Source of the DNA: Leifsonia sp. C5G2
GTDB taxonomy: Bacteria; Actinomycetota; Actinomycetes; Actinomycetales; Microbacteriaceae
Assembly: GCF_013359685.1 (NCBI RefSeq)
Contig: NZ_JABFMV010000013.1
Span: forward strand, 1-64,000
Length of the DNA: 64,000 bases
Reading direction: 5' to 3'
Below, in pieces: positions 1 through 64,000 of the stretch. Numbering within the stretch: position 1 is the first letter of the stretch; each line of letters starts with the position of its first letter. The notes beneath the pieces are model-generated. The model had not been told where the DNA came from. It searched no databases and saw nothing but the letters and a program-made list of their open reading frames with translations. Made by a program: the position numbers and the translations under genes.

Positions 1-53
1 ATTCGTGCCGAATGAGCGCTATTCGTGACGAATCGCGCTCATTCGGCACGAGT
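1..53. repeat. Three 13-bp dyads at 20-bp spacing
   Basis: Three copies of an ATTCG-N3-CGAAT dyad start at 1, 21 and 41; the third ends in CGAGT. The outer copies are also arms of a larger inverted repeat (1-18 against 36-53) with the middle dyad in the loop. The 20-bp period is close to two helical turns, as in a multi-site operator, but the block could also fold as one long hairpin in RNA. It lies beyond the rpoC terminator at the window edge, so the gene it belongs to is not visible. Confidence 0.6.
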
Positions 54-72
54 CGGGCGGGCCCGGGAACGA

Positions 73-107
73 CGAAGGCCCCCGGCGCGATGCGCCGGGG
101 GCCTTCG
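73..107 (-). terminator. Hairpin terminator after rpoC
   Basis: A perfect 16-bp stem (73-88 with 92-107) closes a 3-base loop (GAT), 10 bases past the rpoC stop codon at 118-120. There is no long T-run on the minus strand, which is common for actinobacterial terminators. It is the only strong hairpin at this end of the rpoBC transcript. Confidence 0.85.
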
Positions 108-117
108 TACGGGGACC

Positions 118-4002
<3,885 letters not shown>

Positions 4003-4042
4003 TCTCTCCTATTGAAGATTCGTCAGTTGGTCTGGCTGCCGC

Positions 4043-7540
<3,498 letters not shown>

Positions 7541-7721
7541 GGAAATAACCTCCGGGGCCCCGTCGGGCCAGTTACTGACGGTCGTGTAGTTGTCTGGACG
7601 AGAACTCCCAGCCGGGTCGCGCCGCCGTATCTGACCCGAGAGAACGGGCCCAGGCGCGCGAGGAGAAGTCAGAGCCGACCGCAATATGAAGGCAGAAGTT
7701 TGACTGGGAGCGCAAAGAACA

Positions 7722-7751
7722 ACTATATGTCAAATAGACGCGCCGTGTCCA
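7722..7751 (-). promoter_or_regulatory. Candidate rpoB promoter
   Basis: Reading toward rpoB, TGGACA (complement of 7746-7751) and TATAGT (complement of 7722-7727) are separated by 18 bases. A transcript from here would have a leader of roughly 175 bases. A TTGACA also overlaps this site but has no -10 at a good distance. The call rests only on hexamer similarity. Confidence 0.4.
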
Positions 7752-7760
7752 GTCTTTTTC

Positions 7761-7789
7761 TTGACCGGAGACGCGTCCTCGTGTATAAC
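7761..7789 (+). promoter_or_regulatory. Promoter-like pair facing away from rpoB
   Basis: TTGACC at 7761-7766 and TATAAC at 7784-7789 are separated by exactly 17 bases on the plus strand, a better match to a housekeeping promoter than the rpoB candidate. The transcript would run antisense into the 3' end of the epimerase gene. No sense-strand gene follows it. Confidence 0.3.
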
Positions 7790-7839
7790 GCGGGCCAGGC
7801 CCGGGTATTCCCGCCGTTCTCCCTTGAGTTTCCGGGGTT

Positions 7840-8910
7840 TCAGGAGCGGTGCGAGCGGTAGGTCGGGAGCGTGTCGACGGTCGCGATGACGGCTTCCTCG
7901 CGCGGTCGCGGCGACCAGCCGAGGACCGTCCGGGCCTTCTCGGAGGACGCGCGCCGCTCGGTCCCGATGTCGGGGAGCGAGTCGCGCACGCGGCGGCTGA
8001 AGGGGGCTGCGGCCTTGATCATCCACATCGGCATGAGCTTCGTGCTCACCCGGCGGCCGGCGGCCTCGCCCAGGTGGCCGCGGATGAGGAGGGCGACCTC
8101 CTGCGCGCTCATCACCTCCCCCGCGATGGCGAGGAAGCGCTGCCCCGCCGCCTCGGGCCGTGTCATGGCGAGCAGGTGCAACGCCGCGACGTCGCGCACG
8201 TCCACGATGCCGAAGTGCACGTCGGGCAGGCGCGGGAGGCGGCCTTCCTTCACGAGCCGGATCAGCTCGACCGAACTGGAGACATCGGGCCCGAGCACAG
8301 GTCCGAGGATGCCGACCGGGTTCACGGTCGCGAGCTGCAGCCCACCGCCCTCGTCGTGGACGAACGCCCACGCCGCGCGCTCGGCGATGGTCTTCGACTG
8401 GACGTAGGCGCTCACCGGCCGGCCGCTGTCGAGCTCGGTCCAGTCGTCCTCGGTGAAGGCGCGGTCGGTCGGCGCGTGGCCGTAGCCGATGGCCGCGAAC
8501 GAGGAGGTGAGTACGACGCGTTCCACCCCCGCGTCGCGCGCCGCGCGCAGCACGCGCAGGGCGCCGTCGCGCGCCGGGACGATCAGCTCATCCGGGTCCT
8601 TGGGCTGCGACGCCGGGAACGGGGAGGCGACGTGCAGCACGAACCGGACGCCGGCGACGGCCTCGGCCCAGCCGTCGTCGCGGGTCAGGTCGGCGACCGC
8701 GAACTCCAGCCGGTCGCCCGGGTCGTCGAGGCCGCCCGCGGCCAGCTGGGCGCGGACGTCGGCCGCCCGGGCGGGCGTGCGGATCGTCGTCCGCACACGG
8801 TAGCCGGCCTGCAGCAGCGCGAGGACGCAGTGCGCCCCGACGAAGCCGGAGCCGCCGGTCACCAGGACAAGGTCGGCGGGAGGGGTGCTCGGGTCGCTCA
8901 CGCCGTCCAT
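7840..8910 (-). CDS. NAD-dependent epimerase/dehydratase (extended SDR)
   Basis: The 356-residue protein belongs to the extended short-chain dehydrogenase family, in the dihydroflavonol-reductase-like branch. It has an N-terminal Rossmann motif TGGSGFVGAH (about residues 19-28) and a catalytic YVQSK (Y-x3-K) near residue 165. The substrate cannot be told from sequence. ATG at 8910 directly abuts a GGGGGAAGG ribosome site, so a GTG three codons later (8901) may be the real start. It runs in the same direction as rpoB but is separated from it by a promoter-bearing gap of about 300 bases. Confidence 0.85.
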   Translation of the reverse strand: MDGVSDPSTPPADLVLVTGGSGFVGAHCVLALLQAGYRVRTTIRTPARAADVRAQLAAGGLDDPGDRLEFAVADLTRDDGWAEAVAGVRFVLHVASPFPASQPKDPDELIVPARDGALRVLRAARDAGVERVVLTSSFAAIGYGHAPTDRAFTEDDWTELDSGRPVSAYVQSKTIAERAAWAFVHDEGGGLQLATVNPVGILGPVLGPDVSSSVELIRLVKEGRLPRLPDVHFGIVDVRDVAALHLLAMTRPEAAGQRFLAIAGEVMSAQEVALLIRGHLGEAAGRRVSTKLMPMWMIKAAAPFSRRVRDSLPDIGTERRASSEKARTVLGWSPRPREEAVIATVDTLPTYRSHRS

Positions 8911-8951
8911 CCTTCCCCCGCCGGGACGCCCGCGCTACCGTCCCGCGCGAA

Positions 8952-9021
8952 GCGACTGCGGCGGTTCGGAACGTGTGCGGGTGCGCGCCCGGGCGCAATC
9001 GTTCCGAGCGGGCGCAGTCGC
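8952..9021. repeat. Inverted-repeat unit, copy 1
   Basis: A 70-bp imperfect inverted repeat has outer arms GCGACTGCG/CGCAGTCGC (8952-8960, 9013-9021) and inner arms CGGAACG/CGTTCCG (8967-8973, 9000-9006). It shares a 31-bp identical block (8957-8987) with copy 2. It lies downstream of the response regulator stop codon on the minus strand. Confidence 0.75.
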
Positions 9022-9040
9022 GGGCGCGAGCGCGGCGTCC

Positions 9041-9114
9041 GCGACTGATTGCGGCGGTTCGGAACGTGTGCGGGTGCGCGACGGGGCGCGGACGTTCCGC
9101 AGGGGCGCAGTCGC
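9041..9114. repeat. Inverted-repeat unit, copy 2
   Basis: This is the second copy of the unit, with outer arms GCGACTG/CAGTCGC (9041-9047, 9108-9114) and inner arms CGGAACGT/ACGTTCCG (9060-9067, 9092-9099). Its block 9050-9080 is identical to 8957-8987. The two hairpins in tandem could end the kinase/regulator transcript. Confidence 0.75.
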
Positions 9115-9124
9115 GGCCGCGCGG

Positions 9125-9784
9125 TCAGGCCCGCACGAGGGCGATCGCCTGCGCGCGGTCGCGCACGGCGAGCTTGGCGAAGATCGCGTTGATGTGGGTC
9201 TTCACGGTGGCGACGCTGACGAACAGAGCGCCCGCGATCTCCGCGTTGCTGAGGCCGTCGGCGACGAGGGCGAGCACCTCGGCCTCGCGGCGGGTCAGCG
9301 ACGGGAAGCGGGTCACGAGCGCGCCTGCGGCGTCCTGTCCGGCGGGGGCCGCCGCGGTCAGCGAGCCGACGAGGCGGGCGCCGACCTCGGGTGCGAAGGT
9401 GGACTGGCCGCTCGCGACGGCGCGCACGGCCGCGGCCAGCTCCGTCCGTCCGGCGTCCTTGGTGAGGTAGCCGCGCGCTCCGGCCCGCAGCGCACCGACG
9501 ATGGAGGCGTCGTCGGCGTAGGTGGTGAGCACCAGCACAGCGGTCCCCGGCGCCTCGGCGGCGACCCGGGCGGTGGCGGCGGCTCCGTCGAGCACCGGCA
9601 TGCGCAGGTCCATCAGCAGCACATCCGGGCTCTCGGTGACGGCGAGCGCCACCGCCTCCTCGCCGTCGGACGCCTCCCCGACGACCTCCATGTCGGGCAG
9701 CAGGCCGAGCAGCGTCACCAGACCGTCGCGGACGATGGCCTGGTCGTCGGCGACCGCGACGCGGATGGGGCGCTCGCCGGTCAT
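9125..9784 (-). CDS. NarL/LuxR-family response regulator
   Basis: The 219-residue protein has an N-terminal receiver domain with the acidic pair (VADD, about residues 11-14), the phosphoacceptor in LLMDLRMPV (about residue 59) and the conserved Lys in YLTKDAG. A C-terminal LuxR helix-turn-helix follows (LTRREAEVLALVADGLSNAE). Its start overlaps the stop of the sensor kinase by four bases (ATGA), so the two form a two-component pair that controls transcription from an unknown signal. Confidence 0.93.
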   Translation of the reverse strand: MTGERPIRVAVADDQAIVRDGLVTLLGLLPDMEVVGEASDGEEAVALAVTESPDVLLMDLRMPVLDGAAATARVAAEAPGTAVLVLTTYADDASIVGALRAGARGYLTKDAGRTELAAAVRAVASGQSTFAPEVGARLVGSLTAAAPAGQDAAGALVTRFPSLTRREAEVLALVADGLSNAEIAGALFVSVATVKTHINAIFAKLAVRDRAQAIALVRA

Positions 9785-10923
9785 CGCAGCACCGCTTCCG
9801 CCGTGACGGTGAACCGGCCGCCGGACACAGATGCGGTTGCCGCTCCTCCCCCGGCAAGGGCGGCGAAGCGCTCGCGCATCCCGTCGAGCCCGTGGCCGCC
9901 GCCGGAGGACGACAGCGCGGAGCGTCCGGAGACGATCGGGTTGGAGACGGTCAGCCGCACCCGGTCAGTCTGCCAGTCGAGCCGCGCGGCGACCGCAGCG
10001 CCGGGTGCGTGTTTGCGGGCGTTGCTCAGCGCCTCCTGCAGCGCGCGCCGCACCGCGGTCGCCTGCGCGGAGTCGAGCACCGAGGACGACCCGTGGACGG
10101 ACAGCTCGGCCTCGCCGCCCAGCGCGCGATGGGCGTCCACCAGCTCCCGCAGCTCCGCCTCGAGGTCGGACGGCGCCACCGGCGTGCGCGACCCCTCGGC
10201 CGGCTCACGCAGCGCCGCCACCGCGCGGCGGGCGTCGGCGAGCCCGTCCGCGGCGAGCGCCCGCGCATCCTGCACCCGGGTGCGGGCGGCGGCGGCGTCG
10301 CCGGACTCGAGCAGCGCATCCACCGCGTCCAGCTGGATCACGAGCCCGCCGAGGCTGTGGGCGAGCACGTCGTGCAGGTCCCGGGCGATCGCCACGCGCG
10401 ACTCCTCCTCGCGGAGGGTGAGGTCGCGCTCGCGCAGGAGCGCCGCCTGCTCCTCCGCCCGGCGGAACTGGCGGCGGCTGAGGCCGGCGAATACCGCGAG
10501 GACCAGGCCGCCCATCTCGGCCAGCACGGCTGGGACGCTCGACTCGACCGCCACCGCACCGACCGGGATCAGGGCGAGGCCGACCGCGGAGAGACCGAAG
10601 CCCAGCCAGAGCGGGTACGTCACATCGGCCAGCAGCACGACGATGCCGACCGCGGCGGGGACGACGGAGATACCGTTCGTCGGGGCGGCGACGAACGAGC
10701 CGGCCACCACCATGACGACGGCGCAGGCCAGGGCGGCGGCGCGCTGCCCGAACCGGGCGAGCACGCTCCGCACGACCCACAGGCCCGTGGCCGCCAGCCC
10801 GACCGCCAGCGCCCACACCGGGCGCTGCGCGGTGTGGGACGTGACGAGCCCGTAGCCGACGGCCACGGCGCCGACCACGGTCAGCGCGAGGGAGAGCAGG
10901 GTCGGCCGGACGGAGAGGTTCAC
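9781..10923 (-). CDS. Membrane sensor histidine kinase (HisKA_3 type)
   Basis: The 380-residue kinase has about five or six hydrophobic segments in the first 150 residues and no large extracellular domain. A dimerisation/phosphoacceptor motif RDLHDVLAHSLGGL (about residues 178-191) and a C-terminal ATPase domain with a GHGLDGMRER glycine-rich box follow. This is the NarX/DesK-like layout, often tied to membrane or cell-wall stress. It starts 7 bases after the upstream membrane-protein gene and overlaps the response regulator. Confidence 0.92.
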   Translation of the reverse strand: MNLSVRPTLLSLALTVVGAVAVGYGLVTSHTAQRPVWALAVGLAATGLWVVRSVLARFGQRAAALACAVVMVVAGSFVAAPTNGISVVPAAVGIVVLLADVTYPLWLGFGLSAVGLALIPVGAVAVESSVPAVLAEMGGLVLAVFAGLSRRQFRRAEEQAALLRERDLTLREEESRVAIARDLHDVLAHSLGGLVIQLDAVDALLESGDAAAARTRVQDARALAADGLADARRAVAALREPAEGSRTPVAPSDLEAELRELVDAHRALGGEAELSVHGSSSVLDSAQATAVRRALQEALSNARKHAPGAAVAARLDWQTDRVRLTVSNPIVSGRSALSSSGGGHGLDGMRERFAALAGGGAATASVSGGRFTVTAEAVLR

Positions 10924-10930
10924 CCCACCA

Positions 10931-11449
10931 TCATGCGGCGAGCGCCGCGTGCCGATCGAGCCGGGCCGCGAAGACCGCCGTACGGGAGAGCCGGTTGGCC
11001 GCGAGGACCAGCAGGATGATGCCGGTCGCGGAGGCCAGGTGGGAACCCGCCTGCGCGGCCAGCACGTCGAGGCCGACCCGGACCGCGACGACCCCCACCC
11101 AGAGCACGAGACCCAGGGCGCCGGTGCGGGACTCGTACACGGCGATGTCGCGTCCGTCCTTGCCGGTGGCGATCGGCTGCGGGAGCCGGCGGAAGTGGGC
11201 GATCGCGCCCATCCACGCGCCGACGCCGAGCGAGAGGACGAGCTCCCCGGCGACGACGGCGAGGTCGAGCGGGGTGATCGCGGCCGGCTTCACCTGCTGG
11301 GCGAGGAGGATGACGCCGATGACGGCGAAGATCAGCGGCGAGCGCCACATCTTGGCGAGGGCGACCGGGCGCCAGCTCATCTGGCGCACGCCGATCCAGC
11401 CGATCACGAGGAGGATGAGGACCGCGTTGGCGATGGTCTGAATGGTCAT
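10931..11449 (-). CDS. DUF1453-like integral membrane protein
   Basis: The 172-residue protein has about five hydrophobic helices and resembles the DUF1453/CcdC-like membrane family. Function is unknown. The start taken is ATG at 11449 (MTIQTIANA); the in-frame extension upstream is polar and Gly/Pro-rich. It is the first gene of a three-gene minus-strand operon with the kinase and response regulator, so it may help sense the signal or be a target of the pair. Confidence 0.7.
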   Translation of the reverse strand: MTIQTIANAVLILLVIGWIGVRQMSWRPVALAKMWRSPLIFAVIGVILLAQQVKPAAITPLDLAVVAGELVLSLGVGAWMGAIAHFRRLPQPIATGKDGRDIAVYESRTGALGLVLWVGVVAVRVGLDVLAAQAGSHLASATGIILLVLAANRLSRTAVFAARLDRHAALAA

Positions 11450-11552
11450 GTCCTCAGCCTCGCCACGGCCGCCCGACGGCGGCACCACCGCAGGGTGGAG
11501 GCCGGGTGGAGATCCACGGCGGAGGGGGTGGAGGCGCGACTAGGCTGCCGGT

Positions 11553-12434
11553 GTGCCGCAGAACCCACCATCGCAGAACCCGTCTGTCGTCCTGTCCGAG
11601 AGCGGGTTCCAGGCGACGATCGAACCGGACCGGTTCGTGCCGGGCGCGTACCAGCTGGTGGTGGACGGCACCCCGCAGTCGCACGTGAACCTGGACGACC
11701 CGTCCCAGCTGTTCTTCGAGTATGTGCAGCGGATGGGCAACGTCATCGACCTGATCGGCGACCCGGGCGAGCCGATCACCGCCGTCCACCTGGGCGCCGG
11801 GGCGCTGACCCTCCCGCGCTACATCGCGTACACCAGGCCCGGGTCGCGGCAGCAGGTGGTGGAGCTGGAGAGCCGGCTCGTCGACCTGGTGCGCGAGAAC
11901 CTGCCGCTCCCCCGCTACGCGCAGATCCGCATCCGGCACGGCGACGCCCGCGAGGTGGTCGGCAAGCTGCCCGCCGGGCTCCGCGGCTCGGTCGACCTGC
12001 TCGTGGTGGACATCTTCAGCGGCTCCCGCACGCCCGCGCACGTGACGAGCGTCGAGTTCTACCGGTCGGCGGTCTCGCTGCTGAAGCCGGACGGCATCGT
12101 GCTCGTGAACGTCGCGGACGGCCCCCCGCTCGCGTTCGCCCGCAGCCAGGTGTCGACCCTGGGCGCGGTGGTGGAGAACGTGGCGGCGCTGGCCGAGACA
12201 CAGGTGCTGAAGGGCCGCCGCTTCGGCAACGTCGTGCTGGTCGGGTCGAACTCGCCGCTCCCGCTGGAGTGGCTGCCGCGGCTGCTGGCGAGCGGTCCGC
12301 ATCCCGCAAAGGCCGTCGCCGGCGAGGAGCTGCGGACGTTCGCTTCGGGCGCGCCGATCGTGACGGATGCGACCAGCGTCCCGTCGCCGCCCCCGGCGCG
12401 GAGCATCTTCCAGTCCGGGACGCGGCGGGACTGA
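11553..12434 (+). CDS. Spermidine synthase-like methyltransferase-fold protein
   Basis: The 293-residue protein has the Rossmann fold of polyamine aminopropyltransferases: a VHLGAGALTLPRY glycine loop near residue 73, an acidic residue ending the second strand (VVELES) and a DLLVVDIFSG motif near residue 150. Many actinobacterial members of this family lack polyamine-synthesis partners, and none is seen here, so the reaction is uncertain. The GTG start at 11553 has only a weak ribosome site. Confidence 0.75.
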   Translation: MPQNPPSQNPSVVLSESGFQATIEPDRFVPGAYQLVVDGTPQSHVNLDDPSQLFFEYVQRMGNVIDLIGDPGEPITAVHLGAGALTLPRYIAYTRPGSRQQVVELESRLVDLVRENLPLPRYAQIRIRHGDAREVVGKLPAGLRGSVDLLVVDIFSGSRTPAHVTSVEFYRSAVSLLKPDGIVLVNVADGPPLAFARSQVSTLGAVVENVAALAETQVLKGRRFGNVVLVGSNSPLPLEWLPRLLASGPHPAKAVAGEELRTFASGAPIVTDATSVPSPPPARSIFQSGTRRD

Positions 12435-12453
12435 GCGGGCGCCGGCGGCCGGG

Positions 12454-13356
12454 TCAGGCGTGCCGGAACGTCACCGGCTGACCGGGCCGCAGCTGCGCGA
12501 AGGCGTCGAGGGACGCGTCGGCGACGACGGCGATCACCGGGTAGCCGCCGGTCACCGGGTGGTCGGCGAGCAGGACCGTCGGGCGGCCGTCGGGCGACAC
12601 CTGCACGGCACCCGCGACCATGGGTTCGCTCGGCAGCTCGGCCGTGACCGCGCGCTCGAGCAGCGGACCATGCCGCGGCTCGATCCCGACAGCATGAAAA
12701 GGCGTGCGATCGGCGTCGAGCCGGATGCCGACGCGGTCGCTCTCCGCTCCGGCCCGCCAGCCGACCGTGAAGAAGGCGTCGAGCGCTGCGGGCGTGAACC
12801 AGTCCGCCCGCGGTCCGCGGTGCGCCCGGATCTCTACCGCACCGGTCCCGGGCTCGGCGACGGGCACGAAGTCGAGCAGCGGGAGGTCGGTTCCGGGATG
12901 CTCGCCGACCGGCAGCAGGTCGCCCGCCGCCAGCGGCGCGGGCCCGAGGCCGGCGAGCGTGTCGCGGGAGCGCGAGCCGAGCACCGGCGGGACGGCGACC
13001 CCGCCGCGCACGGCGAGGTACCAGCGAGCGCCGGAGGCCGCGGTCCCCAGGCGGAGCCTCTGTCCGGCGCGCGCGTGCACGGCGAGGTGGGCATCCACCG
13101 GCCGGCCGTCGAGCAGCAGCGGACCGGTGGCGCCGGTCACCGCGAACCAGGCGTCGCGCTCGAACCGCGCCTCCAGGCCGCCGAGCAGCACCTCGATGCC
13201 GGCATCGCCCTCGTCGTTGCCGAGCAGGCGGTTCGCCAGCCGGAGGGCGCCGCGGTCGAGCGCGCCGGAGCGGCCGACGCCGACCGCAGCCAGCCCGGGA
13301 CGCCCGAGGTCCTGCACCAGGGCGAGCGGACCGGTGGCCAGCACGTGGAGGCTCAT
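12454..13356 (-). CDS. pxpC: 5-oxoprolinase subunit C (biotin-dependent carboxyltransferase fold)
   Basis: The 300-residue protein matches the PxpC/KipA family (allophanate hydrolase C-domain fold). It carries the family signatures QDLGRPGLAAVGV and GALDRGALRLANRLLGN near the N-terminus and ends in a LLADHPVTGGYPVI block. With PxpA and PxpB it hydrolyses 5-oxoproline to glutamate using ATP. ATG at 13356 overlaps the pxpB stop by four bases; a longer in-frame start at 13458 would run back into pxpB and is not used. Confidence 0.92.
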   Translation of the reverse strand: MSLHVLATGPLALVQDLGRPGLAAVGVGRSGALDRGALRLANRLLGNDEGDAGIEVLLGGLEARFERDAWFAVTGATGPLLLDGRPVDAHLAVHARAGQRLRLGTAASGARWYLAVRGGVAVPPVLGSRSRDTLAGLGPAPLAAGDLLPVGEHPGTDLPLLDFVPVAEPGTGAVEIRAHRGPRADWFTPAALDAFFTVGWRAGAESDRVGIRLDADRTPFHAVGIEPRHGPLLERAVTAELPSEPMVAGAVQVSPDGRPTVLLADHPVTGGYPVIAVVADASLDAFAQLRPGQPVTFRHA

Positions 13357-13973
13357 CCCGCCTCCCGGAAACGCACGACCGTCCCCGGCCGCAGCAGCGC
13401 GGGCGGGTCGGCGGTCTCGTCCCACAACACGGCGTCCGTGCGGCCGATCAGCTGCCACCCGCCGGGGCTGGATCGCGGGTAGACGCCGCTGAAGGCCCCG
13501 GCCAGCCCGACGGAACCGGCCGGCACGGCCGTGCGCGGCGTCGCGCGGCGCGGCACCGTGAGCGCGTCTCCCTCGGTCACCAGATATGCGAAGCCGGGGG
13601 CGAAGCCGCCGAAGGCGACCCGCCAGGTCGCACCGGTGTGCGCGGCGACGACCTCCGGCGGCGACAGGCCGGTGAGCCGGGCGACCTCGTCCAGGTCCGC
13701 TCCGTCGTAGACGACGTCGAGCTCGACCAGCCGCTCCTCGGCGTCGGCCGCGGCCAGGGGCGCCGCCCGCTCCAGCCAGCCTGCGGCTGCGCTCAGCGGC
13801 AGGATGCGCGGCTCGACGACGACCGCGATGGTGCGCGCGGCGGGCACCAGCTCCACGACACCGTCGGGGCGGGAGGCGTCGAGGCCGCGGTACAGGGCCA
13901 GGACCGCGTCCAGGTCGTCCAGCTCCACGAGCAGGGCGTGGTCACCGTACGGCAGGATGCGCCGCCCGGTCAC
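13353..13973 (-). CDS. pxpB: 5-oxoprolinase subunit B (KipI family)
   Basis: The 206-residue protein is the PxpB/KipI subunit. It has the N-terminal motif [12 protein letters not shown] and the family hallmark [11 protein letters not shown] (about residues 123-133), followed by [20 protein letters not shown]. It works with PxpA and PxpC to recycle 5-oxoproline. Its GTG start overlaps the pxpA stop by four bases (GTGA) and its stop overlaps the pxpC start, so expression is likely coupled. Confidence 0.93.
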
Positions 13974-14731
13974 GCGAACGGCCCGACCTCGACGCCGGCG
14001 GCGGCCAGCGCCTCCCGCACGGCCGCGGCCATCGCGACGGCGCCGGGGGTGTCGCCGTGCACGCAGAGCGAATCGACGGCCACCGCGATGTCGCTGCCGT
14101 CGGCGGCGGTCACCACCCCCTCGGCGACCATGCGGACCGCCCGCCCGGCAATGGCGGAGTCGTCGGTGAGCAGCGCACCCGGCTCGCCGCGCGGCACGAG
14201 CGTGCCGTCGGCGCGGTAGCCGCGGTCGACGAACGCCTCCCGCACGAAACGGAGCCCGGCCTCCTCGGCCGCTCGCTCGACCGCGGAACCGGCCAGGCCC
14301 AGCAACGCGAGTCGCGGGTCGAACGCGACCACCGCGTCCACCACGGCCCGGGCCTGACGTTCGTCGGCGACGATCCGGTTGTAGAGGGCGCCGTGCGGCT
14401 TGACGTAGCGCACGGCGGTGCCGGCCACCCGCGCCAGTCCGGCGAGGGCGGACAGCTGGTACAGCACCTCGTCGCGCAGCTCGCCGGCGGGCACGTCCAT
14501 CGCGCGCCTCCCGAAGCCGGCCAGGTCGCGGTAGGAGACGTGCGCGCCCACGGTCACGCCGTTCGCCGCGGCCTCCCGGCAGGTGGCGAGCATGGTGGAC
14601 GCGTCGCCCGCGTGGAAGCCGCAGGCGACGTTCGCGCTCGACACGATGCGCAGCAGGGAGGCGTCGTCGCCCATCGACCAGGCGCCGAACGACTCGCCCA
14701 GGTCGCTGTTGAGGTCGACGGAACGCGGCAT
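13970..14731 (-). CDS. pxpA: 5-oxoprolinase subunit A (LamB/YcsF family)
   Basis: The 253-residue LamB/YcsF-family protein opens with the signature [12 protein letters not shown], continues with [11 protein letters not shown] (about residues 34-44) and [10 protein letters not shown] (about residues 107-116), the metal-site histidines of the family. It is the first gene of the pxpABC operon. Its product is the ring-opening partner in 5-oxoproline hydrolysis. Confidence 0.94.
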
Positions 14732-14751
14732 GCCCCTATTGTCTCAGCCTC

Positions 14752-14828
14752 GTGGAGCTCAAACCTCGGTCGCAGGCCCCCTCGGCGCTGGGGTCGCGGC
14801 ATCGCTCCGCGCTGCCCTTGAGCTCCAC
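14752..14828. repeat. Dispersed repeat copy 1, with 11-bp terminal inverted repeats
   Basis: A 77-bp block is bounded by GTGGAGCTCAA (14752-14762) and its reverse complement TTGAGCTCCAC (14818-14828). The part from 14764 to 14833 matches 19970-20038 in the opposite orientation with one mismatch and one single-base indel over about 70 bases. Read on the minus strand it supplies the last codons and the stop of the CGNR gene. Confidence 0.85.
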
Positions 14829-15424
14829 CGCGCCCGGTGCGCGCGCACCTTGGCGCGGTTGCCGCAGCGCTGCATGGAGCACCAGCGGCGGGTTCCGCTG
14901 CGCGACGTGTCGAGATAGACGAGGTCGCAGTCGTCGGCCGAGCATTCGCGGATGCGGCCGTCGACATCCGGCCCGAACAGGCGGACGGCGTCCCGCGCGA
15001 TGGAGCCGAGGGCCTGGTGCGGGCGGGCGTTCGTCCGGCCCGCCTGACGGCCGCCGCCGACGAGCACCGGAGGGATGTCGGGCGTCGCCGCGAACAGGTT
15101 GACCACATCCACGTCGTCGGGCTCCAGCAGTTCGCCGCGGCTCGCCTGGCGGGCCAGCCGGCCGATCGCGGCGCGGAGGGTGCGGGCGTCGCGCAGTTCG
15201 CGCTCGCCTGCGGTCGGCGCGACCTCCGGGAACCGCTCGGTCAGCCAGGCGTTGAGCGTCGCGGGGTCACGGACCGTCTGCCACTCCTCCACCTCGGGGT
15301 GGTCGAGGCCGCCGGTGTACGCGAAGTCGAGGGCGAGGGAGCCGGAGTCGAACCACCAGCGTTGCGCGGTGGCCGGCTCCATCCACTGGCCGGTTCCCCT
15401 GGTCACGATCGCTTCGGTCGCCAT
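14759..15424 (-). CDS. CGNR zinc-finger transcriptional regulator
   Basis: The 221-residue protein has an ABATE-type N-terminal domain (FDSGSLALDFAYTGG, about residues 25-39) and a C-terminal CGNR zinc finger: C-x4-C at CSADDC, then CSMQRCGNRAKVRAHR. These are DNA-binding regulators of unknown ligand. ATG at 15424 is preferred because an inverted repeat and a -10-like box lie directly upstream. The final 20 or so residues after the finger come from a dispersed DNA repeat, so the natural C-terminus has probably been replaced. Confidence 0.88.
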   Translation of the reverse strand: MATEAIVTRGTGQWMEPATAQRWWFDSGSLALDFAYTGGLDHPEVEEWQTVRDPATLNAWLTERFPEVAPTAGERELRDARTLRAAIGRLARQASRGELLEPDDVDVVNLFAATPDIPPVLVGGGRQAGRTNARPHQALGSIARDAVRLFGPDVDGRIRECSADDCDLVYLDTSRSGTRRWCSMQRCGNRAKVRAHRARWSSRAARSDAATPAPRGPATEV

Positions 15425-15445
15425 GTAACCAATATAGTCGGTTAC
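15425..15445 (-). promoter_or_regulatory. Inverted repeat with -10 box, probable leaderless promoter of CGNR gene
   Basis: GTAACC (15425-15430) and GGTTAC (15440-15445) flank nine bases. Read on the minus strand, these nine bases hold TATATT, whose expected start site falls on or next to the A of the CGNR ATG. This suggests a leaderless mRNA whose promoter is covered by an operator, consistent with autoregulation. No clear -35 box was found. Confidence 0.5.
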
Positions 15446-15533
15446 TTCTGCGGCCTCCGCTACGACGCCGAGCGCCCGGAAAACCCTACCGGAGACGGAC
15501 GGCGCGCGCTCCGGCGCGCGGCATACTGGGCGG

Positions 15534-16142
15534 ATGACCGCGACACGCCCGGACCCGCACGCCACGCTGGAGGGATCGACGGTCCTGCTGCGCGCGCTCA
15601 CCCTCGACGACCTCCCGGACCTGTTCGACGCGATCGGTCACCCCGAGGTCTTCGCCGGTGGATGGGGCGGCGGCCCCGCCGCCTATCGGGACACCTACGA
15701 GGAGTGGCGGGAGTTCATCCTCCGCTACCTGGACTGGGACCGCAGCAACGTCACCGCCGTCGTGCTGCGCGACGGCGACCGGCTCGTCGGCACCACGACG
15801 CTGGGCGACTTCGACCTGGCCAACGAGTCCGCGCACATCGGCTGGACGGCGTACGCGCCGGAGGCGTGGGGCGGCCTCGTCAATGCCGAGACCAAGCGCC
15901 TGCTGCTCGGTGCCGCGTTCGACCACGGCTTCGAGCGTGTGAAGCTGCAGGCCGACGTGCTCAACGACCGCTCGCGCTCCGCCATCCTGCGCCTCGGGGC
16001 GAGCTTCGAGGGCGTCCTCCGGCACACCCAGCGGCGTGCCGACGGCACCTGGCGCGACACGGCCGTCTACTCGATCCTGCGCGAGGAGTGGCCCGCCGTC
16101 CGGGATTCGCTGGACGAACGCCTCGGCGCGGCGCGGCTCTGA
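15534..16142 (+). CDS. GNAT family N-acetyltransferase (RimJ/RimL-like)
   Basis: The 202-residue protein opens with the RimJ/RimL pattern (LEGSTVLLRALTLDDLPDLF) and has the later strands GTTTLGDFD, HIGWTAYAPEAWGG and the helix RSRSAILRLGASFEGVLR. It probably transfers an acetyl group to an amino group of a protein or small molecule; the substrate is unknown. It is divergent from the CGNR gene, and its stop lies 7 bases from the convergent SprT-like gene. Confidence 0.87.
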   Translation: MTATRPDPHATLEGSTVLLRALTLDDLPDLFDAIGHPEVFAGGWGGGPAAYRDTYEEWREFILRYLDWDRSNVTAVVLRDGDRLVGTTTLGDFDLANESAHIGWTAYAPEAWGGLVNAETKRLLLGAAFDHGFERVKLQADVLNDRSRSAILRLGASFEGVLRHTQRRADGTWRDTAVYSILREEWPAVRDSLDERLGAARL

Positions 16143-16149
16143 GAAAGGG

Positions 16150-16647
16150 CTACTCGGCGGCGGCCGCCGCCGCGACCTTCCGCTGGGAGGCCGACACCTC
16201 GCGGTGCTGCCACGAGATGAGGTTGGCCGCGTCGAACCGGCGGCTGCACGCACCGCACGCGAGCGCCCGCGCGGGCTTCCGGTAGCGGTAGTGGGTGTGC
16301 CCGTTCGGGCAGGTGCCGACCCAGGGCGCCAGGTCGTCGGCGATCGCGCCGCCGTGCAGCCGCTTGCCCTCGTACCCGAGGTCGAGGGCGATCGCCCGCC
16401 ACTTGGGCCCGTGACCGGCGCGCGGGCCGGCGAGCGCATGCGCGACCTCGTGCAGCAGGATCTGGTGGATCTCGTCGTCCTCGTACCGGGACGCGAGATA
16501 GCGCGAGACGGTGATGCGCTTGTCGGTGAAGTTGCACTGGCCGGCGCGTGTCTTCGCGTTGTCGAAGCCGAAGCTCCAGTGCGCCGGGTCGAGGTGGAGG
16601 GCGATCAGGGCCTCCGCCCAGCGGCGCACGCGGTCGAGATCGGCCAT
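16150..16647 (-). CDS. SprT-like zinc metalloprotease domain protein
   Basis: The 165-residue protein has the SprT core with the zinc-metalloprotease motif HEVAHALAG (about residues 66-74) and a C-terminal four-cysteine region (GTCPNG, ACGACSRRF). SprT-like domains include Spartan, which cleaves proteins crosslinked to DNA; the role of small bacterial members is not settled. The tail is alanine-rich. It ends 7 bases from a convergent acetyltransferase gene. Confidence 0.85.
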   Translation of the reverse strand: MADLDRVRRWAEALIALHLDPAHWSFGFDNAKTRAGQCNFTDKRITVSRYLASRYEDDEIHQILLHEVAHALAGPRAGHGPKWRAIALDLGYEGKRLHGGAIADDLAPWVGTCPNGHTHYRYRKPARALACGACSRRFDAANLISWQHREVSASQRKVAAAAAAE

Positions 16648-16695
16648 CAGGCCCGACCTCCCGCGGGAGTGCTCACAACCTCCATGGCCTGCATC

Positions 16696-17259
16696 CTACG
16701 CGTGATCGGGGTCGCCCTCATCGCCGGATGCGGGCGCCGCGCCGCGCTGCGCGTCGAGCGCGGACTGCACGACGGCGACCGCGGTGAGGGCCGCCTGGAT
16801 CTCCGCGGGCGACGCCCCCAGCTTCTCGCGCAGGAAGACGGCGGCGGTCATGTCGGCCAGCGCGTTCTCGAAGTCGCCGGTGTCGAACCAGACCTTCCCG
16901 CGGTTCTGGATCGCGAAGGCCTCGAGCGCCGTCCACTCCCGGCCGCGGGCCTCGTCGACGCAGCCGGTGAGCTCCACGATCGCCTCGTCGGTCTTGCCCT
17001 GGTACTGCAGCACCTGCGCGCGGCGGACGCGCGCACCGAGCAGCTGCTCCCGGTCGCCGGTGAACCGGGCCTGCCGTACCGCCTCGTTGGCCACCTCGAT
17101 CGCGTCGTCGAGCCGGCCGAGCAGGCGCAGGAGCACCGTCTTCTCGTTGAGCGCGGAAAGGCTCCGCAGGCTGCCGAGCTCCTCGAGACGCTCGTCGGCA
17201 GCGCGCAGATCGACGCGCTCGCGCAGGGTGGCCGGATCGTATCCGAGGATGATGCTCAG
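16696..17259 (-). CDS. TPR-like protein with apparent non-canonical start
   Basis: The reading frame has tetratricopeptide-like helices (GRLDDAIEVANEAV, YQGKTDEAIVELTG, DTGDFENALADMTA) and a Glu/Asp-rich tail. The first usable GTG is at 17136, but protein-like sequence (LGYDPATLRERVDL and onward) continues upstream to about 17259, with the next stop codon at 17293-17295. No ATG, GTG or TTG occurs in that stretch. The coordinate given assumes CTG at 17259, which has GGGAG seven bases before it. The product is probably a scaffold or protein-interaction factor of unknown role. Confidence 0.65.
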   Translation of the reverse strand: MSIILGYDPATLRERVDLRAADERLEELGSLRSLSALNEKTVLLRLLGRLDDAIEVANEAVRQARFTGDREQLLGARVRRAQVLQYQGKTDEAIVELTGCVDEARGREWTALEAFAIQNRGKVWFDTGDFENALADMTAAVFLREKLGASPAEIQAALTAVAVVQSALDAQRGAAPASGDEGDPDHA

Positions 17260-17309
17260 GGTTCTGCTCCCGATCGGTGGTTCCCCACCAGACTACCCGT
17301 TGGAGCGCG

Positions 17310-18476
17310 TCAGCCCGGGCGTTTGGCCCCTACCGCGGGCACGAGCGGCACCTCGATCAGCCGGTCGTCGCCGCTGCGGGGCGATCCACGTCCATCGGTG
17401 TTGTTCGTCAGCAGCCAGAGCCGGTCGCCGTGGGCGACGACATCGCGCAGCCGGCCGAACTCCCCCTCGAAGAACGGCGCAACCGTCACCGGCGCCGCGC
17501 CGCCGGTCGACCACGCCGTCCACAGCCTCTGGCCGCGCAGCGCCGCGAGGAAGACCGTGTCGCCGACCACGGCCAGTCCGCTCGGGCTGGCCTCGTCGGT
17601 CGGCCACTGCGCGACCGGGTCGGCGTACTTCGGGTCGCCGCCGATGCCCTCCACGACCGGCCAGCCGTAGTTCGACCCCGGATGGATGATGTTGAGTTCG
17701 TCCCAGGTGTTCTGGCCGAACTCGCTCGCCCACATGGTGCCGCGCGAATCCCAGCCGATGCCCTGCGGGTTGCGATGCCCGTACGACCACACCGGCGAAC
17801 CCGGGAACGGGTTGTCGCCGGGCACCTGCCCCTCGGGCGTCACGCGGAGGATCTTGCCGCCGAGGGAGGCGAGGTCCTGCGCGTTCGACGGGTTCGAGGC
17901 ATCGCCCGCGGTGATGTAGAGCATCCCGTCGGGGCCGAAGGCGATGCGCCCGCCGTCGTGGTTCGACGCCTTCGGGATGCCGGTGACGACGGGCTCCGCG
18001 GCTCCGATCGCGTAGCTGCCGGGCACGCCGGTCAGGGGCATCCGGACCACGCGGTTGTCGTCCGCCGTCGTCAGGTAGGCGTACAGGTGTGACGGCGCCG
18101 ACTGGTCCTGCACCGCCAGGCCGAGCAGGCCGCCCTCTCCCTGATGCACGACACCCGGGACGGTGCCCACGTCACGCAGACCGCCCTGCGGCAGCCGCTC
18201 CCGGATGGCGCCGGAGTCGCGCTCGCTGATCAGTGCCGAGCCGCTCGGCAGCGGGACGACCGACCAGGGCGCCTCCAGACCGGTCTCCAGCACGGTCGCA
18301 TCGGCGCCCGGCTGCCACGGGATGGCGGCGACCGGCGCCGACGACCCGCTCGGCCGCGGCGTCGGGGTCGGAGTGCGCGTCACGGTCGGATCGGGAGCCG
18401 GGGACGTGCAGCCCGCGAGGACGAGCGCGGCCGCCGCCAGGGCCATGAGCCCTGTGCGACGGCCGAGTCGGAACAT
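17310..18476 (-). CDS. PQQ-type glucose/sorbosone dehydrogenase lipoprotein
   Basis: The 388-residue protein starts with a lipoprotein signal ending in the lipobox LAGC (Cys at about residue 23), then a Pro/Thr-rich linker. A beta-propeller of the glucose/sorbosone dehydrogenase family follows (EAPWSVVPLPSG, GEGGLLGLA, ASNHDGGRIAFGPDGML, GHRNPQGIGWD). Enzymes of this family oxidise aldose sugars with PQQ. The substrate is not known, and no PQQ synthesis genes are in the window. It is anchored outside the membrane. Confidence 0.9.
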   Translation of the reverse strand: MFRLGRRTGLMALAAAALVLAGCTSPAPDPTVTRTPTPTPRPSGSSAPVAAIPWQPGADATVLETGLEAPWSVVPLPSGSALISERDSGAIRERLPQGGLRDVGTVPGVVHQGEGGLLGLAVQDQSAPSHLYAYLTTADDNRVVRMPLTGVPGSYAIGAAEPVVTGIPKASNHDGGRIAFGPDGMLYITAGDASNPSNAQDLASLGGKILRVTPEGQVPGDNPFPGSPVWSYGHRNPQGIGWDSRGTMWASEFGQNTWDELNIIHPGSNYGWPVVEGIGGDPKYADPVAQWPTDEASPSGLAVVGDTVFLAALRGQRLWTAWSTGGAAPVTVAPFFEGEFGRLRDVVAHGDRLWLLTNNTDGRGSPRSGDDRLIEVPLVPAVGAKRPG

Positions 18477-18492
18477 CGTGCCTCCGGCGTCG

Positions 18493-18795
18493 TCAGTCGA
18501 CGACGCGGACGTCCTTCCAGAAGGCGACGTAGTTGCTGTAGTCCTTGCCCACCCGGTCGAACGAGCTCGGGTACGGCGTCGGGTAGCTCCAGGCGCGGTC
18601 CTGCAGCAGGCCCGAGTCGGACTTAACGGAGAAGTACTGGCACTCGCCCTTCCACGGACACGTGTAGGGCGTGTCGCTCTCGACGAGGTACTCGGACTTC
18701 ACGCTCGCGGGCGGGAAGTACCAGTTGCCCTCGATGCGGATAAGGTCCTCCTGCGGGGCCTCGGCGATCACGGTGTCGTTCAGCACGGCTTTCAT
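18493..18795 (-). CDS. DUF427 domain protein
   Basis: The 100-residue protein matches DUF427: KAVLNDTVIAEA at the N-terminus, GNWYFPPASV, then the family motif TPYTCPWKGECQYFSV (about residues 42-57). Function is not established. The start at 18795 is fixed by a perfect AGGAGG (complement of 18804-18809) eight bases upstream, so a longer in-frame start at 18858 is rejected. Confidence 0.92.
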   Translation of the reverse strand: MKAVLNDTVIAEAPQEDLIRIEGNWYFPPASVKSEYLVESDTPYTCPWKGECQYFSVKSDSGLLQDRAWSYPTPYPSSFDRVGKDYSNYVAFWKDVRVVD

Positions 18796-18838
18796 CGAAT
18801 AAACCTCCTGTGATCCGCCAACGTACGCGGGCGCACGA

Positions 18839-19432
18839 TCATTCCGCCGCGGGCCCACCGCTCTGCCGGGAGGCTCGCAGGACCGTCACAGTATCGGAGG
18901 AGCCGAGCCGGCCGAGGGCGGCGATGTCGGGCGCGGCCTCGCCCGCGGCGACCCGCTCCTGGCCGGAGACGGAGGCGGTGAGCAGGTGCGCGACGGCACC
19001 GCGGAGGCCGGTGAAGGCGGCGCACGCGGCGGCCGCCTCCGGCGAGGAGTAGTCGATGCCGAGAGCGGCGAGCGCGTCGACGACCGCTCCCGCGGCCAGG
19101 AGGTCCTCCACGGCGAAGCGGGGAGTGCCGGCCGGGGTGGTCGCGCCCGCGGCGACGACCGAGATCATCGCCCGGCGGCCGAGACGGACCTGCTCGTCCA
19201 GGATCCACCGCGCGACGGCGGGGGCGTCGGTCAGGCCCGCGAGGAGCACCGCGCCGTCGCCGGGGAGATCGGCCGGGGCGTCCGCAGCGGCGGGGAGCGC
19301 ATCCACCCACACCACCACGTCGGCGTCGGCGGCCACGGCGACCGCACCCTCCACACCCCAGTCGAAGCGCACCTGGTACTTGGCCTGGCGGTGAGCGGCG
19401 GGGACGGTGGAGACGGGGGCCTGCTGGGTCAC
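18839..19432 (-). CDS. 2-phosphosulfolactate phosphatase-like (ComB family) protein
   Basis: The 197-residue protein resembles the ComB fold: FDWGVEGAVAVAADADVVVWVDAL, a central GLTDAPAVARWI segment, and the C-terminal signature FAVEDLLAAGAVVDALAALG. ComB makes sulfolactate in coenzyme M synthesis in archaea; bacterial relatives usually occur without that pathway, so a different substrate is likely here. GTG at 19432 overlaps the stop of the upstream EVE-domain gene by four bases (GTGA), indicating translational coupling. Confidence 0.7.
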   Translation of the reverse strand: MTQQAPVSTVPAAHRQAKYQVRFDWGVEGAVAVAADADVVVWVDALPAAADAPADLPGDGAVLLAGLTDAPAVARWILDEQVRLGRRAMISVVAAGATTPAGTPRFAVEDLLAAGAVVDALAALGIDYSSPEAAAACAAFTGLRGAVAHLLTASVSGQERVAAGEAAPDIAALGRLGSSDTVTVLRASRQSGGPAAE

Positions 19433-19926
19433 CGGGCCATCGTAATGCGGGACGGCGGCCGGCCCGTCCGTGTTTCGCCCGGTGACGGACGCATCTGCCG
19501 GCGGATCAGCTCGAAGTCGTGCCGGGTGAGCTCGATCACGCCGCGGCGCAGCTGGTAGCCCCAGCCGGCGCGGTCGCGGGTGAAGTCGAGGGCGTCGAGG
19601 AGCGGGCGGATGGGCGTGGCGACGGCGTCGTGGTCCCACTCGACCCGGCGCCGCCAGGGCAGGAAGTCTCCGGCCGGGCCGCGCATCGCCGGACCCTGGG
19701 TGACCTGGAACACTTCGTCGTCGGCGATGCGGCCGACCGCGGTGAACTGCTTCAGGGGCTCGCCGTCGGGGTACGAGACCCGGGGCGAGTAGTAGACGAA
19801 GCCGTCGGCCGGGCCCATCTGCGCGAGCGGCGCCCTCGCGCCGTGGTTCACCTGCGCGAAGCCGCCCGCGACGCCGCGCAGCACGTGGTCCTGCTGCACC
19901 ACCCCGAGCCAGTACCGGATCGCCAT
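19429..19926 (-). CDS. EVE-domain (UPF0310) protein
   Basis: The 165-residue protein opens with RYWLGVVQQDHVLRGVAGGF and NHGARAPLAQM, the UPF0310 pattern, followed by DGFVYYSPR and FTAVGRI. The EVE/PUA-like fold binds modified bases or RNA, and some members act in restriction systems. No restriction genes are nearby. ATG at 19926 is used; the longer frame runs through a dispersed repeat and is not coding. Confidence 0.88.
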   Translation of the reverse strand: MAIRYWLGVVQQDHVLRGVAGGFAQVNHGARAPLAQMGPADGFVYYSPRVSYPDGEPLKQFTAVGRIADDEVFQVTQGPAMRGPAGDFLPWRRRVEWDHDAVATPIRPLLDALDFTRDRAGWGYQLRRGVIELTRHDFELIRRQMRPSPGETRTGRPPSRITMAR

Positions 19927-19969
19927 GCTCCCGTTGTAGCGCACACCACCGTCACGGAGTGTCGAAATC

Positions 19970-20038
19970 GCGCGGTGGAGCTCAGGGCAGCGCGGAGCGA
20001 TGCCGCGACCCCAGCGCCGAGGGAGCCTGCGACCGAGG
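19970..20038. repeat. Dispersed repeat copy 2
   Basis: This 69-bp block is the inverted counterpart of 14764-14833, differing by one substitution and one single-base indel. It occupies the gap between the divergent EVE-domain and ECF sigma genes. The GTGGAGCTCA end is kept, but the opposite end lacks the matching terminal inverted repeat seen in copy 1. Confidence 0.85.
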
Positions 20039-20063
20039 TTGACGGATAGGACAGGATGGGACC

Positions 20064-21341
20064 ATGCGGACGGACGACGACGAGGTACGGCGGACCGTCG
20101 AGTCCGTCTGGCGCATCGAGTCCGGCCGTCTGATCGCCGGCCTCGCCCGCTCCACCGGAGACGTGGGCCTCGCGGAGGAGCTCGCGCAGGACGCACTGGT
20201 CGCCGCCCTCGAGCAGTGGCCGGGGTCCGGCGTCCCACGCAATCCCGGCGCCTGGCTGACCACGGTCGCCAAGCGACGGGCCGTCGACGGCTGGCGGCGG
20301 CGCGAGCGGCTCGACGACCGCTACGCCGCGATCGCCCACCACCTGGAGCAGGAGCTCGGCGACGACGACCCGGCCCGCGTCGCGCAGGAGCCGATCGGCG
20401 ACGACCTGCTGCGGCTCGTCTTCGTGGCCTGCCATCCCGTCCTCCCCCAGCCGGCGCGCGTCGCGCTGACGCTCAAGCTCCTCGGCGGCCTGTCGACCGA
20501 GGAGATCGCACGCGCCTTCCTCGTGCCGCCCGCCACGATGGCGCAGCGGATCGTCCGGGCGAAGCGCACGCTCAGCGCGGCCGGCGTGCCGTTCGAGGTG
20601 CCGGAGCGGACCGAGTTCCCCGAGCGCCTTGCGTCGGTGCTCGAGGTCGTCTACCTGATCTTCAACGAGGGCTACGCCGCGACTGCGGGAGAGGACTGGA
20701 TCCGGCCCGACCTCTGCCGCGAGGCGCTGCGCCTCGGCCGCGTGCTCGCCGAGCTGACACCGCGCGAGCCAGAAGTGCACGGGCTGGTCGCGCTGATGGA
20801 GTTCCAGGCGTCGCGGCTCCGGGCGCGCACGGCCCCGGACGGCTCGCCCATCCTGCTGCAGGACCAGGACCGCGCGCGCTGGGACCGCATCCTGATCCGC
20901 CGTGGGGTGGCGGCGCTCGCCCGCGGCGACGAGCTGCGCACGAGCAGGCGGCCCCCGGTGAGCCGCGGGCCCTACGCGCTGCAGGCCGCGATCGCCGCCT
21001 GCCACGCGACAGCGCCGACCGCCGCCGCGACCGACTGGGAGGAGATCGTCGCGCTGTACGGCGCGCTCGCGGAGCTGCGGCCCTCGGCGGTGGTCGAACT
21101 GAACCGCGCGGTCGCGCTGTCGATGGCGTACGGACCGGCGGCGGGGCTGGAGGTGGTCGACCGGCTGACGATCGACGGCGCGCTCGCGTCGTACCACCTG
21201 CTGCCGTCGGTGCGGGCCGACCTGCTGCAGCGGCTCGGGCGCACGGCGGAGGCGCGGCAGGAGTTCGAGCGGGCCGCGGCGATGACAAGCAACGAACGCG
21301 AACGGGAGCTGCTGCTGGCGCGAGCCGGGGAATGCCTCTGA
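20064..21341 (+). CDS. ECF sigma factor with DUF6596-like C-terminal extension (ECF42-like)
   Basis: The 425-residue protein has sigma region 2 (GLAEELAQDALVAALEQWP, then NPGAWLTTVAKRRAVDGWRR) and region 4 (LTLKLLGGLSTEEIARAFLV) in the first 180 residues. A long helical TPR-like extension follows (YLIFNEGYAA, VALMEFQASRLRAR, ELNRAVALSMAYGPAAGL). This matches the ECF42 group, whose extension replaces an anti-sigma factor. That group usually sits beside DGPF/YCII genes, but none is found here. Confidence 0.88.
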   Translation: MRTDDDEVRRTVESVWRIESGRLIAGLARSTGDVGLAEELAQDALVAALEQWPGSGVPRNPGAWLTTVAKRRAVDGWRRRERLDDRYAAIAHHLEQELGDDDPARVAQEPIGDDLLRLVFVACHPVLPQPARVALTLKLLGGLSTEEIARAFLVPPATMAQRIVRAKRTLSAAGVPFEVPERTEFPERLASVLEVVYLIFNEGYAATAGEDWIRPDLCREALRLGRVLAELTPREPEVHGLVALMEFQASRLRARTAPDGSPILLQDQDRARWDRILIRRGVAALARGDELRTSRRPPVSRGPYALQAAIAACHATAPTAAATDWEEIVALYGALAELRPSAVVELNRAVALSMAYGPAAGLEVVDRLTIDGALASYHLLPSVRADLLQRLGRTAEARQEFERAAAMTSNERERELLLARAGECL

Positions 21342-21391
21342 GAACGGCATCCCGAGGCCGCCGCAGCGCGCGCAGGGGCGACACTGAGAGC

Positions 21392-21952
21392 ATGCGCGTG
21401 CTGCTGAAGCTGATGCTCGACTGCGACCCCGACGCCGCCTGGCGCGCCCTGCAGAGTCCCACGGCGTTCCGCGAGGTCGCGCTGCCGTGGTTGGACTTCC
21501 GCTCGGACGAGCCCGCCGGCTTCCCGACGACCTGGGGCGCGGAGCACCGCGTGACGGTGAAGGCGCTCGGCGCGTTCACCGTCGGCACGCAGGCGATCCG
21601 GCTCGACACGCTGCGGCCGGTCGACCCGCGTGAGGCCGGGACGCGCATCCTGCGGGACAGCGGAGGCGGCACCGGCGGGATGCTGGCCGCGGTGCCCCGG
21701 CTCGACCACCGCATGGCGATCGCGCCCGACCCGGCCGGCCCCGACGAGCACGGACGGCTGCGCACGCTGTACCGCGACCAGCTGATCGTGCGCGCGGGTG
21801 CGCTGACCCCGGTCGCCTGGTACGCCTTCTGGCTGTTCTGGCAGTGGCGCGGTGCGCGCCTGCGGCGGCTGGCGCCCACCTGGGCCTACGATCCCGAACG
21901 GCGGGACGACGACGGACACGTCCCGGAGACGACGAGCGCGGAGGAACGATGA
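21392..21952 (+). CDS. Hypothetical protein, possibly SRPBCC/START-like
   Basis: The 186-residue protein is not confidently recognised. It begins with a strand-helix pattern like polyketide cyclase/START folds (MRVLLKLMLDCDPDAAWRAL) and has later strands ending in TLYRDQLIVRAG and a hydrophobic, Trp-rich helix (AWYAFWLFWQW). It lies 50 bases after the ECF sigma gene, and its stop overlaps the next gene's start (ATGA). The three genes could be one transcript. Confidence 0.55.
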   Translation: MRVLLKLMLDCDPDAAWRALQSPTAFREVALPWLDFRSDEPAGFPTTWGAEHRVTVKALGAFTVGTQAIRLDTLRPVDPREAGTRILRDSGGGTGGMLAAVPRLDHRMAIAPDPAGPDEHGRLRTLYRDQLIVRAGALTPVAWYAFWLFWQWRGARLRRLAPTWAYDPERRDDDGHVPETTSAEER

Positions 21953-22632
21953 CGAGCGCGGAGCAGACCACGGAAGTCCCGGCGGAGGGGGGCCCGGCGC
22001 GGGCGGTGACCGCAACGCAGACCGCGGACTGGCGCCGCCGCGTGTTCGCGATGTACGCGTCCGTGCGCAGGCTGGCCGCACACGACCCCGTCGAGGCACA
22101 CGCGCACTGGATCTCGTGCCGCAACGACCTGTTCTCGTCGCATCCCGCCTCCCCGCTGCTGCCGGAGGACCGCGAGCGGTTCACGGGACTGCCGGTCACG
22201 CCGTACGACCCGGACTGGCGTTTCGAGCTGCCCGTGCACCCGGCGGCCGAGGCCAAGCGGATGGATGTCGAGACCGGCACCGACGGCGTCGTGCCGTTCG
22301 AGCTGCTCGGGACCGTGCGCGTGCCGTTCGCCGGGACGCTCGACGTGTGGAAGCTCGCGTCGTACGGCGGCGGGCTGTTCGTGCCGGTGAAGGACGCGCT
22401 CGCGGGGCGGCCGGGCGGCACCTACGGGGGCGGGCGCTACCTGATCGACACGATCAAGGGCGCCGACCTGGGCCTCGAATGGGACGACGAGGGCGCGAGC
22501 ATCGTGCTCGACTTCAACTTCGCGTACAACCCGTCGTGCGCCTACGACCCCGCCTGGGCGTGCCCGCTCGCGCAGGCCGGCAACACCCTCCCTGTCGAGA
22601 TCCCCGCGGGCGAGCGCTACCCCGCCGCCTGA
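21949..22632 (+). CDS. DUF1684 domain protein
   Basis: The 227-residue protein fits DUF1684: WRRRVFAMYASVRRLAAHDP, then HPASPLLPEDRERFTGLPVTPYD as the family signature, YGGGRYLIDTIKGAD, and the C-terminal DFNFAYNPSCAYDPAWACPLA with conserved cysteines. Function is unknown. It is translationally coupled to the preceding hypothetical gene and ends at a bidirectional terminator shared with helD. Confidence 0.85.
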   Translation: MTSAEQTTEVPAEGGPARAVTATQTADWRRRVFAMYASVRRLAAHDPVEAHAHWISCRNDLFSSHPASPLLPEDRERFTGLPVTPYDPDWRFELPVHPAAEAKRMDVETGTDGVVPFELLGTVRVPFAGTLDVWKLASYGGGLFVPVKDALAGRPGGTYGGGRYLIDTIKGADLGLEWDDEGASIVLDFNFAYNPSCAYDPAWACPLAQAGNTLPVEIPAGERYPAA

Positions 22633-22655
22633 ACCTGCCCCCTCCGTCCAGCCAT

Positions 22656-22712
22656 CAGCTCCTGAGTTTTTCGAGTCCGCTTCGGCGATTCGCTCGAAGA
22701 ACTCAGGAGCTG
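22656..22712. terminator. Bidirectional terminator between DUF1684 and helD genes
   Basis: CAGCTCCTGAGTT (22656-22668) pairs with AACTCAGGAGCTG (22700-22712), and TCGAG/CTCGA extend the stem inward. The helD stop codon (22703-22705) lies in the right arm, so one element serves both convergent transcripts. Confidence 0.85.
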
Positions 22713-24964
22713 TTGGCTTGGGGCTCGGGGCGGGTGACGAGGGTGAGGCGCTGGGTAGGGCGCGTCATGGCGACGTAGAGGGAGGCGGCGCCGCGCGGGG
22801 ACTCGGCGGCGAGCGCGTAGGGGTCTGCCAGGACGACGGCGTCGAACTCCAGGCCTTTCGCCTCGTAACCGGTCAGCACGGCGATCGGCCGCGAGAGACC
22901 CGTGGCACCGCGGCCGGCTTGGTCGCCGAAGCGCGCGGCGACGGCCTCCGCCACGGCGGGCAGGTCGGCGGCGGTCGCGATGACGGCGACCGTTCCGGTG
23001 CCGTCGATGCCGCGGTCGTGCGCGACGGCCTCCGCCACGGCGTCGCCCAGCGCGCCGGCCTCCGCGGAGGCGGCGGTCACCCGGCGGATCGGCCACTCGC
23101 CCTCGCGCACCGCCCGCGTCGGCGTGATCGGGAGGCCTGCGTCGGCGGCGATCCGCTCGGCCTCGCGTGTGATCTGCGCGGGCGTGCGGTAGTTGACCGT
23201 GAGCTCCTCGAGCCGCCAGGCGTCTTTGAACAGGGGCTGGAGCGCCTCCCGCCAGCTCGTCGCACCCGCCGCCGACGCGACCTGCGCGATGTCGCCGACG
23301 ATCGTGAACGACTTCATCGGGCAGCGGCGCAGCAGCACCCGCCACTGCATCGGCGACAGCTCCTGCGCCTCGTCCACGACGACGTGGCCGTACGTCCAGC
23401 TGCGGTCGGCTGCGGCGCGCTCGGCGGTCGTGCCGCGGTCGGCCTGCTCGGCGAAGCCGTCCGCCAGCTGCTCGGCGCTGACCAGGCCCTGAACGCCCAT
23501 GTTCCGGATGGCCGCCCGCGCGTTCTCGAGGTCGCGCTTGCGCTGGCGCTCCCGCTCCCGGTCGGCGGGGTCCGGCCTGCCGGGGAAGTCGCCGAGCAGC
23601 TCGGCCGCCTCGTCCAGAAGCGGGACGTCGGAGACGGTGAACGGCTCCGAGCGGTCACGCGCCAGGGCGGCCCGCTGCGCGTCCGTCCACCGCGGCGTGA
23701 GCTCGGCGAGCCAGGAGGGGCGCGCGTACAGGTCCTGCAGCAGCTTCTGCGGCGTCAACGGCAGCCAGGCGGTGTTGAGCAGCACGCGGACGTCGTAGGA
23801 GGTGCGCAGGTCCTCCCGCAGCACCTTCAGGTCGGCGTCGTCGATCGTGGAGCCCGCGGCCCGCAGCTGTGCCGCGAGCTGGTCGGTCAGCTCGCCGAGC
23901 GCGTGCTTCACGAAGGTCACCCGGGCGACGTTGTGCGGTTTCCCGGTCCGCTGGGCCTTCGCGATGGCGCGCTGGACGAGGTCGGGTCGCACCGTCAGCC
24001 GCTCGTTGTCGACGACGATGGTCTGCTCCTCCGCCGGCGCCTTCTGCCGGGACTTCACCGCGCGGGAGAGCAGCCGCGCCATCTGGGCCGATCCCTTCAG
24101 CACCGCGGCGTCGGGGGCATCCTCGGCCGTCGCCTCCACGCCGGGGAACAGGTCGCCGAGCGTCGACATGACGACACCGGTCTCGCCGAGCGAGGGCAGC
24201 ACGGCCTCGATGTACCGCAGGAAGGCGGTCGACGGGCCGACGACGAGCACACCGGAGGCGCTCAACCGCTGCCGGTTCGCGTACAGCAGGTAGGCGGCGC
24301 GGTGGAGGGCCACCGCGGTCTTGCCGGTGCCCGGCCCGCCCTGGACGACCAGCGCGCCGCGCAGGTCGGAGCGGATGATGCGATCCTGCTCGGCCTGGAT
24401 GGTCGCGACGATGTCGTGCATGCGCCCGGTGCGCTGCGCGGTGAGGGCCGCGAGCAGGGCACCCTCGCCCTGCACCTTCTCCTGCGCCTGATCGCCGTCG
24501 AGCAGCGCCTCGTCGAACACCTCGTCGTCGATCCGCGTCACCTGCCGGCCGGACATCGTCAGGTGGCGCCGGGCGCGCACCCCCATCCGCTCGCTGGCGG
24601 TCGCCTGGTAGAACGCGCCGGCCTGCTGGGCGCGCCAGTCCACCAGCACCGAGCGCTCCTCGTCGTCGCGGAGGCCCACCCGGCCGATGTACCGGTGGTC
24701 GGAGCCGTCCATCGGCTCCTCGAGCAGCAGCCGGCCGAAGACGAGACGCGAATCCACCTCCCGGAGCTGGGTCAGCTGGTCCTCGTACAGCCGGGCGAAG
24801 GCGTCGCGTTCGCTGCGCGCCTGGTGGTTGCTCCCGACGCTGTCGCGGCGGACGCGGGCCAGCCGCTCCTCGGTCTCCGCGCGCAGCCGATCGAGCCGTT
24901 GGTACAGCTCCGAGACCACAGCGCGTTCGCGTTCGAGCTCCGACTCCACCACGCCCATGGCCAC
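22703..24964 (-). CDS. helD: HelD/HelR-like RNA polymerase-recycling ATPase
   Basis: The 753-residue UvrD-like superfamily 1 protein has an N-terminal coiled coil (about residues 5-75), Walker A GGPGTGKTAVALHRAAY (about residues 209-225), a Walker B/motif II region VVDEAQELSPMQWR and late motifs EAKGLEFDAVVL and YVAMTRPTQRLTLV. This is the layout of HelD and of actinobacterial HelR, which release stalled or rifamycin-bound polymerase. It is divergent from the DEAD-box helicase gene. No rifamycin-associated element was found upstream. Confidence 0.88.
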   Translation of the reverse strand: MAMGVVESELERERAVVSELYQRLDRLRAETEERLARVRRDSVGSNHQARSERDAFARLYEDQLTQLREVDSRLVFGRLLLEEPMDGSDHRYIGRVGLRDDEERSVLVDWRAQQAGAFYQATASERMGVRARRHLTMSGRQVTRIDDEVFDEALLDGDQAQEKVQGEGALLAALTAQRTGRMHDIVATIQAEQDRIIRSDLRGALVVQGGPGTGKTAVALHRAAYLLYANRQRLSASGVLVVGPSTAFLRYIEAVLPSLGETGVVMSTLGDLFPGVEATAEDAPDAAVLKGSAQMARLLSRAVKSRQKAPAEEQTIVVDNERLTVRPDLVQRAIAKAQRTGKPHNVARVTFVKHALGELTDQLAAQLRAAGSTIDDADLKVLREDLRTSYDVRVLLNTAWLPLTPQKLLQDLYARPSWLAELTPRWTDAQRAALARDRSEPFTVSDVPLLDEAAELLGDFPGRPDPADRERERQRKRDLENARAAIRNMGVQGLVSAEQLADGFAEQADRGTTAERAAADRSWTYGHVVVDEAQELSPMQWRVLLRRCPMKSFTIVGDIAQVASAAGATSWREALQPLFKDAWRLEELTVNYRTPAQITREAERIAADAGLPITPTRAVREGEWPIRRVTAASAEAGALGDAVAEAVAHDRGIDGTGTVAVIATAADLPAVAEAVAARFGDQAGRGATGLSRPIAVLTGYEAKGLEFDAVVLADPYALAAESPRGAASLYVAMTRPTQRLTLVTRPEPQANSS

Positions 24965-25232
24965 CTCTCGTTTCCGGGCCGACAGTCTACGACCTCCGGT
25001 TGTGTCTGCGCTCTCAGCACTCGCACGGCGGTATGCCCTAGAGTGATGGTGCGGGCCGATTCTGCCCGCTGCGTCGTAGAACGCTTCGCGTCGCGCCGGG
25101 CCTGTGTCGGGTCACCTTCCGACTCCGCCCCGCACGCTTCTCTTCATACGGCGAACGATCGCGCCGCTCGGTGCGCTCGCCACCCGCCCGGTCCGCCGCA
25201 TGCCGACCGGTCACCGCCCGAAAGGCACACCT

Positions 25233-26855
25233 TTGTCCCAGACTTTCGCCGACCTCGGCGTCCCCACTCCGCTCGTCTCGGTCCTCGCGGCCGACGGCAA
25301 GACCACCGCATTCCCCATCCAGGCCGACACTCTGCCCGACGCCCTCGCGGGCAAGGACGTCCTCGGCCGCGGCAAGACCGGCTCCGGCAAGACCATCGCC
25401 TTCGCACTGCCGCTCGTCGCGCGCCTCGGCACGGTCCTCGCCGGCGGCCCCCGCCGGGCCGGCCGCCCGCTGGCGCTCGTGCTCGCACCGACCCGGGAGC
25501 TGGCCACCCAGATCGCGGCCACCTTCCGCCCGCTCGCCGACGCCTACTCGCTGCGCGTGTCGACCGTCTTCGGCGGCGTCTCGCAGAACAAGCAGGTCGC
25601 CGAGCTGAAGGCCGGCGTCGACATCCTGGTCGCCTGCCCCGGCCGCCTCGAAGACCTCATGAAGCAGGGCTTCGTGTCGCTGGACGCCGTCGAGATCACC
25701 GTGCTCGACGAGGCCGACCACATGGCCGACCTGGGCTTCCTGCCCGTCGTGACCCGCATCATGTCCGCCACCCCGAAGGACGGCCAGCGTCTGCTGTTCT
25801 CGGCCACGCTGGACAACGGCGTGGACAAGCTGGTCACCCGCTTCCTGCACTCCCCCGTGCTGCACTCCGTCGACGACGAGTCCAGCCCGGTCGAGGCGAT
25901 GACCCACCACGTGCTGCAGGTCGACAGCCCGGACGACAAGAAGGCGCTCGTCGAGGCCCTCGCCTCGGGCACGGGCCGCCGCATCCTGTTCACCCGCACC
26001 AAGCACCAGGCGAAGAAGCTCGCCAAGCAGCTGACGGCCTCCGGCATCCCCTCGGTCGACCTGCACGGCAACCTTGCGCAGGCCGCCCGCGACCGCAACC
26101 TGGCCGCGTTCGGCGACGGCAGCGTGAAGGTGCTCGTCGCCACGGACGTCGCAGCGCGCGGCGTGCACGTGGACAACGTCGAACTCGTCGTGCACGTCGA
26201 CCCGCCGGCGGAGCACAAGGCGTACCTGCACCGCTCCGGCCGGACCGCCCGGGCCGGCAGCGCGGGCGACGTCGTCACCGTGATGCTCTCCTCGCAGGCG
26301 GAGGACGTCCGCACGCTGCTGCGCAAGGCCGCGATCTCGGTCGCCCCTCAGCGGGTGACGGCCGGCTCGCCCGCCGTCGTCTCGCTCGTGGGCGATGTCG
26401 CGCCGCGCGTCGCGCCGGCACCGGAGCAGCCGCGGAACGCGGGCGGCGGGATGTCGCAGGGCGCGAACGCCCAGCGCAAGCGCGCCCGCCGCGGCGGCGG
26501 TGCCGGCGCCGGTCAGGGCTCGGGAGCGGGCCGGAACGGTCAGGGCGGATCCGGCAGGCAGGGCGCCGCCGCCGGCTCGGGGCAGGGCCGCATCGACGGC
26601 GCCGGGGCGCAGGGCGGCGGCTCGCGTCGTCGCGGGCGCGGCCAGCGTCCGAACGGGGCTCCGGCCGCGGGCGGCCGCACGGGTCACGCCGAGCACGGCG
26701 CGCCCGGCCAGCGCTCGTCCGCATCCGGTCAGCGCTCGGGCAAGCAGGGGGCGTCGCAGGGCGGCGGCCGTGCGTCGAGCGCCGTCTACTCGACCTCGTC
26801 GTCCGGCGACGGGTCGGTGCGCCGCGGCCGCGGCTCCCGCCGCGCCCAAGGCTGA
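25233..26855 (+). CDS. DEAD-box ATP-dependent RNA helicase
   Basis: The 540-residue helicase has motifs Q, I (GKTGSGKT), Ia (PTRELATQI), II (DEAD in VLDEADHMADLG), III (SATLD) and VI (HRSGRTARAG), then about 140 residues of Gly/Arg/Gln-rich disorder of the kind that binds RNA. It probably remodels mRNA or rRNA, as in cold adaptation or turnover. TTG at 25233 is preferred: homology begins at SQTFADLG and AAAGG sits seven bases before it. An upstream start at 25104 would add an Arg/Pro-rich leader. Confidence 0.9.
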   Translation: MSQTFADLGVPTPLVSVLAADGKTTAFPIQADTLPDALAGKDVLGRGKTGSGKTIAFALPLVARLGTVLAGGPRRAGRPLALVLAPTRELATQIAATFRPLADAYSLRVSTVFGGVSQNKQVAELKAGVDILVACPGRLEDLMKQGFVSLDAVEITVLDEADHMADLGFLPVVTRIMSATPKDGQRLLFSATLDNGVDKLVTRFLHSPVLHSVDDESSPVEAMTHHVLQVDSPDDKKALVEALASGTGRRILFTRTKHQAKKLAKQLTASGIPSVDLHGNLAQAARDRNLAAFGDGSVKVLVATDVAARGVHVDNVELVVHVDPPAEHKAYLHRSGRTARAGSAGDVVTVMLSSQAEDVRTLLRKAAISVAPQRVTAGSPAVVSLVGDVAPRVAPAPEQPRNAGGGMSQGANAQRKRARRGGGAGAGQGSGAGRNGQGGSGRQGAAAGSGQGRIDGAGAQGGGSRRRGRGQRPNGAPAAGGRTGHAEHGAPGQRSSASGQRSGKQGASQGGGRASSAVYSTSSSGDGSVRRGRGSRRAQG

Positions 26856-26870
26856 CCCTCCCGACGAGAT

Positions 26871-26915
26871 GTGAGTAATGGCGGCTATCCGGTCCGGATA
26901 GCCGCCATTACTCAC
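26871..26915. terminator. Bidirectional terminator, 20-bp stem
   Basis: GTGAGTAATGGCGGCTATCC (26871-26890) is perfectly complementary to 26896-26915 around a GGTCC loop, with partial pairing of GAGA/TCTC outside. It ends the DEAD-box helicase transcript and, from the other side, the TetR gene, whose stop codon (26912-26914) lies in the right arm. Confidence 0.92.
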
Positions 26916-27508
26916 TTCTCGGGGGCTTGTGCGAGGCGCTCGATGCCGGCGGTGACGCCGTCGACCAGGACGGCGTAGCTGCGGTCGAGGTCGTCCGGGA
27001 GGCCGAAGCCGCCGCCCAGCTCGAGCGTGACGAAGCCGTGGACCGCGCTGCGCAGCATCCTGATCGCATCCACCAGTTCGTCGTCGGGCAGGCCGAAACC
27101 GCGGAGCACCCCGGCCAGCACCGCGATGGTCTCCTCGGCGCGCGCCACCAGCTCGCCGTCGGCGGGATCCGACCCGTGCGGCGCCACCTGCGTCGCGGCG
27201 TAGCGCCCGGGATGCCGGCGGGCGAAGTCCCGCATGGCGTCGGCCGCCGCGCGGACCGCCTCCGGCCCCGCGCGGCCGATGGTCGCGGCGGCGAGCACCC
27301 GGGTGAGCTCCGCGAGGGACTCCGTCGCCAGCAGGCGGCGAAGGTCGTCGATCGACGAGACGTGCTTGTACAGGCTCGGGACGGCGACCCCCGCGCGCCC
27401 GGCCACCGCGGCGAGGGTGAGCCGGTCGAAACCGGCGGTCCCGCCCTCGTCGACCAGGTCGATCGCCACCGCCGTGACGGCCGCCCGGGTCAGCCCGGCC
27501 CTAGGCAC
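26912..27508 (-). CDS. TetR-family regulator (WHG-type C-terminal domain)
   Basis: The 198-residue regulator has a TetR helix-turn-helix (FDRLTLAAVAGRAGVAVPSL, then YKHVSSIDDL) and a C-terminal domain of the TetR_C_33/WHG kind (AIRMLRSAVHGFVTLELGGGF). GTG at 27508 is used; it overlaps the stop of the upstream hydrolase gene by eight bases, so the regulator is the second gene of that operon. A perfect dyad in the operon promoter is its likely target. Confidence 0.85.
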   Translation of the reverse strand: MPRAGLTRAAVTAVAIDLVDEGGTAGFDRLTLAAVAGRAGVAVPSLYKHVSSIDDLRRLLATESLAELTRVLAAATIGRAGPEAVRAAADAMRDFARRHPGRYAATQVAPHGSDPADGELVARAEETIAVLAGVLRGFGLPDDELVDAIRMLRSAVHGFVTLELGGGFGLPDDLDRSYAVLVDGVTAGIERLAQAPEK

Positions 27509-28364
27509 GCGCGGCCCAGGCCGAAGCGTCCGCGGTGCGAAGTGGCGCGAGGAACTCGAGCGTGCCGGGCACGGCGACATCGGGACGCTGCGCGTGCGGG
27601 TAGTGCGCGGCTTCGGGAACCCGCACGACCCGGACGCGCTGCGACTCCATCCACGCCACCTCGGCGTCCGTGTCGCGGTAGTCGGGGTCGAGGTCCCCGA
27701 CGAAGGCGAGCATCGGCGCCGCGATCTCGGGCAGGCGCGGCTCGACGACCGAGTGCGTCAGCTGCAGCGTCAGGTGGCGGAAGCCCGCGAGGCGACCCGG
27801 CTCCTTCAGCGAGGACCGGATGGCGGCGACGTGCTCGTCCAGCCACGGCGCCGTGGTGCCGCGGTTGAGGGTGCTGCGGTAGTAGCGGGCCCACGCCGAC
27901 GCACCCCACGGCCGGGCGAACAGCACCCGGTACGAGAGGTGGAGGAGGCCGGTCGTGGCCCGGCCCATCGCGGGATCGCGGAGCAGCGGGCCATAGAAGA
28001 CGAGACCGGCGATCAGGTCGGGGCGCTCGGCCGCAGCCCAGGCCGCGGCCGCGGCGCCCATCGAGTTGCCGAGGACGACGGCCGGGCCGCCGAGCGCCTC
28101 CACGAGGGCGAGGACGTCGCCGGCCGTGACGATGTCGCCGAACTCGCGGAACGTGGTGTCGGAGTCCCCGTGAGCGCGGAGGTCGGTGACCGCGACGCGG
28201 TAGCCGGCGGCGACGAGGGCGGGGACGAGTTCACGGAAGCTGGAGCGGAGGTCGCCCATTCCGGGGACCGCCACGACGAGGGGCCCTTGGCCCTCGACCG
28301 TGTAGCTGATGCGCCCGTCGTGGCGCTGCAGGTAGCGCACCTGCGACTCGACTGAAATGGTCAT
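27501..28364 (-). CDS. Alpha/beta hydrolase
   Basis: The 287-residue hydrolase has the oxyanion region VVAVPGMGDLRSSF, nucleophile elbow GNSMGAAAA (Ser at about residue 95), an acid in FVGDLDPDY and the catalytic His in EAAHYPHAQRPD. It resembles haloalkane dehalogenase/epoxide hydrolase-like enzymes, but the substrate is unknown. ATG at 28364 is chosen; another ATG lies two codons upstream at 28370. With the promoter predicted just upstream, the mRNA would be nearly leaderless. It is co-transcribed with a TetR regulator. Confidence 0.88.
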   Translation of the reverse strand: MTISVESQVRYLQRHDGRISYTVEGQGPLVVAVPGMGDLRSSFRELVPALVAAGYRVAVTDLRAHGDSDTTFREFGDIVTAGDVLALVEALGGPAVVLGNSMGAAAAAWAAAERPDLIAGLVFYGPLLRDPAMGRATTGLLHLSYRVLFARPWGASAWARYYRSTLNRGTTAPWLDEHVAAIRSSLKEPGRLAGFRHLTLQLTHSVVEPRLPEIAAPMLAFVGDLDPDYRDTDAEVAWMESQRVRVVRVPEAAHYPHAQRPDVAVPGTLEFLAPLRTADASAWAARA

Positions 28365-28373
28365 AGCCATAAA

Positions 28374-28400
28374 GCTAATACCATTAGCCAAACGAGTCAA
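28374..28400 (-). promoter_or_regulatory. Promoter with embedded 15-bp operator for hydrolase-TetR operon
   Basis: On the minus strand TTGACT (complement of 28395-28400) and TAGCTT (complement of 28372-28377) are 17 bases apart. Between and partly over them lies the perfect dyad GCTAAT-ACC-ATTAGC (28374-28388). A repressor bound there would block polymerase, and the TetR protein encoded by the second gene is the obvious candidate. Confidence 0.7.
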
Positions 28401-28426
28401 GAGCCGTTGCCGACGGCTCCCGGAGG

Positions 28427-29008
28427 TCAGGCGATGCGCCCGAGCGACGCCATCGCCGCCTTGACGAGCGCGCCCCTTCCGCCTTCCAGCTCTTCGCTCA
28501 CGGTGAGCGACGTCGCCTCCTCCGGCGTCATCCAGGTCAGCTCCAGTGCATCCTGGCGCGGGTCGCACGTGCCCGTCACCGGGACGACGTACGCGAGCGA
28601 CACGGCGTGCTGGCGTTCGTCGGTGTACGGCGAGACACCCGGCATCGGGAAGTACTCGGCCACCTGGAACGGCACAGGACTCGCCGGCAGCTGCGGGAAG
28701 GCCATCGGCCCCAGGTCTTTCTCGAGATGGCGGAAGAGCGCCTCGCGCAGGGTCTCGCCGTACAGCACGCGGCCCGAGACGAGGGTGCGGGTGATCTGGC
28801 CCACGGCGTTGGCGCGCAGCAGGATGCCGACCTCTGTAACCTGCCCGAGCCCGTCGACCCGCACCGGCACCGCCTCGACGTAGAGCAGAGGAAGCCGGCG
28901 CCGGATCTGCTCCAGCTCGATGTCGGACAGCCAGGCGGGGCCCGGCTGCGGCCCGTCGCCGGGCAGCGGGTCGGGCGTGGGGTCCGGATCGGGGGTGCGA
29001 ACGCTCAT
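28427..29008 (-). CDS. Nudix-fold protein, DUF4916-like, degenerate Nudix box
   Basis: The 193-residue protein starts with an Asp/Pro repeat tail (about residues 5-25) and then a Nudix-like fold (LLYVEAVPVRVDGLGQVTEV). The Nudix box region reads GETLREALFRHLEKDLG: in place of R-E-U-x-E-E-x-G-U it has R-H-L-E-K-D-L-G, so the metal-binding glutamates are mostly lost. It may bind rather than cleave nucleoside diphosphates, or have a different activity. It is divergent from the esterase gene. Confidence 0.75.
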   Translation of the reverse strand: MSVRTPDPDPTPDPLPGDGPQPGPAWLSDIELEQIRRRLPLLYVEAVPVRVDGLGQVTEVGILLRANAVGQITRTLVSGRVLYGETLREALFRHLEKDLGPMAFPQLPASPVPFQVAEYFPMPGVSPYTDERQHAVSLAYVVPVTGTCDPRQDALELTWMTPEEATSLTVSEELEGGRGALVKAAMASLGRIA

Positions 29009-29123
29009 GCATGAATCCTACGGAAGCGGCATGCATCCACCTACGAGGGACAGGACGACCTGTGGATGGGCGGCACTCCGACGGGGGCTGTGGACGGAAT
29101 GCCCTCTGCGTTGAGAATGGAGA

Positions 29124-29774
29124 GTGCCTTTTCCCGCTCCCGACCTGCGTATCGACCGCGATGCCGTGCTGTGGTCCGCGTCGGAGCGCGACCGCGCCGG
29201 ACGGCCCCTGCTGATCCTCCTGCACGGGTACGCGTCCGACGAGGCCGATCTGTTCGGCATCGCCGCGTACCTTCCGCTGGAGCCGGTGATCGCTTCGCTG
29301 CGCGCACCGATCCCCGAAGGGGCGGGCTTCGCATGGTTCTCGCGCTTCACCAACCTGCCGGGCGACCCCCTTGCGGGGAACGCCGACGCCGCGACCCGCG
29401 CAGTGCTCGACTGGCTCGACGAGCAGCCCCGGGTGCCCACCGGCCTGCTCGGATTCTCGCAGGGCGGCGCGATGGCCCTGCAGCTGCTGCGGCACGCGCC
29501 GGACCGCTTCGACTACGCGGTGCAGCTCTCCGGTTTCGTCGTGCAGGGCTCCCAGCCCGGGGACGAGGAGCTCGCCGATGCGCGGGTGCCGGTGTTCTGG
29601 GGCCGCGGCACGCTCGACGACGCGATCCCGGCCTCGTCGCTGGACCGGACGTCCGAGTGGCTGCCGCAGCATTCCTCGCTGGACGCGCGGATCTATGAGG
29701 GGATGGGGCACGCGATCTCGCCGCTCGAGCTCGGCGACATCTCCACCTTCATCCGCGGCAACCTGCCTCGCTGA
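29124..29774 (+). CDS. Phospholipase/carboxylesterase-type alpha/beta hydrolase
   Basis: The 216-residue enzyme has the oxyanion motif LILLHGYASDE, nucleophile elbow GFSQGGAMAL (Ser at about residue 115), an acid in GTLDDAIP and the catalytic His in GMGHAIS. This is the carboxylesterase/phospholipase family pattern. The GTG at 29124 gives the full N-terminus. Lhr helicase starts 63 bases downstream on the same strand. Confidence 0.9.
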   Translation: MPFPAPDLRIDRDAVLWSASERDRAGRPLLILLHGYASDEADLFGIAAYLPLEPVIASLRAPIPEGAGFAWFSRFTNLPGDPLAGNADAATRAVLDWLDEQPRVPTGLLGFSQGGAMALQLLRHAPDRFDYAVQLSGFVVQGSQPGDEELADARVPVFWGRGTLDDAIPASSLDRTSEWLPQHSSLDARIYEGMGHAISPLELGDISTFIRGNLPR

Positions 29775-29837
29775 GCGTTGTCCACGGGTCTTGCCGCCGC
29801 CCCTGACAGTGTCGGTGGTCGGGTGCAGGATGGTGGG

Positions 29838-32800
29838 GTGAGCGAGGTGCTCGATCGATTCTCCCCCGCGACCCGCGAGTGGTTCCGCGGGGCCTTCGCC
29901 GCGCCGACGGCCGCGCAGCAGGGGGCCTGGGAGGCCATCTCGCACGGCAAGCACGCGCTGGTGATCGCCCCCACCGGTTCGGGCAAGACGCTGGCGTCCT
30001 TCCTGTGGGCGATCGACCGGCTCGCCACCGACCCGCGCCCGGCCGAGGCCAAGGCGGGCACGCGCGTTCTCTACATCTCGCCGCTCAAGGCGCTCGGCGT
30101 CGACGTCGAGCGCAACCTCCGCGCTCCCCTGGTCGGCGTGACCCAGACGGCCAAGCGGCTGGGCGCGGAGCCGCCGCACGTGAGCGTCGGCGTGCGGTCG
30201 GGCGACACCCCGGCCTCCGACCGGCGGGCGCTGCTCAGCAACCCGCCGGACATCCTGATCACCACGCCCGAGTCGCTGTTCCTGATGCTCACATCGCAGG
30301 CGCGCGAGACGCTCGCCGGGGTGGAGACCGTGATCGTCGACGAGGTGCACGCCGTCGCGTCCACGAAGCGCGGCGCCCACCTGGCGCTGTCGCTCGAGCG
30401 TCTCGACGCATTGCTCGAACGGCCGGCGCAGCGCATCGGGCTGTCGGCGACGGTCCGTCCGCCGGAGGAGGTGGCGCGCTTCCTGGCGGGCAACGCGCCC
30501 GTCGAGGTGGTGGCGCCGCCCGCGGGCAAGCGCTTCGACCTGCGCGTCGTGGTGCCGGTGGAGGACATGAGCGAGCTCGGCACCTCGACGTATGCGAGCG
30601 AGAATCCGGGCGATGGCTCCCCTCCTCAGGCCGGATCGATCTGGCCGCACGTCGAAGAGGCGATCGTCGACCGCGTGCTGGAGAACCGGTCCACCATCGT
30701 GTTCGCGAACTCCCGCCGTCTGGCGGAGCGGCTGACCGCGCGTTTCAACGAGATCTACGAGGAGCGCGTGCTCGGCGGCGCCGTCGACACGAGCGCGTCC
30801 GACACCGATGCCCCGCGGCGGGCGCCCGCCGAGCTTATGGGCGGCTCGGGACAGACCCGCGGGTCCCAGGCCGTCGCCGATGCCGAGACGCTTGTGCTGG
30901 CGCGGGCCCACCACGGCTCGGTGAGCAAGGAGCAGCGCGCGCTCATCGAAGACGACCTCAAGACGGGCAGGCTGCGCTGCGTGGTCGCGACGTCGAGCCT
31001 CGAGCTCGGCATCGACATGGGCGCGGTCGACCTGGTCGTGCAGGTCGAGGCGCCGCCCTCGGTCGCGAGCGGTCTGCAGCGGGTCGGCCGTGCGGGTCAC
31101 CAGGTGGGCGAGATCTCGCGGGGCGTGGTGTTCCCGAAGCACCGGGCCGACCTCATCCACTCGGCGGTCGCGACCGAGCGGATGACCGCCGGGCTGATCG
31201 AGTCGCTGCGGGTGCCGGCGAACCCGCTCGACATCCTGGCGCAGCAGACGGTTGCCGCCACGGCGCTCGAACCGATCGACGCCGACGACTGGTTCGACAT
31301 CGTCCGCCGCAGCGCCCCCTTCTCCACGCTGCCGCGCAGCGCATACGACGCCACGCTCGACCTGCTCGCCGGGCGGTATCCGTCCGACGAGTTCGCCGAG
31401 CTGCGCCCGCGCATCGTCTGGGACCGCGACACCGGTGTCATCACCGGCCGCCCCGGGGCCCAGCGGCTCGCCGTCACGAGCGGCGGCACGATCCCCGACC
31501 GCGGCCTGTTCGGGGTCTACATGGTCGGCGAGAAGGCCAGCCGGGTCGGCGAGCTCGATGAGGAGATGGTCTACGAGTCGCGGGTCGGCGACGTCTTCGC
31601 GCTGGGCTCGACGAGCTGGCGCATCCAGGAGATCACGCACGACCGCGTGCTGGTCACGCCGGCCTTCGGCGAGCCCGGCCGTCTGCCGTTCTGGAAGGGC
31701 GACGGCATCGGGCGTCCGGCCGAGCTCGGCCGCGCGGTCGGCGCCTTCACGCGCGAGCTGAGCAGCGCCTCCCCCGCCGACGCCGAGCTGCGCTGCGTCG
31801 AAGCCGGGCTCGACGCCTGGGCGACCAGCAACCTGCTCGCCTTCCTCCGCGAGCAGAAGGAGGCGACCGGCCACGTCCCGACCGACAAGACACTCGTGGT
31901 CGAGCGCTTCCGCGACGAGCTCGGCGACTGGCGCGTGGTGCTGCATTCCCCATTCGGCATGCAGGTGCACTCGCCCTGGGCGCTGGCGGTGCAGGCGCGC
32001 GTGCGCGAGCGCTACGGGATCGACGCGGGAGCGATGGCGGCCGACGACGGGATCGTCGTGCGGATCCCGGACACCGAGGCGCAGCCGCCGGGCGGGGAGC
32101 TGTTCGTGTTCGAGCCGGCGGAACTCGACGAGCTGGTGACCGCAGAGGTCGGCGGGTCGGCCCTGTTCGCCTCGCGGTTCCGCGAGTCCGCGGCCCGGGC
32201 CCTGCTGCTCCCGAAGTACAACCCGGGCAAGCGGTCCCCGCTGTGGCAGCAGCGGCAGAAGGCGGCGCAGCTGCTGGATGTGGCCCGCAAGTACCCGAGC
32301 TTCCCGATCATCCTGGAGACCATCCGCGAGGTCCTGCAGGACGTCTACGACCTCGGCGCCCTCACCGACGTCGCTAAGCAGATCGAGCAGCGCAGCATCC
32401 GGCTGGTCGAGGCCGCGACCGAGACCGCATCGCCGTTCGCCCGCTCGCTGCTGTTCGGATATGTCGCTGCGTTCATGTACGAGGGCGACAGCCCGCTCGC
32501 CGAGCGCCGGGCTGCCGCACTCTCGCTCGACGCCGGCCTGCTCGCCGAGCTGCTCGGCCGAGCCGAGCTGCGCGAACTGCTCGACCCCGCGGTCATCGAG
32601 CGCGTCGAGCTGCAGCTGCAGCGGTTGGCGCCCGAGCGGCGCGTGCGCGGGGTGGAGGGCGTGGCCGACCTGCTGCGCCTGCTCGGACCGCTGTCGGTCG
32701 ACGAAGTGGCGGAACGGCTCGAAGCCGACGGCGCCGCCGCCATCGCGGCGGCCTCTGTCACCGCAGCGGCATCTGTCGACGAGGCGGCGTCGACCCCCGA

Positions 32801-34613
32801 CGGCGAGGAGGTCGCAGCCACGCCGCACGCCGATCGCGAGACCGCCTCCGCGCATCTGGCGACGCTGGTCGACACCCGCCGGGCCCTCGTGGTGACGATC
32901 GCGGGTGTGGAGCGGTTCGCCGCGATCGAGGACGCGAGCCGCCTGCGCGACGCGCTCGGGGTCCCGCTCCCGATCGGTGTGCCCGTCGCGTTCATCGAGC
33001 CGGTCGACGACCCGCTGGGCGACCTGGTGAGCCGCTTCGCCCGCACGCACGGCCCGTTCGAGACCGCCGAAATCGCCTCGCGGTTCGGGCTCGGGCCCGC
33101 GATCGTGCACGACGCCCTGCGTCGGCTTGCCCGGGACGGGCGCGTCGTGGAGGGCGAGTTCCGTCCGCACGCGCACGGCAGCGAGTGGAGCGACGCCGAG
33201 GTGCTCCGGCGGCTGCGGCGGATGTCGCTCGCGGCGCTCCGCCACGAGGTCGAGCCGGTCGACACGAGCACCTACGGACGGTTCCTGCCCGAGTGGCAGC
33301 ATGTCGGCTCCACGCTGCGCGGGGTGGATGCGGTCGCCTCCGTGATCGAGCAGCTGGCCGGCGCGCGCATTCCCGCGTCCGCCTGGGAGTCGCTCGTGCT
33401 GCCGAGCCGCGTCTCCGACTACAGCCCGGCCATGCTCGACGAGCTGACCGCGACGGGCGAGGTCATCTGGGCCGGCGACGGCAGCCTGCCCGGCGACGAC
33501 GGCTGGATCAGCCTGCACCTCGCCGACAGCGCCCCGCTGACGCTCGCACCGCCGTCCGATCACGAACCCGACGAACTGCAGCGCGGCATCCTGGAGGCTC
33601 TCGGACGGGGCGGCGGATACTTCTTCCGGCAGCTGTCCGACGCGCTCGGGGCCGAGCGCGGCTCGGCGATCGACGACGCCGAGCTCGTCACCGCGCTCTG
33701 GGACCTGGTCTGGGCCGGACGCGTGACCAACGACACCCTGGCTCCGCTGCGCACGCTCACGGCCGGCGGCTCCGGAGCCCACAAGCGTCCGCGGCAGCCG
33801 ACCAGGGCCAGGATGTACCGCGGGCGGGCGGCCACGCGCTCGGCGATGGTGACGCGGATGGGACCGCCCACGGTCGCGGGCCGCTGGTCGCTGCTCCCCG
33901 AGCGCGACCTCGACTCGACGGTCCGCGCCCACGGGCAGGCCGAGACCTTGCTCGACCGGTACGGCGTCGTCACCCGCGGTTCGGTCATGAACGAGGGCAC
34001 TCCGGGAGGATTCGCCCTCGCCTACAAGGTGCTCAGCGGGTTCGAGGAGACCGGCCGGGCCCGGCGCGGGTACTTCATCGAGACCCTCGGCGCCGCCCAG
34101 TTCGCGAGCGGTGCGACAGTGGATCGGCTGCGCTCGTACGCACGCGACCACACCCAGCAGCGCCCGTTCGAGGCGGTGGCGCTCGCGGCCACCGACCCCG
34201 CCAACCCGTACGGCGCCGCTCTGCCGTGGCCGGCGGTGCCCGGCGAGGGCGGAACCGGCCATCGGCCGGGGCGCAAGGCCGGCGCCCTCGTGGTGCTGGT
34301 CGACGGCGAGCTCGCCCTCTACGTCGAGCGCGGCGGCAAGAGCCTGCTCAGCTTCGTCCCCCGTTCCGGCCCCACCGCCGGTTCCGGCACCGATGCGGCG
34401 TCGCAACCGGCTGCCGAGCCGACCGACACCGACGCCCCCGAGGTGCTCTCCGCCGCCTCGCGCGCCCTCGCCGCGCTGGTCACCGGACGCCGGGTGGACA
34501 AGCTCGCGGTCGAGACCGTGAACGGCGGCTTCGTGCTCGGCTCACCACTCGGCGACGCGCTGTCCGAGGCGGGCTTCCTCGCCACGCCTCGCGGGCTGAG
34601 GCTGCGCGGATGA
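29838..34613 (+). CDS. lhr: Lhr-family ATP-dependent helicase (long form)
   Basis: The 1591-residue helicase has two RecA domains with Walker A (APTGSGKT) and DEVH (VIVDEVHAV), then SSLELGIDMGAVDLVVQ and the motif VI region QRVGRAGHQVGE. The Lhr winged-helix/beta-barrel core and the large C-terminal part of long actinobacterial Lhr follow. Lhr unwinds DNA:RNA and DNA duplexes in repair. GTG at 29838 is preferred because AGGA lies seven bases before it and the extension to 29778 is not conserved-looking. A Nei glycosylase gene follows by 30 bases, supporting a repair role. Confidence 0.95.
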   Translation: MSEVLDRFSPATREWFRGAFAAPTAAQQGAWEAISHGKHALVIAPTGSGKTLASFLWAIDRLATDPRPAEAKAGTRVLYISPLKALGVDVERNLRAPLVGVTQTAKRLGAEPPHVSVGVRSGDTPASDRRALLSNPPDILITTPESLFLMLTSQARETLAGVETVIVDEVHAVASTKRGAHLALSLERLDALLERPAQRIGLSATVRPPEEVARFLAGNAPVEVVAPPAGKRFDLRVVVPVEDMSELGTSTYASENPGDGSPPQAGSIWPHVEEAIVDRVLENRSTIVFANSRRLAERLTARFNEIYEERVLGGAVDTSASDTDAPRRAPAELMGGSGQTRGSQAVADAETLVLARAHHGSVSKEQRALIEDDLKTGRLRCVVATSSLELGIDMGAVDLVVQVEAPPSVASGLQRVGRAGHQVGEISRGVVFPKHRADLIHSAVATERMTAGLIESLRVPANPLDILAQQTVAATALEPIDADDWFDIVRRSAPFSTLPRSAYDATLDLLAGRYPSDEFAELRPRIVWDRDTGVITGRPGAQRLAVTSGGTIPDRGLFGVYMVGEKASRVGELDEEMVYESRVGDVFALGSTSWRIQEITHDRVLVTPAFGEPGRLPFWKGDGIGRPAELGRAVGAFTRELSSASPADAELRCVEAGLDAWATSNLLAFLREQKEATGHVPTDKTLVVERFRDELGDWRVVLHSPFGMQVHSPWALAVQARVRERYGIDAGAMAADDGIVVRIPDTEAQPPGGELFVFEPAELDELVTAEVGGSALFASRFRESAARALLLPKYNPGKRSPLWQQRQKAAQLLDVARKYPSFPIILETIREVLQDVYDLGALTDVAKQIEQRSIRLVEAATETASPFARSLLFGYVAAFMYEGDSPLAERRAAALSLDAGLLAELLGRAELRELLDPAVIERVELQLQRLAPERRVRGVEGVADLLRLLGPLSVDEVAERLEADGAAAIAAASVTAAASVDEAASTPDGEEVAATPHADRETASAHLATLVDTRRALVVTIAGVERFAAIEDASRLRDALGVPLPIGVPVAFIEPVDDPLGDLVSRFARTHGPFETAEIASRFGLGPAIVHDALRRLARDGRVVEGEFRPHAHGSEWSDAEVLRRLRRMSLAALRHEVEPVDTSTYGRFLPEWQHVGSTLRGVDAVASVIEQLAGARIPASAWESLVLPSRVSDYSPAMLDELTATGEVIWAGDGSLPGDDGWISLHLADSAPLTLAPPSDHEPDELQRGILEALGRGGGYFFRQLSDALGAERGSAIDDAELVTALWDLVWAGRVTNDTLAPLRTLTAGGSGAHKRPRQPTRARMYRGRAATRSAMVTRMGPPTVAGRWSLLPERDLDSTVRAHGQAETLLDRYGVVTRGSVMNEGTPGGFALAYKVLSGFEETGRARRGYFIETLGAAQFASGATVDRLRSYARDHTQQRPFEAVALAATDPANPYGAALPWPAVPGEGGTGHRPGRKAGALVVLVDGELALYVERGGKSLLSFVPRSGPTAGSGTDAASQPAAEPTDTDAPEVLSAASRALAALVTGRRVDKLAVETVNGGFVLGSPLGDALSEAGFLATPRGLRLRG

Positions 34614-34643
34614 CGGCGGCGAAACCGGCCTCGGGGCGCGAGC

Positions 34644-35420
34644 ATGCCTGAGGGCGACACCGTCTATCAGGCGGCACAGCGGCTCCACCGCGCGCTCGCC
34701 GGGCAGGTCCTGACGACGACCGACTTCCGGGTGCCGAAGTATGCGACGGTGGACCTCTCCGGGGAGCGGATGGACGAGGTGGTGAGCCGCGGCAAGCACC
34801 TGCTGATGCACGTCGGCGACCAGACCATCCACAGCCACCTGAAGATGGAGGGTTCGTGGGAGGTGTACCCGCCGGGCGGCCGCTGGCGGCATCCCGGCTA
34901 CCAGGCGCGAGCGGTGCTCACCACCGAGGGCGCGCAGGCCGTGGGCTTCCAGCTCGGGATCCTGGAGGTGCTGCCGCGCGAGCGGGAAGACGAGGTCGTC
35001 GGCCACCTCGGACCCGACCTGCTCGGGCCGGACTGGGACGCCGGGGAAGCCCTGCGGCGGCTCGCCGAGCATCCGGACGCGCCGATCGCCGTCGCCCTGC
35101 TCGACCAGCGCAACCTCGCCGGGCTCGGCAACGTCTACGCCAACGAGCTCTGCTTCCTGCGCGGGATGCTGCCCACCCGGCCGGTGCGCGAGGTCGACCT
35201 GCCCGCGGCGGTCGACCTCGGTCTCCGCCTCATCACGGCGAACCGCGACCGCACGGTGCGGGTCACCACCGGGGACACCCGACGCGGACGGAACACCTGG
35301 GTCTACGGACGGCGCGGCCAGCCGTGCCGGCGATGCGGCACGGCCATCCGCTCGTCGTCGCTCGGGCGCACCGAGCTGGAGGAGCGGGTGACGTACTACT
35401 GCCCGGTCTGCCAGACGTAG
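34644..35420 (+). CDS. nei: Fpg/Nei family DNA glycosylase (Nei-like)
   Basis: The 258-residue glycosylase starts with MPEGDTV, placing the catalytic Pro2 and Glu3 correctly, and has the conserved Lys in SRGKHLLM, the helix-two-turn-helix region NLAGLGNVYANE and a C-terminal four-Cys zinc finger (CRRCG then CPVC). It excises oxidised bases and cleaves the strand. It follows lhr by 30 bases, probably in the same transcript. This pairing is common in actinobacteria. Confidence 0.94.
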   Translation: MPEGDTVYQAAQRLHRALAGQVLTTTDFRVPKYATVDLSGERMDEVVSRGKHLLMHVGDQTIHSHLKMEGSWEVYPPGGRWRHPGYQARAVLTTEGAQAVGFQLGILEVLPREREDEVVGHLGPDLLGPDWDAGEALRRLAEHPDAPIAVALLDQRNLAGLGNVYANELCFLRGMLPTRPVREVDLPAAVDLGLRLITANRDRTVRVTTGDTRRGRNTWVYGRRGQPCRRCGTAIRSSSLGRTELEERVTYYCPVCQT

Positions 35421-35439
35421 CGAAGCCGGCAGACCGGGC
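35401..35439. terminator. Hairpin terminator after nei
   Basis: GCCCGGTCTGCC (35401-35412) pairs perfectly with GGCAGACCGGGC (35428-35439). The nei stop codon is in the 15-base loop. It can work in both directions between the convergent nei and FMN reductase genes. Confidence 0.75.
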
Positions 35440-35447
35440 AGGTCTCG

Positions 35448-35478
35448 CCCGGGCGCAGCGGTAGGCGCGGCGCCCGGG
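35448..35478 (-). terminator. Second hairpin, near FMN reductase 3' end
   Basis: CCCGGGCGC (35448-35456) pairs with GCGCCCGGG (35470-35478), nine bases past the reductase stop codon when read on the minus strand. With 35401-35439 it forms a double hairpin between the two convergent genes. Confidence 0.65.
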
Positions 35479-35486
35479 AAGCGGGA

Positions 35487-36086
35487 TCAGGCCGCGGCGT
35501 CGTCCTCGTCCTGCTCCTCGTCCGCGGCGGAGGCCGTGCGGACGGTGGCGAGGGCGGCGGACCACGACTCGAGCTGGTCGAACAGCGGGGTCAGCGCGGC
35601 CGTCTGCTGCTCGGTCGGCTTCAGCTGCCAGTTCTCGAAGTCGTGCGCGAGGCTCAGGCCCACGAAGGCGCTCACGGTCGCGACCTGGAGCTGCGACAGC
35701 ACGAGGCGGAGGTGCTCGACCGCGCGGGCACCGCCGAAGACGCCGTAGCTGACGAAACCGGCCGCCTTGTTGTACCACTCGGCGCCGACGTAGTCGATCG
35801 CGTTCTTGAGGGCGCCGGAGGTGCTGTGGTTGTACTCGGGGGTGACGAACAGGTAGCCGTCGAACTCGGCGATCTTCGCCGCCCAGGCCTTGGTGTGCTC
35901 ACCGGCATACTGCCCCATGGCGGCCGGCAGAGCCTCGTCGAGGTGCGGGAGGTCCCAGTCCTTCAGGTCGACGAGCTCGTACTCGACGTCCGTCCGCTTC
36001 GCAGCGTTCTCGTGCACCCAGCGGGCGACGGCCTCGCCGTTGCGACCGGGGCGCGTGCTCCCGATGATGATCGCGATCTTCGTCAT
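35487..36086 (-). CDS. NADPH-dependent FMN reductase
   Basis: The 199-residue flavodoxin-fold enzyme has the FMN-phosphate loop GSTRPGRNGEAVARWV (about residues 9-24) and the family motif TPEYNHSTSGALKNAIDYV (about residues 82-100). It reduces FMN, quinones or azo compounds with NADPH. The C-terminal tail is acidic (DEEQDEDD). A perfect dyad lies 15 bases upstream of the start and may be the operator for a stress regulator. Confidence 0.92.
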   Translation of the reverse strand: MTKIAIIIGSTRPGRNGEAVARWVHENAAKRTDVEYELVDLKDWDLPHLDEALPAAMGQYAGEHTKAWAAKIAEFDGYLFVTPEYNHSTSGALKNAIDYVGAEWYNKAAGFVSYGVFGGARAVEHLRLVLSQLQVATVSAFVGLSLAHDFENWQLKPTEQQTAALTPLFDQLESWSAALATVRTASAADEEQDEDDAAA

Positions 36087-36101
36087 GTCAGCCTTCCTTT
36101 T

Positions 36102-36115
36102 GATGACGTGTCATC
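36102..36115. promoter_or_regulatory. 14-bp dyad upstream of FMN reductase
   Basis: GATGAC and GTCATC are perfect inverted arms around GT, lying between the divergent FMN reductase and membrane-protein genes. The position fits an operator controlling the reductase, the nearer gene. Which protein binds is unknown; the MarR gene 640 bases away is one option. Confidence 0.45.
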
Positions 36116-36172
36116 CAACGCGAACGCCGTCCGCGCGTCGATCATTCCCGGCCCTCCCGCTAGGCTCGCGGC

Positions 36173-36718
36173 ATGTCCGACGAGCGCCTCCACCGCAACG
36201 ACGACACGCATCTCCCGCCCGACGCGACGGAGGAGCAACGCCGTGAGGCCGGGGACCGCCTGCGCGAGCGGATCTATGTCACCTTCACCACGCTGGCCAT
36301 CCTGATGGCGACGAACGCGCACGGCGACGCCCTCGACTCCCCCGGCATCCTGTGGACGCTGGTCGTCTCGGTCGTCGGCGTGCTGCTCGCGGGCCTCGCG
36401 TCCGACCTCGTCTCGCACATGATCGCGCACAGCACCCTGCCGTCGGTCCGGGAGTTCCGGCACATGGTCGCAGTGTCGTCGCGGGCGCTCGGCGTGCTGG
36501 TCGTCCCGCTGATCAGCATCGGGCTCGCTGTGTTCGACGTCATCGAGGACCGCACCGGGCTCATCATCGCGATCGTCGCCCTCATCGCCTCGCTCGCCGT
36601 CATCGCACGGATCGCGGTGTCGCGCACCGGGCTCTCCGGGTGGCGGCAGCTCGCGGTGCTGCTGGTGCTCGTCGCGCTCGGTGTACTGGTGGTGTTCCTG
36701 GAGTCGCTCGCCCACTGA
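36173..36718 (+). CDS. Four-helix integral membrane protein, unknown function
   Basis: The 181-residue protein has a charged N-terminus (about 35 residues), then about four hydrophobic segments (LWTLVVSVVGVLLAGL, ALGVLVVPLISIGLAVF, GLIIAIVALIASLAVI, LAVLLVLVALGVLVVFL). The family is not recognised with certainty. It precedes a MarR-type regulator by 38 bases on the same strand, so the two may be co-transcribed. Confidence 0.7.
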   Translation: MSDERLHRNDDTHLPPDATEEQRREAGDRLRERIYVTFTTLAILMATNAHGDALDSPGILWTLVVSVVGVLLAGLASDLVSHMIAHSTLPSVREFRHMVAVSSRALGVLVVPLISIGLAVFDVIEDRTGLIIAIVALIASLAVIARIAVSRTGLSGWRQLAVLLVLVALGVLVVFLESLAH

Positions 36719-36756
36719 GTCCGCCGCATCGCGGACCGGGCATGTCAGGATGGCTT

Positions 36757-37263
36757 ATGGCCACCGTGCGCACCCGACCGGACCCGCGGAAGCTGACGGA
36801 CGACGAACTGGAGCTGTTCCGCGCCTTCCACCTCATGCGCCGCGGATTCGACCGCACGCTGGACGCGCAGCTCCAGCACGACGACGGCATCTCCATCTCC
36901 GAACTGGAGGTGCTGATGGCGCTCGTGCGTTCGCCCGGCCGGCGGCTGCGGGTGCGCGACCTCGTCGAGTCGACCGGCTGGGAGAAGAGCCGGGTGTCGC
37001 ACCAGGTGACCAGGATGGCGTCCCGCGGCCTGGTCGAACGGCAGGAGTGCGCCGAGGACCGGCGAGCGACCTGGATCCACCTCACCGGCGAGGGCCGGCG
37101 GGTGGTCGTGCGGGCGCTGCCGAAGCATTCCGCGACGATCCGCCGCATCCTGTTCGACGCCCTCAGCACGGAGCAGCAGGACGCCCTTCTCGGGATCGCG
37201 AGGACGATGAACACGGCGATCTCCGACGAGGACTGCCCCGCGCCGGAGGACTGCGACGACTGA
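36757..37263 (+). CDS. MarR-family transcriptional regulator
   Basis: The 168-residue protein has a MarR winged helix: ISISELEVLMALVRSPGRRL, the recognition region GWEKSRVSHQVTRMASRGLV and the wing ERQECAEDRRATWIHLT. The tail is acidic with two Cys (EDCPAPEDCDD), which could be redox-sensitive. ATG at 36757 has AGGA six bases upstream. It probably controls itself or the membrane protein before it. Confidence 0.92.
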   Translation: MATVRTRPDPRKLTDDELELFRAFHLMRRGFDRTLDAQLQHDDGISISELEVLMALVRSPGRRLRVRDLVESTGWEKSRVSHQVTRMASRGLVERQECAEDRRATWIHLTGEGRRVVVRALPKHSATIRRILFDALSTEQQDALLGIARTMNTAISDEDCPAPEDCDD

Positions 37264-37426
37264 CCGCCGGGGTCTCTGGCGCCGCTGCGAGGGTGAGGGT
37301 TCTCACACGGGCGACGGCCGGTTCGGCGGCTCCCCGCTGGGAGGCCCTGGCGGAATTCCTGGCGATTCGTCGGGAACACGGCCCGAAACCAGCCGGTTCC
37401 AAGCCGTCGCCCCCTAGCGTTTCCGT

Positions 37427-39163
37427 GTGCGACGCCCGAACTTCCCCGCCTCCGGGCCCGGCGCCGACGGCAGCGACCAGCAGCCGCCGGCGACCGAGGT
37501 CTTCGGACGCGTGCCGCCCGCCGACCCGCGCCGACCCGTCCGCGCCACGAGGCCCGCCTCCGGCGTGCCGACGGGTGGCGGGGCGCACGCACCGTTCGAC
37601 CCGTTCGGGCTCGGCGGAGACGCTCCCGGCCTCGGCGGGGACGGCGCAGGGCGCAACGGCGGAGGCGGTCACGGCAGCGGAGGCGGTCACGGCGGCGGAG
37701 GCGGTCGCGGCGGGAACGACGGCACCGGCGGCGCGACGGGCCCGGGACGTGGCAAGCGCCCCGGCAAGCGGCGCCGCACGAAGCGGATCGTCGCCTGGAC
37801 GGCCGGCGCCCTCGCCGTGCTGCTGATCGTGGTCGGCGGCTACGCCGCATACAGCTACTTCCGGTTCGTCGGCGGCGTGAAGCACGTCGACGTCATCTCC
37901 AAGTCGGGCCACGACGTGGACGGCCAGGACCAGAACATCCTGCTCGTCGGCGACGACCATCGCCCCTCCGGCGCCACCCAGGCCGAGCTGGACCAGCTGA
38001 GCACCACCCAGGACGGCGGCGGCACGAACACGGACACGATGATGCTGCTGCACATCCCCGCCAACGGGAAGTCGGCCACGCTCATCTCGCTCCCTCGCGA
38101 TTCGTGGGTGGACGTGCCCGGCCACGGCATGAACAAGCTCAACGCGGCCTTCTCGCTGGGCGGCGGCGCGACCGACCCGACGGCGGGCGCCAAGCTGCTG
38201 ATCCAGACCGTACAGAACCTCACCGGCCTCAGCATCGACCACTACGTCCGCGTCTCCCTGCTCGGCTTCTACACGATCGCGCAGGCGCTCGGCCCCGTAC
38301 AGGTCTGCCTCAACGCCGCGGTCGACGACCCGTACTCGGGCGCGAACTTCCCGGCCGGCGTCTCGACTCTGGACGCCAAGCAGGCGCTGTCCTTCGTGCG
38401 CCAGCGTCACGGTCTCCCCCGCGGCGACCTGGACCGGGTGGTGCGCCAGCAGTACTTCCTCTCGGTCGAGGCGCACAAGTTCCTCTCTGCGGGGACGCTG
38501 CTGAACCCGGGCAAGCTGACCAAGGTGCTGGATGCGGTGAGCGGCTCGCTCGAGACCGACCCCGGCCTGAACTTCCTCCAGCTGGCCGGGCAGCTTCAGG
38601 GCCTGACCGGCGGCAAGATCCAGTCGGCGACCATCCCCATCTCCGGCACCCCGACGATCACGGTCGACGGCCAGGACCTGTCCATCGTCGAGGTCGACAC
38701 CGCGGCGATGCCCGCGTTCATCCAGAGCCTGATGGGCACCCCGAGCGCGTACGACAAGGCGACCGCGGCCAAGCCCGCGGACACGTCGGTCACCGTGCTG
38801 AACGGCGGCAGCGAGAACGGAGCGGCGACCACCGCGACCCAGACCCTCGCGGGCGCGGGCTTCCACACGGGCGCACCCGGCGACGCGAGTTCCCGGGCGA
38901 CCACGGTCATCCAGTACCCGTCGGGCAAGGAGGCGGAGGCCAAGGCGGTCGCGGCGTATCTTCCGGGCGCCTCGGTCCAGCAGACCTCCGATGTGAGCAC
39001 CGTCACCGTGGTCCTGGGCGAGGACGGCATCATGCCGGCCGCGCCGGGCGCCGGGGGCTCGGCCGGCGGAGGGAACGCGGGCAGCGGCGCCCCCGCGCCC
39101 GCTCCCTCTCCGACGCCGAGCGGCCCGGCGACCAACTACAGCGACAAGGTCTGCATCAACTAG
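37427..39163 (+). CDS. LytR-CpsA-Psr (LCP) family glycopolymer transferase
   Basis: The 578-residue protein has a cytoplasmic Gly/Pro-rich, basic N-terminus (about 120 residues), one membrane helix (AWTAGALAVLLIVVGGYAAY), the LCP domain (ILLVGDDHRP, TMMLLHIPAN, ISLPRDSWVDVPGHGMNKLNAAF, SFVRQRHGLPRGDLDRVVRQQ) and a C-terminal LytR_C domain. LCP enzymes attach wall glycopolymers to peptidoglycan outside the cell. It converges on the SGNH hydrolase gene with an 8-base overlap. Confidence 0.94.
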   Translation: MRRPNFPASGPGADGSDQQPPATEVFGRVPPADPRRPVRATRPASGVPTGGGAHAPFDPFGLGGDAPGLGGDGAGRNGGGGHGSGGGHGGGGGRGGNDGTGGATGPGRGKRPGKRRRTKRIVAWTAGALAVLLIVVGGYAAYSYFRFVGGVKHVDVISKSGHDVDGQDQNILLVGDDHRPSGATQAELDQLSTTQDGGGTNTDTMMLLHIPANGKSATLISLPRDSWVDVPGHGMNKLNAAFSLGGGATDPTAGAKLLIQTVQNLTGLSIDHYVRVSLLGFYTIAQALGPVQVCLNAAVDDPYSGANFPAGVSTLDAKQALSFVRQRHGLPRGDLDRVVRQQYFLSVEAHKFLSAGTLLNPGKLTKVLDAVSGSLETDPGLNFLQLAGQLQGLTGGKIQSATIPISGTPTITVDGQDLSIVEVDTAAMPAFIQSLMGTPSAYDKATAAKPADTSVTVLNGGSENGAATTATQTLAGAGFHTGAPGDASSRATTVIQYPSGKEAEAKAVAAYLPGASVQQTSDVSTVTVVLGEDGIMPAAPGAGGSAGGGNAGSGAPAPAPSPTPSGPATNYSDKVCIN

Positions 39164-40664
39164 ACAGGATCTGCTGGGCGCCGGTGGCGGTGACGTTGAG
39201 GACGACCGTGTCGCCCGGCCTCACAGTCACCGTCTGGTAGTAGACGCGGTACCCCGGTGCCGACGTGACCTGCAGGTAGTAGCCGCTTCCGCCCGTCACG
39301 TGGGCGGAGTACTTGCCGTTGATCCGCGCCGAGACGTCGGGCGTCGTGGCGAGCGTGTTGGTCGGCACCCAGATCTGCAGCTGGTACGAATCGCCGGAGG
39401 TGCGGACCAGCTGGCCGGTCACCCCTGCGAATGAGGCGGGGAGCGGCGTGAGCACCTGGCGCGTGCCGTTCTGGTAGACCTTCAGCTCGACCTGGTCGCC
39501 CGGGTTCACCGTGACCTTCTGCGAGTAGTAGCGGAAGTGCGCGGACCCCCTCCCGGACAGATCGAGGTAGTACCCGCTTCCGCCCTTCACGTTGGAGAGG
39601 TACTGGCCGTTCCTGGTCGCCGCGACATCCGGCATCGCGCCGGAGACTGCTGCCGGGACGACGTACTGGAGCAGGTAGTCGTTGTCGCCCGCCTGCGGGA
39701 TCAGCTGGCCGCGGATGCCCTGGAAGGCGGCGCGGGGGCTCAACGCCGAGGTGACGGTCTGACCGATCGCCTTCAGCCCCGCGGAGTTCGGATGGAACGA
39801 CTGCGGCGACGTGGAGAGACCCGTCAGCGTGAGCGGGGCGATGTGCGGCTCACCCGCGGCCGAGCACGAGGAGTTGTCCACCGTCGTGGCCATCTGCGAC
39901 ACGTAGTCGACGCCGGCGTACTGCGCGGCGAGCGCGAGCTTGCGGTCGAGCGCGCGCTGGACGGTGTTCATCCAGGCGAGGTCGCTGGTGACGAACGGGA
40001 AGCTCGCTCCCTGCTTGAGCGGCGCGAAGCACCCGCCCTCCGGGGTGTGGGACGCATCGGGCATGAGCGTCGGGTAGCCGACCACGACGATCTTCGCCGA
40101 CGTGTAGGTGCGACGGAGATCGTCGAGGGTGTCGAAGAGCACCGGACCGACCTCCCGTTCGAGCTTCGCCTGGACCGCGTCGACCCCGTCCACCGTGTGC
40201 TTGTCCTTGCACGTCGGCTGGTGGCTCGTGAGCGGTCCCGAGGCGGAGAGCGCGAGGCAGGAGGTCAGGATGGACGCGAAGCCGAGGTCGTTGCCGCCGA
40301 TCGTGATCGTGACCAGGGAGACGGAGTCGGCCGGAAGGCTCGCCTGCGGGGCGTGGCCCTTCGCCGAGGTCTGGAAGATGTCGCCGAGCACGGCCCCCGA
40401 GCACGTGTTGTCCGTCAGGGTCAGCCCCAGGCTCTGGGCCACCTGTGCCGGGTAGCCCGCGGGAGACTGCAGACAGGTCGGGTCGTCGCCCTTCGTCCCG
40501 TCGACCCCCTGGCCCGAGGCGTACGAGTCGCCGAGGGCGAGGTAGCCGTTCGGCGCGGCCGCCGCCGGCGTTCCGGTGAGCATCCCGATCGCGATCGCGG
40601 CCACCGCGCCCACGACGGCGAGCCGCATCCCACGACCTGTGCCGGCCGTGCGTGTTCTCTGCAT
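39156..40664 (-). CDS. Secreted SGNH/GDSL hydrolase with C-terminal beta domain
   Basis: The 502-residue protein has a Sec signal peptide (cut after about residue 37, in TPAAAA), the GDS block YLALGDSYASGQGV, Gly and Asn blocks (TITIGGNDLGF) and the catalytic Asp/His near FHPNSAGLKAIG. The last 180 residues hold two repeats of a beta domain (GSGYYLDLSG, GSGYYLQVTS) that may bind carbohydrate. It is probably an exported lipase or acetylesterase. GGAAGG is seven bases before the ATG. Confidence 0.9.
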   Translation of the reverse strand: MQRTRTAGTGRGMRLAVVGAVAAIAIGMLTGTPAAAAPNGYLALGDSYASGQGVDGTKGDDPTCLQSPAGYPAQVAQSLGLTLTDNTCSGAVLGDIFQTSAKGHAPQASLPADSVSLVTITIGGNDLGFASILTSCLALSASGPLTSHQPTCKDKHTVDGVDAVQAKLEREVGPVLFDTLDDLRRTYTSAKIVVVGYPTLMPDASHTPEGGCFAPLKQGASFPFVTSDLAWMNTVQRALDRKLALAAQYAGVDYVSQMATTVDNSSCSAAGEPHIAPLTLTGLSTSPQSFHPNSAGLKAIGQTVTSALSPRAAFQGIRGQLIPQAGDNDYLLQYVVPAAVSGAMPDVAATRNGQYLSNVKGGSGYYLDLSGRGSAHFRYYSQKVTVNPGDQVELKVYQNGTRQVLTPLPASFAGVTGQLVRTSGDSYQLQIWVPTNTLATTPDVSARINGKYSAHVTGGSGYYLQVTSAPGYRVYYQTVTVRPGDTVVLNVTATGAQQILSS

Positions 40665-40747
40665 GATCCATCCTTCCGTGGCGGCGCAGGAGAGGCGCCG
40701 TCACTGATGAAGACGGATGGACACGCGTTCGATAACGCGAATTCTCG

Positions 40748-40777
40748 AAAAAAGCCGTTCTCAGTCGAACAGCCGGC
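40748..40777 (-). terminator. T-rich terminator after poxB
   Basis: On the minus strand a GC hairpin (40754-40760 with parts of 40767-40777) is followed directly by TTTTTT (complement of 40748-40753). The poxB stop codon lies in the loop. A second small perfect hairpin (CGCGTT-CGAT-AACGCG, 40724-40739) lies between this and the SGNH gene. Confidence 0.65.
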
Positions 40778-42497
40778 GGAACACGTTCGTGTCGGCGAGG
40801 TCGATGAGCTCGTCGCCTCGGCCGTTCATGATGGTCCGCAGCGCGTACAGCGTGAACCCGGCGACCTGCTTCGCCGTGATCGCCGGCGGGATGCTGAGCT
40901 CCTGCCGCGCGGTCACCACATCCACCAGGGCGGGGCCGTCGTACGCGAACGCGTCCCGGAGGGCGCCTTCCAGATCGTCCGGCCGCTCGACCCGGCGGCC
41001 GTAGAACCCCACGGCCTCCGCGACCTTCGCGAAGTCGGGGTTCTCCAGCCCGGTGCCGAAGGTCACGAAACCGGCCGCCTTCATCTCCACTTCCACGAAG
41101 TTCAAGGATGAGTTGTTGAAGACGACGATCTTCACGGGGAGCTTGTTCTGCCGGAGGGTCAGCAGCTCGCCGAGCAGCATCGCGAGCCCGCCGTCGCCGG
41201 CGAGCGCAACCACCTGCCGCCCGGGGAACGCGGTCTGCGCCCCGATGGACTGCGGCAGCGCGTTGGCCATGCTGCCGTGGGTGAACGAGCCGATCAGGCG
41301 GCGCTTCCCGTTCATGCGCAGGTAACGGGCCGCCCAGACCACCGGCGAGCCGACGTCCGGGATGAACACCGCGTCGTCGGAGGCCAGCTCGCTCACCAGC
41401 CGAGCGACGTACTGCGGGTGGATGGGCGTGCGGTTGCGGTCGTTGTCGGCCAGGTCGTCGAGGCTCTTCCTGGCCTTCGCGTAGTGGGCCAGCGATGCGT
41501 CGAGGTGCTTGCGGTCGGTGCGGTCGTGGAGCAGCGGGAGCAGGGCCTCCACCGTGTCCTTGACGCTGCCGACCAGGCCGAGGTCGAGCGGGACGCGCCG
41601 CCCGAGGTTCTCGCCGCGGATGTCGACCTGGACGATCTTCGCCTTCGACGGATAGAACTGCTGGTACGGGAAGTCGGTGCCGAGCATGAGCAGCGCGTCG
41701 CACGACTCCATCGCGCGGTAGCCGGAGGAGAAGCCGAGGAGCCCGGTCATGCCGACGTCGTAGGGGTTGTCGTACTCGATGAACTCCTTGCCGCGCATGG
41801 CGTGCACGATCGGGGCCTTGAGAGCTCCCGCGATCTCCAGCAGCTGCGCGTGCGCACCCTCCGCACCCGCTCCGGCGAGGATGGTGACCCGCTTCGCGGA
41901 GTTCAGGATGTCGGCCGCAGCGGCCAGCTCCGGATCGGTCGGGCGCGTGACGCGCGGTGAGAACGCGATCGGCGCCGACTTCTTCCGGCCCGCACTGTCG
42001 GCCAGGAAGATCTCGCCCGGCACGACCACGACCGCGACGCCGCGGCGCTCGACCGCGGTGCGAATCGCGATCTCGAGGATGCGCGGCATCTGGTCGGCCT
42101 GGCTGACCAGCTCCGTGTAGACCGCGGCCTCGCGGAACAGTTCCTGCGGGTGCGTCTCCTGGAAGTAGCCGCTTCCGATCTCCGCGCCCGGGATCTGGGC
42201 GGCGATCGCGAGCACAGGGACGCGGCTGCGGTTGGCGTCGTACAGACCGTTGATGAGGTGCGTGTTCCCCGGGCCGCAGCTGCCCGCGCACACCGCGAGC
42301 TCGCCGGTCAGCGCGGCCTCGGCGGACGCCGCGAACGCCGCCGCCTCCTCGTGCCGCACGTGCTCCCAGCGGATGCCGCCGCCATTGCGGCGGAGCGCGT
42401 CGGTGAAGCCGTTCAGCGAGTCGCCGGGGATGCCGTACACACGGCTCACCCCGGCATCCTGGAGGATCTCGACGATGGTGTCGGCGACGGTGGGCAT
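40761..42497 (-). CDS. poxB: Pyruvate dehydrogenase (quinone)/pyruvate oxidase
   Basis: The 578-residue thiamine-diphosphate enzyme has an N-terminal pyrimidine domain with the catalytic Glu (RHEEAAAFAASAEAALTG), a central domain and the C-terminal cofactor motif GDGGLAML to FNNSSLNF. It oxidatively decarboxylates pyruvate to acetate and CO2, passing electrons to quinone. ATG at 42497 has AGGAG six bases upstream, so the longer frame to 42584 is not used. It is divergent from a TetR gene that may control it. Confidence 0.92.
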   Translation of the reverse strand: MPTVADTIVEILQDAGVSRVYGIPGDSLNGFTDALRRNGGGIRWEHVRHEEAAAFAASAEAALTGELAVCAGSCGPGNTHLINGLYDANRSRVPVLAIAAQIPGAEIGSGYFQETHPQELFREAAVYTELVSQADQMPRILEIAIRTAVERRGVAVVVVPGEIFLADSAGRKKSAPIAFSPRVTRPTDPELAAAADILNSAKRVTILAGAGAEGAHAQLLEIAGALKAPIVHAMRGKEFIEYDNPYDVGMTGLLGFSSGYRAMESCDALLMLGTDFPYQQFYPSKAKIVQVDIRGENLGRRVPLDLGLVGSVKDTVEALLPLLHDRTDRKHLDASLAHYAKARKSLDDLADNDRNRTPIHPQYVARLVSELASDDAVFIPDVGSPVVWAARYLRMNGKRRLIGSFTHGSMANALPQSIGAQTAFPGRQVVALAGDGGLAMLLGELLTLRQNKLPVKIVVFNNSSLNFVEVEMKAAGFVTFGTGLENPDFAKVAEAVGFYGRRVERPDDLEGALRDAFAYDGPALVDVVTARQELSIPPAITAKQVAGFTLYALRTIMNGRGDELIDLADTNVFRRLFD

Positions 42498-42625
42498 GCG
42501 GGACTCCTCGAGCTCGGTCTGCAGTGGTCCGAGCGCACGGAGCGCGCCCGGCACGCCCAACGCTACGCTGTGCGAGCAGATCATCCATCCCGCGCACGGG
42601 AACTGTGCGTTAACGTGAGGCCATC

Positions 42626-43255
42626 ATGGTGAAGCAGGAGCGGGCGCACGTGACGCGCGGGACGATCGTGGCGGGTGCCGCAGCGGTGTTCGGTCGTCGG
42701 GGCTACGGCCTCGCCTCCATCGCCGACATCGCCGCGGAGTCGGGCGTCACGAAGGGCGCGCTGTACTTCCACTTCCCGTCGAAGGACGACCTGGCCCGCG
42801 CCGTCATCGCCGAGCAGCACGCGCGGACGATGACGATCGCTGCCCGCGTGGTCGACGAGGGGCGGCCGGGGCTCGAGACGATGGTGCTCCTCAGCGTCGC
42901 GCTCGCCCACCAGCTGCTGACCGACCCGGTGGTGTCCGCCGGCATCCGGCTGACCACCGACGTCTCGCTGTTCGACCCGCCGGTGACCGAGCCGTACGAG
43001 GACTGGCTGCACACCGCCGAGTCCCTGTTCCGGCGCGCGGCGGAGGAGGGCGACCTGCGGCCGGACATCGACACGACCATGCTGGCGAGCGTCGTCGTCC
43101 CGGCGTACACCGGCATCCAGCTGGTCTCGGAGACGCTGACGCACCGGGCCGACCTGCTGGCGCGGGTCCGGGATCTGTGGACGGTGCTGCTGCCCGGGAT
43201 CGTGCCGGCGGCCGAGTTGGAGCGGCTGCGGACGCTGCCCGACCTCGTCCGCTGA
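42626..43255 (+). CDS. TetR-family regulator (ScbR/ArpA-like)
   Basis: The 209-residue regulator has the helix-turn-helix (ASIADIAAESGVTKGALYFH, then FPSKDDLARAV) and a C-terminal domain like the gamma-butyrolactone-receptor group (LARVRDLWTVLLPGIVP). No butyrolactone synthase is nearby, so the ligand could be something else. The 128-base gap shared with the divergent poxB gene makes poxB a likely target. Confidence 0.87.
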   Translation: MVKQERAHVTRGTIVAGAAAVFGRRGYGLASIADIAAESGVTKGALYFHFPSKDDLARAVIAEQHARTMTIAARVVDEGRPGLETMVLLSVALAHQLLTDPVVSAGIRLTTDVSLFDPPVTEPYEDWLHTAESLFRRAAEEGDLRPDIDTTMLASVVVPAYTGIQLVSETLTHRADLLARVRDLWTVLLPGIVPAAELERLRTLPDLVR

Positions 43256-43472
43256 GCCTGCGGCGCCCGCGCCGCTCGCGTTGCAGCCGACCCGGCCGCA
43301 GCGCCCCCAATCCGCTACGGCCGCGCCGGGAGACATCCCGAGTCTACCCCGAGAACCGGACGATCGGTATGGACTCTCAGGGTCCGGCCGCCGGGAACAT
43401 CGGAGGCTGTCCCGTAGACTGGCGGCCGGGGAGCGCCGGCGACGGCGGGAGCAGCAGTGGGGAAGGTCGGGG

Positions 43473-43853
43473 ATGGCGTCTCGGGGCAGCAAGCAGAAGA
43501 AGCGCGCGACGATGCGACTCGTCTACATCGACTTCTGGTCCGCCCTGAAGATCTCGTTCCTGGTGAGCATCATCGTCGCCGCGATCACGGTGGCCCTGGG
43601 GCTCGGCATGTGGTGGCTGCTCGACCGCTTCGGCGTGGTCGGCTCGGCGAGCGCCTTCCTGACGGACATCGCGGGCGACCAGGGCGCTGCGCTCGTCGCC
43701 GGGCTGACGTTCTCGAACGTCATGACCTTCACGCTCGTCGTCGCCCTGCTCGAGGTGATCGTGGTGTCCGCCCTCGGAGCGATCTTCGCGGCCCTCTACA
43801 ACCTGGCCGTGCACGTCGTGGGCGGCTGGAAGGTCACCTTCGGGAGCGACTGA
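43473..43853 (+). CDS. DUF3566 transmembrane protein
   Basis: The 126-residue protein has a basic start, two membrane helices (LVSIIVAAITVALGLGMWWL; VMTFTLVVALLEVIVVSALG) and the DUF3566 ending FAALYNLAVHVVGGW. In most actinobacteria this gene follows gyrA, but here it stands next to TetR genes. A TAGACT box lies about 55 bases upstream of the start. It overlaps the convergent BioQ-like gene by 20 bases. Confidence 0.88.
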   Translation: MASRGSKQKKRATMRLVYIDFWSALKISFLVSIIVAAITVALGLGMWWLLDRFGVVGSASAFLTDIAGDQGAALVAGLTFSNVMTFTLVVALLEVIVVSALGAIFAALYNLAVHVVGGWKVTFGSD

Positions 43854-44436
43854 GCTCCAGTCCGCCGACGAGCAGCCCGGCGCCGAACGCGAAGGCGGCG
43901 GCCGGGTCGTCCTCGTCGAGCGGCGAGCTCTCGGCGTCGGCGAGCACCCCGAGGGAGTCGTACTGCAGCCGCTGCTGCTCGTGCGAGACGTGACCGAGCA
44001 CGAAGTGCAGGAGGGCGGTCGCCGCGCGACGGGAGGTCTCCGCGTCGAAGCCGCCCTGCGCCACGGCGCGCTCGAGGCGATCGACGGTCTCGGATGAACC
44101 GAGCCCGAGCGCGAGCGTGCTCGACACGACCTCCGCTCCGTCGCGATAGGCGAGCAGCGCGTCCCGGAGGGCGGCCGCCTCGGCGCGCACGGCGTCCTGC
44201 CAACCCTCCGGCTCCACGGTCGCACGGCGGCGGGTGGCGACGATGCGATCGGCCAGCTCGGCGAGGAGGGTCTGCTTGTTCGGGAAGTGCCAGTACAGCG
44301 CGCTCGGCTGCACGTCGAGGGAGGCGGCCAGTCGCCGCATGGTGAGGTCGGGGAGGCCGAAGTCGTCCAGGATGCGGAGGGCCGCCTCCACCACGTCGTC
44401 GCGGGAGTGCCGTCGTCCGGTTTCGCTCGGTGCCAT
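43834..44436 (-). CDS. bioQ: TetR-family biotin repressor, BioQ-like
   Basis: The 200-residue regulator has an N-terminal helix-turn-helix (MRRLAASLDVQPSALYWHF, then PNKQTLLAELAD) of the tetracycline-repressor subgroup and a long helical C-terminal domain. It is divergent from bioY, and the shared promoter carries two TGAAC-N3-GTTCA dyads, very close to the BioQ motif known from Corynebacterium and Mycobacterium. On this basis it is called BioQ-like. Which signal releases it is unknown. Confidence 0.8.
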   Translation of the reverse strand: MAPSETGRRHSRDDVVEAALRILDDFGLPDLTMRRLAASLDVQPSALYWHFPNKQTLLAELADRIVATRRRATVEPEGWQDAVRAEAAALRDALLAYRDGAEVVSSTLALGLGSSETVDRLERAVAQGGFDAETSRRAATALLHFVLGHVSHEQQRLQYDSLGVLADAESSPLDEDDPAAAFAFGAGLLVGGLELSRSRR

Positions 44437-44444
44437 CCCGTCAG

Positions 44445-44477
44445 TATAGTGAACACCGTTCAGGTGAACACCGTTCA
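44445..44477. promoter_or_regulatory. bioY promoter -10 and tandem BioQ-type operators
   Basis: TATAGT (44445-44450) is followed at once by two identical dyads TGAACACCGTTCA at 44450-44462 and 44465-44477, spaced 15 bases. A weak -35 (TTCGCT, 44422-44427) is 17 bases before the -10. The opposite strand reads TATACT at the same place, so one set of operators could control both bioQ and bioY. Confidence 0.8.
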
Positions 44478-44492
44478 GGTAAGGACCCCGCG

Positions 44493-45122
44493 ATGATCGC
44501 TTCCCCGCTCTCTCCCCGTCGACGTCTCGACGCCACCGACCTCGCCCGCGTCGCGGTCTTCGCCGCCCTCGTCGCCGTGCTGGGGCTCCCCGCCGGGATC
44601 AACGTGTTCGGCTCCGTCCCCATCACGGCGCAGACACTCGGAGTCATGCTCGCGGGCGCCATCCTCGGACCTTGGCTCGGCGCCCTGTCGATGACGGTGC
44701 TGCTCGCCCTGGTCGCGGTCGGCCTCCCCCTGCTCTCGGGCGGTCGCGGCGGGATCGGCGTCTTCGTCGGCCCGTCGGCGGGCTACCTGATCGGCTGGAT
44801 CGTCGGGGCGGCCGTCATCGGGCTGATCGTGCACGCCGGTCGGCGCAAGCCGGTCTGGTGGCGCACGGTCGTCGGGATGCTCGTGGGCGGCATCCTCGTG
44901 GTCTACGCGTTCGGCGTCCCGGTGCAGAGCCTGGTGACCCGGCTGCCCCTCGACGCGACGGCGAAGCTCAGCCTCGTCTTCGTGCCGGGCGACCTGATCA
45001 AGGCCGCCATCGCGTCCGCCATCGTGATGACGCTCGTGCGGGCGTACCCGCGCGCGTTCCGCCGCACCTGGGAGACCCGGCCGCAGCCGGCCGAGACCCG
45101 CGACGCGGCACCGGTCGCGTGA
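44493..45122 (+). CDS. bioY: Biotin transporter substrate-binding component BioY
   Basis: The 209-residue S component of an ECF transporter has about six membrane helices with the BioY signature (VPITAQTLGVMLAGAILGP) followed by a glycine-rich loop (GRGGIGVFVGPSAGYLIGW). It binds biotin at the membrane and works with the BioM ATPase and BioN coupling protein encoded three genes on. ATG at 44493 starts the six-gene operon; the next gene overlaps its stop (GTGA). Confidence 0.93.
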   Translation: MIASPLSPRRRLDATDLARVAVFAALVAVLGLPAGINVFGSVPITAQTLGVMLAGAILGPWLGALSMTVLLALVAVGLPLLSGGRGGIGVFVGPSAGYLIGWIVGAAVIGLIVHAGRRKPVWWRTVVGMLVGGILVVYAFGVPVQSLVTRLPLDATAKLSLVFVPGDLIKAAIASAIVMTLVRAYPRAFRRTWETRPQPAETRDAAPVA

Positions 45123-46216
45123 TCCGGCTCCTCGACGCGCGGGATCCCGCCCTCCTCGACCGGCTGCGCGCAGCCCGCACGGAGGGCGACGTGCCGCTCG
45201 TGCTCGACGAGCGGTCGCCCGCGGCGCAGCGCACCGCGATCGAGGAGTGGACCCGCACCGCGATGCTCCCGGCGGAGGCGGGGTGGGCGACCGCGACCTC
45301 CGGCAGCTCCGGCAGCCCCCGCGTCGTGCTCCGCACGGCCGCGTCGTGGTCCGCCTCGCATTCCGCCGTCGCCGCCCTGCTCGGTGCGGGCCCGGACGAC
45401 GTGGTGGCACTGCCCGCCCCGGCATCGTCGTCGCTGACGCTGTACTCGCTCGCTCACGCCCTGGAGGGCGGCCCGCGCCCGGCCCTCGGGCCGATCGGGC
45501 CGGAGTCGACGCACCTGCACGGCACCCCGGAGGCGCTCCGGGGTGCGCTGGAGGCGCGGCCGCCGCGGCTGCGCTCCGCCCTGATCGGCGGCTCGCACCT
45601 CGACCCCGCGCTGCGGGCGCGGGCCGAGGCGGCCGGGATCCGGGTGGTCGCGTACTACGGCGCCGCCGAGCTCTCCTTCGTCGCGGCGGATGACGGCTCC
45701 GGCCTCTGCGCGTTCCCGGGCGTCGAGCTGCGCGTGGAGGACGGGGTGCTGTGGGTGCGCTCGCCGTTCGTCGCCCTCGGGTACGGCGGCTCGCGTCCCG
45801 GGCCGCTGCGCACCCGCGACGGCTGGTCGACGGTCGGCGACCGCGCAGAGCTCGTCGATGGCCGGCTCCGGCTGCTCGGGCGGGACGACGACGCCGTCCT
45901 CAGCGCCTCCGCGACGATCGTGCCGGAGGAGGTCGAGGCGGTGCTGCGCTCGGCGGAAGGCGTGCGCGACGCCGTCGTCTTCGGGGTCGAGCGCGGACCG
46001 GTCGGCGCTCTGGTCGGCGCCCTGATCGAGCCGACGGACGAGGATGGCGCTCCGACAGTCGCCGCCCTTCGCGGGGCGGCGGGCGAGCAGCTGGCACCGG
46101 CGCACCGGCCGCGCCTCTGGTTCGTCGGCCCGGTGCCGCGTACGACCTCCGGCAAGCCGGCCCGAGCCGAGGTCGCGCGGCGCGCCGCCGCGGGAGAGCT
46201 GGTGCGCCTTGGCTGA
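45119..46216 (+). CDS. AMP-forming acyl-CoA ligase, YhfT/MenE-like
   Basis: The 365-residue adenylate-forming enzyme has the core motifs A3 (TSGSSGSPR), A5 (YYGAAELSF), A7-A8 (TVGDRAEL, RLRLLGRDDDAVL) and A10 with the catalytic Lys (TSGKPARAEV). It is short, like MenE, because the N-terminal part is reduced. It sits between bioY and the thiolase gene, as YhfT does in Bacillus. It may activate an acid linked to biotin precursor or fatty acid supply. GTG start overlaps the bioY stop. Confidence 0.85.
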   Translation: MIRLLDARDPALLDRLRAARTEGDVPLVLDERSPAAQRTAIEEWTRTAMLPAEAGWATATSGSSGSPRVVLRTAASWSASHSAVAALLGAGPDDVVALPAPASSSLTLYSLAHALEGGPRPALGPIGPESTHLHGTPEALRGALEARPPRLRSALIGGSHLDPALRARAEAAGIRVVAYYGAAELSFVAADDGSGLCAFPGVELRVEDGVLWVRSPFVALGYGGSRPGPLRTRDGWSTVGDRAELVDGRLRLLGRDDDAVLSASATIVPEEVEAVLRSAEGVRDAVVFGVERGPVGALVGALIEPTDEDGAPTVAALRGAAGEQLAPAHRPRLWFVGPVPRTTSGKPARAEVARRAAAGELVRLG

Positions 46217-47330
46217 GTCGATCACACCGGTGATCGTGGCCGCCCGGCGGACCCCGATCGGCACGCGCGGCCGAGCGCTCGCCAGTCTGAGCGTCGGCGA
46301 GCTCGCCGGTCCCGTCATCCGGGCCGCGCTTGCCGATGCGGCGACCGCGACCGGCGCACCGGTCGCGGTCGCCGACGCCCTCCTCGGCAACTGCATGGGT
46401 CCCGGCGGCAATCCGGGCCGGATCGCGGCGCTCGCGGCCGGGCTCGACGCGACCACCCCCGGCGGCACCGTCGACCGGCAGTGCGGCAGCGGCCTCGCCG
46501 CCATCGTCGACGCAGCGACGGCCATCGCCGCGGGTGACCGCCGCGCGCGGGTGGCAGGCGGCGTCGAGAGCGCGTCGACCGCACCCGTTCGCTCCGTCGA
46601 CGGCGTGGCCTACGACCGGGCGCCGTTCGCGCCCGACGGCTGGCCGGATCCCGACATGCCCCGCGCAGCCGAGGACCTCGCCGCTCTCGATGGCCTCACC
46701 CGGGATCGGCAGGATGCGCACGCGGCCCGCAGCCACGCCCGCGCGACGGCCGCGCAGGCTGCGGGGCGCTTCGACGCCGAGCTCGTCCCCGTGGGCGGTG
46801 CCGCCGCCGACGACGCGATCGGTGCGGCCGCCCCGCTGCTGCACCGGCTGCCGCCGCTCTTCCCGGGCGGCACGCTGACCGCGGGAACGGCGACGCGGAT
46901 CGGCGACGGCGCCGCGGCCGTAATCCTGGTGCCCGGCGGCGCTCCCGGCCTCGCCCTGCGCGCCTCCGCCGTGGTCGGCTGCGACCCCGCGTTCCCCGGC
47001 GTCGGCGCCGGACCCGCCATCCATGCCGCGCTCGACCGGGCGGGAGCGACGACGGCCGATGTCGCGGCGTTCGAGCTCGTCGAGGCGTTCGCCGCCCAGA
47101 GCATCGCCGTGCTCGCCCGCCTCGGGCTCGACGACGACGACCCGCGCGTCTGCGCCGACGGCGGCGCGCTCGCGCTCGGCCACCCGTGGGGCGCCAGCGG
47201 CGCGGTCGCGGTGGTGCGGCTGTTCAGCCGGCTCGTCCGCGCGGGCGCGGCACCGGGCACCCTAGGCGTGGCGGCCGCCTCGGTCGGGGGCGGGATGGGC
47301 GTCGCCGCGGTCTTCGAGGTGGTGTCGTGA
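46209..47330 (+). CDS. Thiolase-like protein, YhfS-like, altered active site
   Basis: The 373-residue thiolase-fold protein keeps the nucleophile Cys (DRQCGSGLAAI, about residue 89) and the His in ALGHPWGASGA. The NEAFA motif reads VEAFA, and the second Cys in the usual CxGGGMG is Ser (SVGGGMG). It may do only a half reaction or decarboxylative step rather than normal thiolysis. TTG at 46209 overlaps the ligase gene by eight bases, with GGGAG upstream; a GTG near 46229 is the alternative. Confidence 0.82.
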   Translation: MAESITPVIVAARRTPIGTRGRALASLSVGELAGPVIRAALADAATATGAPVAVADALLGNCMGPGGNPGRIAALAAGLDATTPGGTVDRQCGSGLAAIVDAATAIAAGDRRARVAGGVESASTAPVRSVDGVAYDRAPFAPDGWPDPDMPRAAEDLAALDGLTRDRQDAHAARSHARATAAQAAGRFDAELVPVGGAAADDAIGAAAPLLHRLPPLFPGGTLTAGTATRIGDGAAAVILVPGGAPGLALRASAVVGCDPAFPGVGAGPAIHAALDRAGATTADVAAFELVEAFAAQSIAVLARLGLDDDDPRVCADGGALALGHPWGASGAVAVVRLFSRLVRAGAAPGTLGVAAASVGGGMGVAAVFEVVS

Positions 47331-48022
47331 ACGGCGGCCCGGCGATCGCGCTCGACGACGTCCGGGTGCGGCTCGGCGAGGTGGATGCGCTCCTCGGCGT
47401 CACGCTCGCCCTGGACGCCCGGACCGTCGCCGTCATCGGCGAGAACGGCTCCGGCAAGTCCACCTTCGCCCGGCTGCTCGCCGGACTCCTCGCCCCGGCG
47501 GCGGGACACCTCCGCGTGCTGGGGCTCGACCCGGTGCGCCAGGCGGCGGAGCTGCGGCGCCGGGTCGCGGTCGTGTTCAGCAACCCCGACGCGCAGATCG
47601 TCATGCCGACCGTCGCCGAGGATGTGGCCTTCTCGCTCCGGCCGCAGCGGCTGCCGCGCGACGAGCAGCGACGGCGGGTGGACGCGGCCCTCGACCGTTT
47701 CGGCCTCACGGCCCTGCGCGACCGCTCGTCGCACGACCTCTCGGGCGGCCAGAAGCAGCTGCTCGCCCTGGCCGGGGCGTTCGTGCGCGAGCCCGACCTG
47801 GTGGTGGCCGACGAGCCGACCGCCTACCTGGACGCCCGCAACGCCGGCCGCGTCGCCGCGCACCTGCTCGACGAGGGCGACCACCGGCTGGTGCTCGTCA
47901 CGCACGACCTCGCCCTGGCCGAGCGGTGCGACACCGCCGTGCTGTTCGCCGCCGGCCGGGTGGAGGCCGTCGGCCGTCCGGCCGACATCGTCGCCGAGTA
48001 CGAGCGGGTGCTCTCGTGCTGA
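47327..48022 (+). CDS. bioM: Biotin ECF transporter ATPase BioM
   Basis: The 231-residue ABC ATPase has Walker A GENGSGKST, Q-loop FSNPDAQIVM, signature LSGGQKQLLALAG, Walker B DLVVADEPTAYLD and H-loop VTHD. The Q-loop Asn-Pro-Asp form is typical of ECF-type A components. It powers biotin uptake with BioY and BioN. GTG at 47327 overlaps the thiolase stop (GTGA). Confidence 0.92.
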   Translation: MNGGPAIALDDVRVRLGEVDALLGVTLALDARTVAVIGENGSGKSTFARLLAGLLAPAAGHLRVLGLDPVRQAAELRRRVAVVFSNPDAQIVMPTVAEDVAFSLRPQRLPRDEQRRRVDAALDRFGLTALRDRSSHDLSGGQKQLLALAGAFVREPDLVVADEPTAYLDARNAGRVAAHLLDEGDHRLVLVTHDLALAERCDTAVLFAAGRVEAVGRPADIVAEYERVLSC

Positions 48023-48627
48023 GCCTCTACCGGCCGGGCGACGGCCTCCTGCACCGGATGCCGGCCGGCCCGAAGCTGCTCCTCGTCCTCGCCGCGGTGC
48101 TCGCGGTCTCGATGCTGCCCTCGCAGTGGTGGGGCGCCACCGTCGCGGGCGGAGCCGTTGTTGTCGCCTACGCGGTCGCCGGGCTGCACGACGGCCTGCT
48201 CGGGATGCGGGAGCTCGCCCGGCAGGTCGTCGCCCTCCGCTGGCTCGTCGTGGTGACGCTCGCCGCCCAGCTGCTCTTCCTCGGCCCCGAGCCCGCGGTG
48301 GCGAACACCGCGCGCGTGACCGCGGCCGTGCTGCTGGCCGGGCTGCTGGTGCTGACCACGCGCGTGACGGAGCTGCTCGACGCCGTCGAGCGCGGGCTGC
48401 GGCCATTCGAGCGGCTGGGCCTCGACTCCGAGCGTGCCGCGGTGCTGCTCACCGTCACCCTGACGACCGTTCCCGTCGTCGCGCGCCTCGCCGGGGACGT
48501 GCGGGAGGCGCAGCGGGCGCGCGGCGGACGGCCGGGGCTGCGCTTCTTCGCCGTGCCCTTCCTGATCTTGTCGCTGAAGCACGCCGACCAGCTCGGCGAG
48601 GCCCTGGCCGCACGGGGAGTGCGATGA
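48016..48627 (+). CDS. bioN: Biotin ECF transporter transmembrane protein BioN
   Basis: The 203-residue T component has about four membrane helices and the two ARG-type coupling motifs (REAQRARGG and ALAARGVR) that contact the ATPase. It opens with YRPGDGLLHRMPAGPKLLL, the usual EcfT start. GTG at 48016 overlaps bioM by seven bases. It completes the BioMNY transporter. Confidence 0.92.
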   Translation: MLSLYRPGDGLLHRMPAGPKLLLVLAAVLAVSMLPSQWWGATVAGGAVVVAYAVAGLHDGLLGMRELARQVVALRWLVVVTLAAQLLFLGPEPAVANTARVTAAVLLAGLLVLTTRVTELLDAVERGLRPFERLGLDSERAAVLLTVTLTTVPVVARLAGDVREAQRARGGRPGLRFFAVPFLILSLKHADQLGEALAARGVR

Positions 48628-48947
48628 CCGGGCGGCCGCGCGTGCTCGGACCGGTCGTCGACGACGAGACCCGGTGCATCCACTACCGGACGCCGCTCGA
48701 CGTCGTCGCCCTGAAGTTCGCCTGCTGCGGCGAGTACTACCCGTGCCACCTCTGCCACGCCGAGACGGCCGGCCACCCGGCCCGGCAGTGGCCGCTGTCG
48801 GACCGCGACGAGTACGCGGTGCTCTGCGGCGTCTGCGGGAACGAGCTGACCATCGCGGAGTACCTGGAGACCGACTCGTGCCCGAGCTGCGCTGCGGCGT
48901 TCAACCCCGGCTGCAGTCTCCACGCGCACCTGTACTTCGAGGTCTGA
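48624..48947 (+). CDS. CHY zinc-finger protein
   Basis: The 107-residue protein has the CHY zinc finger: CIHY near residue 18, CCGEYYPCHLCH (about residues 34-45), CGVCGNELTIAEYL and CPSCAAAFNPGCSLH. These bind several zinc ions; function in bacteria is unknown. ATG overlaps the bioN stop (ATGA), so it is co-translated with the transporter and may be linked to it or simply carried in the operon. Confidence 0.92.
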   Translation: MTGRPRVLGPVVDDETRCIHYRTPLDVVALKFACCGEYYPCHLCHAETAGHPARQWPLSDRDEYAVLCGVCGNELTIAEYLETDSCPSCAAAFNPGCSLHAHLYFEV

Positions 48948-48969
48948 CCCGAAGGCCGAGAACGCGGAA

Positions 48970-49000
48970 ACGCCGGGCGCGCCATCAGCGCGCCCGGCGT
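48970..49000. terminator. Bidirectional terminator after the bio operon
   Basis: ACGCCGGGCGCGC (48970-48982) and GCGCGCCCGGCGT (48988-49000) form a perfect 13-bp stem with a CATCA loop; AACGCGG/CCGCGTT extend pairing outside. It lies between the CHY gene and the convergent nuclease gene. Confidence 0.9.
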
Positions 49001-49014
49001 CCGCCGCGTTCCGG

Positions 49015-52000
49015 TTAGAACCAGCCGAAGATGCGGTCCAGCAGGTCGAGCAGCCAGTCGAGCACCGGGATGCCGGTGTGCGGCTTGTCCGCCTTCACCT
49101 TCAGCGTCGTCCAGCCGATCACGTCGCCCGTCGCGCTCTGCACCGACAGCTTGTGCTGGCCGTTGCCGGCGTCCTTCGGGAGCGTGAGCTTCAGGACGCC
49201 GTCCGCCGGCACCTGCACCCAGCCGCCGCCGACGTTCTGCGCCGGCGAGTACAGCCAGACGGAGACCCACTCGCCCGCGTGCGCGGCGCCCACGGTGACG
49301 CGGATCGCCTCACCCGGCTTGTAGGTGTCCTTGTCGACGGTCACCTTGTCCTCGAGCGCCTTCTTGAGCGCCGACTCCTTGGCGGCCTTGGGGTCGGTGC
49401 CCGGCTTCGGGTTCGACGGGGCGTCGGCCACGGCGAGCGGGACGCGGACGACCGTTCCCGAGTCCGGCGCGGTCAGCACCAGCGTGCTGGCGCCTGCCGC
49501 ATCCGCCGGGACCGCGAAGGTCACCGTCGCGTTGCCCGCGGCGTCCACCGGGGCGGAGCCGAGAGCGGCCGAGCCGTTCCAGGTGAGGTCCAGCTTCGTG
49601 TTGGCCGGGCTGCCGAGCGAGGTCAGGTTCAGCTTGGACACCTGGAGGGTGACCTGCTGGCCGCGCTGCAGCGTGCCGGACGGCACCCCGCTGACGCCGA
49701 CGCCGAGCTTCGCGAAGCTGGGCGAGAGCGGGCTGTTCTTCTGGATGTAGGAGATCCAGGCGTCCCGGTCGATCAGTCCGGAGTCCTTGGTGTCCTTTCC
49801 TGCCGCGAAGGCTCGGAAGTTGTCACCGCCCTGGAGCAGGAAGGAGAACGACCCGATGCGGTACGACTTCGCCGGGTCGATCGGCTTCCCGTCCACGATG
49901 ATGCTCGTGATGCGGTCGCCCTCGGCGCGGCTGGCGTCGTAGGTGTACGAGACGTTCTTCGACAGCCCCAGGTTGAGGAACGGCCGGCTCGGCACGGTGC
50001 CGTCGGCGTTGCGCTGCCACTGCTGCTCGAGCGCCTGCTTGAACTGGGCCCCGGTGAGGGTCGTCGTCCACAGGTTGTTCACGAACGGCAGCACCGCGTT
50101 GGCCTGGGCGTAGGTGACGCTGCCGTCGGTGCCGTAGAGCAGCTCCGCGCGGAGGCCGCCCGGGTTGACCACGCCGATCTCGGCGCCGCCGAGTTCCGCC
50201 GGCGACAGGGTCGACACCAGCGAATCGGCGACGAGGTTGCCGAGGGTGGACTCGCTCATCCGGTCGTCACGCGCACCGTTCAGGTAGGCGGTGGTGATGT
50301 CCTTCGTCACCGAGCCGACCTTCTGGTTGCCGATCACCGCCGCGTCGGCGAGCGCCTTGTCGACGATCGTCTTGACCGCCGCGACCCGCGGGTACGCGGA
50401 GACGAGGGCGGCGTCGGCGTCCGTCGTGCGGGCGACGTTCCGGGCGGTGTAGGCGGTGACCGCGTCCGACTCCGGGTCGACCGTCAGCGTGATCTGGCCG
50501 ATGTTCTCGCCGTAGCTGCCGGTCTGGAGGATCGGGCGGGTCTTGCCCGCGACGCCCGGGACCGGGGCATCCCACGCGTACTGCTTGTGCGTGTGGCCGG
50601 TGAAGATCGCCGAGACCTTCGCGCTCGTCTTGGTGACGATGTCGGCGAACGCTCCGCCCACCGCGACCTCCTGGTCGAGCGTCGCACCCTCGGGCGTGCC
50701 GAAGCCGGCGCCCTCGTGGTACTCGGCCACGATCACGTCCGCCTCGCCGTTGGACGTGTCGCCGTCGGTGAGCTGGCCGGCGACACGGTTGACCGCATCC
50801 ACCGGGTCGCCGAAGTCGACCGTGGAGACGCCGCCGGGCGAGACCAGGGTCGGGGTCTCCTCGGTGACCGCGCCGATGACGCCGACCGTCAGGCCGTCGA
50901 CCTGGAAGGTCGCGTACTCGGGCAGGGCCGGGTCCTTCGTGCCCTTCTTGTAGACGTTCGCGCCGAGGTAGGAGAACGTCGCCGCGTCCTTCACACGTCC
51001 GGTGAGGTCGGCGTAACCCTTGTCGAACTCGTGGTTGCCGACCGCGCTCGTCTTGAGGTCGAGGGCGTTCAGCACGTCGAGCGTCGGGATGTCGCCGGCC
51101 GAGGCCGAGGCGAACAGGGAGGCGCCGATGTTGTCGCCCGCGGAGAGGAAGAGCGAGTTGCCCTCGCCCGCCTCCGCGCGGAGCTTCTCGATCGTGCCCG
51201 CGAACTTCACGGTGTTGGCGTCGATCCGGCCGTGGAAGTCGTTGATGTTCATCAGGTTGAGCGTCACCGGCTTCGGCAGGAGCCCGAGGCCCACCACGAT
51301 CGGGTCGTGATCGGAGGACCGGTACGGTCCCGGCTCGTAGAGGTTGGTGACGTTGTAGTTGTAGCGGCTGTACTCCAGCGCCACCGACTCGCCCGAGTTG
51401 ATGTTCCAGACGTCCGCGCCGATGATCGTGCTGTTCAGGGCGGGCGAGGCGAGCACGTGGTCGAGGGACCCGACCGTGCCGCCGAAGGAGTACGTGGCCT
51501 TCGGCGTGCGGGTGCTGACCTGGTCGACGTAGCCGGCGTCGGTCAGGACCTTGATCGGGTCCTCCTTCAGGTACGCGTTGAAGTCGCCGATGAGGAGCAC
51601 CTTGTCGGTCTTCAGCGCCGCCTTGCGCTCGTCGGCGAAGGCCACGAGGGCCTGCGCCTGCTTGACGCGCGAGGCGTTCGAAGCGCCCTGGCCGTCGCCC
51701 TGGTCCGCGTCGGCGCCCGAACCGGAGCCCTTCGACTTGAAGTGGTTCACGATCGCGAGGAACGCGGTGGAGTCCTTCGCGCCGACCTTCTTGAAGGCCT
51801 GCGCGAGCGGCTGGCGGGCGTTGGAGAAGGCCGGGTCGTCGAGGATCTTGGACGCGCCGACCGGCTCGGCGGTCGCCTTCTTGTAGATGAACGCGGTGCG
51901 GATGACGTCCTCGGTCGCCGGCAGGGCCGACGGGGACTTCACGTAGCCCCAGACCTCTCCGCCTGCGGCCGCATTGAGCGCCGCCACGAGGGTGCTGAGG

Positions 52001-53790
52001 GCGGAGTCGCGGTCCTCGCCGAAGCGGGCCGAGTTCTCGATCTCCTCCAGCGAGACGACGTCGGCCGTGAGGCCGTTGATGGCCGAGACGATCTTGTCCT
52101 GCTGGCGCTTCAGGTTCTCCGCGTTCGCGGCGCCGCGGGCGTCGCATCCGCTGTTGACCGTGATGGGGTTGCCGTCGCGGTCGGTGTAGAACGTGCAGCC
52201 GGTCAGCTGGTCACCGGTGGTGGTGAAGTAGTTGAGCACGTTGAAGGTCGCCAGGCGCAGGTCGCCTCCGACGTTCTCCGGGGCCGCCGCGCGGGTGTTG
52301 GTGAACGCCACCGGCTGGACCGCGTCCGCGTTCGCCGGGGTCAGCTCGCCGGTCGGCTGGAACTTCCACGTGTTGTTGCGGTAGTCGAGGATGACCGGCT
52401 TGGTGAACGCGACCGGGGCGCCGACGCGCACCGGGTTCGTGACCGACAGGTACGGAAGCGGCTTCGACTTGTTCGCGTTGCTGAGGAAGTTGGTCGACGC
52501 ACCGTCGTCGAGCGTGACCGCCCGCGCCGCGTTGTCGGCGACGACCGCGGTGTACTCCGCGGTGCCCGGGCGTGCGGCCTCGGTCGGCTGCACGAGCGGC
52601 TTCTCGCCCGCCGCGAGCCCGATCTCACCGTACTGGTTCGCCGAGTAGACATCGGTGACGGTGAACGCGCCCTGCGGGGCGACGAGCATGCCCTCTAGGC
52701 TCTCGCGCTGCGCCGCCGTCGCCGGCAGGCCGACAGTCGCCGGCACCGGTGCGGTGACGGTCGAGGCGTCGAGCTTGGTCACGCCGGTCGCGGTGATCTC
52801 GGTGAGCCCGTTGAACTCGCTGACCGCTCCGGTGACCTTCACGTAGTCGCCCGCGGCGACCTGTCCCGCGAAGGACGAGCCGAAGACGAAGACGGCGTCC
52901 GACGCGGTGTGCGTCGCGAGGTCGACCGCGCCGCCGGTGCCCGGGGTCTGGATGTAGAAGCCGTTGAAGCCGCCGGTCGCGTACTGCGCGGTCACGACGC
53001 CGGCCGTGGTCACCGTGGTGCCCGCCTTCGGGCTGGTGTCGCCGGTGCCCTGGATCTCGGCGATCGGGGTCGTGGTGCCGTCGCCCGGGGTTCCGGGGTC
53101 GCCGGTGCCGGGGTCGCCCGTTCCCGGGTCGCCGGGCGCCGATGCCGCGTTCTGCGGGGTGATCGTCGCGCTCAGGGTGAAGTCGGCACTGTTGTCGTCG
53201 GTGTCCTTCGCGTTCGTGCGCACCAGCGACTTCACATCGGTGTTGCCGGTGGGCGCTGTCGCCTTCACGGTCTCGAACGTGTTGGAGGTGCCGTAGCCGA
53301 GGAGGTCGGCGACGCTCGCGTTCCCGGTCACCGAACCCGTCGGCAGGGCGAGCGCGGAGGCCGTCTTGGCCAGGATGAGCGTGCCCGTCGTCCCGCTCGG
53401 GTTCAGGGCGTTGCTCGCCACGTCCGGCGTCGGCAGGGCCTGGCCGTTCGAGCCGTTGGAGCCGCCGCCGACCAGGTAGTAGCCCTTCGCGCCGATCGAG
53501 CCGGTCAGCGGGACGACGCCGGTCGAGGCGGCCGTGCCGGTCGCCGGGCGGTACTGGAGGCTCCAGCCGGCCAGGCTGACCGCGCTGTCGCCCGGGTTGT
53601 AGAGCTCTACGAACTTGTTCGTGAAGGCCGCCCCGGCGCTGCCGCCGGAGAGGTAGGCCTCGTTGATGACGACACCGCTGCCGTCCGTGCTGGCGAGCGC
53701 GGGGGTCGCGACGAGCGCACCGGCTGCGAGGCCGGCTCCCGCGATGGCGGCGGCCGCGGCGCGCGCCAGCCTGCCGAATCTGGTTGACAT
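49015..53790 (-). CDS. Secreted multidomain nuclease/5'-nucleotidase
   Basis: The 1591-residue exported protein has a Sec signal (cut after ATPALA, about residue 34), a lamin-tail-like domain (about 35-180), a Gly/Asp/Pro linker, an OB-like domain, an ExeM/NucH-type endonuclease (LATFNVLNYF, SLEEIEN, LLIGDFNAYL, SSDHDPIVVG), then a complete 5'-nucleotidase (NINDFHGRID, SAGDN, GNHEFDKG, GHTHKQ, and the C domain STLGNLVADSL). The tail has Ig-like domains and no sorting signal. It probably degrades extracellular DNA to nucleosides and phosphate. GAGGAG fixes ATG at 53790. Confidence 0.93.
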   Translation of the reverse strand: MSTRFGRLARAAAAAIAGAGLAAGALVATPALASTDGSGVVINEAYLSGGSAGAAFTNKFVELYNPGDSAVSLAGWSLQYRPATGTAASTGVVPLTGSIGAKGYYLVGGGSNGSNGQALPTPDVASNALNPSGTTGTLILAKTASALALPTGSVTGNASVADLLGYGTSNTFETVKATAPTGNTDVKSLVRTNAKDTDDNSADFTLSATITPQNAASAPGDPGTGDPGTGDPGTPGDGTTTPIAEIQGTGDTSPKAGTTVTTAGVVTAQYATGGFNGFYIQTPGTGGAVDLATHTASDAVFVFGSSFAGQVAAGDYVKVTGAVSEFNGLTEITATGVTKLDASTVTAPVPATVGLPATAAQRESLEGMLVAPQGAFTVTDVYSANQYGEIGLAAGEKPLVQPTEAARPGTAEYTAVVADNAARAVTLDDGASTNFLSNANKSKPLPYLSVTNPVRVGAPVAFTKPVILDYRNNTWKFQPTGELTPANADAVQPVAFTNTRAAAPENVGGDLRLATFNVLNYFTTTGDQLTGCTFYTDRDGNPITVNSGCDARGAANAENLKRQQDKIVSAINGLTADVVSLEEIENSARFGEDRDSALSTLVAALNAAAGGEVWGYVKSPSALPATEDVIRTAFIYKKATAEPVGASKILDDPAFSNARQPLAQAFKKVGAKDSTAFLAIVNHFKSKGSGSGADADQGDGQGASNASRVKQAQALVAFADERKAALKTDKVLLIGDFNAYLKEDPIKVLTDAGYVDQVSTRTPKATYSFGGTVGSLDHVLASPALNSTIIGADVWNINSGESVALEYSRYNYNVTNLYEPGPYRSSDHDPIVVGLGLLPKPVTLNLMNINDFHGRIDANTVKFAGTIEKLRAEAGEGNSLFLSAGDNIGASLFASASAGDIPTLDVLNALDLKTSAVGNHEFDKGYADLTGRVKDAATFSYLGANVYKKGTKDPALPEYATFQVDGLTVGVIGAVTEETPTLVSPGGVSTVDFGDPVDAVNRVAGQLTDGDTSNGEADVIVAEYHEGAGFGTPEGATLDQEVAVGGAFADIVTKTSAKVSAIFTGHTHKQYAWDAPVPGVAGKTRPILQTGSYGENIGQITLTVDPESDAVTAYTARNVARTTDADAALVSAYPRVAAVKTIVDKALADAAVIGNQKVGSVTKDITTAYLNGARDDRMSESTLGNLVADSLVSTLSPAELGGAEIGVVNPGGLRAELLYGTDGSVTYAQANAVLPFVNNLWTTTLTGAQFKQALEQQWQRNADGTVPSRPFLNLGLSKNVSYTYDASRAEGDRITSIIVDGKPIDPAKSYRIGSFSFLLQGGDNFRAFAAGKDTKDSGLIDRDAWISYIQKNSPLSPSFAKLGVGVSGVPSGTLQRGQQVTLQVSKLNLTSLGSPANTKLDLTWNGSAALGSAPVDAAGNATVTFAVPADAAGASTLVLTAPDSGTVVRVPLAVADAPSNPKPGTDPKAAKESALKKALEDKVTVDKDTYKPGEAIRVTVGAAHAGEWVSVWLYSPAQNVGGGWVQVPADGVLKLTLPKDAGNGQHKLSVQSATGDVIGWTTLKVKADKPHTGIPVLDWLLDLLDRIFGWF

Positions 53791-53957
53791 TGTTCTCCTC
53801 GGTCGGTGAGGTGCGTGGGATGAGTCCGCGGCCAACGTAGAGAATCCGTCGAACGGGACTGTTTCTCGTGTGTGAACGTACAGAAAACTCGTTCGGGGGT
53901 AGACCGCTCATTTGAGCACCGCACGGGGGCTCCCGCCGATGCGCCATGATGAGAGGC

Positions 53958-54833
53958 ATGCGGATCGACGAGATCGCCCACTTCCGGGCCCTGGCCGCGG
54001 AGGGTCATCCCGCCCTTGCCGCCGAGACCCTCGGCGTCTCCCAGTCGACCCTCACGCGCTCGCTGGCCCGGTTGGAGCAGGAGATGGGGGTCGAGCTGTT
54101 CGACCGTCGCCGCGGGCACCTGGAACTGAACCAGTACGGCGAGATCCTGCTCGCCCACGCCGTCAGAGCCGAGTCGGAGCTGGAGAACGCCCGCGCCCGC
54201 ATCGCGGCCCTGCGCGACCCGTCCGGCGGGACCGTGTCCATCGGCTACGTGTCGTCGTTCGGCGGCTGGCTCATCCCGCGCGTGATCAGCGAGTACCGCG
54301 CACTGTTCCCGGACATCCGGTTCGTGCTGAGCGGCGGCACGGCCGACACCGTGCTCGACGCGCTGCGCGACGGCGCCTCCGACGTGGCGTTCCTCAGCCC
54401 CGACCCGCGCGACCCCGAGATCGAGTGGCTGCCGCTCACCGCCGAGCGGCTGGTGCTCGGCGTTCCCGCGGGGCATCCGCTCGCCGAGCGGGACGCCGTG
54501 AGCGTGCCCGACCTCGACCCCTACGATCTGGTGGCCCTGCGCACCGGGTCCGGCCTCCGGCACATCGCGGACGCCTACTTCGCCGCCCACGGGGTCGTCA
54601 TGGATCCGGTGATCGAGGTGAGCGAGCTGTCCACGCTGCGAGGGCTGGTGCGGGACGCGGTCGGTGTCGCCCTCATCCCGGACACCCCCGCCGAGCCCGG
54701 GATCGTGGCCGTGCCGCTGCGCGACGAGGCCACCCGCATCATCGGTCTCGCCCGCAACCGCACCCGGTCGCAGTCGGCCGCGGCGGAGCAGTTCGCCCGC
54801 TTCGTGCACGAGGAGCTCGACTCACTCGGCTGA
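53958..54833 (+). CDS. LysR-family transcriptional regulator
   Basis: The 291-residue regulator has an N-terminal winged helix (IAHFRALAAEGHPALAAETL, then GVSQSTLTRSLARLEQEMGVE) and a two-lobed effector domain (SIGYVSSFGGWLIPRVISEY, ALRDGASDVAFLSPDP). An ATG four codons upstream (53946) is also possible. It is divergent from the nuclease gene across about 165 bases, so the nuclease may be a target. Confidence 0.92.
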   Translation: MRIDEIAHFRALAAEGHPALAAETLGVSQSTLTRSLARLEQEMGVELFDRRRGHLELNQYGEILLAHAVRAESELENARARIAALRDPSGGTVSIGYVSSFGGWLIPRVISEYRALFPDIRFVLSGGTADTVLDALRDGASDVAFLSPDPRDPEIEWLPLTAERLVLGVPAGHPLAERDAVSVPDLDPYDLVALRTGSGLRHIADAYFAAHGVVMDPVIEVSELSTLRGLVRDAVGVALIPDTPAEPGIVAVPLRDEATRIIGLARNRTRSQSAAAEQFARFVHEELDSLG

Positions 54834-54973
54834 GCCCCGTCGAGGGGACGCAATCGCGCCGGGCCACCGCCAATGGAGGACACGCCACGTCACGAAAGAC
54901 GCACAGGTCGCTCCCATGCGATTGACTGTGCCCGCTCCACCTCACCGACCATGTGGCTTGGAAAGGACTCCTC

Positions 54974-55450
54974 GTGACGTCTCCGCAGTATCAGCCCGCC
55001 CCGCCCGCACAGGGCGGCACCGGCGAGACCCCGCTCTGGGCCCCGCTCTACGGCGCCTCGCTCCCCCAGGCGTTCCAGCGGTTCTTCAAGAAGTACGCGG
55101 ACTTCAGCGGCCGCGCCAGCCGCAGCGAGTACTGGTGGTGGTACCTCGTCAGCTTCCTGGTCACGCTCGCCCTGGAACTGCTGGCCCTCGCGCTCGGCGG
55201 CCGGGGCACCTTCGTCAACGCCGACGGGGCGTCGACACCCGGCCCGTTGTTCTGGGTGCCGAGTCTGCTCATCCTCGTCTGGACATTCGGGACGCTGGTG
55301 CCGTATCTCTCGCTCACCTGGCGCCGCCTGCACGACGCCAACCTGCCGGGGCCTCTGTTCTTCCTCGGCTTCATCCCGTTCGTCCTGCTCATCCTCACGC
55401 TGCTGCCCTCCAAGCCCGAGGGCGCGCGCTTCGACCGTCCGCGCGCCTAG
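54974..55450 (+). CDS. DUF805 membrane protein
   Basis: The 158-residue protein has the DUF805 pattern: KKYADFSGRASRSEYWWWYL, about three membrane helices and the RRLHDANLPGPLFFL motif near the last helix. Function is unknown. The GTG at 54974 is preceded by AAAGGA at a good distance, so the frame to 54953 is not used. The LysR gene ends about 140 bases upstream. Confidence 0.9.
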   Translation: MTSPQYQPAPPAQGGTGETPLWAPLYGASLPQAFQRFFKKYADFSGRASRSEYWWWYLVSFLVTLALELLALALGGRGTFVNADGASTPGPLFWVPSLLILVWTFGTLVPYLSLTWRRLHDANLPGPLFFLGFIPFVLLILTLLPSKPEGARFDRPRA

Positions 55451-55469
55451 CGCGGACCGGGCCGGCGCC

Positions 55470-55952
55470 TCAGCAGGAGTCGGCCCACAGCCGGCGCGGC
55501 CGCTCGGGGTCGGTGTCGTCCAGCAGGACGGACGCGACCTCGCGCGGCGCGCCGAGCGGGTCCTTCTGGCCGGTCGTCACGAACGACCAGTCGGGGCTCC
55601 GCTCCGGGTCGTGCTCGACCCATAACGAGAAGTTCCAGAAGCCGCGGAAGTCCGGCCCGAGCAGGCCCGGCCCGTCGACGACGAGCACCGCGTCGCGCGA
55701 TCGGAACGGCGCGATCACGTCCGTGCGGAAGCCGTCGGCGCCGGTCTCCGGCCGGAGCGTCGCCCGCTCCGCCTCCTGATCCGCGTCGCGCAGCGCCGCC
55801 GCGAACCCGTCCGCGATCCGGCCCGCATCGGCGGCCGGCACCCCGGTGACCGCGACGAACCGGGGGCCGTGCGTGTAGTGCTGCAGGAACTCCCGGGCCA
55901 CCTCCGCGAAGAACTCCCGCGTCCCGGTGCCCACTTCGCCCGTCTCGCTCAT
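55470..55952 (-). CDS. Unknown protein, possibly degenerate uridine kinase-like
   Basis: The 160-residue protein is not firmly recognised. Its order of elements resembles uridine kinases: RFVAVTGVPAADAGR in the place of a P-loop, then AVLVVDGPGLLGPDFRGFWN like the second conserved block. The P-loop Gly-Lys-Ser/Thr is absent, so ATP binding of the usual kind is unlikely. GGAGG lies seven bases before ATG 55952; in-frame ATG 55979 is a possible longer start. Confidence 0.5.
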   Translation of the reverse strand: MSETGEVGTGTREFFAEVAREFLQHYTHGPRFVAVTGVPAADAGRIADGFAAALRDADQEAERATLRPETGADGFRTDVIAPFRSRDAVLVVDGPGLLGPDFRGFWNFSLWVEHDPERSPDWSFVTTGQKDPLGAPREVASVLLDDTDPERPRRLWADSC

Positions 55953-56027
55953 CGCGCTCCCTCCGTCGGCGTCCGACATCCGGAACGCTACGCGCCCGCC
56001 GCCCATTCCGGCACCGCGCGCCGGCGA

Positions 56028-56393
56028 TCAGTCGTTGCGGTCGAGCCGCCCGATGGACTTCCCCGACGAGTCGTACATCGTCATGATGTTGCCGTCGACC
56101 GTGCCCTTCTCGGCCTTCGACATCCACGTGTTCACGTCGCTGCACTGCTTCTGGGTCATCGCCGCCGTGCCCAGTTCGATGGTGTTGCCGGAGATCGTGC
56201 CCTTCCCGGTCATCGTGTTGCAGCCGTCCGACCCGCTGTACGAGCCGTCGGAGTTGACGATCAGGTTCGGCTGCCCCGGGTCGGTGCTGCCCCACTTGCC
56301 CGAGACGTCCGTGCCCCCCTGCGGGCTGGTGCACGCCGTGAGGAGGAGGGCGGCGAAGAGGGCCGTCACGCCGGCCGTGCGCATCCTGTTCAT
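56028..56393 (-). CDS. Small META-like lipoprotein
   Basis: The 121-residue protein has a lipoprotein signal with lipobox LTAC (Cys at about residue 20) followed by one small beta domain: GKWGSTDPGQPNLIVN, GSDGCNTMTGKGTISGN and a Cys later in QKQCSDVNTWM. This fits META/HslJ-like or META-related lipoproteins. Its function outside the membrane is unknown. It is divergent from the TelA gene. Confidence 0.7.
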   Translation of the reverse strand: MNRMRTAGVTALFAALLLTACTSPQGGTDVSGKWGSTDPGQPNLIVNSDGSYSGSDGCNTMTGKGTISGNTIELGTAAMTQKQCSDVNTWMSKAEKGTVDGNIMTMYDSSGKSIGRLDRND

Positions 56394-56539
56394 GGCCCCG
56401 GAGGGTACGCGTGGCGTGGATGATGTGGCTAGACACGACCGACGTCCGCCCTGAGTGTTCCCTGCGACCCCTGCCCATGCGGTCAGATCGCGATATATCG
56501 TGTCAGCACCGACTGTCGCCGTGTGGGGAGGAGCAGCGC

Positions 56540-57712
56540 ATGAACATCGCACCGGAGGAACCGTTGCGGCCGCCGGAGGCCGTGCCGGAGCTGCCGGAGG
56601 ACCAGGCCGTCGGCATGGTCGCCGTGTCGCCCGAGCGCGAGGCCGAACTGGAGACGCGGGCGCGCGACTTCATCCGCGAGCTCGCCGCCGCCGAGCCGGG
56701 CAGCGATGCGTTCACCCGCAAGATCGTCGGCTTCTCGCACCTCGGCGACACCGAGATGCGAGCGTCGAGCGACGCCTCCCGCCAGCTGCTCGACCGGCCC
56801 GCCGCGTCGCTCGCCGCCGCCCGCGGCAAGCAGATCAAGACGGACCCGCAGTACGGCGTCATCCGGACGCTGCAAGAGCTGCGGGCGACCGTCAGCGACT
56901 TCGACCCGCAGCACCTCACCGGCCGCAACCGGATGCTCGCGCGGATGCCCGGCGGCCGCCGCCTGCGCGCCTACGTGCAGCGCTTCGAGTCGGCGCAGAA
57001 GCAGCTCGACGGCATCGTCGCCGCGCTCGACCACGGCGAGGAGTGGCTGCGCCGCGACAACGTCGAGATCGAGAAGGAGCGCGCGGCCCTCTGGAAGACG
57101 ACAGAGCGGCTCAACGAGTACGTCGTGCTGGCCGCCGCGCTCGACCGCGCCACGGTCGAGGCCGCCGCGGACCTGCGCATGACCGACCCCGACCGCGCGA
57201 CGCTGCTGGAGAAGGAGGCGCTGTTCCCCATCCGCCAGCGCCGCCAGGACCTGACCACCCAGATCGCCGTCTCCGTGCAGGCCTACCTCGCGCTCGACGT
57301 GATCAAGAAGAACAACGTCGAACTCATCAAGGGCGTCGACCGGGCCAAGACGACGACCGTCTCCGCGCTGCGCACCGCGGTCGTGGTCGCGCAGGCACTG
57401 GAGAACCAGCGCCTGGTCATCGACCAGCTGTCCGCGCTGCACCAGAGCACGAACGCGCTCATCGGCCGCACCGGCGAGGTGCTGCGCACCCAGACCGAGC
57501 AGGTGCAGAAGGAGCAGACCTCGTCGGCCGTCGACGTGGAGGTGCTGCAGCGCGCCTTCGACGACGTCTTCGCGACGATGGACTGCATCGACACCTACCG
57601 GAACGAGGCGATCGGCAGCATGGAGCGGACGGTGGATGCGCTCGACCAGCAGATCGCGCGCTCGCGGCAGTACCTGCGCCGGTCGCGGCCGACGACGGAA
57701 CGGAGGCCGTGA
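56540..57712 (+). CDS. TelA-like toxic anion resistance family protein
   Basis: The 390-residue all-helical protein matches the TelA family, with long coiled coils from about residue 90 to 370 (GRNRMLARMPGGRRL, EWLRRDNVEIEKERAALWKT, YLALDVIKKNNVELIKGVDR). Family members are named for tellurite resistance, but their real role is uncertain and often tied to envelope stress. GGGAGGAG is six bases before the ATG. A CGATATATCG palindrome (56491-56500) lies in the promoter region. The next gene overlaps by one base. Confidence 0.9.
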   Translation: MNIAPEEPLRPPEAVPELPEDQAVGMVAVSPEREAELETRARDFIRELAAAEPGSDAFTRKIVGFSHLGDTEMRASSDASRQLLDRPAASLAAARGKQIKTDPQYGVIRTLQELRATVSDFDPQHLTGRNRMLARMPGGRRLRAYVQRFESAQKQLDGIVAALDHGEEWLRRDNVEIEKERAALWKTTERLNEYVVLAAALDRATVEAAADLRMTDPDRATLLEKEALFPIRQRRQDLTTQIAVSVQAYLALDVIKKNNVELIKGVDRAKTTTVSALRTAVVVAQALENQRLVIDQLSALHQSTNALIGRTGEVLRTQTEQVQKEQTSSAVDVEVLQRAFDDVFATMDCIDTYRNEAIGSMERTVDALDQQIARSRQYLRRSRPTTERRP

Positions 57713-58104
57713 TGCCCATGGAGCGGCTGTTCCGGATGAGCTTCGCGAGCATCCATCCCCTCTACGTGGCGAAGGTGGAGCGCAAGGGCCGCAGCGCCGA
57801 CGACGTCGACACCGTCATCTGCTGGCTGACCGGCTACGACCGGGACGGGCTGCGCGCCGCGATCGACGACGGCCGCGACCTCGAGACCTTCTTCGCCGAG
57901 GCGCCGCGGATGAACCCGGACGCGTCGCTGATCACCGGCGTCATCTGCGGGGTGCGCGTGGAGGAGATCGAGGACCCGCTCACGCAGCGCATCCGCTACA
58001 TGGACAAGCTCGTGGACGAGGTGGCCCGCGGCAAGAAGATGTCGTCGATCCTCCGCGGCGCGAACGCGGGCGCCGCCCTGGCCGACGGCGCCACCGGCCG
58101 CTAG
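57712..58104 (+). CDS. DUF2200 protein
   Basis: The 130-residue protein fits DUF2200: LFRMSFASIHPLYVAKVERK, then DVDTVICWLTGYD, FFAEAPRMNP, ITGVICGVRVEEIEDPL and IRYMDKLVDEVARGK. Function is not known. Its ATG shares a base with the TelA stop, so the two are likely coupled. An ATG two codons later is an alternative. Confidence 0.88.
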   Translation: MPMERLFRMSFASIHPLYVAKVERKGRSADDVDTVICWLTGYDRDGLRAAIDDGRDLETFFAEAPRMNPDASLITGVICGVRVEEIEDPLTQRIRYMDKLVDEVARGKKMSSILRGANAGAALADGATGR

Positions 58105-58148
58105 CCTCGCAGCAGGCGGCCGCCCCGGGCCGCGGATCGGAGGACATC

Positions 58149-58322
58149 GTGGACGACCTTCGCGGTTCGGCGAACGAACGCCTCGCCCGCCTCGACTCGG
58201 TGGTGGCCGGCGGCGAGACGTCGGAGGAGTGGCTGATCCGCCAGCTCCGCGCGGCCCTGCTGGAGCTCTCGGAACTGGAGCCGGTGGTCGACGCGGAGCA
58301 GGACCGGCGCGAGGACTACTGA
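58149..58322 (+). CDS. Small acidic protein, 57 residues
   Basis: This short frame starts at GTG 58149 with GGAGG five bases before it. The product is acidic and probably one long helix ([30 protein letters not shown]). Evidence that it is a real gene is its ribosome site, codon use and a decayed second copy at 61190-61338. The role is unknown. It follows DUF2200 by 44 bases and overlaps the convergent oxidoreductase gene by seven. Confidence 0.72.
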   Translation: MDDLRGSANERLARLDSVVAGGETSEEWLIRQLRAALLELSELEPVVDAEQDRREDY

Positions 58323-59236
58323 GGGCGGACCTGCACGATCGTCTTCCCGCCCTTGGACGCGCCGCCGGAGAAGGCCGCCGGCGCATCGTCCAGAGAGACG
58401 ACGTCCCCGACGAACGTGCGCAGACGACCGTCACGCACCCGGCCGACCAGGTCGGCGAGCTGCGCCCTGTCGGGCTCGACGACGAAGAACACGCTCCGCA
58501 CCCCGGGCCGCTCGGTCGCGGGCGGCGCTGCGATGCTGACCAGCGTCCCGCCCTCCCGCACGACCGCCGCGCATCGGGCGCCGAGGTCGCCGCCGAGCAC
58601 GTCGAACACCAGGTCCACCGGCCCGCACTCCTCGAGGTCCCCGTCGTCGAGGTGCACGAACGCGTGGACCCCTGCGTCGTGCGCCCTCGCACGATGGGTC
58701 TCGCGCCCGGCACCGATCACGAAGGCTCCCGCCTCGCGCGCGAGCTGCGCCACGATCGACCCGACCCCGCCCGCGACTCCGGTGACCAGCACCGTCTGAC
58801 CCGGCTCGATGCGACCGTGCACGAACAGGCCCTGCCAGGCGGTGAGGCCGGAGATCGGGAGGCTGGCGCCCGTCACGAAGTCCACGTCCGCGGGCAGCGG
58901 CGCGAGGTTGCGCGCCTCCACCGCGACGTACTCGGCCAGCGTTCCGTCGCGCGTCCAGTCGGCGAGTCCGAACACGCGCTGGCCGAGGGTCAGGCCCGTC
59001 GTGCCGTAGCCGAGACCGGTGACCACGCCGGCGAGCTCGTGTCCCGGGATGGTGGGCGCCCGATCCCGTCCGGCACGGTCCGTCCACGTGGCCGGCCAGT
59101 CGAGCTCGCCCGGCGTGAATCCGGCGGCGTGCACCTGCACGATCACGTCGTTCTCGGAGGCGTGCGGCTCGGGACGGTCGGTGAGCCGCACGCCGGAGGT
59201 GCCTGCGGCGCGGTCGGTCACGGTGACGGCTTTCAT
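58316..59236 (-). CDS. NADP-dependent quinone oxidoreductase-like dehydrogenase (MDR family)
   Basis: The 306-residue medium-chain dehydrogenase has a GroES-like N-terminal half (AAGFTPGELDWP, PGHELAGVVTGLG) and a cofactor domain with VLVTGVAGGVGSIVAQLARE (about residues 144-163). It has no catalytic zinc ligands, like quinone oxidoreductases. The substrate is unknown. ATG at 59236 follows GGGAGC. An inverted repeat lies just upstream (59255-59283). Confidence 0.9.
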   Translation of the reverse strand: MKAVTVTDRAAGTSGVRLTDRPEPHASENDVIVQVHAAGFTPGELDWPATWTDRAGRDRAPTIPGHELAGVVTGLGYGTTGLTLGQRVFGLADWTRDGTLAEYVAVEARNLAPLPADVDFVTGASLPISGLTAWQGLFVHGRIEPGQTVLVTGVAGGVGSIVAQLAREAGAFVIGAGRETHRARAHDAGVHAFVHLDDGDLEECGPVDLVFDVLGGDLGARCAAVVREGGTLVSIAAPPATERPGVRSVFFVVEPDRAQLADLVGRVRDGRLRTFVGDVVSLDDAPAAFSGGASKGGKTIVQVRPQ

Positions 59237-59672
59237 GACTGCTCCCTCGCGGTGGATGCTGCTGATCTGACAGCAGCAGCATCGGCGACGGGAGGGGGTG
59301 GCGGCAAGCCGCGCGTGCCTCGAAGCCCTGGAGCCAGCCGAGCCGTCCGAACGGCGGGCCCGCTGGCGCACCCCATCGGGTCGGCGTGAAGACCATCATG
59401 GATCCTCCAAGGGCCGGGCAATGCGGGCAGGCGCCCACGCCACCCATCGCGTGCACGAAGGCGGGGATCCGTGACGCTATCTCATACGCGGAGTACGACC
59501 GGAAATCCGGCTTGATCGAGTCAAGACGATCGCGGGCCGAAGTTGCGCTACGTTGCATGTGAATGGTCGTAGTAGGTCCCGTTCCGCCCATTCGCGGGAT
59601 CCAACTGCGCCAGACCAGGAGCGGCCGGTGCGAGTAGCCTCGGCCGGCTCGAACCATCAACCTGAGCGCGAT
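59237..59672. other. 436-base region without a supported gene
   Basis: No frame in this gap has a recognisable protein or a good ribosome site. Its left part holds the inverted repeat at 59255-59283; the rest is of mixed composition, with G+C falling toward the RHS region on the right. No tRNA-like fold was found by eye. Confidence 0.5.
59255..59283. promoter_or_regulatory. 10-bp inverted repeat upstream of the oxidoreductase
   Basis: GATGCTGCTG (59255-59264) and CAGCAGCATC (59274-59283) are perfect arms around nine bases, 18 bases before the oxidoreductase start. It could be an operator or a leader hairpin. The bases are simple-repeat-like, so chance is possible. Confidence 0.4.
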
Positions 59673-59909
59673 TTAGGTCGTCAGCGCGCTTGCGATTAGC
59701 CAGGCGCCTACCATCATCGCGCCTACGCCCGGAAAAATGAGGACTCCGGGCTTCGATTTCCCGTAGTAGCTGGGCAAGAGGTTGCCGTACCTTGGCTCAC
59801 CGTTCTTCTGGATCCAGTCAGCGACTCGCTGACGGTATGCAAGCAACGCTCCTCCGGCAACGACTGCGGCAACGCCCGAGCATAAGAACACGATGGACTC
59901 GATGTTCAT
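59673..59909 (-). CDS. Small two-helix membrane protein, candidate immunity protein
   Basis: The 78-residue protein has two hydrophobic helices (SIVFLCSGVAAVVAGGALLA; FPGVGAMMVGAWLIASAL) around a polar loop with Lys/Arg/Tyr. The family is not recognised. GGGAAGAAG precedes the ATG, and the gene begins 16 bases after the RHS stop on the same strand. Its G+C is low like the RHS tip. These facts fit an immunity gene, but no direct evidence exists. Confidence 0.6.
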   Translation of the reverse strand: MNIESIVFLCSGVAAVVAGGALLAYRQRVADWIQKNGEPRYGNLLPSYYGKSKPGVLIFPGVGAMMVGAWLIASALTT

Positions 59910-59925
59910 GACTTCTTCCCATTGC

Positions 59926-61190
59926 TCACTTGAAAAGCATGACCTGACCGGAACAGCCTAGGCCACCCCCGAGAGATAGGCCGACCTCAGAGGATTCACG
60001 ACCCTTCCAGTCTCGCGAGTATGTGCCGTACACACCGAGAACATCGGTCCCAACACAGCCCACTGAGGCGCCAGGTCCATGAACCTCACCGGAGGAGATT
60101 CCGATCTGGAGCTGAGCACTGAGACCCGTGCCTGGTCCGACACCTACACCGCCCGTACCCGCGGTTCCGCAAGCCACGATCAAACACCCTCCTACGCTGA
60201 CGCTGCCATGCTTGCCGAGCCATGCGACCCCCTGAAGGAAGTCGCGTCCTTCGGGGTTATCAGTGAATTTGCCCCACCAGCCGACGAACGCGATATGCAC
60301 TTTGTCGCCGTAAGCGATGTTGCGGCTGCTAAGGCCTTTCCCGGTGACCCAGTGGGACTTCTGAATGGTGATGCTTCCTCGTTGGGGAGTGGTTCCTCCG
60401 TCATTGAGCCTCATGCTGTAGTTGCCGGTGAGGTCGTTGTTATTGATGGAGTCGTTGGGGTAGTTGTAAGCGCAGGTATTGCCGCCCGAAACAGGATCGA
60501 CGGACAGGAAGCGCCCAAGCAACGCAACGTATTGCCGTGCACCCATCTCGATCGTGGCAACGGACCCTTCGTGCTCGTAGAGCTTCTGGTTGGAGCCCTC
60601 CCACCCGTATGTCGCGTTCTGCGGTGTGTTCGCCGGCACGGCGTCGTCCGCGCTGGTGGTCCCGATCAGCCCGGTGGCCGGGTCGATCGGGTTGCCGAAC
60701 GGGTCGTACTGCGCCAGCGGACCACTGCGAGTACCTGTTCCACCGGTCTTCACGACCACATCCCCATGGATGTTCGGGTACGACCACACCCAACTCCCGC
60801 CCGCCTGCTGGATCGAGACGATCACACCGCCTGGCAGGGCCATGGTGTGCTCCAGGACGGCGCCGGTGCCATCGAGCGTCCAGTCGGGGCTGTCGCCCCC
60901 GTCGTTGAAGCCGTACCGCACGGTCGTCGCGGTCCCGCCCGCCGGCGTGACCGTGCGGGCGACGATGCGGCTGGTCACATCGCGAATGTAGGAGACGGTC
61001 GTTCCGGCGGTCGTGGTGCTGGTGTGCCGGTCCGACTGGTCGTACTGGATGGTCTGGTCCGCGAGCAGGGTGGTGTTCCCGCGCGGGTCGTAGACCAGGT
61101 TCGGTGCCGCACCCGTCGTGCTGAGGTTGGTGGACTGGATCGCGTCGCTGCCGGCCGGGGCGCCGCTGTTCGTGGTTCCGGTGAGGCGGT
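59926..61190 (-). pseudogene. 5'-truncated RHS-repeat protein fragment with variable C-terminal tip
   Basis: The frame is open from 61251 to its stop at 59926. YD/RHS repeats are visible ([25 protein letters not shown]), then the RHS core end [17 protein letters not shown] and a 165-residue tip (about 59929-60423) of no known family, rich in Gly and with several Cys. The first usable start is GTG 60978, well inside the RHS homology, so the large N-terminal part is missing. RHS homology ends near 61190, where a decayed copy of another gene begins. G+C is about 58% in two hand-counted 60-base lines. Confidence 0.75.
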
Positions 61191-61338
61191 CGGCGAGCGA
61201 ACGCCTCGCCCACCTCGGTGGTGGCCGGCGGCGAGAGGTCGAAGGAGTGGCTCATCCGCCAGCTGCGTGCCGCCCTGCTGGAGCTCTAGGAACTGGAGCC
61301 GATGGTCGACGCCGAGCGGGATCAGCGCGCAGAGAGTC
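61190..61338 (+). pseudogene. Decayed copy of the small gene at 58149
   Basis: The segment matches codons from about residue 10 to the end of the 57-residue gene. It has lost five bases (a frameshift) after ERLAHL and has an in-frame TAG where the intact gene has TCG (after LLEL). The end of the gene has diverged too. It lies exactly where the RHS homology stops, so it marks a recombination joint. Confidence 0.8.
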
Positions 61339-61349
61339 TCTGCGCACCG

Positions 61350-62090
61350 TCACACGTGCTCGGCCCCCGGTGCGGCGAACCGCCGCACCGTTCCCTGCTC
61401 CTCGAAGCCGAGCCGGCGGTAAAGGCCCGCGCCGTCCGGCGACGCCGTGAGCACGGCGCGACGTGCGCCCGCCGCCCGACCGGCCTCCACCGCCGCTGCC
61501 GTGAGGGCCGAGCCGATGCCACGACCCCGGTGCGACGGCTCGGTCACGACATGCTCGACCGCCACCGCGTCCCCTGCGAGAACGGCCGCCGAACAGCCGA
61601 CCGCCCTGCCGTCGAGGACCGCGACGAGGTGATGGACGCGACGTCCATCACCGAGACCGGCGGTGGCGAGCGCGGACACGACCGCGGGGTCCGGCGCCGC
61701 GCCGCTCCACACGCGCACCCACGTCCTCAGCCCCGTATCGTCGTCGACCTCGTGCAGTGTGATCCCGGGCGGCGCGGCCGGCCCCGCGGGCGTACTGGCG
61801 ATCTCCAGCACCATGAGAGGTTCCTCCTCCACGAAGCGGAAGCCGCGGCGCACCAGTTGGCCCTCCACGTCGTGACGGTCGTCGCCGGGCCACGAATGCC
61901 ACAGGGCGGGGCGACCGGCCATCGCGGCGAGACCGTCGTCGACGCGCTCCGGAGAGGCGAGCAGGACACCGCCGAGCTCCTCGTGCGGCGCGCCGGTGTG
62001 GAACCACGTCAAATCGTCGTCCGTGCCGGTCTCACGGCCGCGCACCAGGTGGGTGGCGATGAACAGGTCACGGGCGGATGGGACGCTCAT
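61350..62090 (-). CDS. GNAT family N-acetyltransferase
   Basis: The 246-residue protein has a variable N-terminal half and a C-terminal GNAT domain with the acetyl-CoA loop VTEPSHRGRGIGSALT (about residues 180-195) and the ending ASPDGAGLYRRLGFEEQG. The acceptor is unknown. ATG at 62090 directly follows GGAGG with short spacing; the longer upstream frame overlaps the methyltransferase and is not coding. Confidence 0.88.
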   Translation of the reverse strand: MSVPSARDLFIATHLVRGRETGTDDDLTWFHTGAPHEELGGVLLASPERVDDGLAAMAGRPALWHSWPGDDRHDVEGQLVRRGFRFVEEEPLMVLEIASTPAGPAAPPGITLHEVDDDTGLRTWVRVWSGAAPDPAVVSALATAGLGDGRRVHHLVAVLDGRAVGCSAAVLAGDAVAVEHVVTEPSHRGRGIGSALTAAAVEAGRAAGARRAVLTASPDGAGLYRRLGFEEQGTVRRFAAPGAEHV

Positions 62091-62116
62091 CCCTCCACCG
62101 TAGGGCCGTGCTGGTC

Positions 62117-62782
62117 TCAGACCCGCGCGACCCCCGCGATGTGCGTGTTGAACGGGACGAACGGCGTGCGCAGCCGGTAGCGCTCCACCTCCACCTCGGC
62201 GAACCCGGCGGCGCGGATGGCGCCCTCCAGGTCGCGCTCGCACGAGCAGCCCTCGAAGGTCCACGCCCACGGGCGGCGCAGCACGCGCTGGGTGGCGCGC
62301 GTGGCGGTGCCATCGGGGGCGGCGACGTGCTCGGCGAAGCGGAAGCTGCCGCCGGGGCGGAGGATGCGGCGCACCTCGGCGAGCGCGGCGGCCGGGTCCG
62401 CGACCGAGCACAGCACGAGCGACGAGATGACGGTGTCGGCGCTCGCGTCCGGCAGGCCGGTGCGCTCGGCCGTCCGCTCGTGCAGGTCGAGCCGGATGCC
62501 GTGGCGGCGGGCTGCTGCCCGAAGGCCCGCGTGCATGGCGCGGTTGGGTTCGATCGCGACCAGGGTCGCACCCGCGGGCAGGTACGGGAGGTTGGCGCCG
62601 ACGCCCGGGCCGAGTTCGACGACGCGGTCCCCCAGCCCGGCGAAGACGCGCTGCTTGCGGGGACCCAGTTCCGCATCCAGGTACGGGCCCATCGCGCGGA
62701 AGAACGCGGCGTTGAAGCGGCCACGCCCGGCGTGCTGGCGGAAGCCGGTGTCGGATCCGGTGTCGGCGATGCTGTCGGTCAT
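62117..62782 (-). CDS. Class I SAM-dependent methyltransferase
   Basis: The 221-residue methyltransferase has motif I VVELGPGVGANLPYL (about residues 54-68), an acidic residue at ATLVAIEPNR, and the post-motif region DASADTVISSLVLCSVADP and LRPGGSFRFAEH. The small-molecule or lipid substrate is unknown. It is followed by the GNAT gene 26 bases on. Confidence 0.9.
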   Translation of the reverse strand: MTDSIADTGSDTGFRQHAGRGRFNAAFFRAMGPYLDAELGPRKQRVFAGLGDRVVELGPGVGANLPYLPAGATLVAIEPNRAMHAGLRAAARRHGIRLDLHERTAERTGLPDASADTVISSLVLCSVADPAAALAEVRRILRPGGSFRFAEHVAAPDGTATRATQRVLRRPWAWTFEGCSCERDLEGAIRAAGFAEVEVERYRLRTPFVPFNTHIAGVARV

Positions 62783-62825
62783 GCGTCCACTCTGGCCGCG
62801 CGCCGCGGGCCGGGCAGGCGTGGAG

Positions 62826-63860
62826 TCACCCCACTTCGCCGCGGCCGGCCTCCTGCTGCTCGACGAACCAGGCCGCCACCTGCGCGCGCGACCGGAACCC
62901 GAGCCGCAGCAGGATGCGCTCCACGTGCCCCTCGGCGGAGCGCTCGTCGATGCCGAGCCGGGCGGCGATCTGCCGGTTGGTGCAGCCCTCGGCGATGAGG
63001 GCGGCGACCTCGCGCTGCCGCGGGGTCAGCGCCCCGGGGGCGGTCCGCGCCACCCGCAGACCGAGGAAGCGGCGGATGGCCGCCACCACTTCCGGCGCGT
63101 CTCCCGCCCACGGGAGGTGCGAGCGGCCCGGCAGCACCGCGAGTTCCGCACCCGGGATGCAGCCCGCCAGCGCCTCCGCCTGGGCGACGGGGGCCGCGCG
63201 GTCGTGCACGCGGTGCACCACCAGGGTCGGCGTGCGCACCGAGCCGAGCAGGTCGCCGACATCGAGCCGGTAGCTCAGGGCGAGCAGCGCCCGCGCGGTC
63301 TGCGCGTCGGACGACTCCCGCTGGTAGCGGCCGAAGCGGGCCCGGACGGCGGCCGGGGCGTCGGGGGCGAAGATGTCGGTCAGCACATCCGAGCCGAGAC
63401 CCCAGTGCGACTCCACCAGGCCCAGCACGTGCTCGCGGGCGCTCGGGGGCGACACGGCGTCGCCGGAGACCCAGCCGCCGTACAGCACGAGCCGGCGGAC
63501 GGTTCCGGGATGCGCGGCCGCCCAGGCCACGGCGACCAGCGCCCCGACGGACGCACCGACGAGGTCGAACGGCTCGGGGCCGAGCGGCGCGACGACGGCG
63601 GCCAGCTGCTCGAGTTCGTACTCCAGCGACGGCGGCCTCCCGGTCGCCGGCGACAGGCCGCAGCCGGCGCGGTCGTAGCGGACCAGCCGGACGCCGTCGG
63701 CGAGCCCCTCGAGGAACGCGCGCTCGGGCGGCAGCTCCCAGCCCCGTTCGAGGTGGCTGAGCCAGCCCGAGACGTACACGACGGGTCGGCCCTCGCCGAC
63801 GGAGGCGACGGCCAGCTCGGTGCCGTCGGTCGTCGTGACCCGGCTCAGGCGCTGCTGCAC
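62826..63860 (-). CDS. Alpha/beta hydrolase fused to LuxR-type DNA-binding domain
   Basis: The 344-residue protein has a hydrolase domain ([18 protein letters not shown], nucleophile elbow [10 protein letters not shown], His in [10 protein letters not shown]) in residues 1-270 and a LuxR helix-turn-helix at the end ([20 protein letters not shown], then [20 protein letters not shown]). A regulator that uses a hydrolase fold to sense a small ligand is likely. GTG at 63860 is used because the longer frame to 63965 is not protein-like. Confidence 0.88.
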
Positions 63861-63906
63861 GCGACCATTCTGGCGGGAACACGCCGGGGCGGCACCGGCA
63901 TTCTCG

Positions 63907-64000
63907 CTAGCGCAATGCGCCCGGCAGCCCCGCGACGAGCTCGGCGAACACGTCCGCGGCGTCATCGTGACGCGCCAGTCCTGCGCTCTGTCCCATCCAC
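63907..64000 (-). CDS. Nitronate monooxygenase, C-terminal end (partial)
   Basis: Only the last 30 codons are in the window, reading [16 protein letters not shown] and ending [11 protein letters not shown]. The Trp-x-Gly-Gln-x-Ala-Gly-Leu-Ala pattern is the usual C-terminus of 2-nitropropane dioxygenase/nitronate monooxygenases. The rest lies past the window edge, so the call depends on that short motif. Confidence 0.6.

Follow-up and report, generated by a model that had tools for sequence, protein, structure and literature searches.

In a 64,000-nucleotide stretch of the genome of Leifsonia sp. C5G2, here called the window, the genes of a predicted biotin importer share an operon with a short acyl-adenylate-forming ligase and a thiolase-fold protein in which the second catalytic cysteine is replaced. 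One possible reading, which we favor tentatively, is that the operon is controlled by BioQ and that the ligase and thiolase-fold protein form a module for acyl activation and transfer under biotin scarcity, its likely task being a salvage of fatty acyl groups that spares the biotin-dependent acetyl-CoA carboxylase. Of the original prediction made for this DNA, BioQ-type control, kinship of the pair with yhfT and yhfS, and a conserved neighborhood have held up, whereas synthesis of a biotin precursor has not.

Organization of the locus

The six genes and divergent TetR gene first proposed are real, as judged by Pfam matches. The TetR gene lies on the minus strand, divergent to bioY, the ligase, the thiolase, bioM, bioN, and the CHY gene, with two perfect dyads between.

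43834 to 44436, minus strand: TetR-family regulator, BioQ-like (P0001; TetR_N 8.6e-12, TetR_C_1 1.7e-14)
44450 to 44462, no strand: operator dyad 1, TGAACACCGTTCA, perfect TGAAC-N3-GTTCA
44465 to 44477, no strand: operator dyad 2, TGAACACCGTTCA, perfect TGAAC-N3-GTTCA, 15 bp after dyad 1
44493 to 45122, plus strand: bioY, biotin S-component (P0002; BioY PF02632 3.6e-36; ATG start)
45119 to 46216, plus strand: short acyl-adenylate-forming ligase, yhfT/MenE-like (P0003; AMP-binding PF00501 5.4e-10, AMP-binding_C PF13193 3.4e-07; GTG start)
46209 to 47330, plus strand: thiolase-fold protein without the second catalytic Cys (P0004; Thiolase_N PF00108 1.9e-41, Thiolase_C PF02803 1.9e-25; TTG start)
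47327 to 48022, plus strand: bioM, ECF ATPase (P0005; ABC_tran PF00005 3.7e-27)
48016 to 48627, plus strand: bioN, ECF transmembrane T-component (P0006; CbiQ PF02361 5.6e-12)
48624 to 48947, plus strand: CHY zinc-finger protein (P0007; zf-CHY PF05495 1.7e-12)

With the starts chosen in the analysis, each gene from bioY on shares a few bases with the next (45119/45122, 46209/46216, 47327/47330, 48016/48022, and 48624/48627). The earlier coordinate for the start of bioY, 44430, was abandoned, as translation from that point would cover both operators and the TetR start; the ATG at 44493, downstream of the dyads, was chosen instead as the most likely start. A consensus scan of 44300-49100 found neither a sigma-70-like promoter nor an intrinsic terminator. 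BioY, BioM, and BioN are a predicted ECF biotin importer: S-component, ECF-type ATPase, and T-component are encoded in one operon and pass their Pfam cut-offs, with BioM below that of the NCBIfam ECF ATPase model (TIGR04520, 182 bits against 315).

Operators and regulator

Both tandem dyads are present and perfect. Their description as merely near the BioQ motif was an understatement, since they match exactly the actinobacterial BioQ consensus, TGAAC-N3-GTTCA, in the accessible text of PMC3398298. Allowing at most one mismatch, the window holds four matches against 0.34 expected, a number reached in none of 100 shuffles. The whole genome (4.09 Mb) contains three perfect dyads, two of them at the bioY operon; the third (G000:C31:144388, read in L001) was set aside as a biotin-gene operator, no biotin gene being recognized by eye alongside it. 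The regulator has a TetR fold with an N-terminal helix-turn-helix and is closer to 5xs9, 5yek, and 5yej (143.5-143.8 bits), which we take to be BioQ of Mycobacterium smegmatis, than to other TetR structures, TetR class A coming next at 87. Operators of this form at biotin genes and the nearest solved relatives of the TetR protein support control of the BioQ type, insofar as sequence comparison can establish it.

The bioYMN genes of Corynebacterium glutamicum, also under BioQ, resemble the window in BioY, BioM, BioN, and a TGAAC-N3-GTTCA box at bioY. The primer published for the start of C. glutamicum bioY (PMC3398298, accessible part) contains TGAACACTGTTCAGG, and the window has TGAACACCGTTCAGG; the primer shows one box, the window two. 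In C. glutamicum, mRNA is higher at biotin limitation. The systems differ further in that the three C. glutamicum genes are consecutive (cg2147-cg2149), without ligase or thiolase, and in that bioB and bioA are kept there, whereas the window genome is without bioB.

Across Microbacteriaceae, a perfect dyad lies within 400 bp upstream of the first gene in 14 of 19 loci, and these upstream regions hold 27 dyads in 7.6 kb against none in 195 kb elsewhere. In the window and loci L033-L058 together, 14 of 15 pairs of consecutive dyads have a spacing of 15 bp. Of the named actinobacterial loci (the best 80 of 581), 22 have such a dyad, with 22 dyads in 31 kb of upstream sequence against two in 949 kb elsewhere. 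Because the perfect dyad is missing from the remaining 58 of these best 80, control by BioQ is not a general property of the pair; in five groups of loci without dyads, a search for a shared upstream palindrome returned only common 8-mers. Two genomes, G015 and G090, have the pair at a great distance from bioYMN. There the transporter genes, with the TetR gene next to bioY, have a dyad, and the pair has its own, so that BioQ is predicted to target the pair independently of bioYMN. In genome G064, two dyads lie about 0.3 kb upstream of the bioB match.

Conservation of the gene order and its link to BioY

The original prediction would have failed without a conserved neighborhood outside this genome, and such a neighborhood exists: many actinobacteria share it, and Azospirillum has it in rotated form. 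At least 16 other Microbacteriaceae genomes have the order bioY-ligase-thiolase-bioM-bioN, as do 66 of 80 named loci, these being the best 80 of 581 places confirmed in a pattern scan of genome contigs and all actinobacterial by title. Two Azospirillum species carry the same five genes as bioM-bioN-bioY-ligase-thiolase, with Cys378 of the thiolase replaced by Gly; they differ from the window in this rotation, in a full-length ligase (483 aa), and in keeping Asn316. No BioR box was found within 1.6 kb upstream of the Azospirillum operon at up to two mismatches to the BioR consensus. A plasmid search matched 1539 records, of which six of the best 40 were read, two of these six being unannotated. 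In the literature searched, by title and start of abstract and with RegPrecise and most subscription papers outside its scope, no paper described the two enzyme genes as part of a bioYMN operon in an actinobacterium.

The thiolase-like family occurs in six of 246 genomes of a phylum sample at E < 1e-100, a threshold set post hoc and a number too small for a statistic, and BioY is present in all six. All 50 named genomes that carry the thiolase have it too, as do G015, G090, and G127, in which the pair and bioY are not neighbors. This distribution fits a substrate imported by BioY better than fatty acids. The main rival to our reading, unlikely though to be taken seriously, is that the pair acts on such an acid, either biotin or a vitamer with an altered side chain, which the ligase would activate and the thiolase-fold protein would transfer, trim, or rebuild at the chain, so that usable biotin is retained or recovered. 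The position of the pair within the transporter operon in those 66 loci and after bioY in Azospirillum argues for it, as does the constancy of BioY in the 50 genomes whether or not bioB is present. Against it, there is no reductase or hydratase among the six genes, and the literature searched holds no title on bacterial bisnorbiotin salvage. If correct, it would mean a new step of biotin salvage.

A thiolase fold without Cys378

The window protein has a confidently predicted structure (pLDDT 91, pTM 0.93), and the model superposes on thiolases with Z 53.5 and rmsd 2.0 over 358 residues. Like the biosynthetic thiolase of Zoogloea ramigera, it has the fold, the nucleophilic Cys (Cys92), and the catalytic His (His325); it differs in having Val291 for Asn316 and Ser358 for Cys378. 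The roles of Cys378, Asn316, and His348 in catalysis are treated in PMC3406046, in whose reference list stands a study of the Z. ramigera Cys378-to-Ser change, its title referring to acetyl-enzyme partitioning.

These replacements characterize the family. Among 104 aligned members, Cys378 is found in none of the 103 readable (57 Ala, 41 Ser, five Gly; the remaining one has a gap), nor in five further members (Ala, Ser, Ala, Gly, Gly), so that all 108 readable members have Ala, Ser, or Gly in its place. Asn316, of the NEAF motif, is lost in 75 of the 104 (Asn 29, Thr 42, Val 33). By contrast, 13 of 13 ordinary thiolases used as controls, two from this genome, keep both NEAF and the CxG of Cys378. 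The nucleophile (Cys89) and catalytic His (His348) are present in 104 of 104 members, in the 80 scanned loci partly because both were written into the scan patterns; the GGG loop is conserved as well. On this evidence the protein keeps the acyl-carrying Cys and the His but is without the general base by which normal thiolases make or break C-C bonds, and this loss speaks for transfer of acyl groups over thiolase chemistry. Not all thiolase activity need be gone with Cys378, because another group could take its place; the Cys of GNC-GPGG was rejected as a general substitute, being present in only 79 of 104.

The pair may still process a biotin degradation acid, as first suggested, although a Claisen or thiolytic step in this is weakened by the absence of Cys378. 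Such chemistry on the side chain of a BioY-imported acid would want Cys378 and also Asn316, the latter missing in 75 of 104 members. That the pair performs ordinary fatty-acid β-oxidation and sits here only for co-expression is improbable. The family names, acyl-CoA synthetase and acetyl-CoA C-acyltransferase, speak for it, as do the modeled fold and a score of 260 bits to TIGR01930 (cut-off 240.55), which also tells against acyl transfer; ordinary thiolases, however, retain the Cys378 that every readable member here has lost, and the pair has its own dyads where unlinked and a recurrent linkage to bioY. We give little credence to the thiolase-fold protein being a non-enzymatic partner that binds or scaffolds the ligase or transporter: the losses of Cys378 and Asn316 would suit such a role, whereas a pure scaffold would have no need of the nucleophile, the His (subject to the same bias), and the GGG loop.

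The ligase and kinship with yhfT and yhfS

Among equivalog-level NCBIfam models, PRK07638 (NF005797) is the best for the full-length ligases and PRK06690 (NF005212) for the thiolases; we take them to stand for YhfT and YhfS, respectively. This supports, at the level of protein families, the proposed relation of the pair to yhfT and yhfS, both window proteins being relatives rather than members: the ligase scores 85 bits on PRK07638 (cut-off 518) and the thiolase 244 bits on PRK06690 (cut-off 498). Scores are higher elsewhere, the thiolases of L003 and L033 reaching 325 bits, the second ligase of Rhodococcus 218 bits, and the Azospirillum thermophilum proteins 385 (thiolase) and 336 bits (ligase). 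The window ligase scores highest, at 117 bits, against the MenE-type short ligases (PRK07824), which it also resembles in length (near 365 aa); it falls far below their cut-off of 345, and its context is biotin, not menaquinone.

In Bacillus and Staphylococcus, bioY, yhfT, and yhfS likewise place an importer, a ligase, and a thiolase relative in one biotin regulon, a comparison made through the accessible parts of the papers (PMC11089781, PMC6391492, PMC7235819, PMC6323116), where yhfT and yhfS belong to the BirA regulon without a stated role in biotin metabolism. The regulator differs, BirA there and of BioQ type here. The association thus recurs in many actinobacteria under another regulator and, in an alphaproteobacterium, beside bioY. 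As summarized in the accessible part of a review, B. subtilis YhfT forms acyl adenylates only, no CoA thioesters, and the acyl groups go to ACP (PMC10988940).

There is a slim chance that the pair is a second route of biotin activation beside biotin protein ligase, in which the ligase would form biotinyl-adenylate and the thiolase Cys would carry a biotinyl thioester, trapping imported biotin and handing it to CoA or a carrier protein.

Biotin synthesis genes

The original prediction had allowed that the pair makes a biotin precursor, and this finds no support. No bioB scored above cut-off in this genome, which excludes a part for the pair in ordinary de novo biotin synthesis here. The sole bioF-like match, itself under the bioF cut-off, is Kbl (642 bits to NF005394), a glycine C-acetyltransferase beside the threonine dehydrogenase gene, and its identity as bioF was rejected; this check covers the present genome, and 23 others also have bioF-like matches. 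More widely, bioB occurs in two of 120 Microbacteriaceae, neither of them among the 20 in which the pair was found; of the 50 named genomes that carry the thiolase, 29 have it. As the association persists in genomes without biotin synthase, precursor synthesis is ruled out there. Production of a pimeloyl-type thioester, which a thiolase and a ligase could in principle achieve by lengthening a dicarboxylic acid, and which would suit the control of yhfS and yhfT by BirA alongside biotin genes in B. subtilis and S. aureus (PMC11089781, PMC6391492, accessible parts), is also at odds with the missing Claisen base. It is already refuted here unless an unrecognized replacement for biotin synthase exists, and its probability is very low.

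Proposed role in biotin scarcity

Under the proposed fatty-acyl salvage, ample biotin would repress the operon and scarcity would switch it on. The ligase would adenylate a carboxylic acid, presumably a fatty acid salvaged from outside or recycled, and the thiolase-like protein would take the acyl group onto its Cys before handing it to an acceptor such as CoA or acyl carrier protein. Lipid synthesis might then depend less on the biotin-dependent acetyl-CoA carboxylase when biotin is short, and the operon would contain a built-in biotin-sparing response. The sparing of biotin by oleate is a classical effect. In S. aureus, biotin limitation acts mainly via acetyl-CoA carboxylase, according to the accessible part of PMC12642757, which makes no mention of oleate. 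Counting against fatty acids, the evidence for them comes from Bacillus YhfT by way of a review, and the window ligase is short and far below the cut-off of that family's model. The missing Claisen base narrows the biochemical tests of the pair.

In most loci of Rhodococcus and Nocardia, bioN is followed by a second ligase, which fatty-acyl salvage does not explain. The survey of recurrent neighboring genes covers 11 loci. The CHY zinc-finger gene is present in nine of 17 related Microbacteriaceae loci that begin with bioY, and in locus L051, where bioYMN is absent, it follows the ligase-thiolase pair.

Organization of the operon in the window

Tightly packed between 44493 and 48947 are bioY, genes for a short AMP-forming ligase and a protein with a thiolase fold, then bioM, bioN and a gene for a CHY zinc-finger protein; the window sequence confirms the original prediction of a six-gene operon preceded by tandem dyads and a divergent TetR gene:

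44436 to 43834, minus strand: TetR gene, divergent from the six-gene operon
44450-44462: operator dyad 1, perfect TGAACACCGTTCA, between the TetR gene and bioY
44465-44477: operator dyad 2, perfect TGAACACCGTTCA, between the TetR gene and bioY

The dyads are identical to TGAAC-N3-GTTCA, published as the actinobacterial BioQ consensus (PMC3398298). At up to one mismatch, the motif is matched four times in the window against 0.34 expected, a number reached in none of 100 shuffles, and two of the three perfect copies in the whole 4.09-Mb genome are those at the operon. The closest solved structures to the TetR protein (5xs9, 5yek and 5yej, ~144 bits) are ones that we take to be Mycobacterium smegmatis BioQ, followed by TetR class A at 87 bits. 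Consensus-identical dyads together with a BioQ-like TetR protein argue for the BioQ-type regulation originally proposed.

The third perfect dyad of the genome lies on contig 31 (144388-144400; position 8389 of locus L001); no biotin gene was recognised beside it, and an open frame judged by eye to be parA-like is ~1.8 kb away. Downstream of the operon and convergent with it is a 1606-aa frame (49015-53835, minus strand) that resembles, by eye only, a secreted nuclease/5'-nucleotidase fusion.

Conservation of the ligase-thiolase pair

Among 120 Microbacteriaceae genomes that are 90% complete or better, in which the best-scoring places were read, the full order bioY-ligase-thiolase-bioM-bioN was found in at least 16 besides the window genome, and the pair without adjoining bioYMN in at least two (G015 and G090); these counts are minima, since the lower-scoring places were read in part. 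In a 17th genome, the contig stops within the thiolase gene (L046), and at L033 bioN is displaced ~2 kb further on. The CHY zinc-finger gene (48624-48947 in the window) accompanies the pair in 9 of the 17 bioY-first loci of this family and occurs also at L051 (6984-7283), where bioYMN sits elsewhere.

A contig scan with the thiolase alignment gave 581 confirmed places, the best 80 of which are referred to here as the named loci. All 80 are actinobacterial, with genera that include Agromyces, Rhodococcus, Nocardia, Saccharopolyspora, Microbispora, Nonomuraea and Blastococcus, and 66 of these best 80 have the full five-gene order. Ligase and thiolase stand without the other genes in line in seven, four of which (L096, L103, L106 and L129) have bioYMN nearby on the opposite strand; the remaining seven lack one or two genes, some of them at contig ends. 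Most Rhodococcus and Nocardia loci have another such ligase after bioN, full-length in the two that were read (L067, 8325-9776; L063, 8382-9785). In genome G360 (L150, 3936-5330) the short ligase is absent and the order is bioY-thiolase-bioM-bioN-ligase, the last being full-length, which suggests that short and full-length ligases may replace each other.

Among the matches listed, the order is bioM-bioN-bioY-ligase-thiolase on two Azospirillum plasmids and, with no bioY, thioesterase-ligase-thiolase on two plasmids from Rhizobium. The Rhizobium pair (L139, 5022-9638; L142, 5009-9795) is related and is not part of any biotin operon; genes for an SDR oxidoreductase and a cupin lie beyond it, and its thiolase has Gly at position 378 with Asn316 retained. 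The thiolase family is rare in a phylum-wide sample rich in uncultured lineages (6 of 246 genomes at E < 1e-100).

The top equivalog-level NCBIfam model for the thiolases is PRK06690, presumably YhfS, with 244 bits for the window protein and 385 for Azospirillum against a cut-off of 498. For the fuller ligases it is PRK07638, presumably YhfT (Azospirillum, 336 bits; Rhodococcus second ligase, 218), which comes second for the window ligase at 85 bits against a cut-off of 518. The window thiolase exceeds the general TIGR01930 cut-off (260 versus 240.55). Although below the equivalog cut-offs, these scores point to the predicted kinship with the yhfT/yhfS type. In Bacillus subtilis and Staphylococcus aureus, bioY, yhfS and yhfT are described as BirA targets (PMC11089781, PMC6391492, PMC7235819, PMC6323116). 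Our literature searches found no account of this operon arrangement in actinobacteria, though one may still exist.

Operators across loci

In 14 of the 19 Microbacteriaceae loci read with their flanks, perfect dyads are found no more than 400 bp ahead of the first gene; there are 27 in the 7.6 kb upstream of first genes versus none in 195 kb elsewhere. All 12 of these 19 loci with a detected TetR gene have dyads, four loci without a detected TetR gene (L033-L036) have no dyads, and L043 is truncated by a contig end. The unlinked pairs at L041 and L051 have a dyad and no adjoining TetR gene. In both G015 and G090, a perfect dyad stands at the pair itself, and bioYMN and the divergent TetR gene lie elsewhere with dyads of their own; G015 has an additional bioYMN copy without one. 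Beyond what had originally been proposed, the pair is thus a predicted BioQ target in its own right. In G064, two BioQ dyads ~0.3 kb upstream of a bioB match support the meaning of the motif; none was seen near the bioB match of G072.

An upstream dyad is present in 22 of the 80 named loci (best 80 of 581), with 22 copies in 31 kb upstream versus 2 in 949 kb elsewhere; the 58 of these best 80 that lack a perfect dyad are presumably under other control. Nine Leifsonia/Agromyces loci (L059, L060, L062, L066, L070, L074, L084, L085 and L094) have bioY with neither a BioQ dyad nor a detected TetR gene. Their bioY upstream regions share the 8-mers TAGCGTGA (8/9) and ATTCTTGT (6/9), possibly reflecting another control system or a promoter.

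A disarmed thiolase

In the numbering of the reference biosynthetic thiolase, Cys378 is described as the base that abstracts the proton, and Asn316 together with His348 as stabilising the enolate (PMC3406046). We aligned 104 sequences: that of the window, 19 from Microbacteriaceae, the 80 named loci, two from Azospirillum and two from Rhizobium. The nucleophilic Cys and catalytic His are retained in all 104, for the named loci partly by construction since the scan patterns included them; position 378 was in no pattern. Position 316 is Asn in 29, Thr in 42 and Val in 33, and position 378 is Ala in 57, Ser in 41 (including the window protein) and Gly in five, with one gap. With five extra members (G360 and G168, Ala; G127, Ser; Shinella and Streptantibioticus, Gly), Cys378 is retained in none of 108 readable members. 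Ordinary thiolases of the same organism family, 13 in all and two of them encoded in the window genome, invariably retain NEAF and CxG. The predicted fold is that of a standard thiolase (pLDDT 91, pTM 0.93; Z 53.5 and rmsd 2.0 over 358 residues against thiolases). Judged from these residues, the thiolase is disarmed, Cys378 being lost in every member read, a finding added to the original prediction, and the acyl-transfer half of the reaction would remain.

Biotin synthesis and possible function

Nothing above cut-off matches bioB in the window genome, and its bioF-like match is a glycine C-acetyltransferase adjoining threonine dehydrogenase. By ordinary criteria, this refutes for the window genome the suggestion that the pair makes a biotin precursor, so that the original interpretation is supported in part: the sequence favours BioQ control and yhfT/yhfS kinship, and precursor synthesis falls away. 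A biotin protein ligase is encoded. bioB was found in 2 of the 120 Microbacteriaceae genomes (G064 and G072) and in none of the 20 found to carry the pair. Among 50 of the 80 named genomes, selected by us, mainly one per species, bioB is present in 29 and BioY in all 50; the six family-bearing genomes of the phylum sample have BioY in 6 and bioB in 2 (174 and 52, respectively, of 246 overall). A further addition to the original prediction is that the pair is independent of bioB.

YhfT is reported in a review to form acyl adenylates only, with no CoA thioesters, the acyl groups being handed to ACP for surfactin (PMC10988940), and biotin limitation in S. aureus is reported to act mainly via acetyl-CoA carboxylase and membrane lipids (PMC12642757). 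We tentatively suggest that the pair may be a fatty-acyl salvage module, in which the ligase and a Cys acyltransferase would load salvaged fatty acids when carboxylase activity drops, a reading short of probable that fits both sets of data and occurrence with and without bioB. That the pair instead acts on an acid imported by BioY seems to us somewhat less likely. Counting against fatty-acyl salvage, BioY accompanied the pair in every genome checked, which fits an imported acid as well or better; this constant presence is mostly explained by linkage of the pair to bioY. BioY is also present where the pair is out of line with bioY, in G015, G090, G127, Knoellia, Nigerium and Propionibacterium cyclohexanicum.
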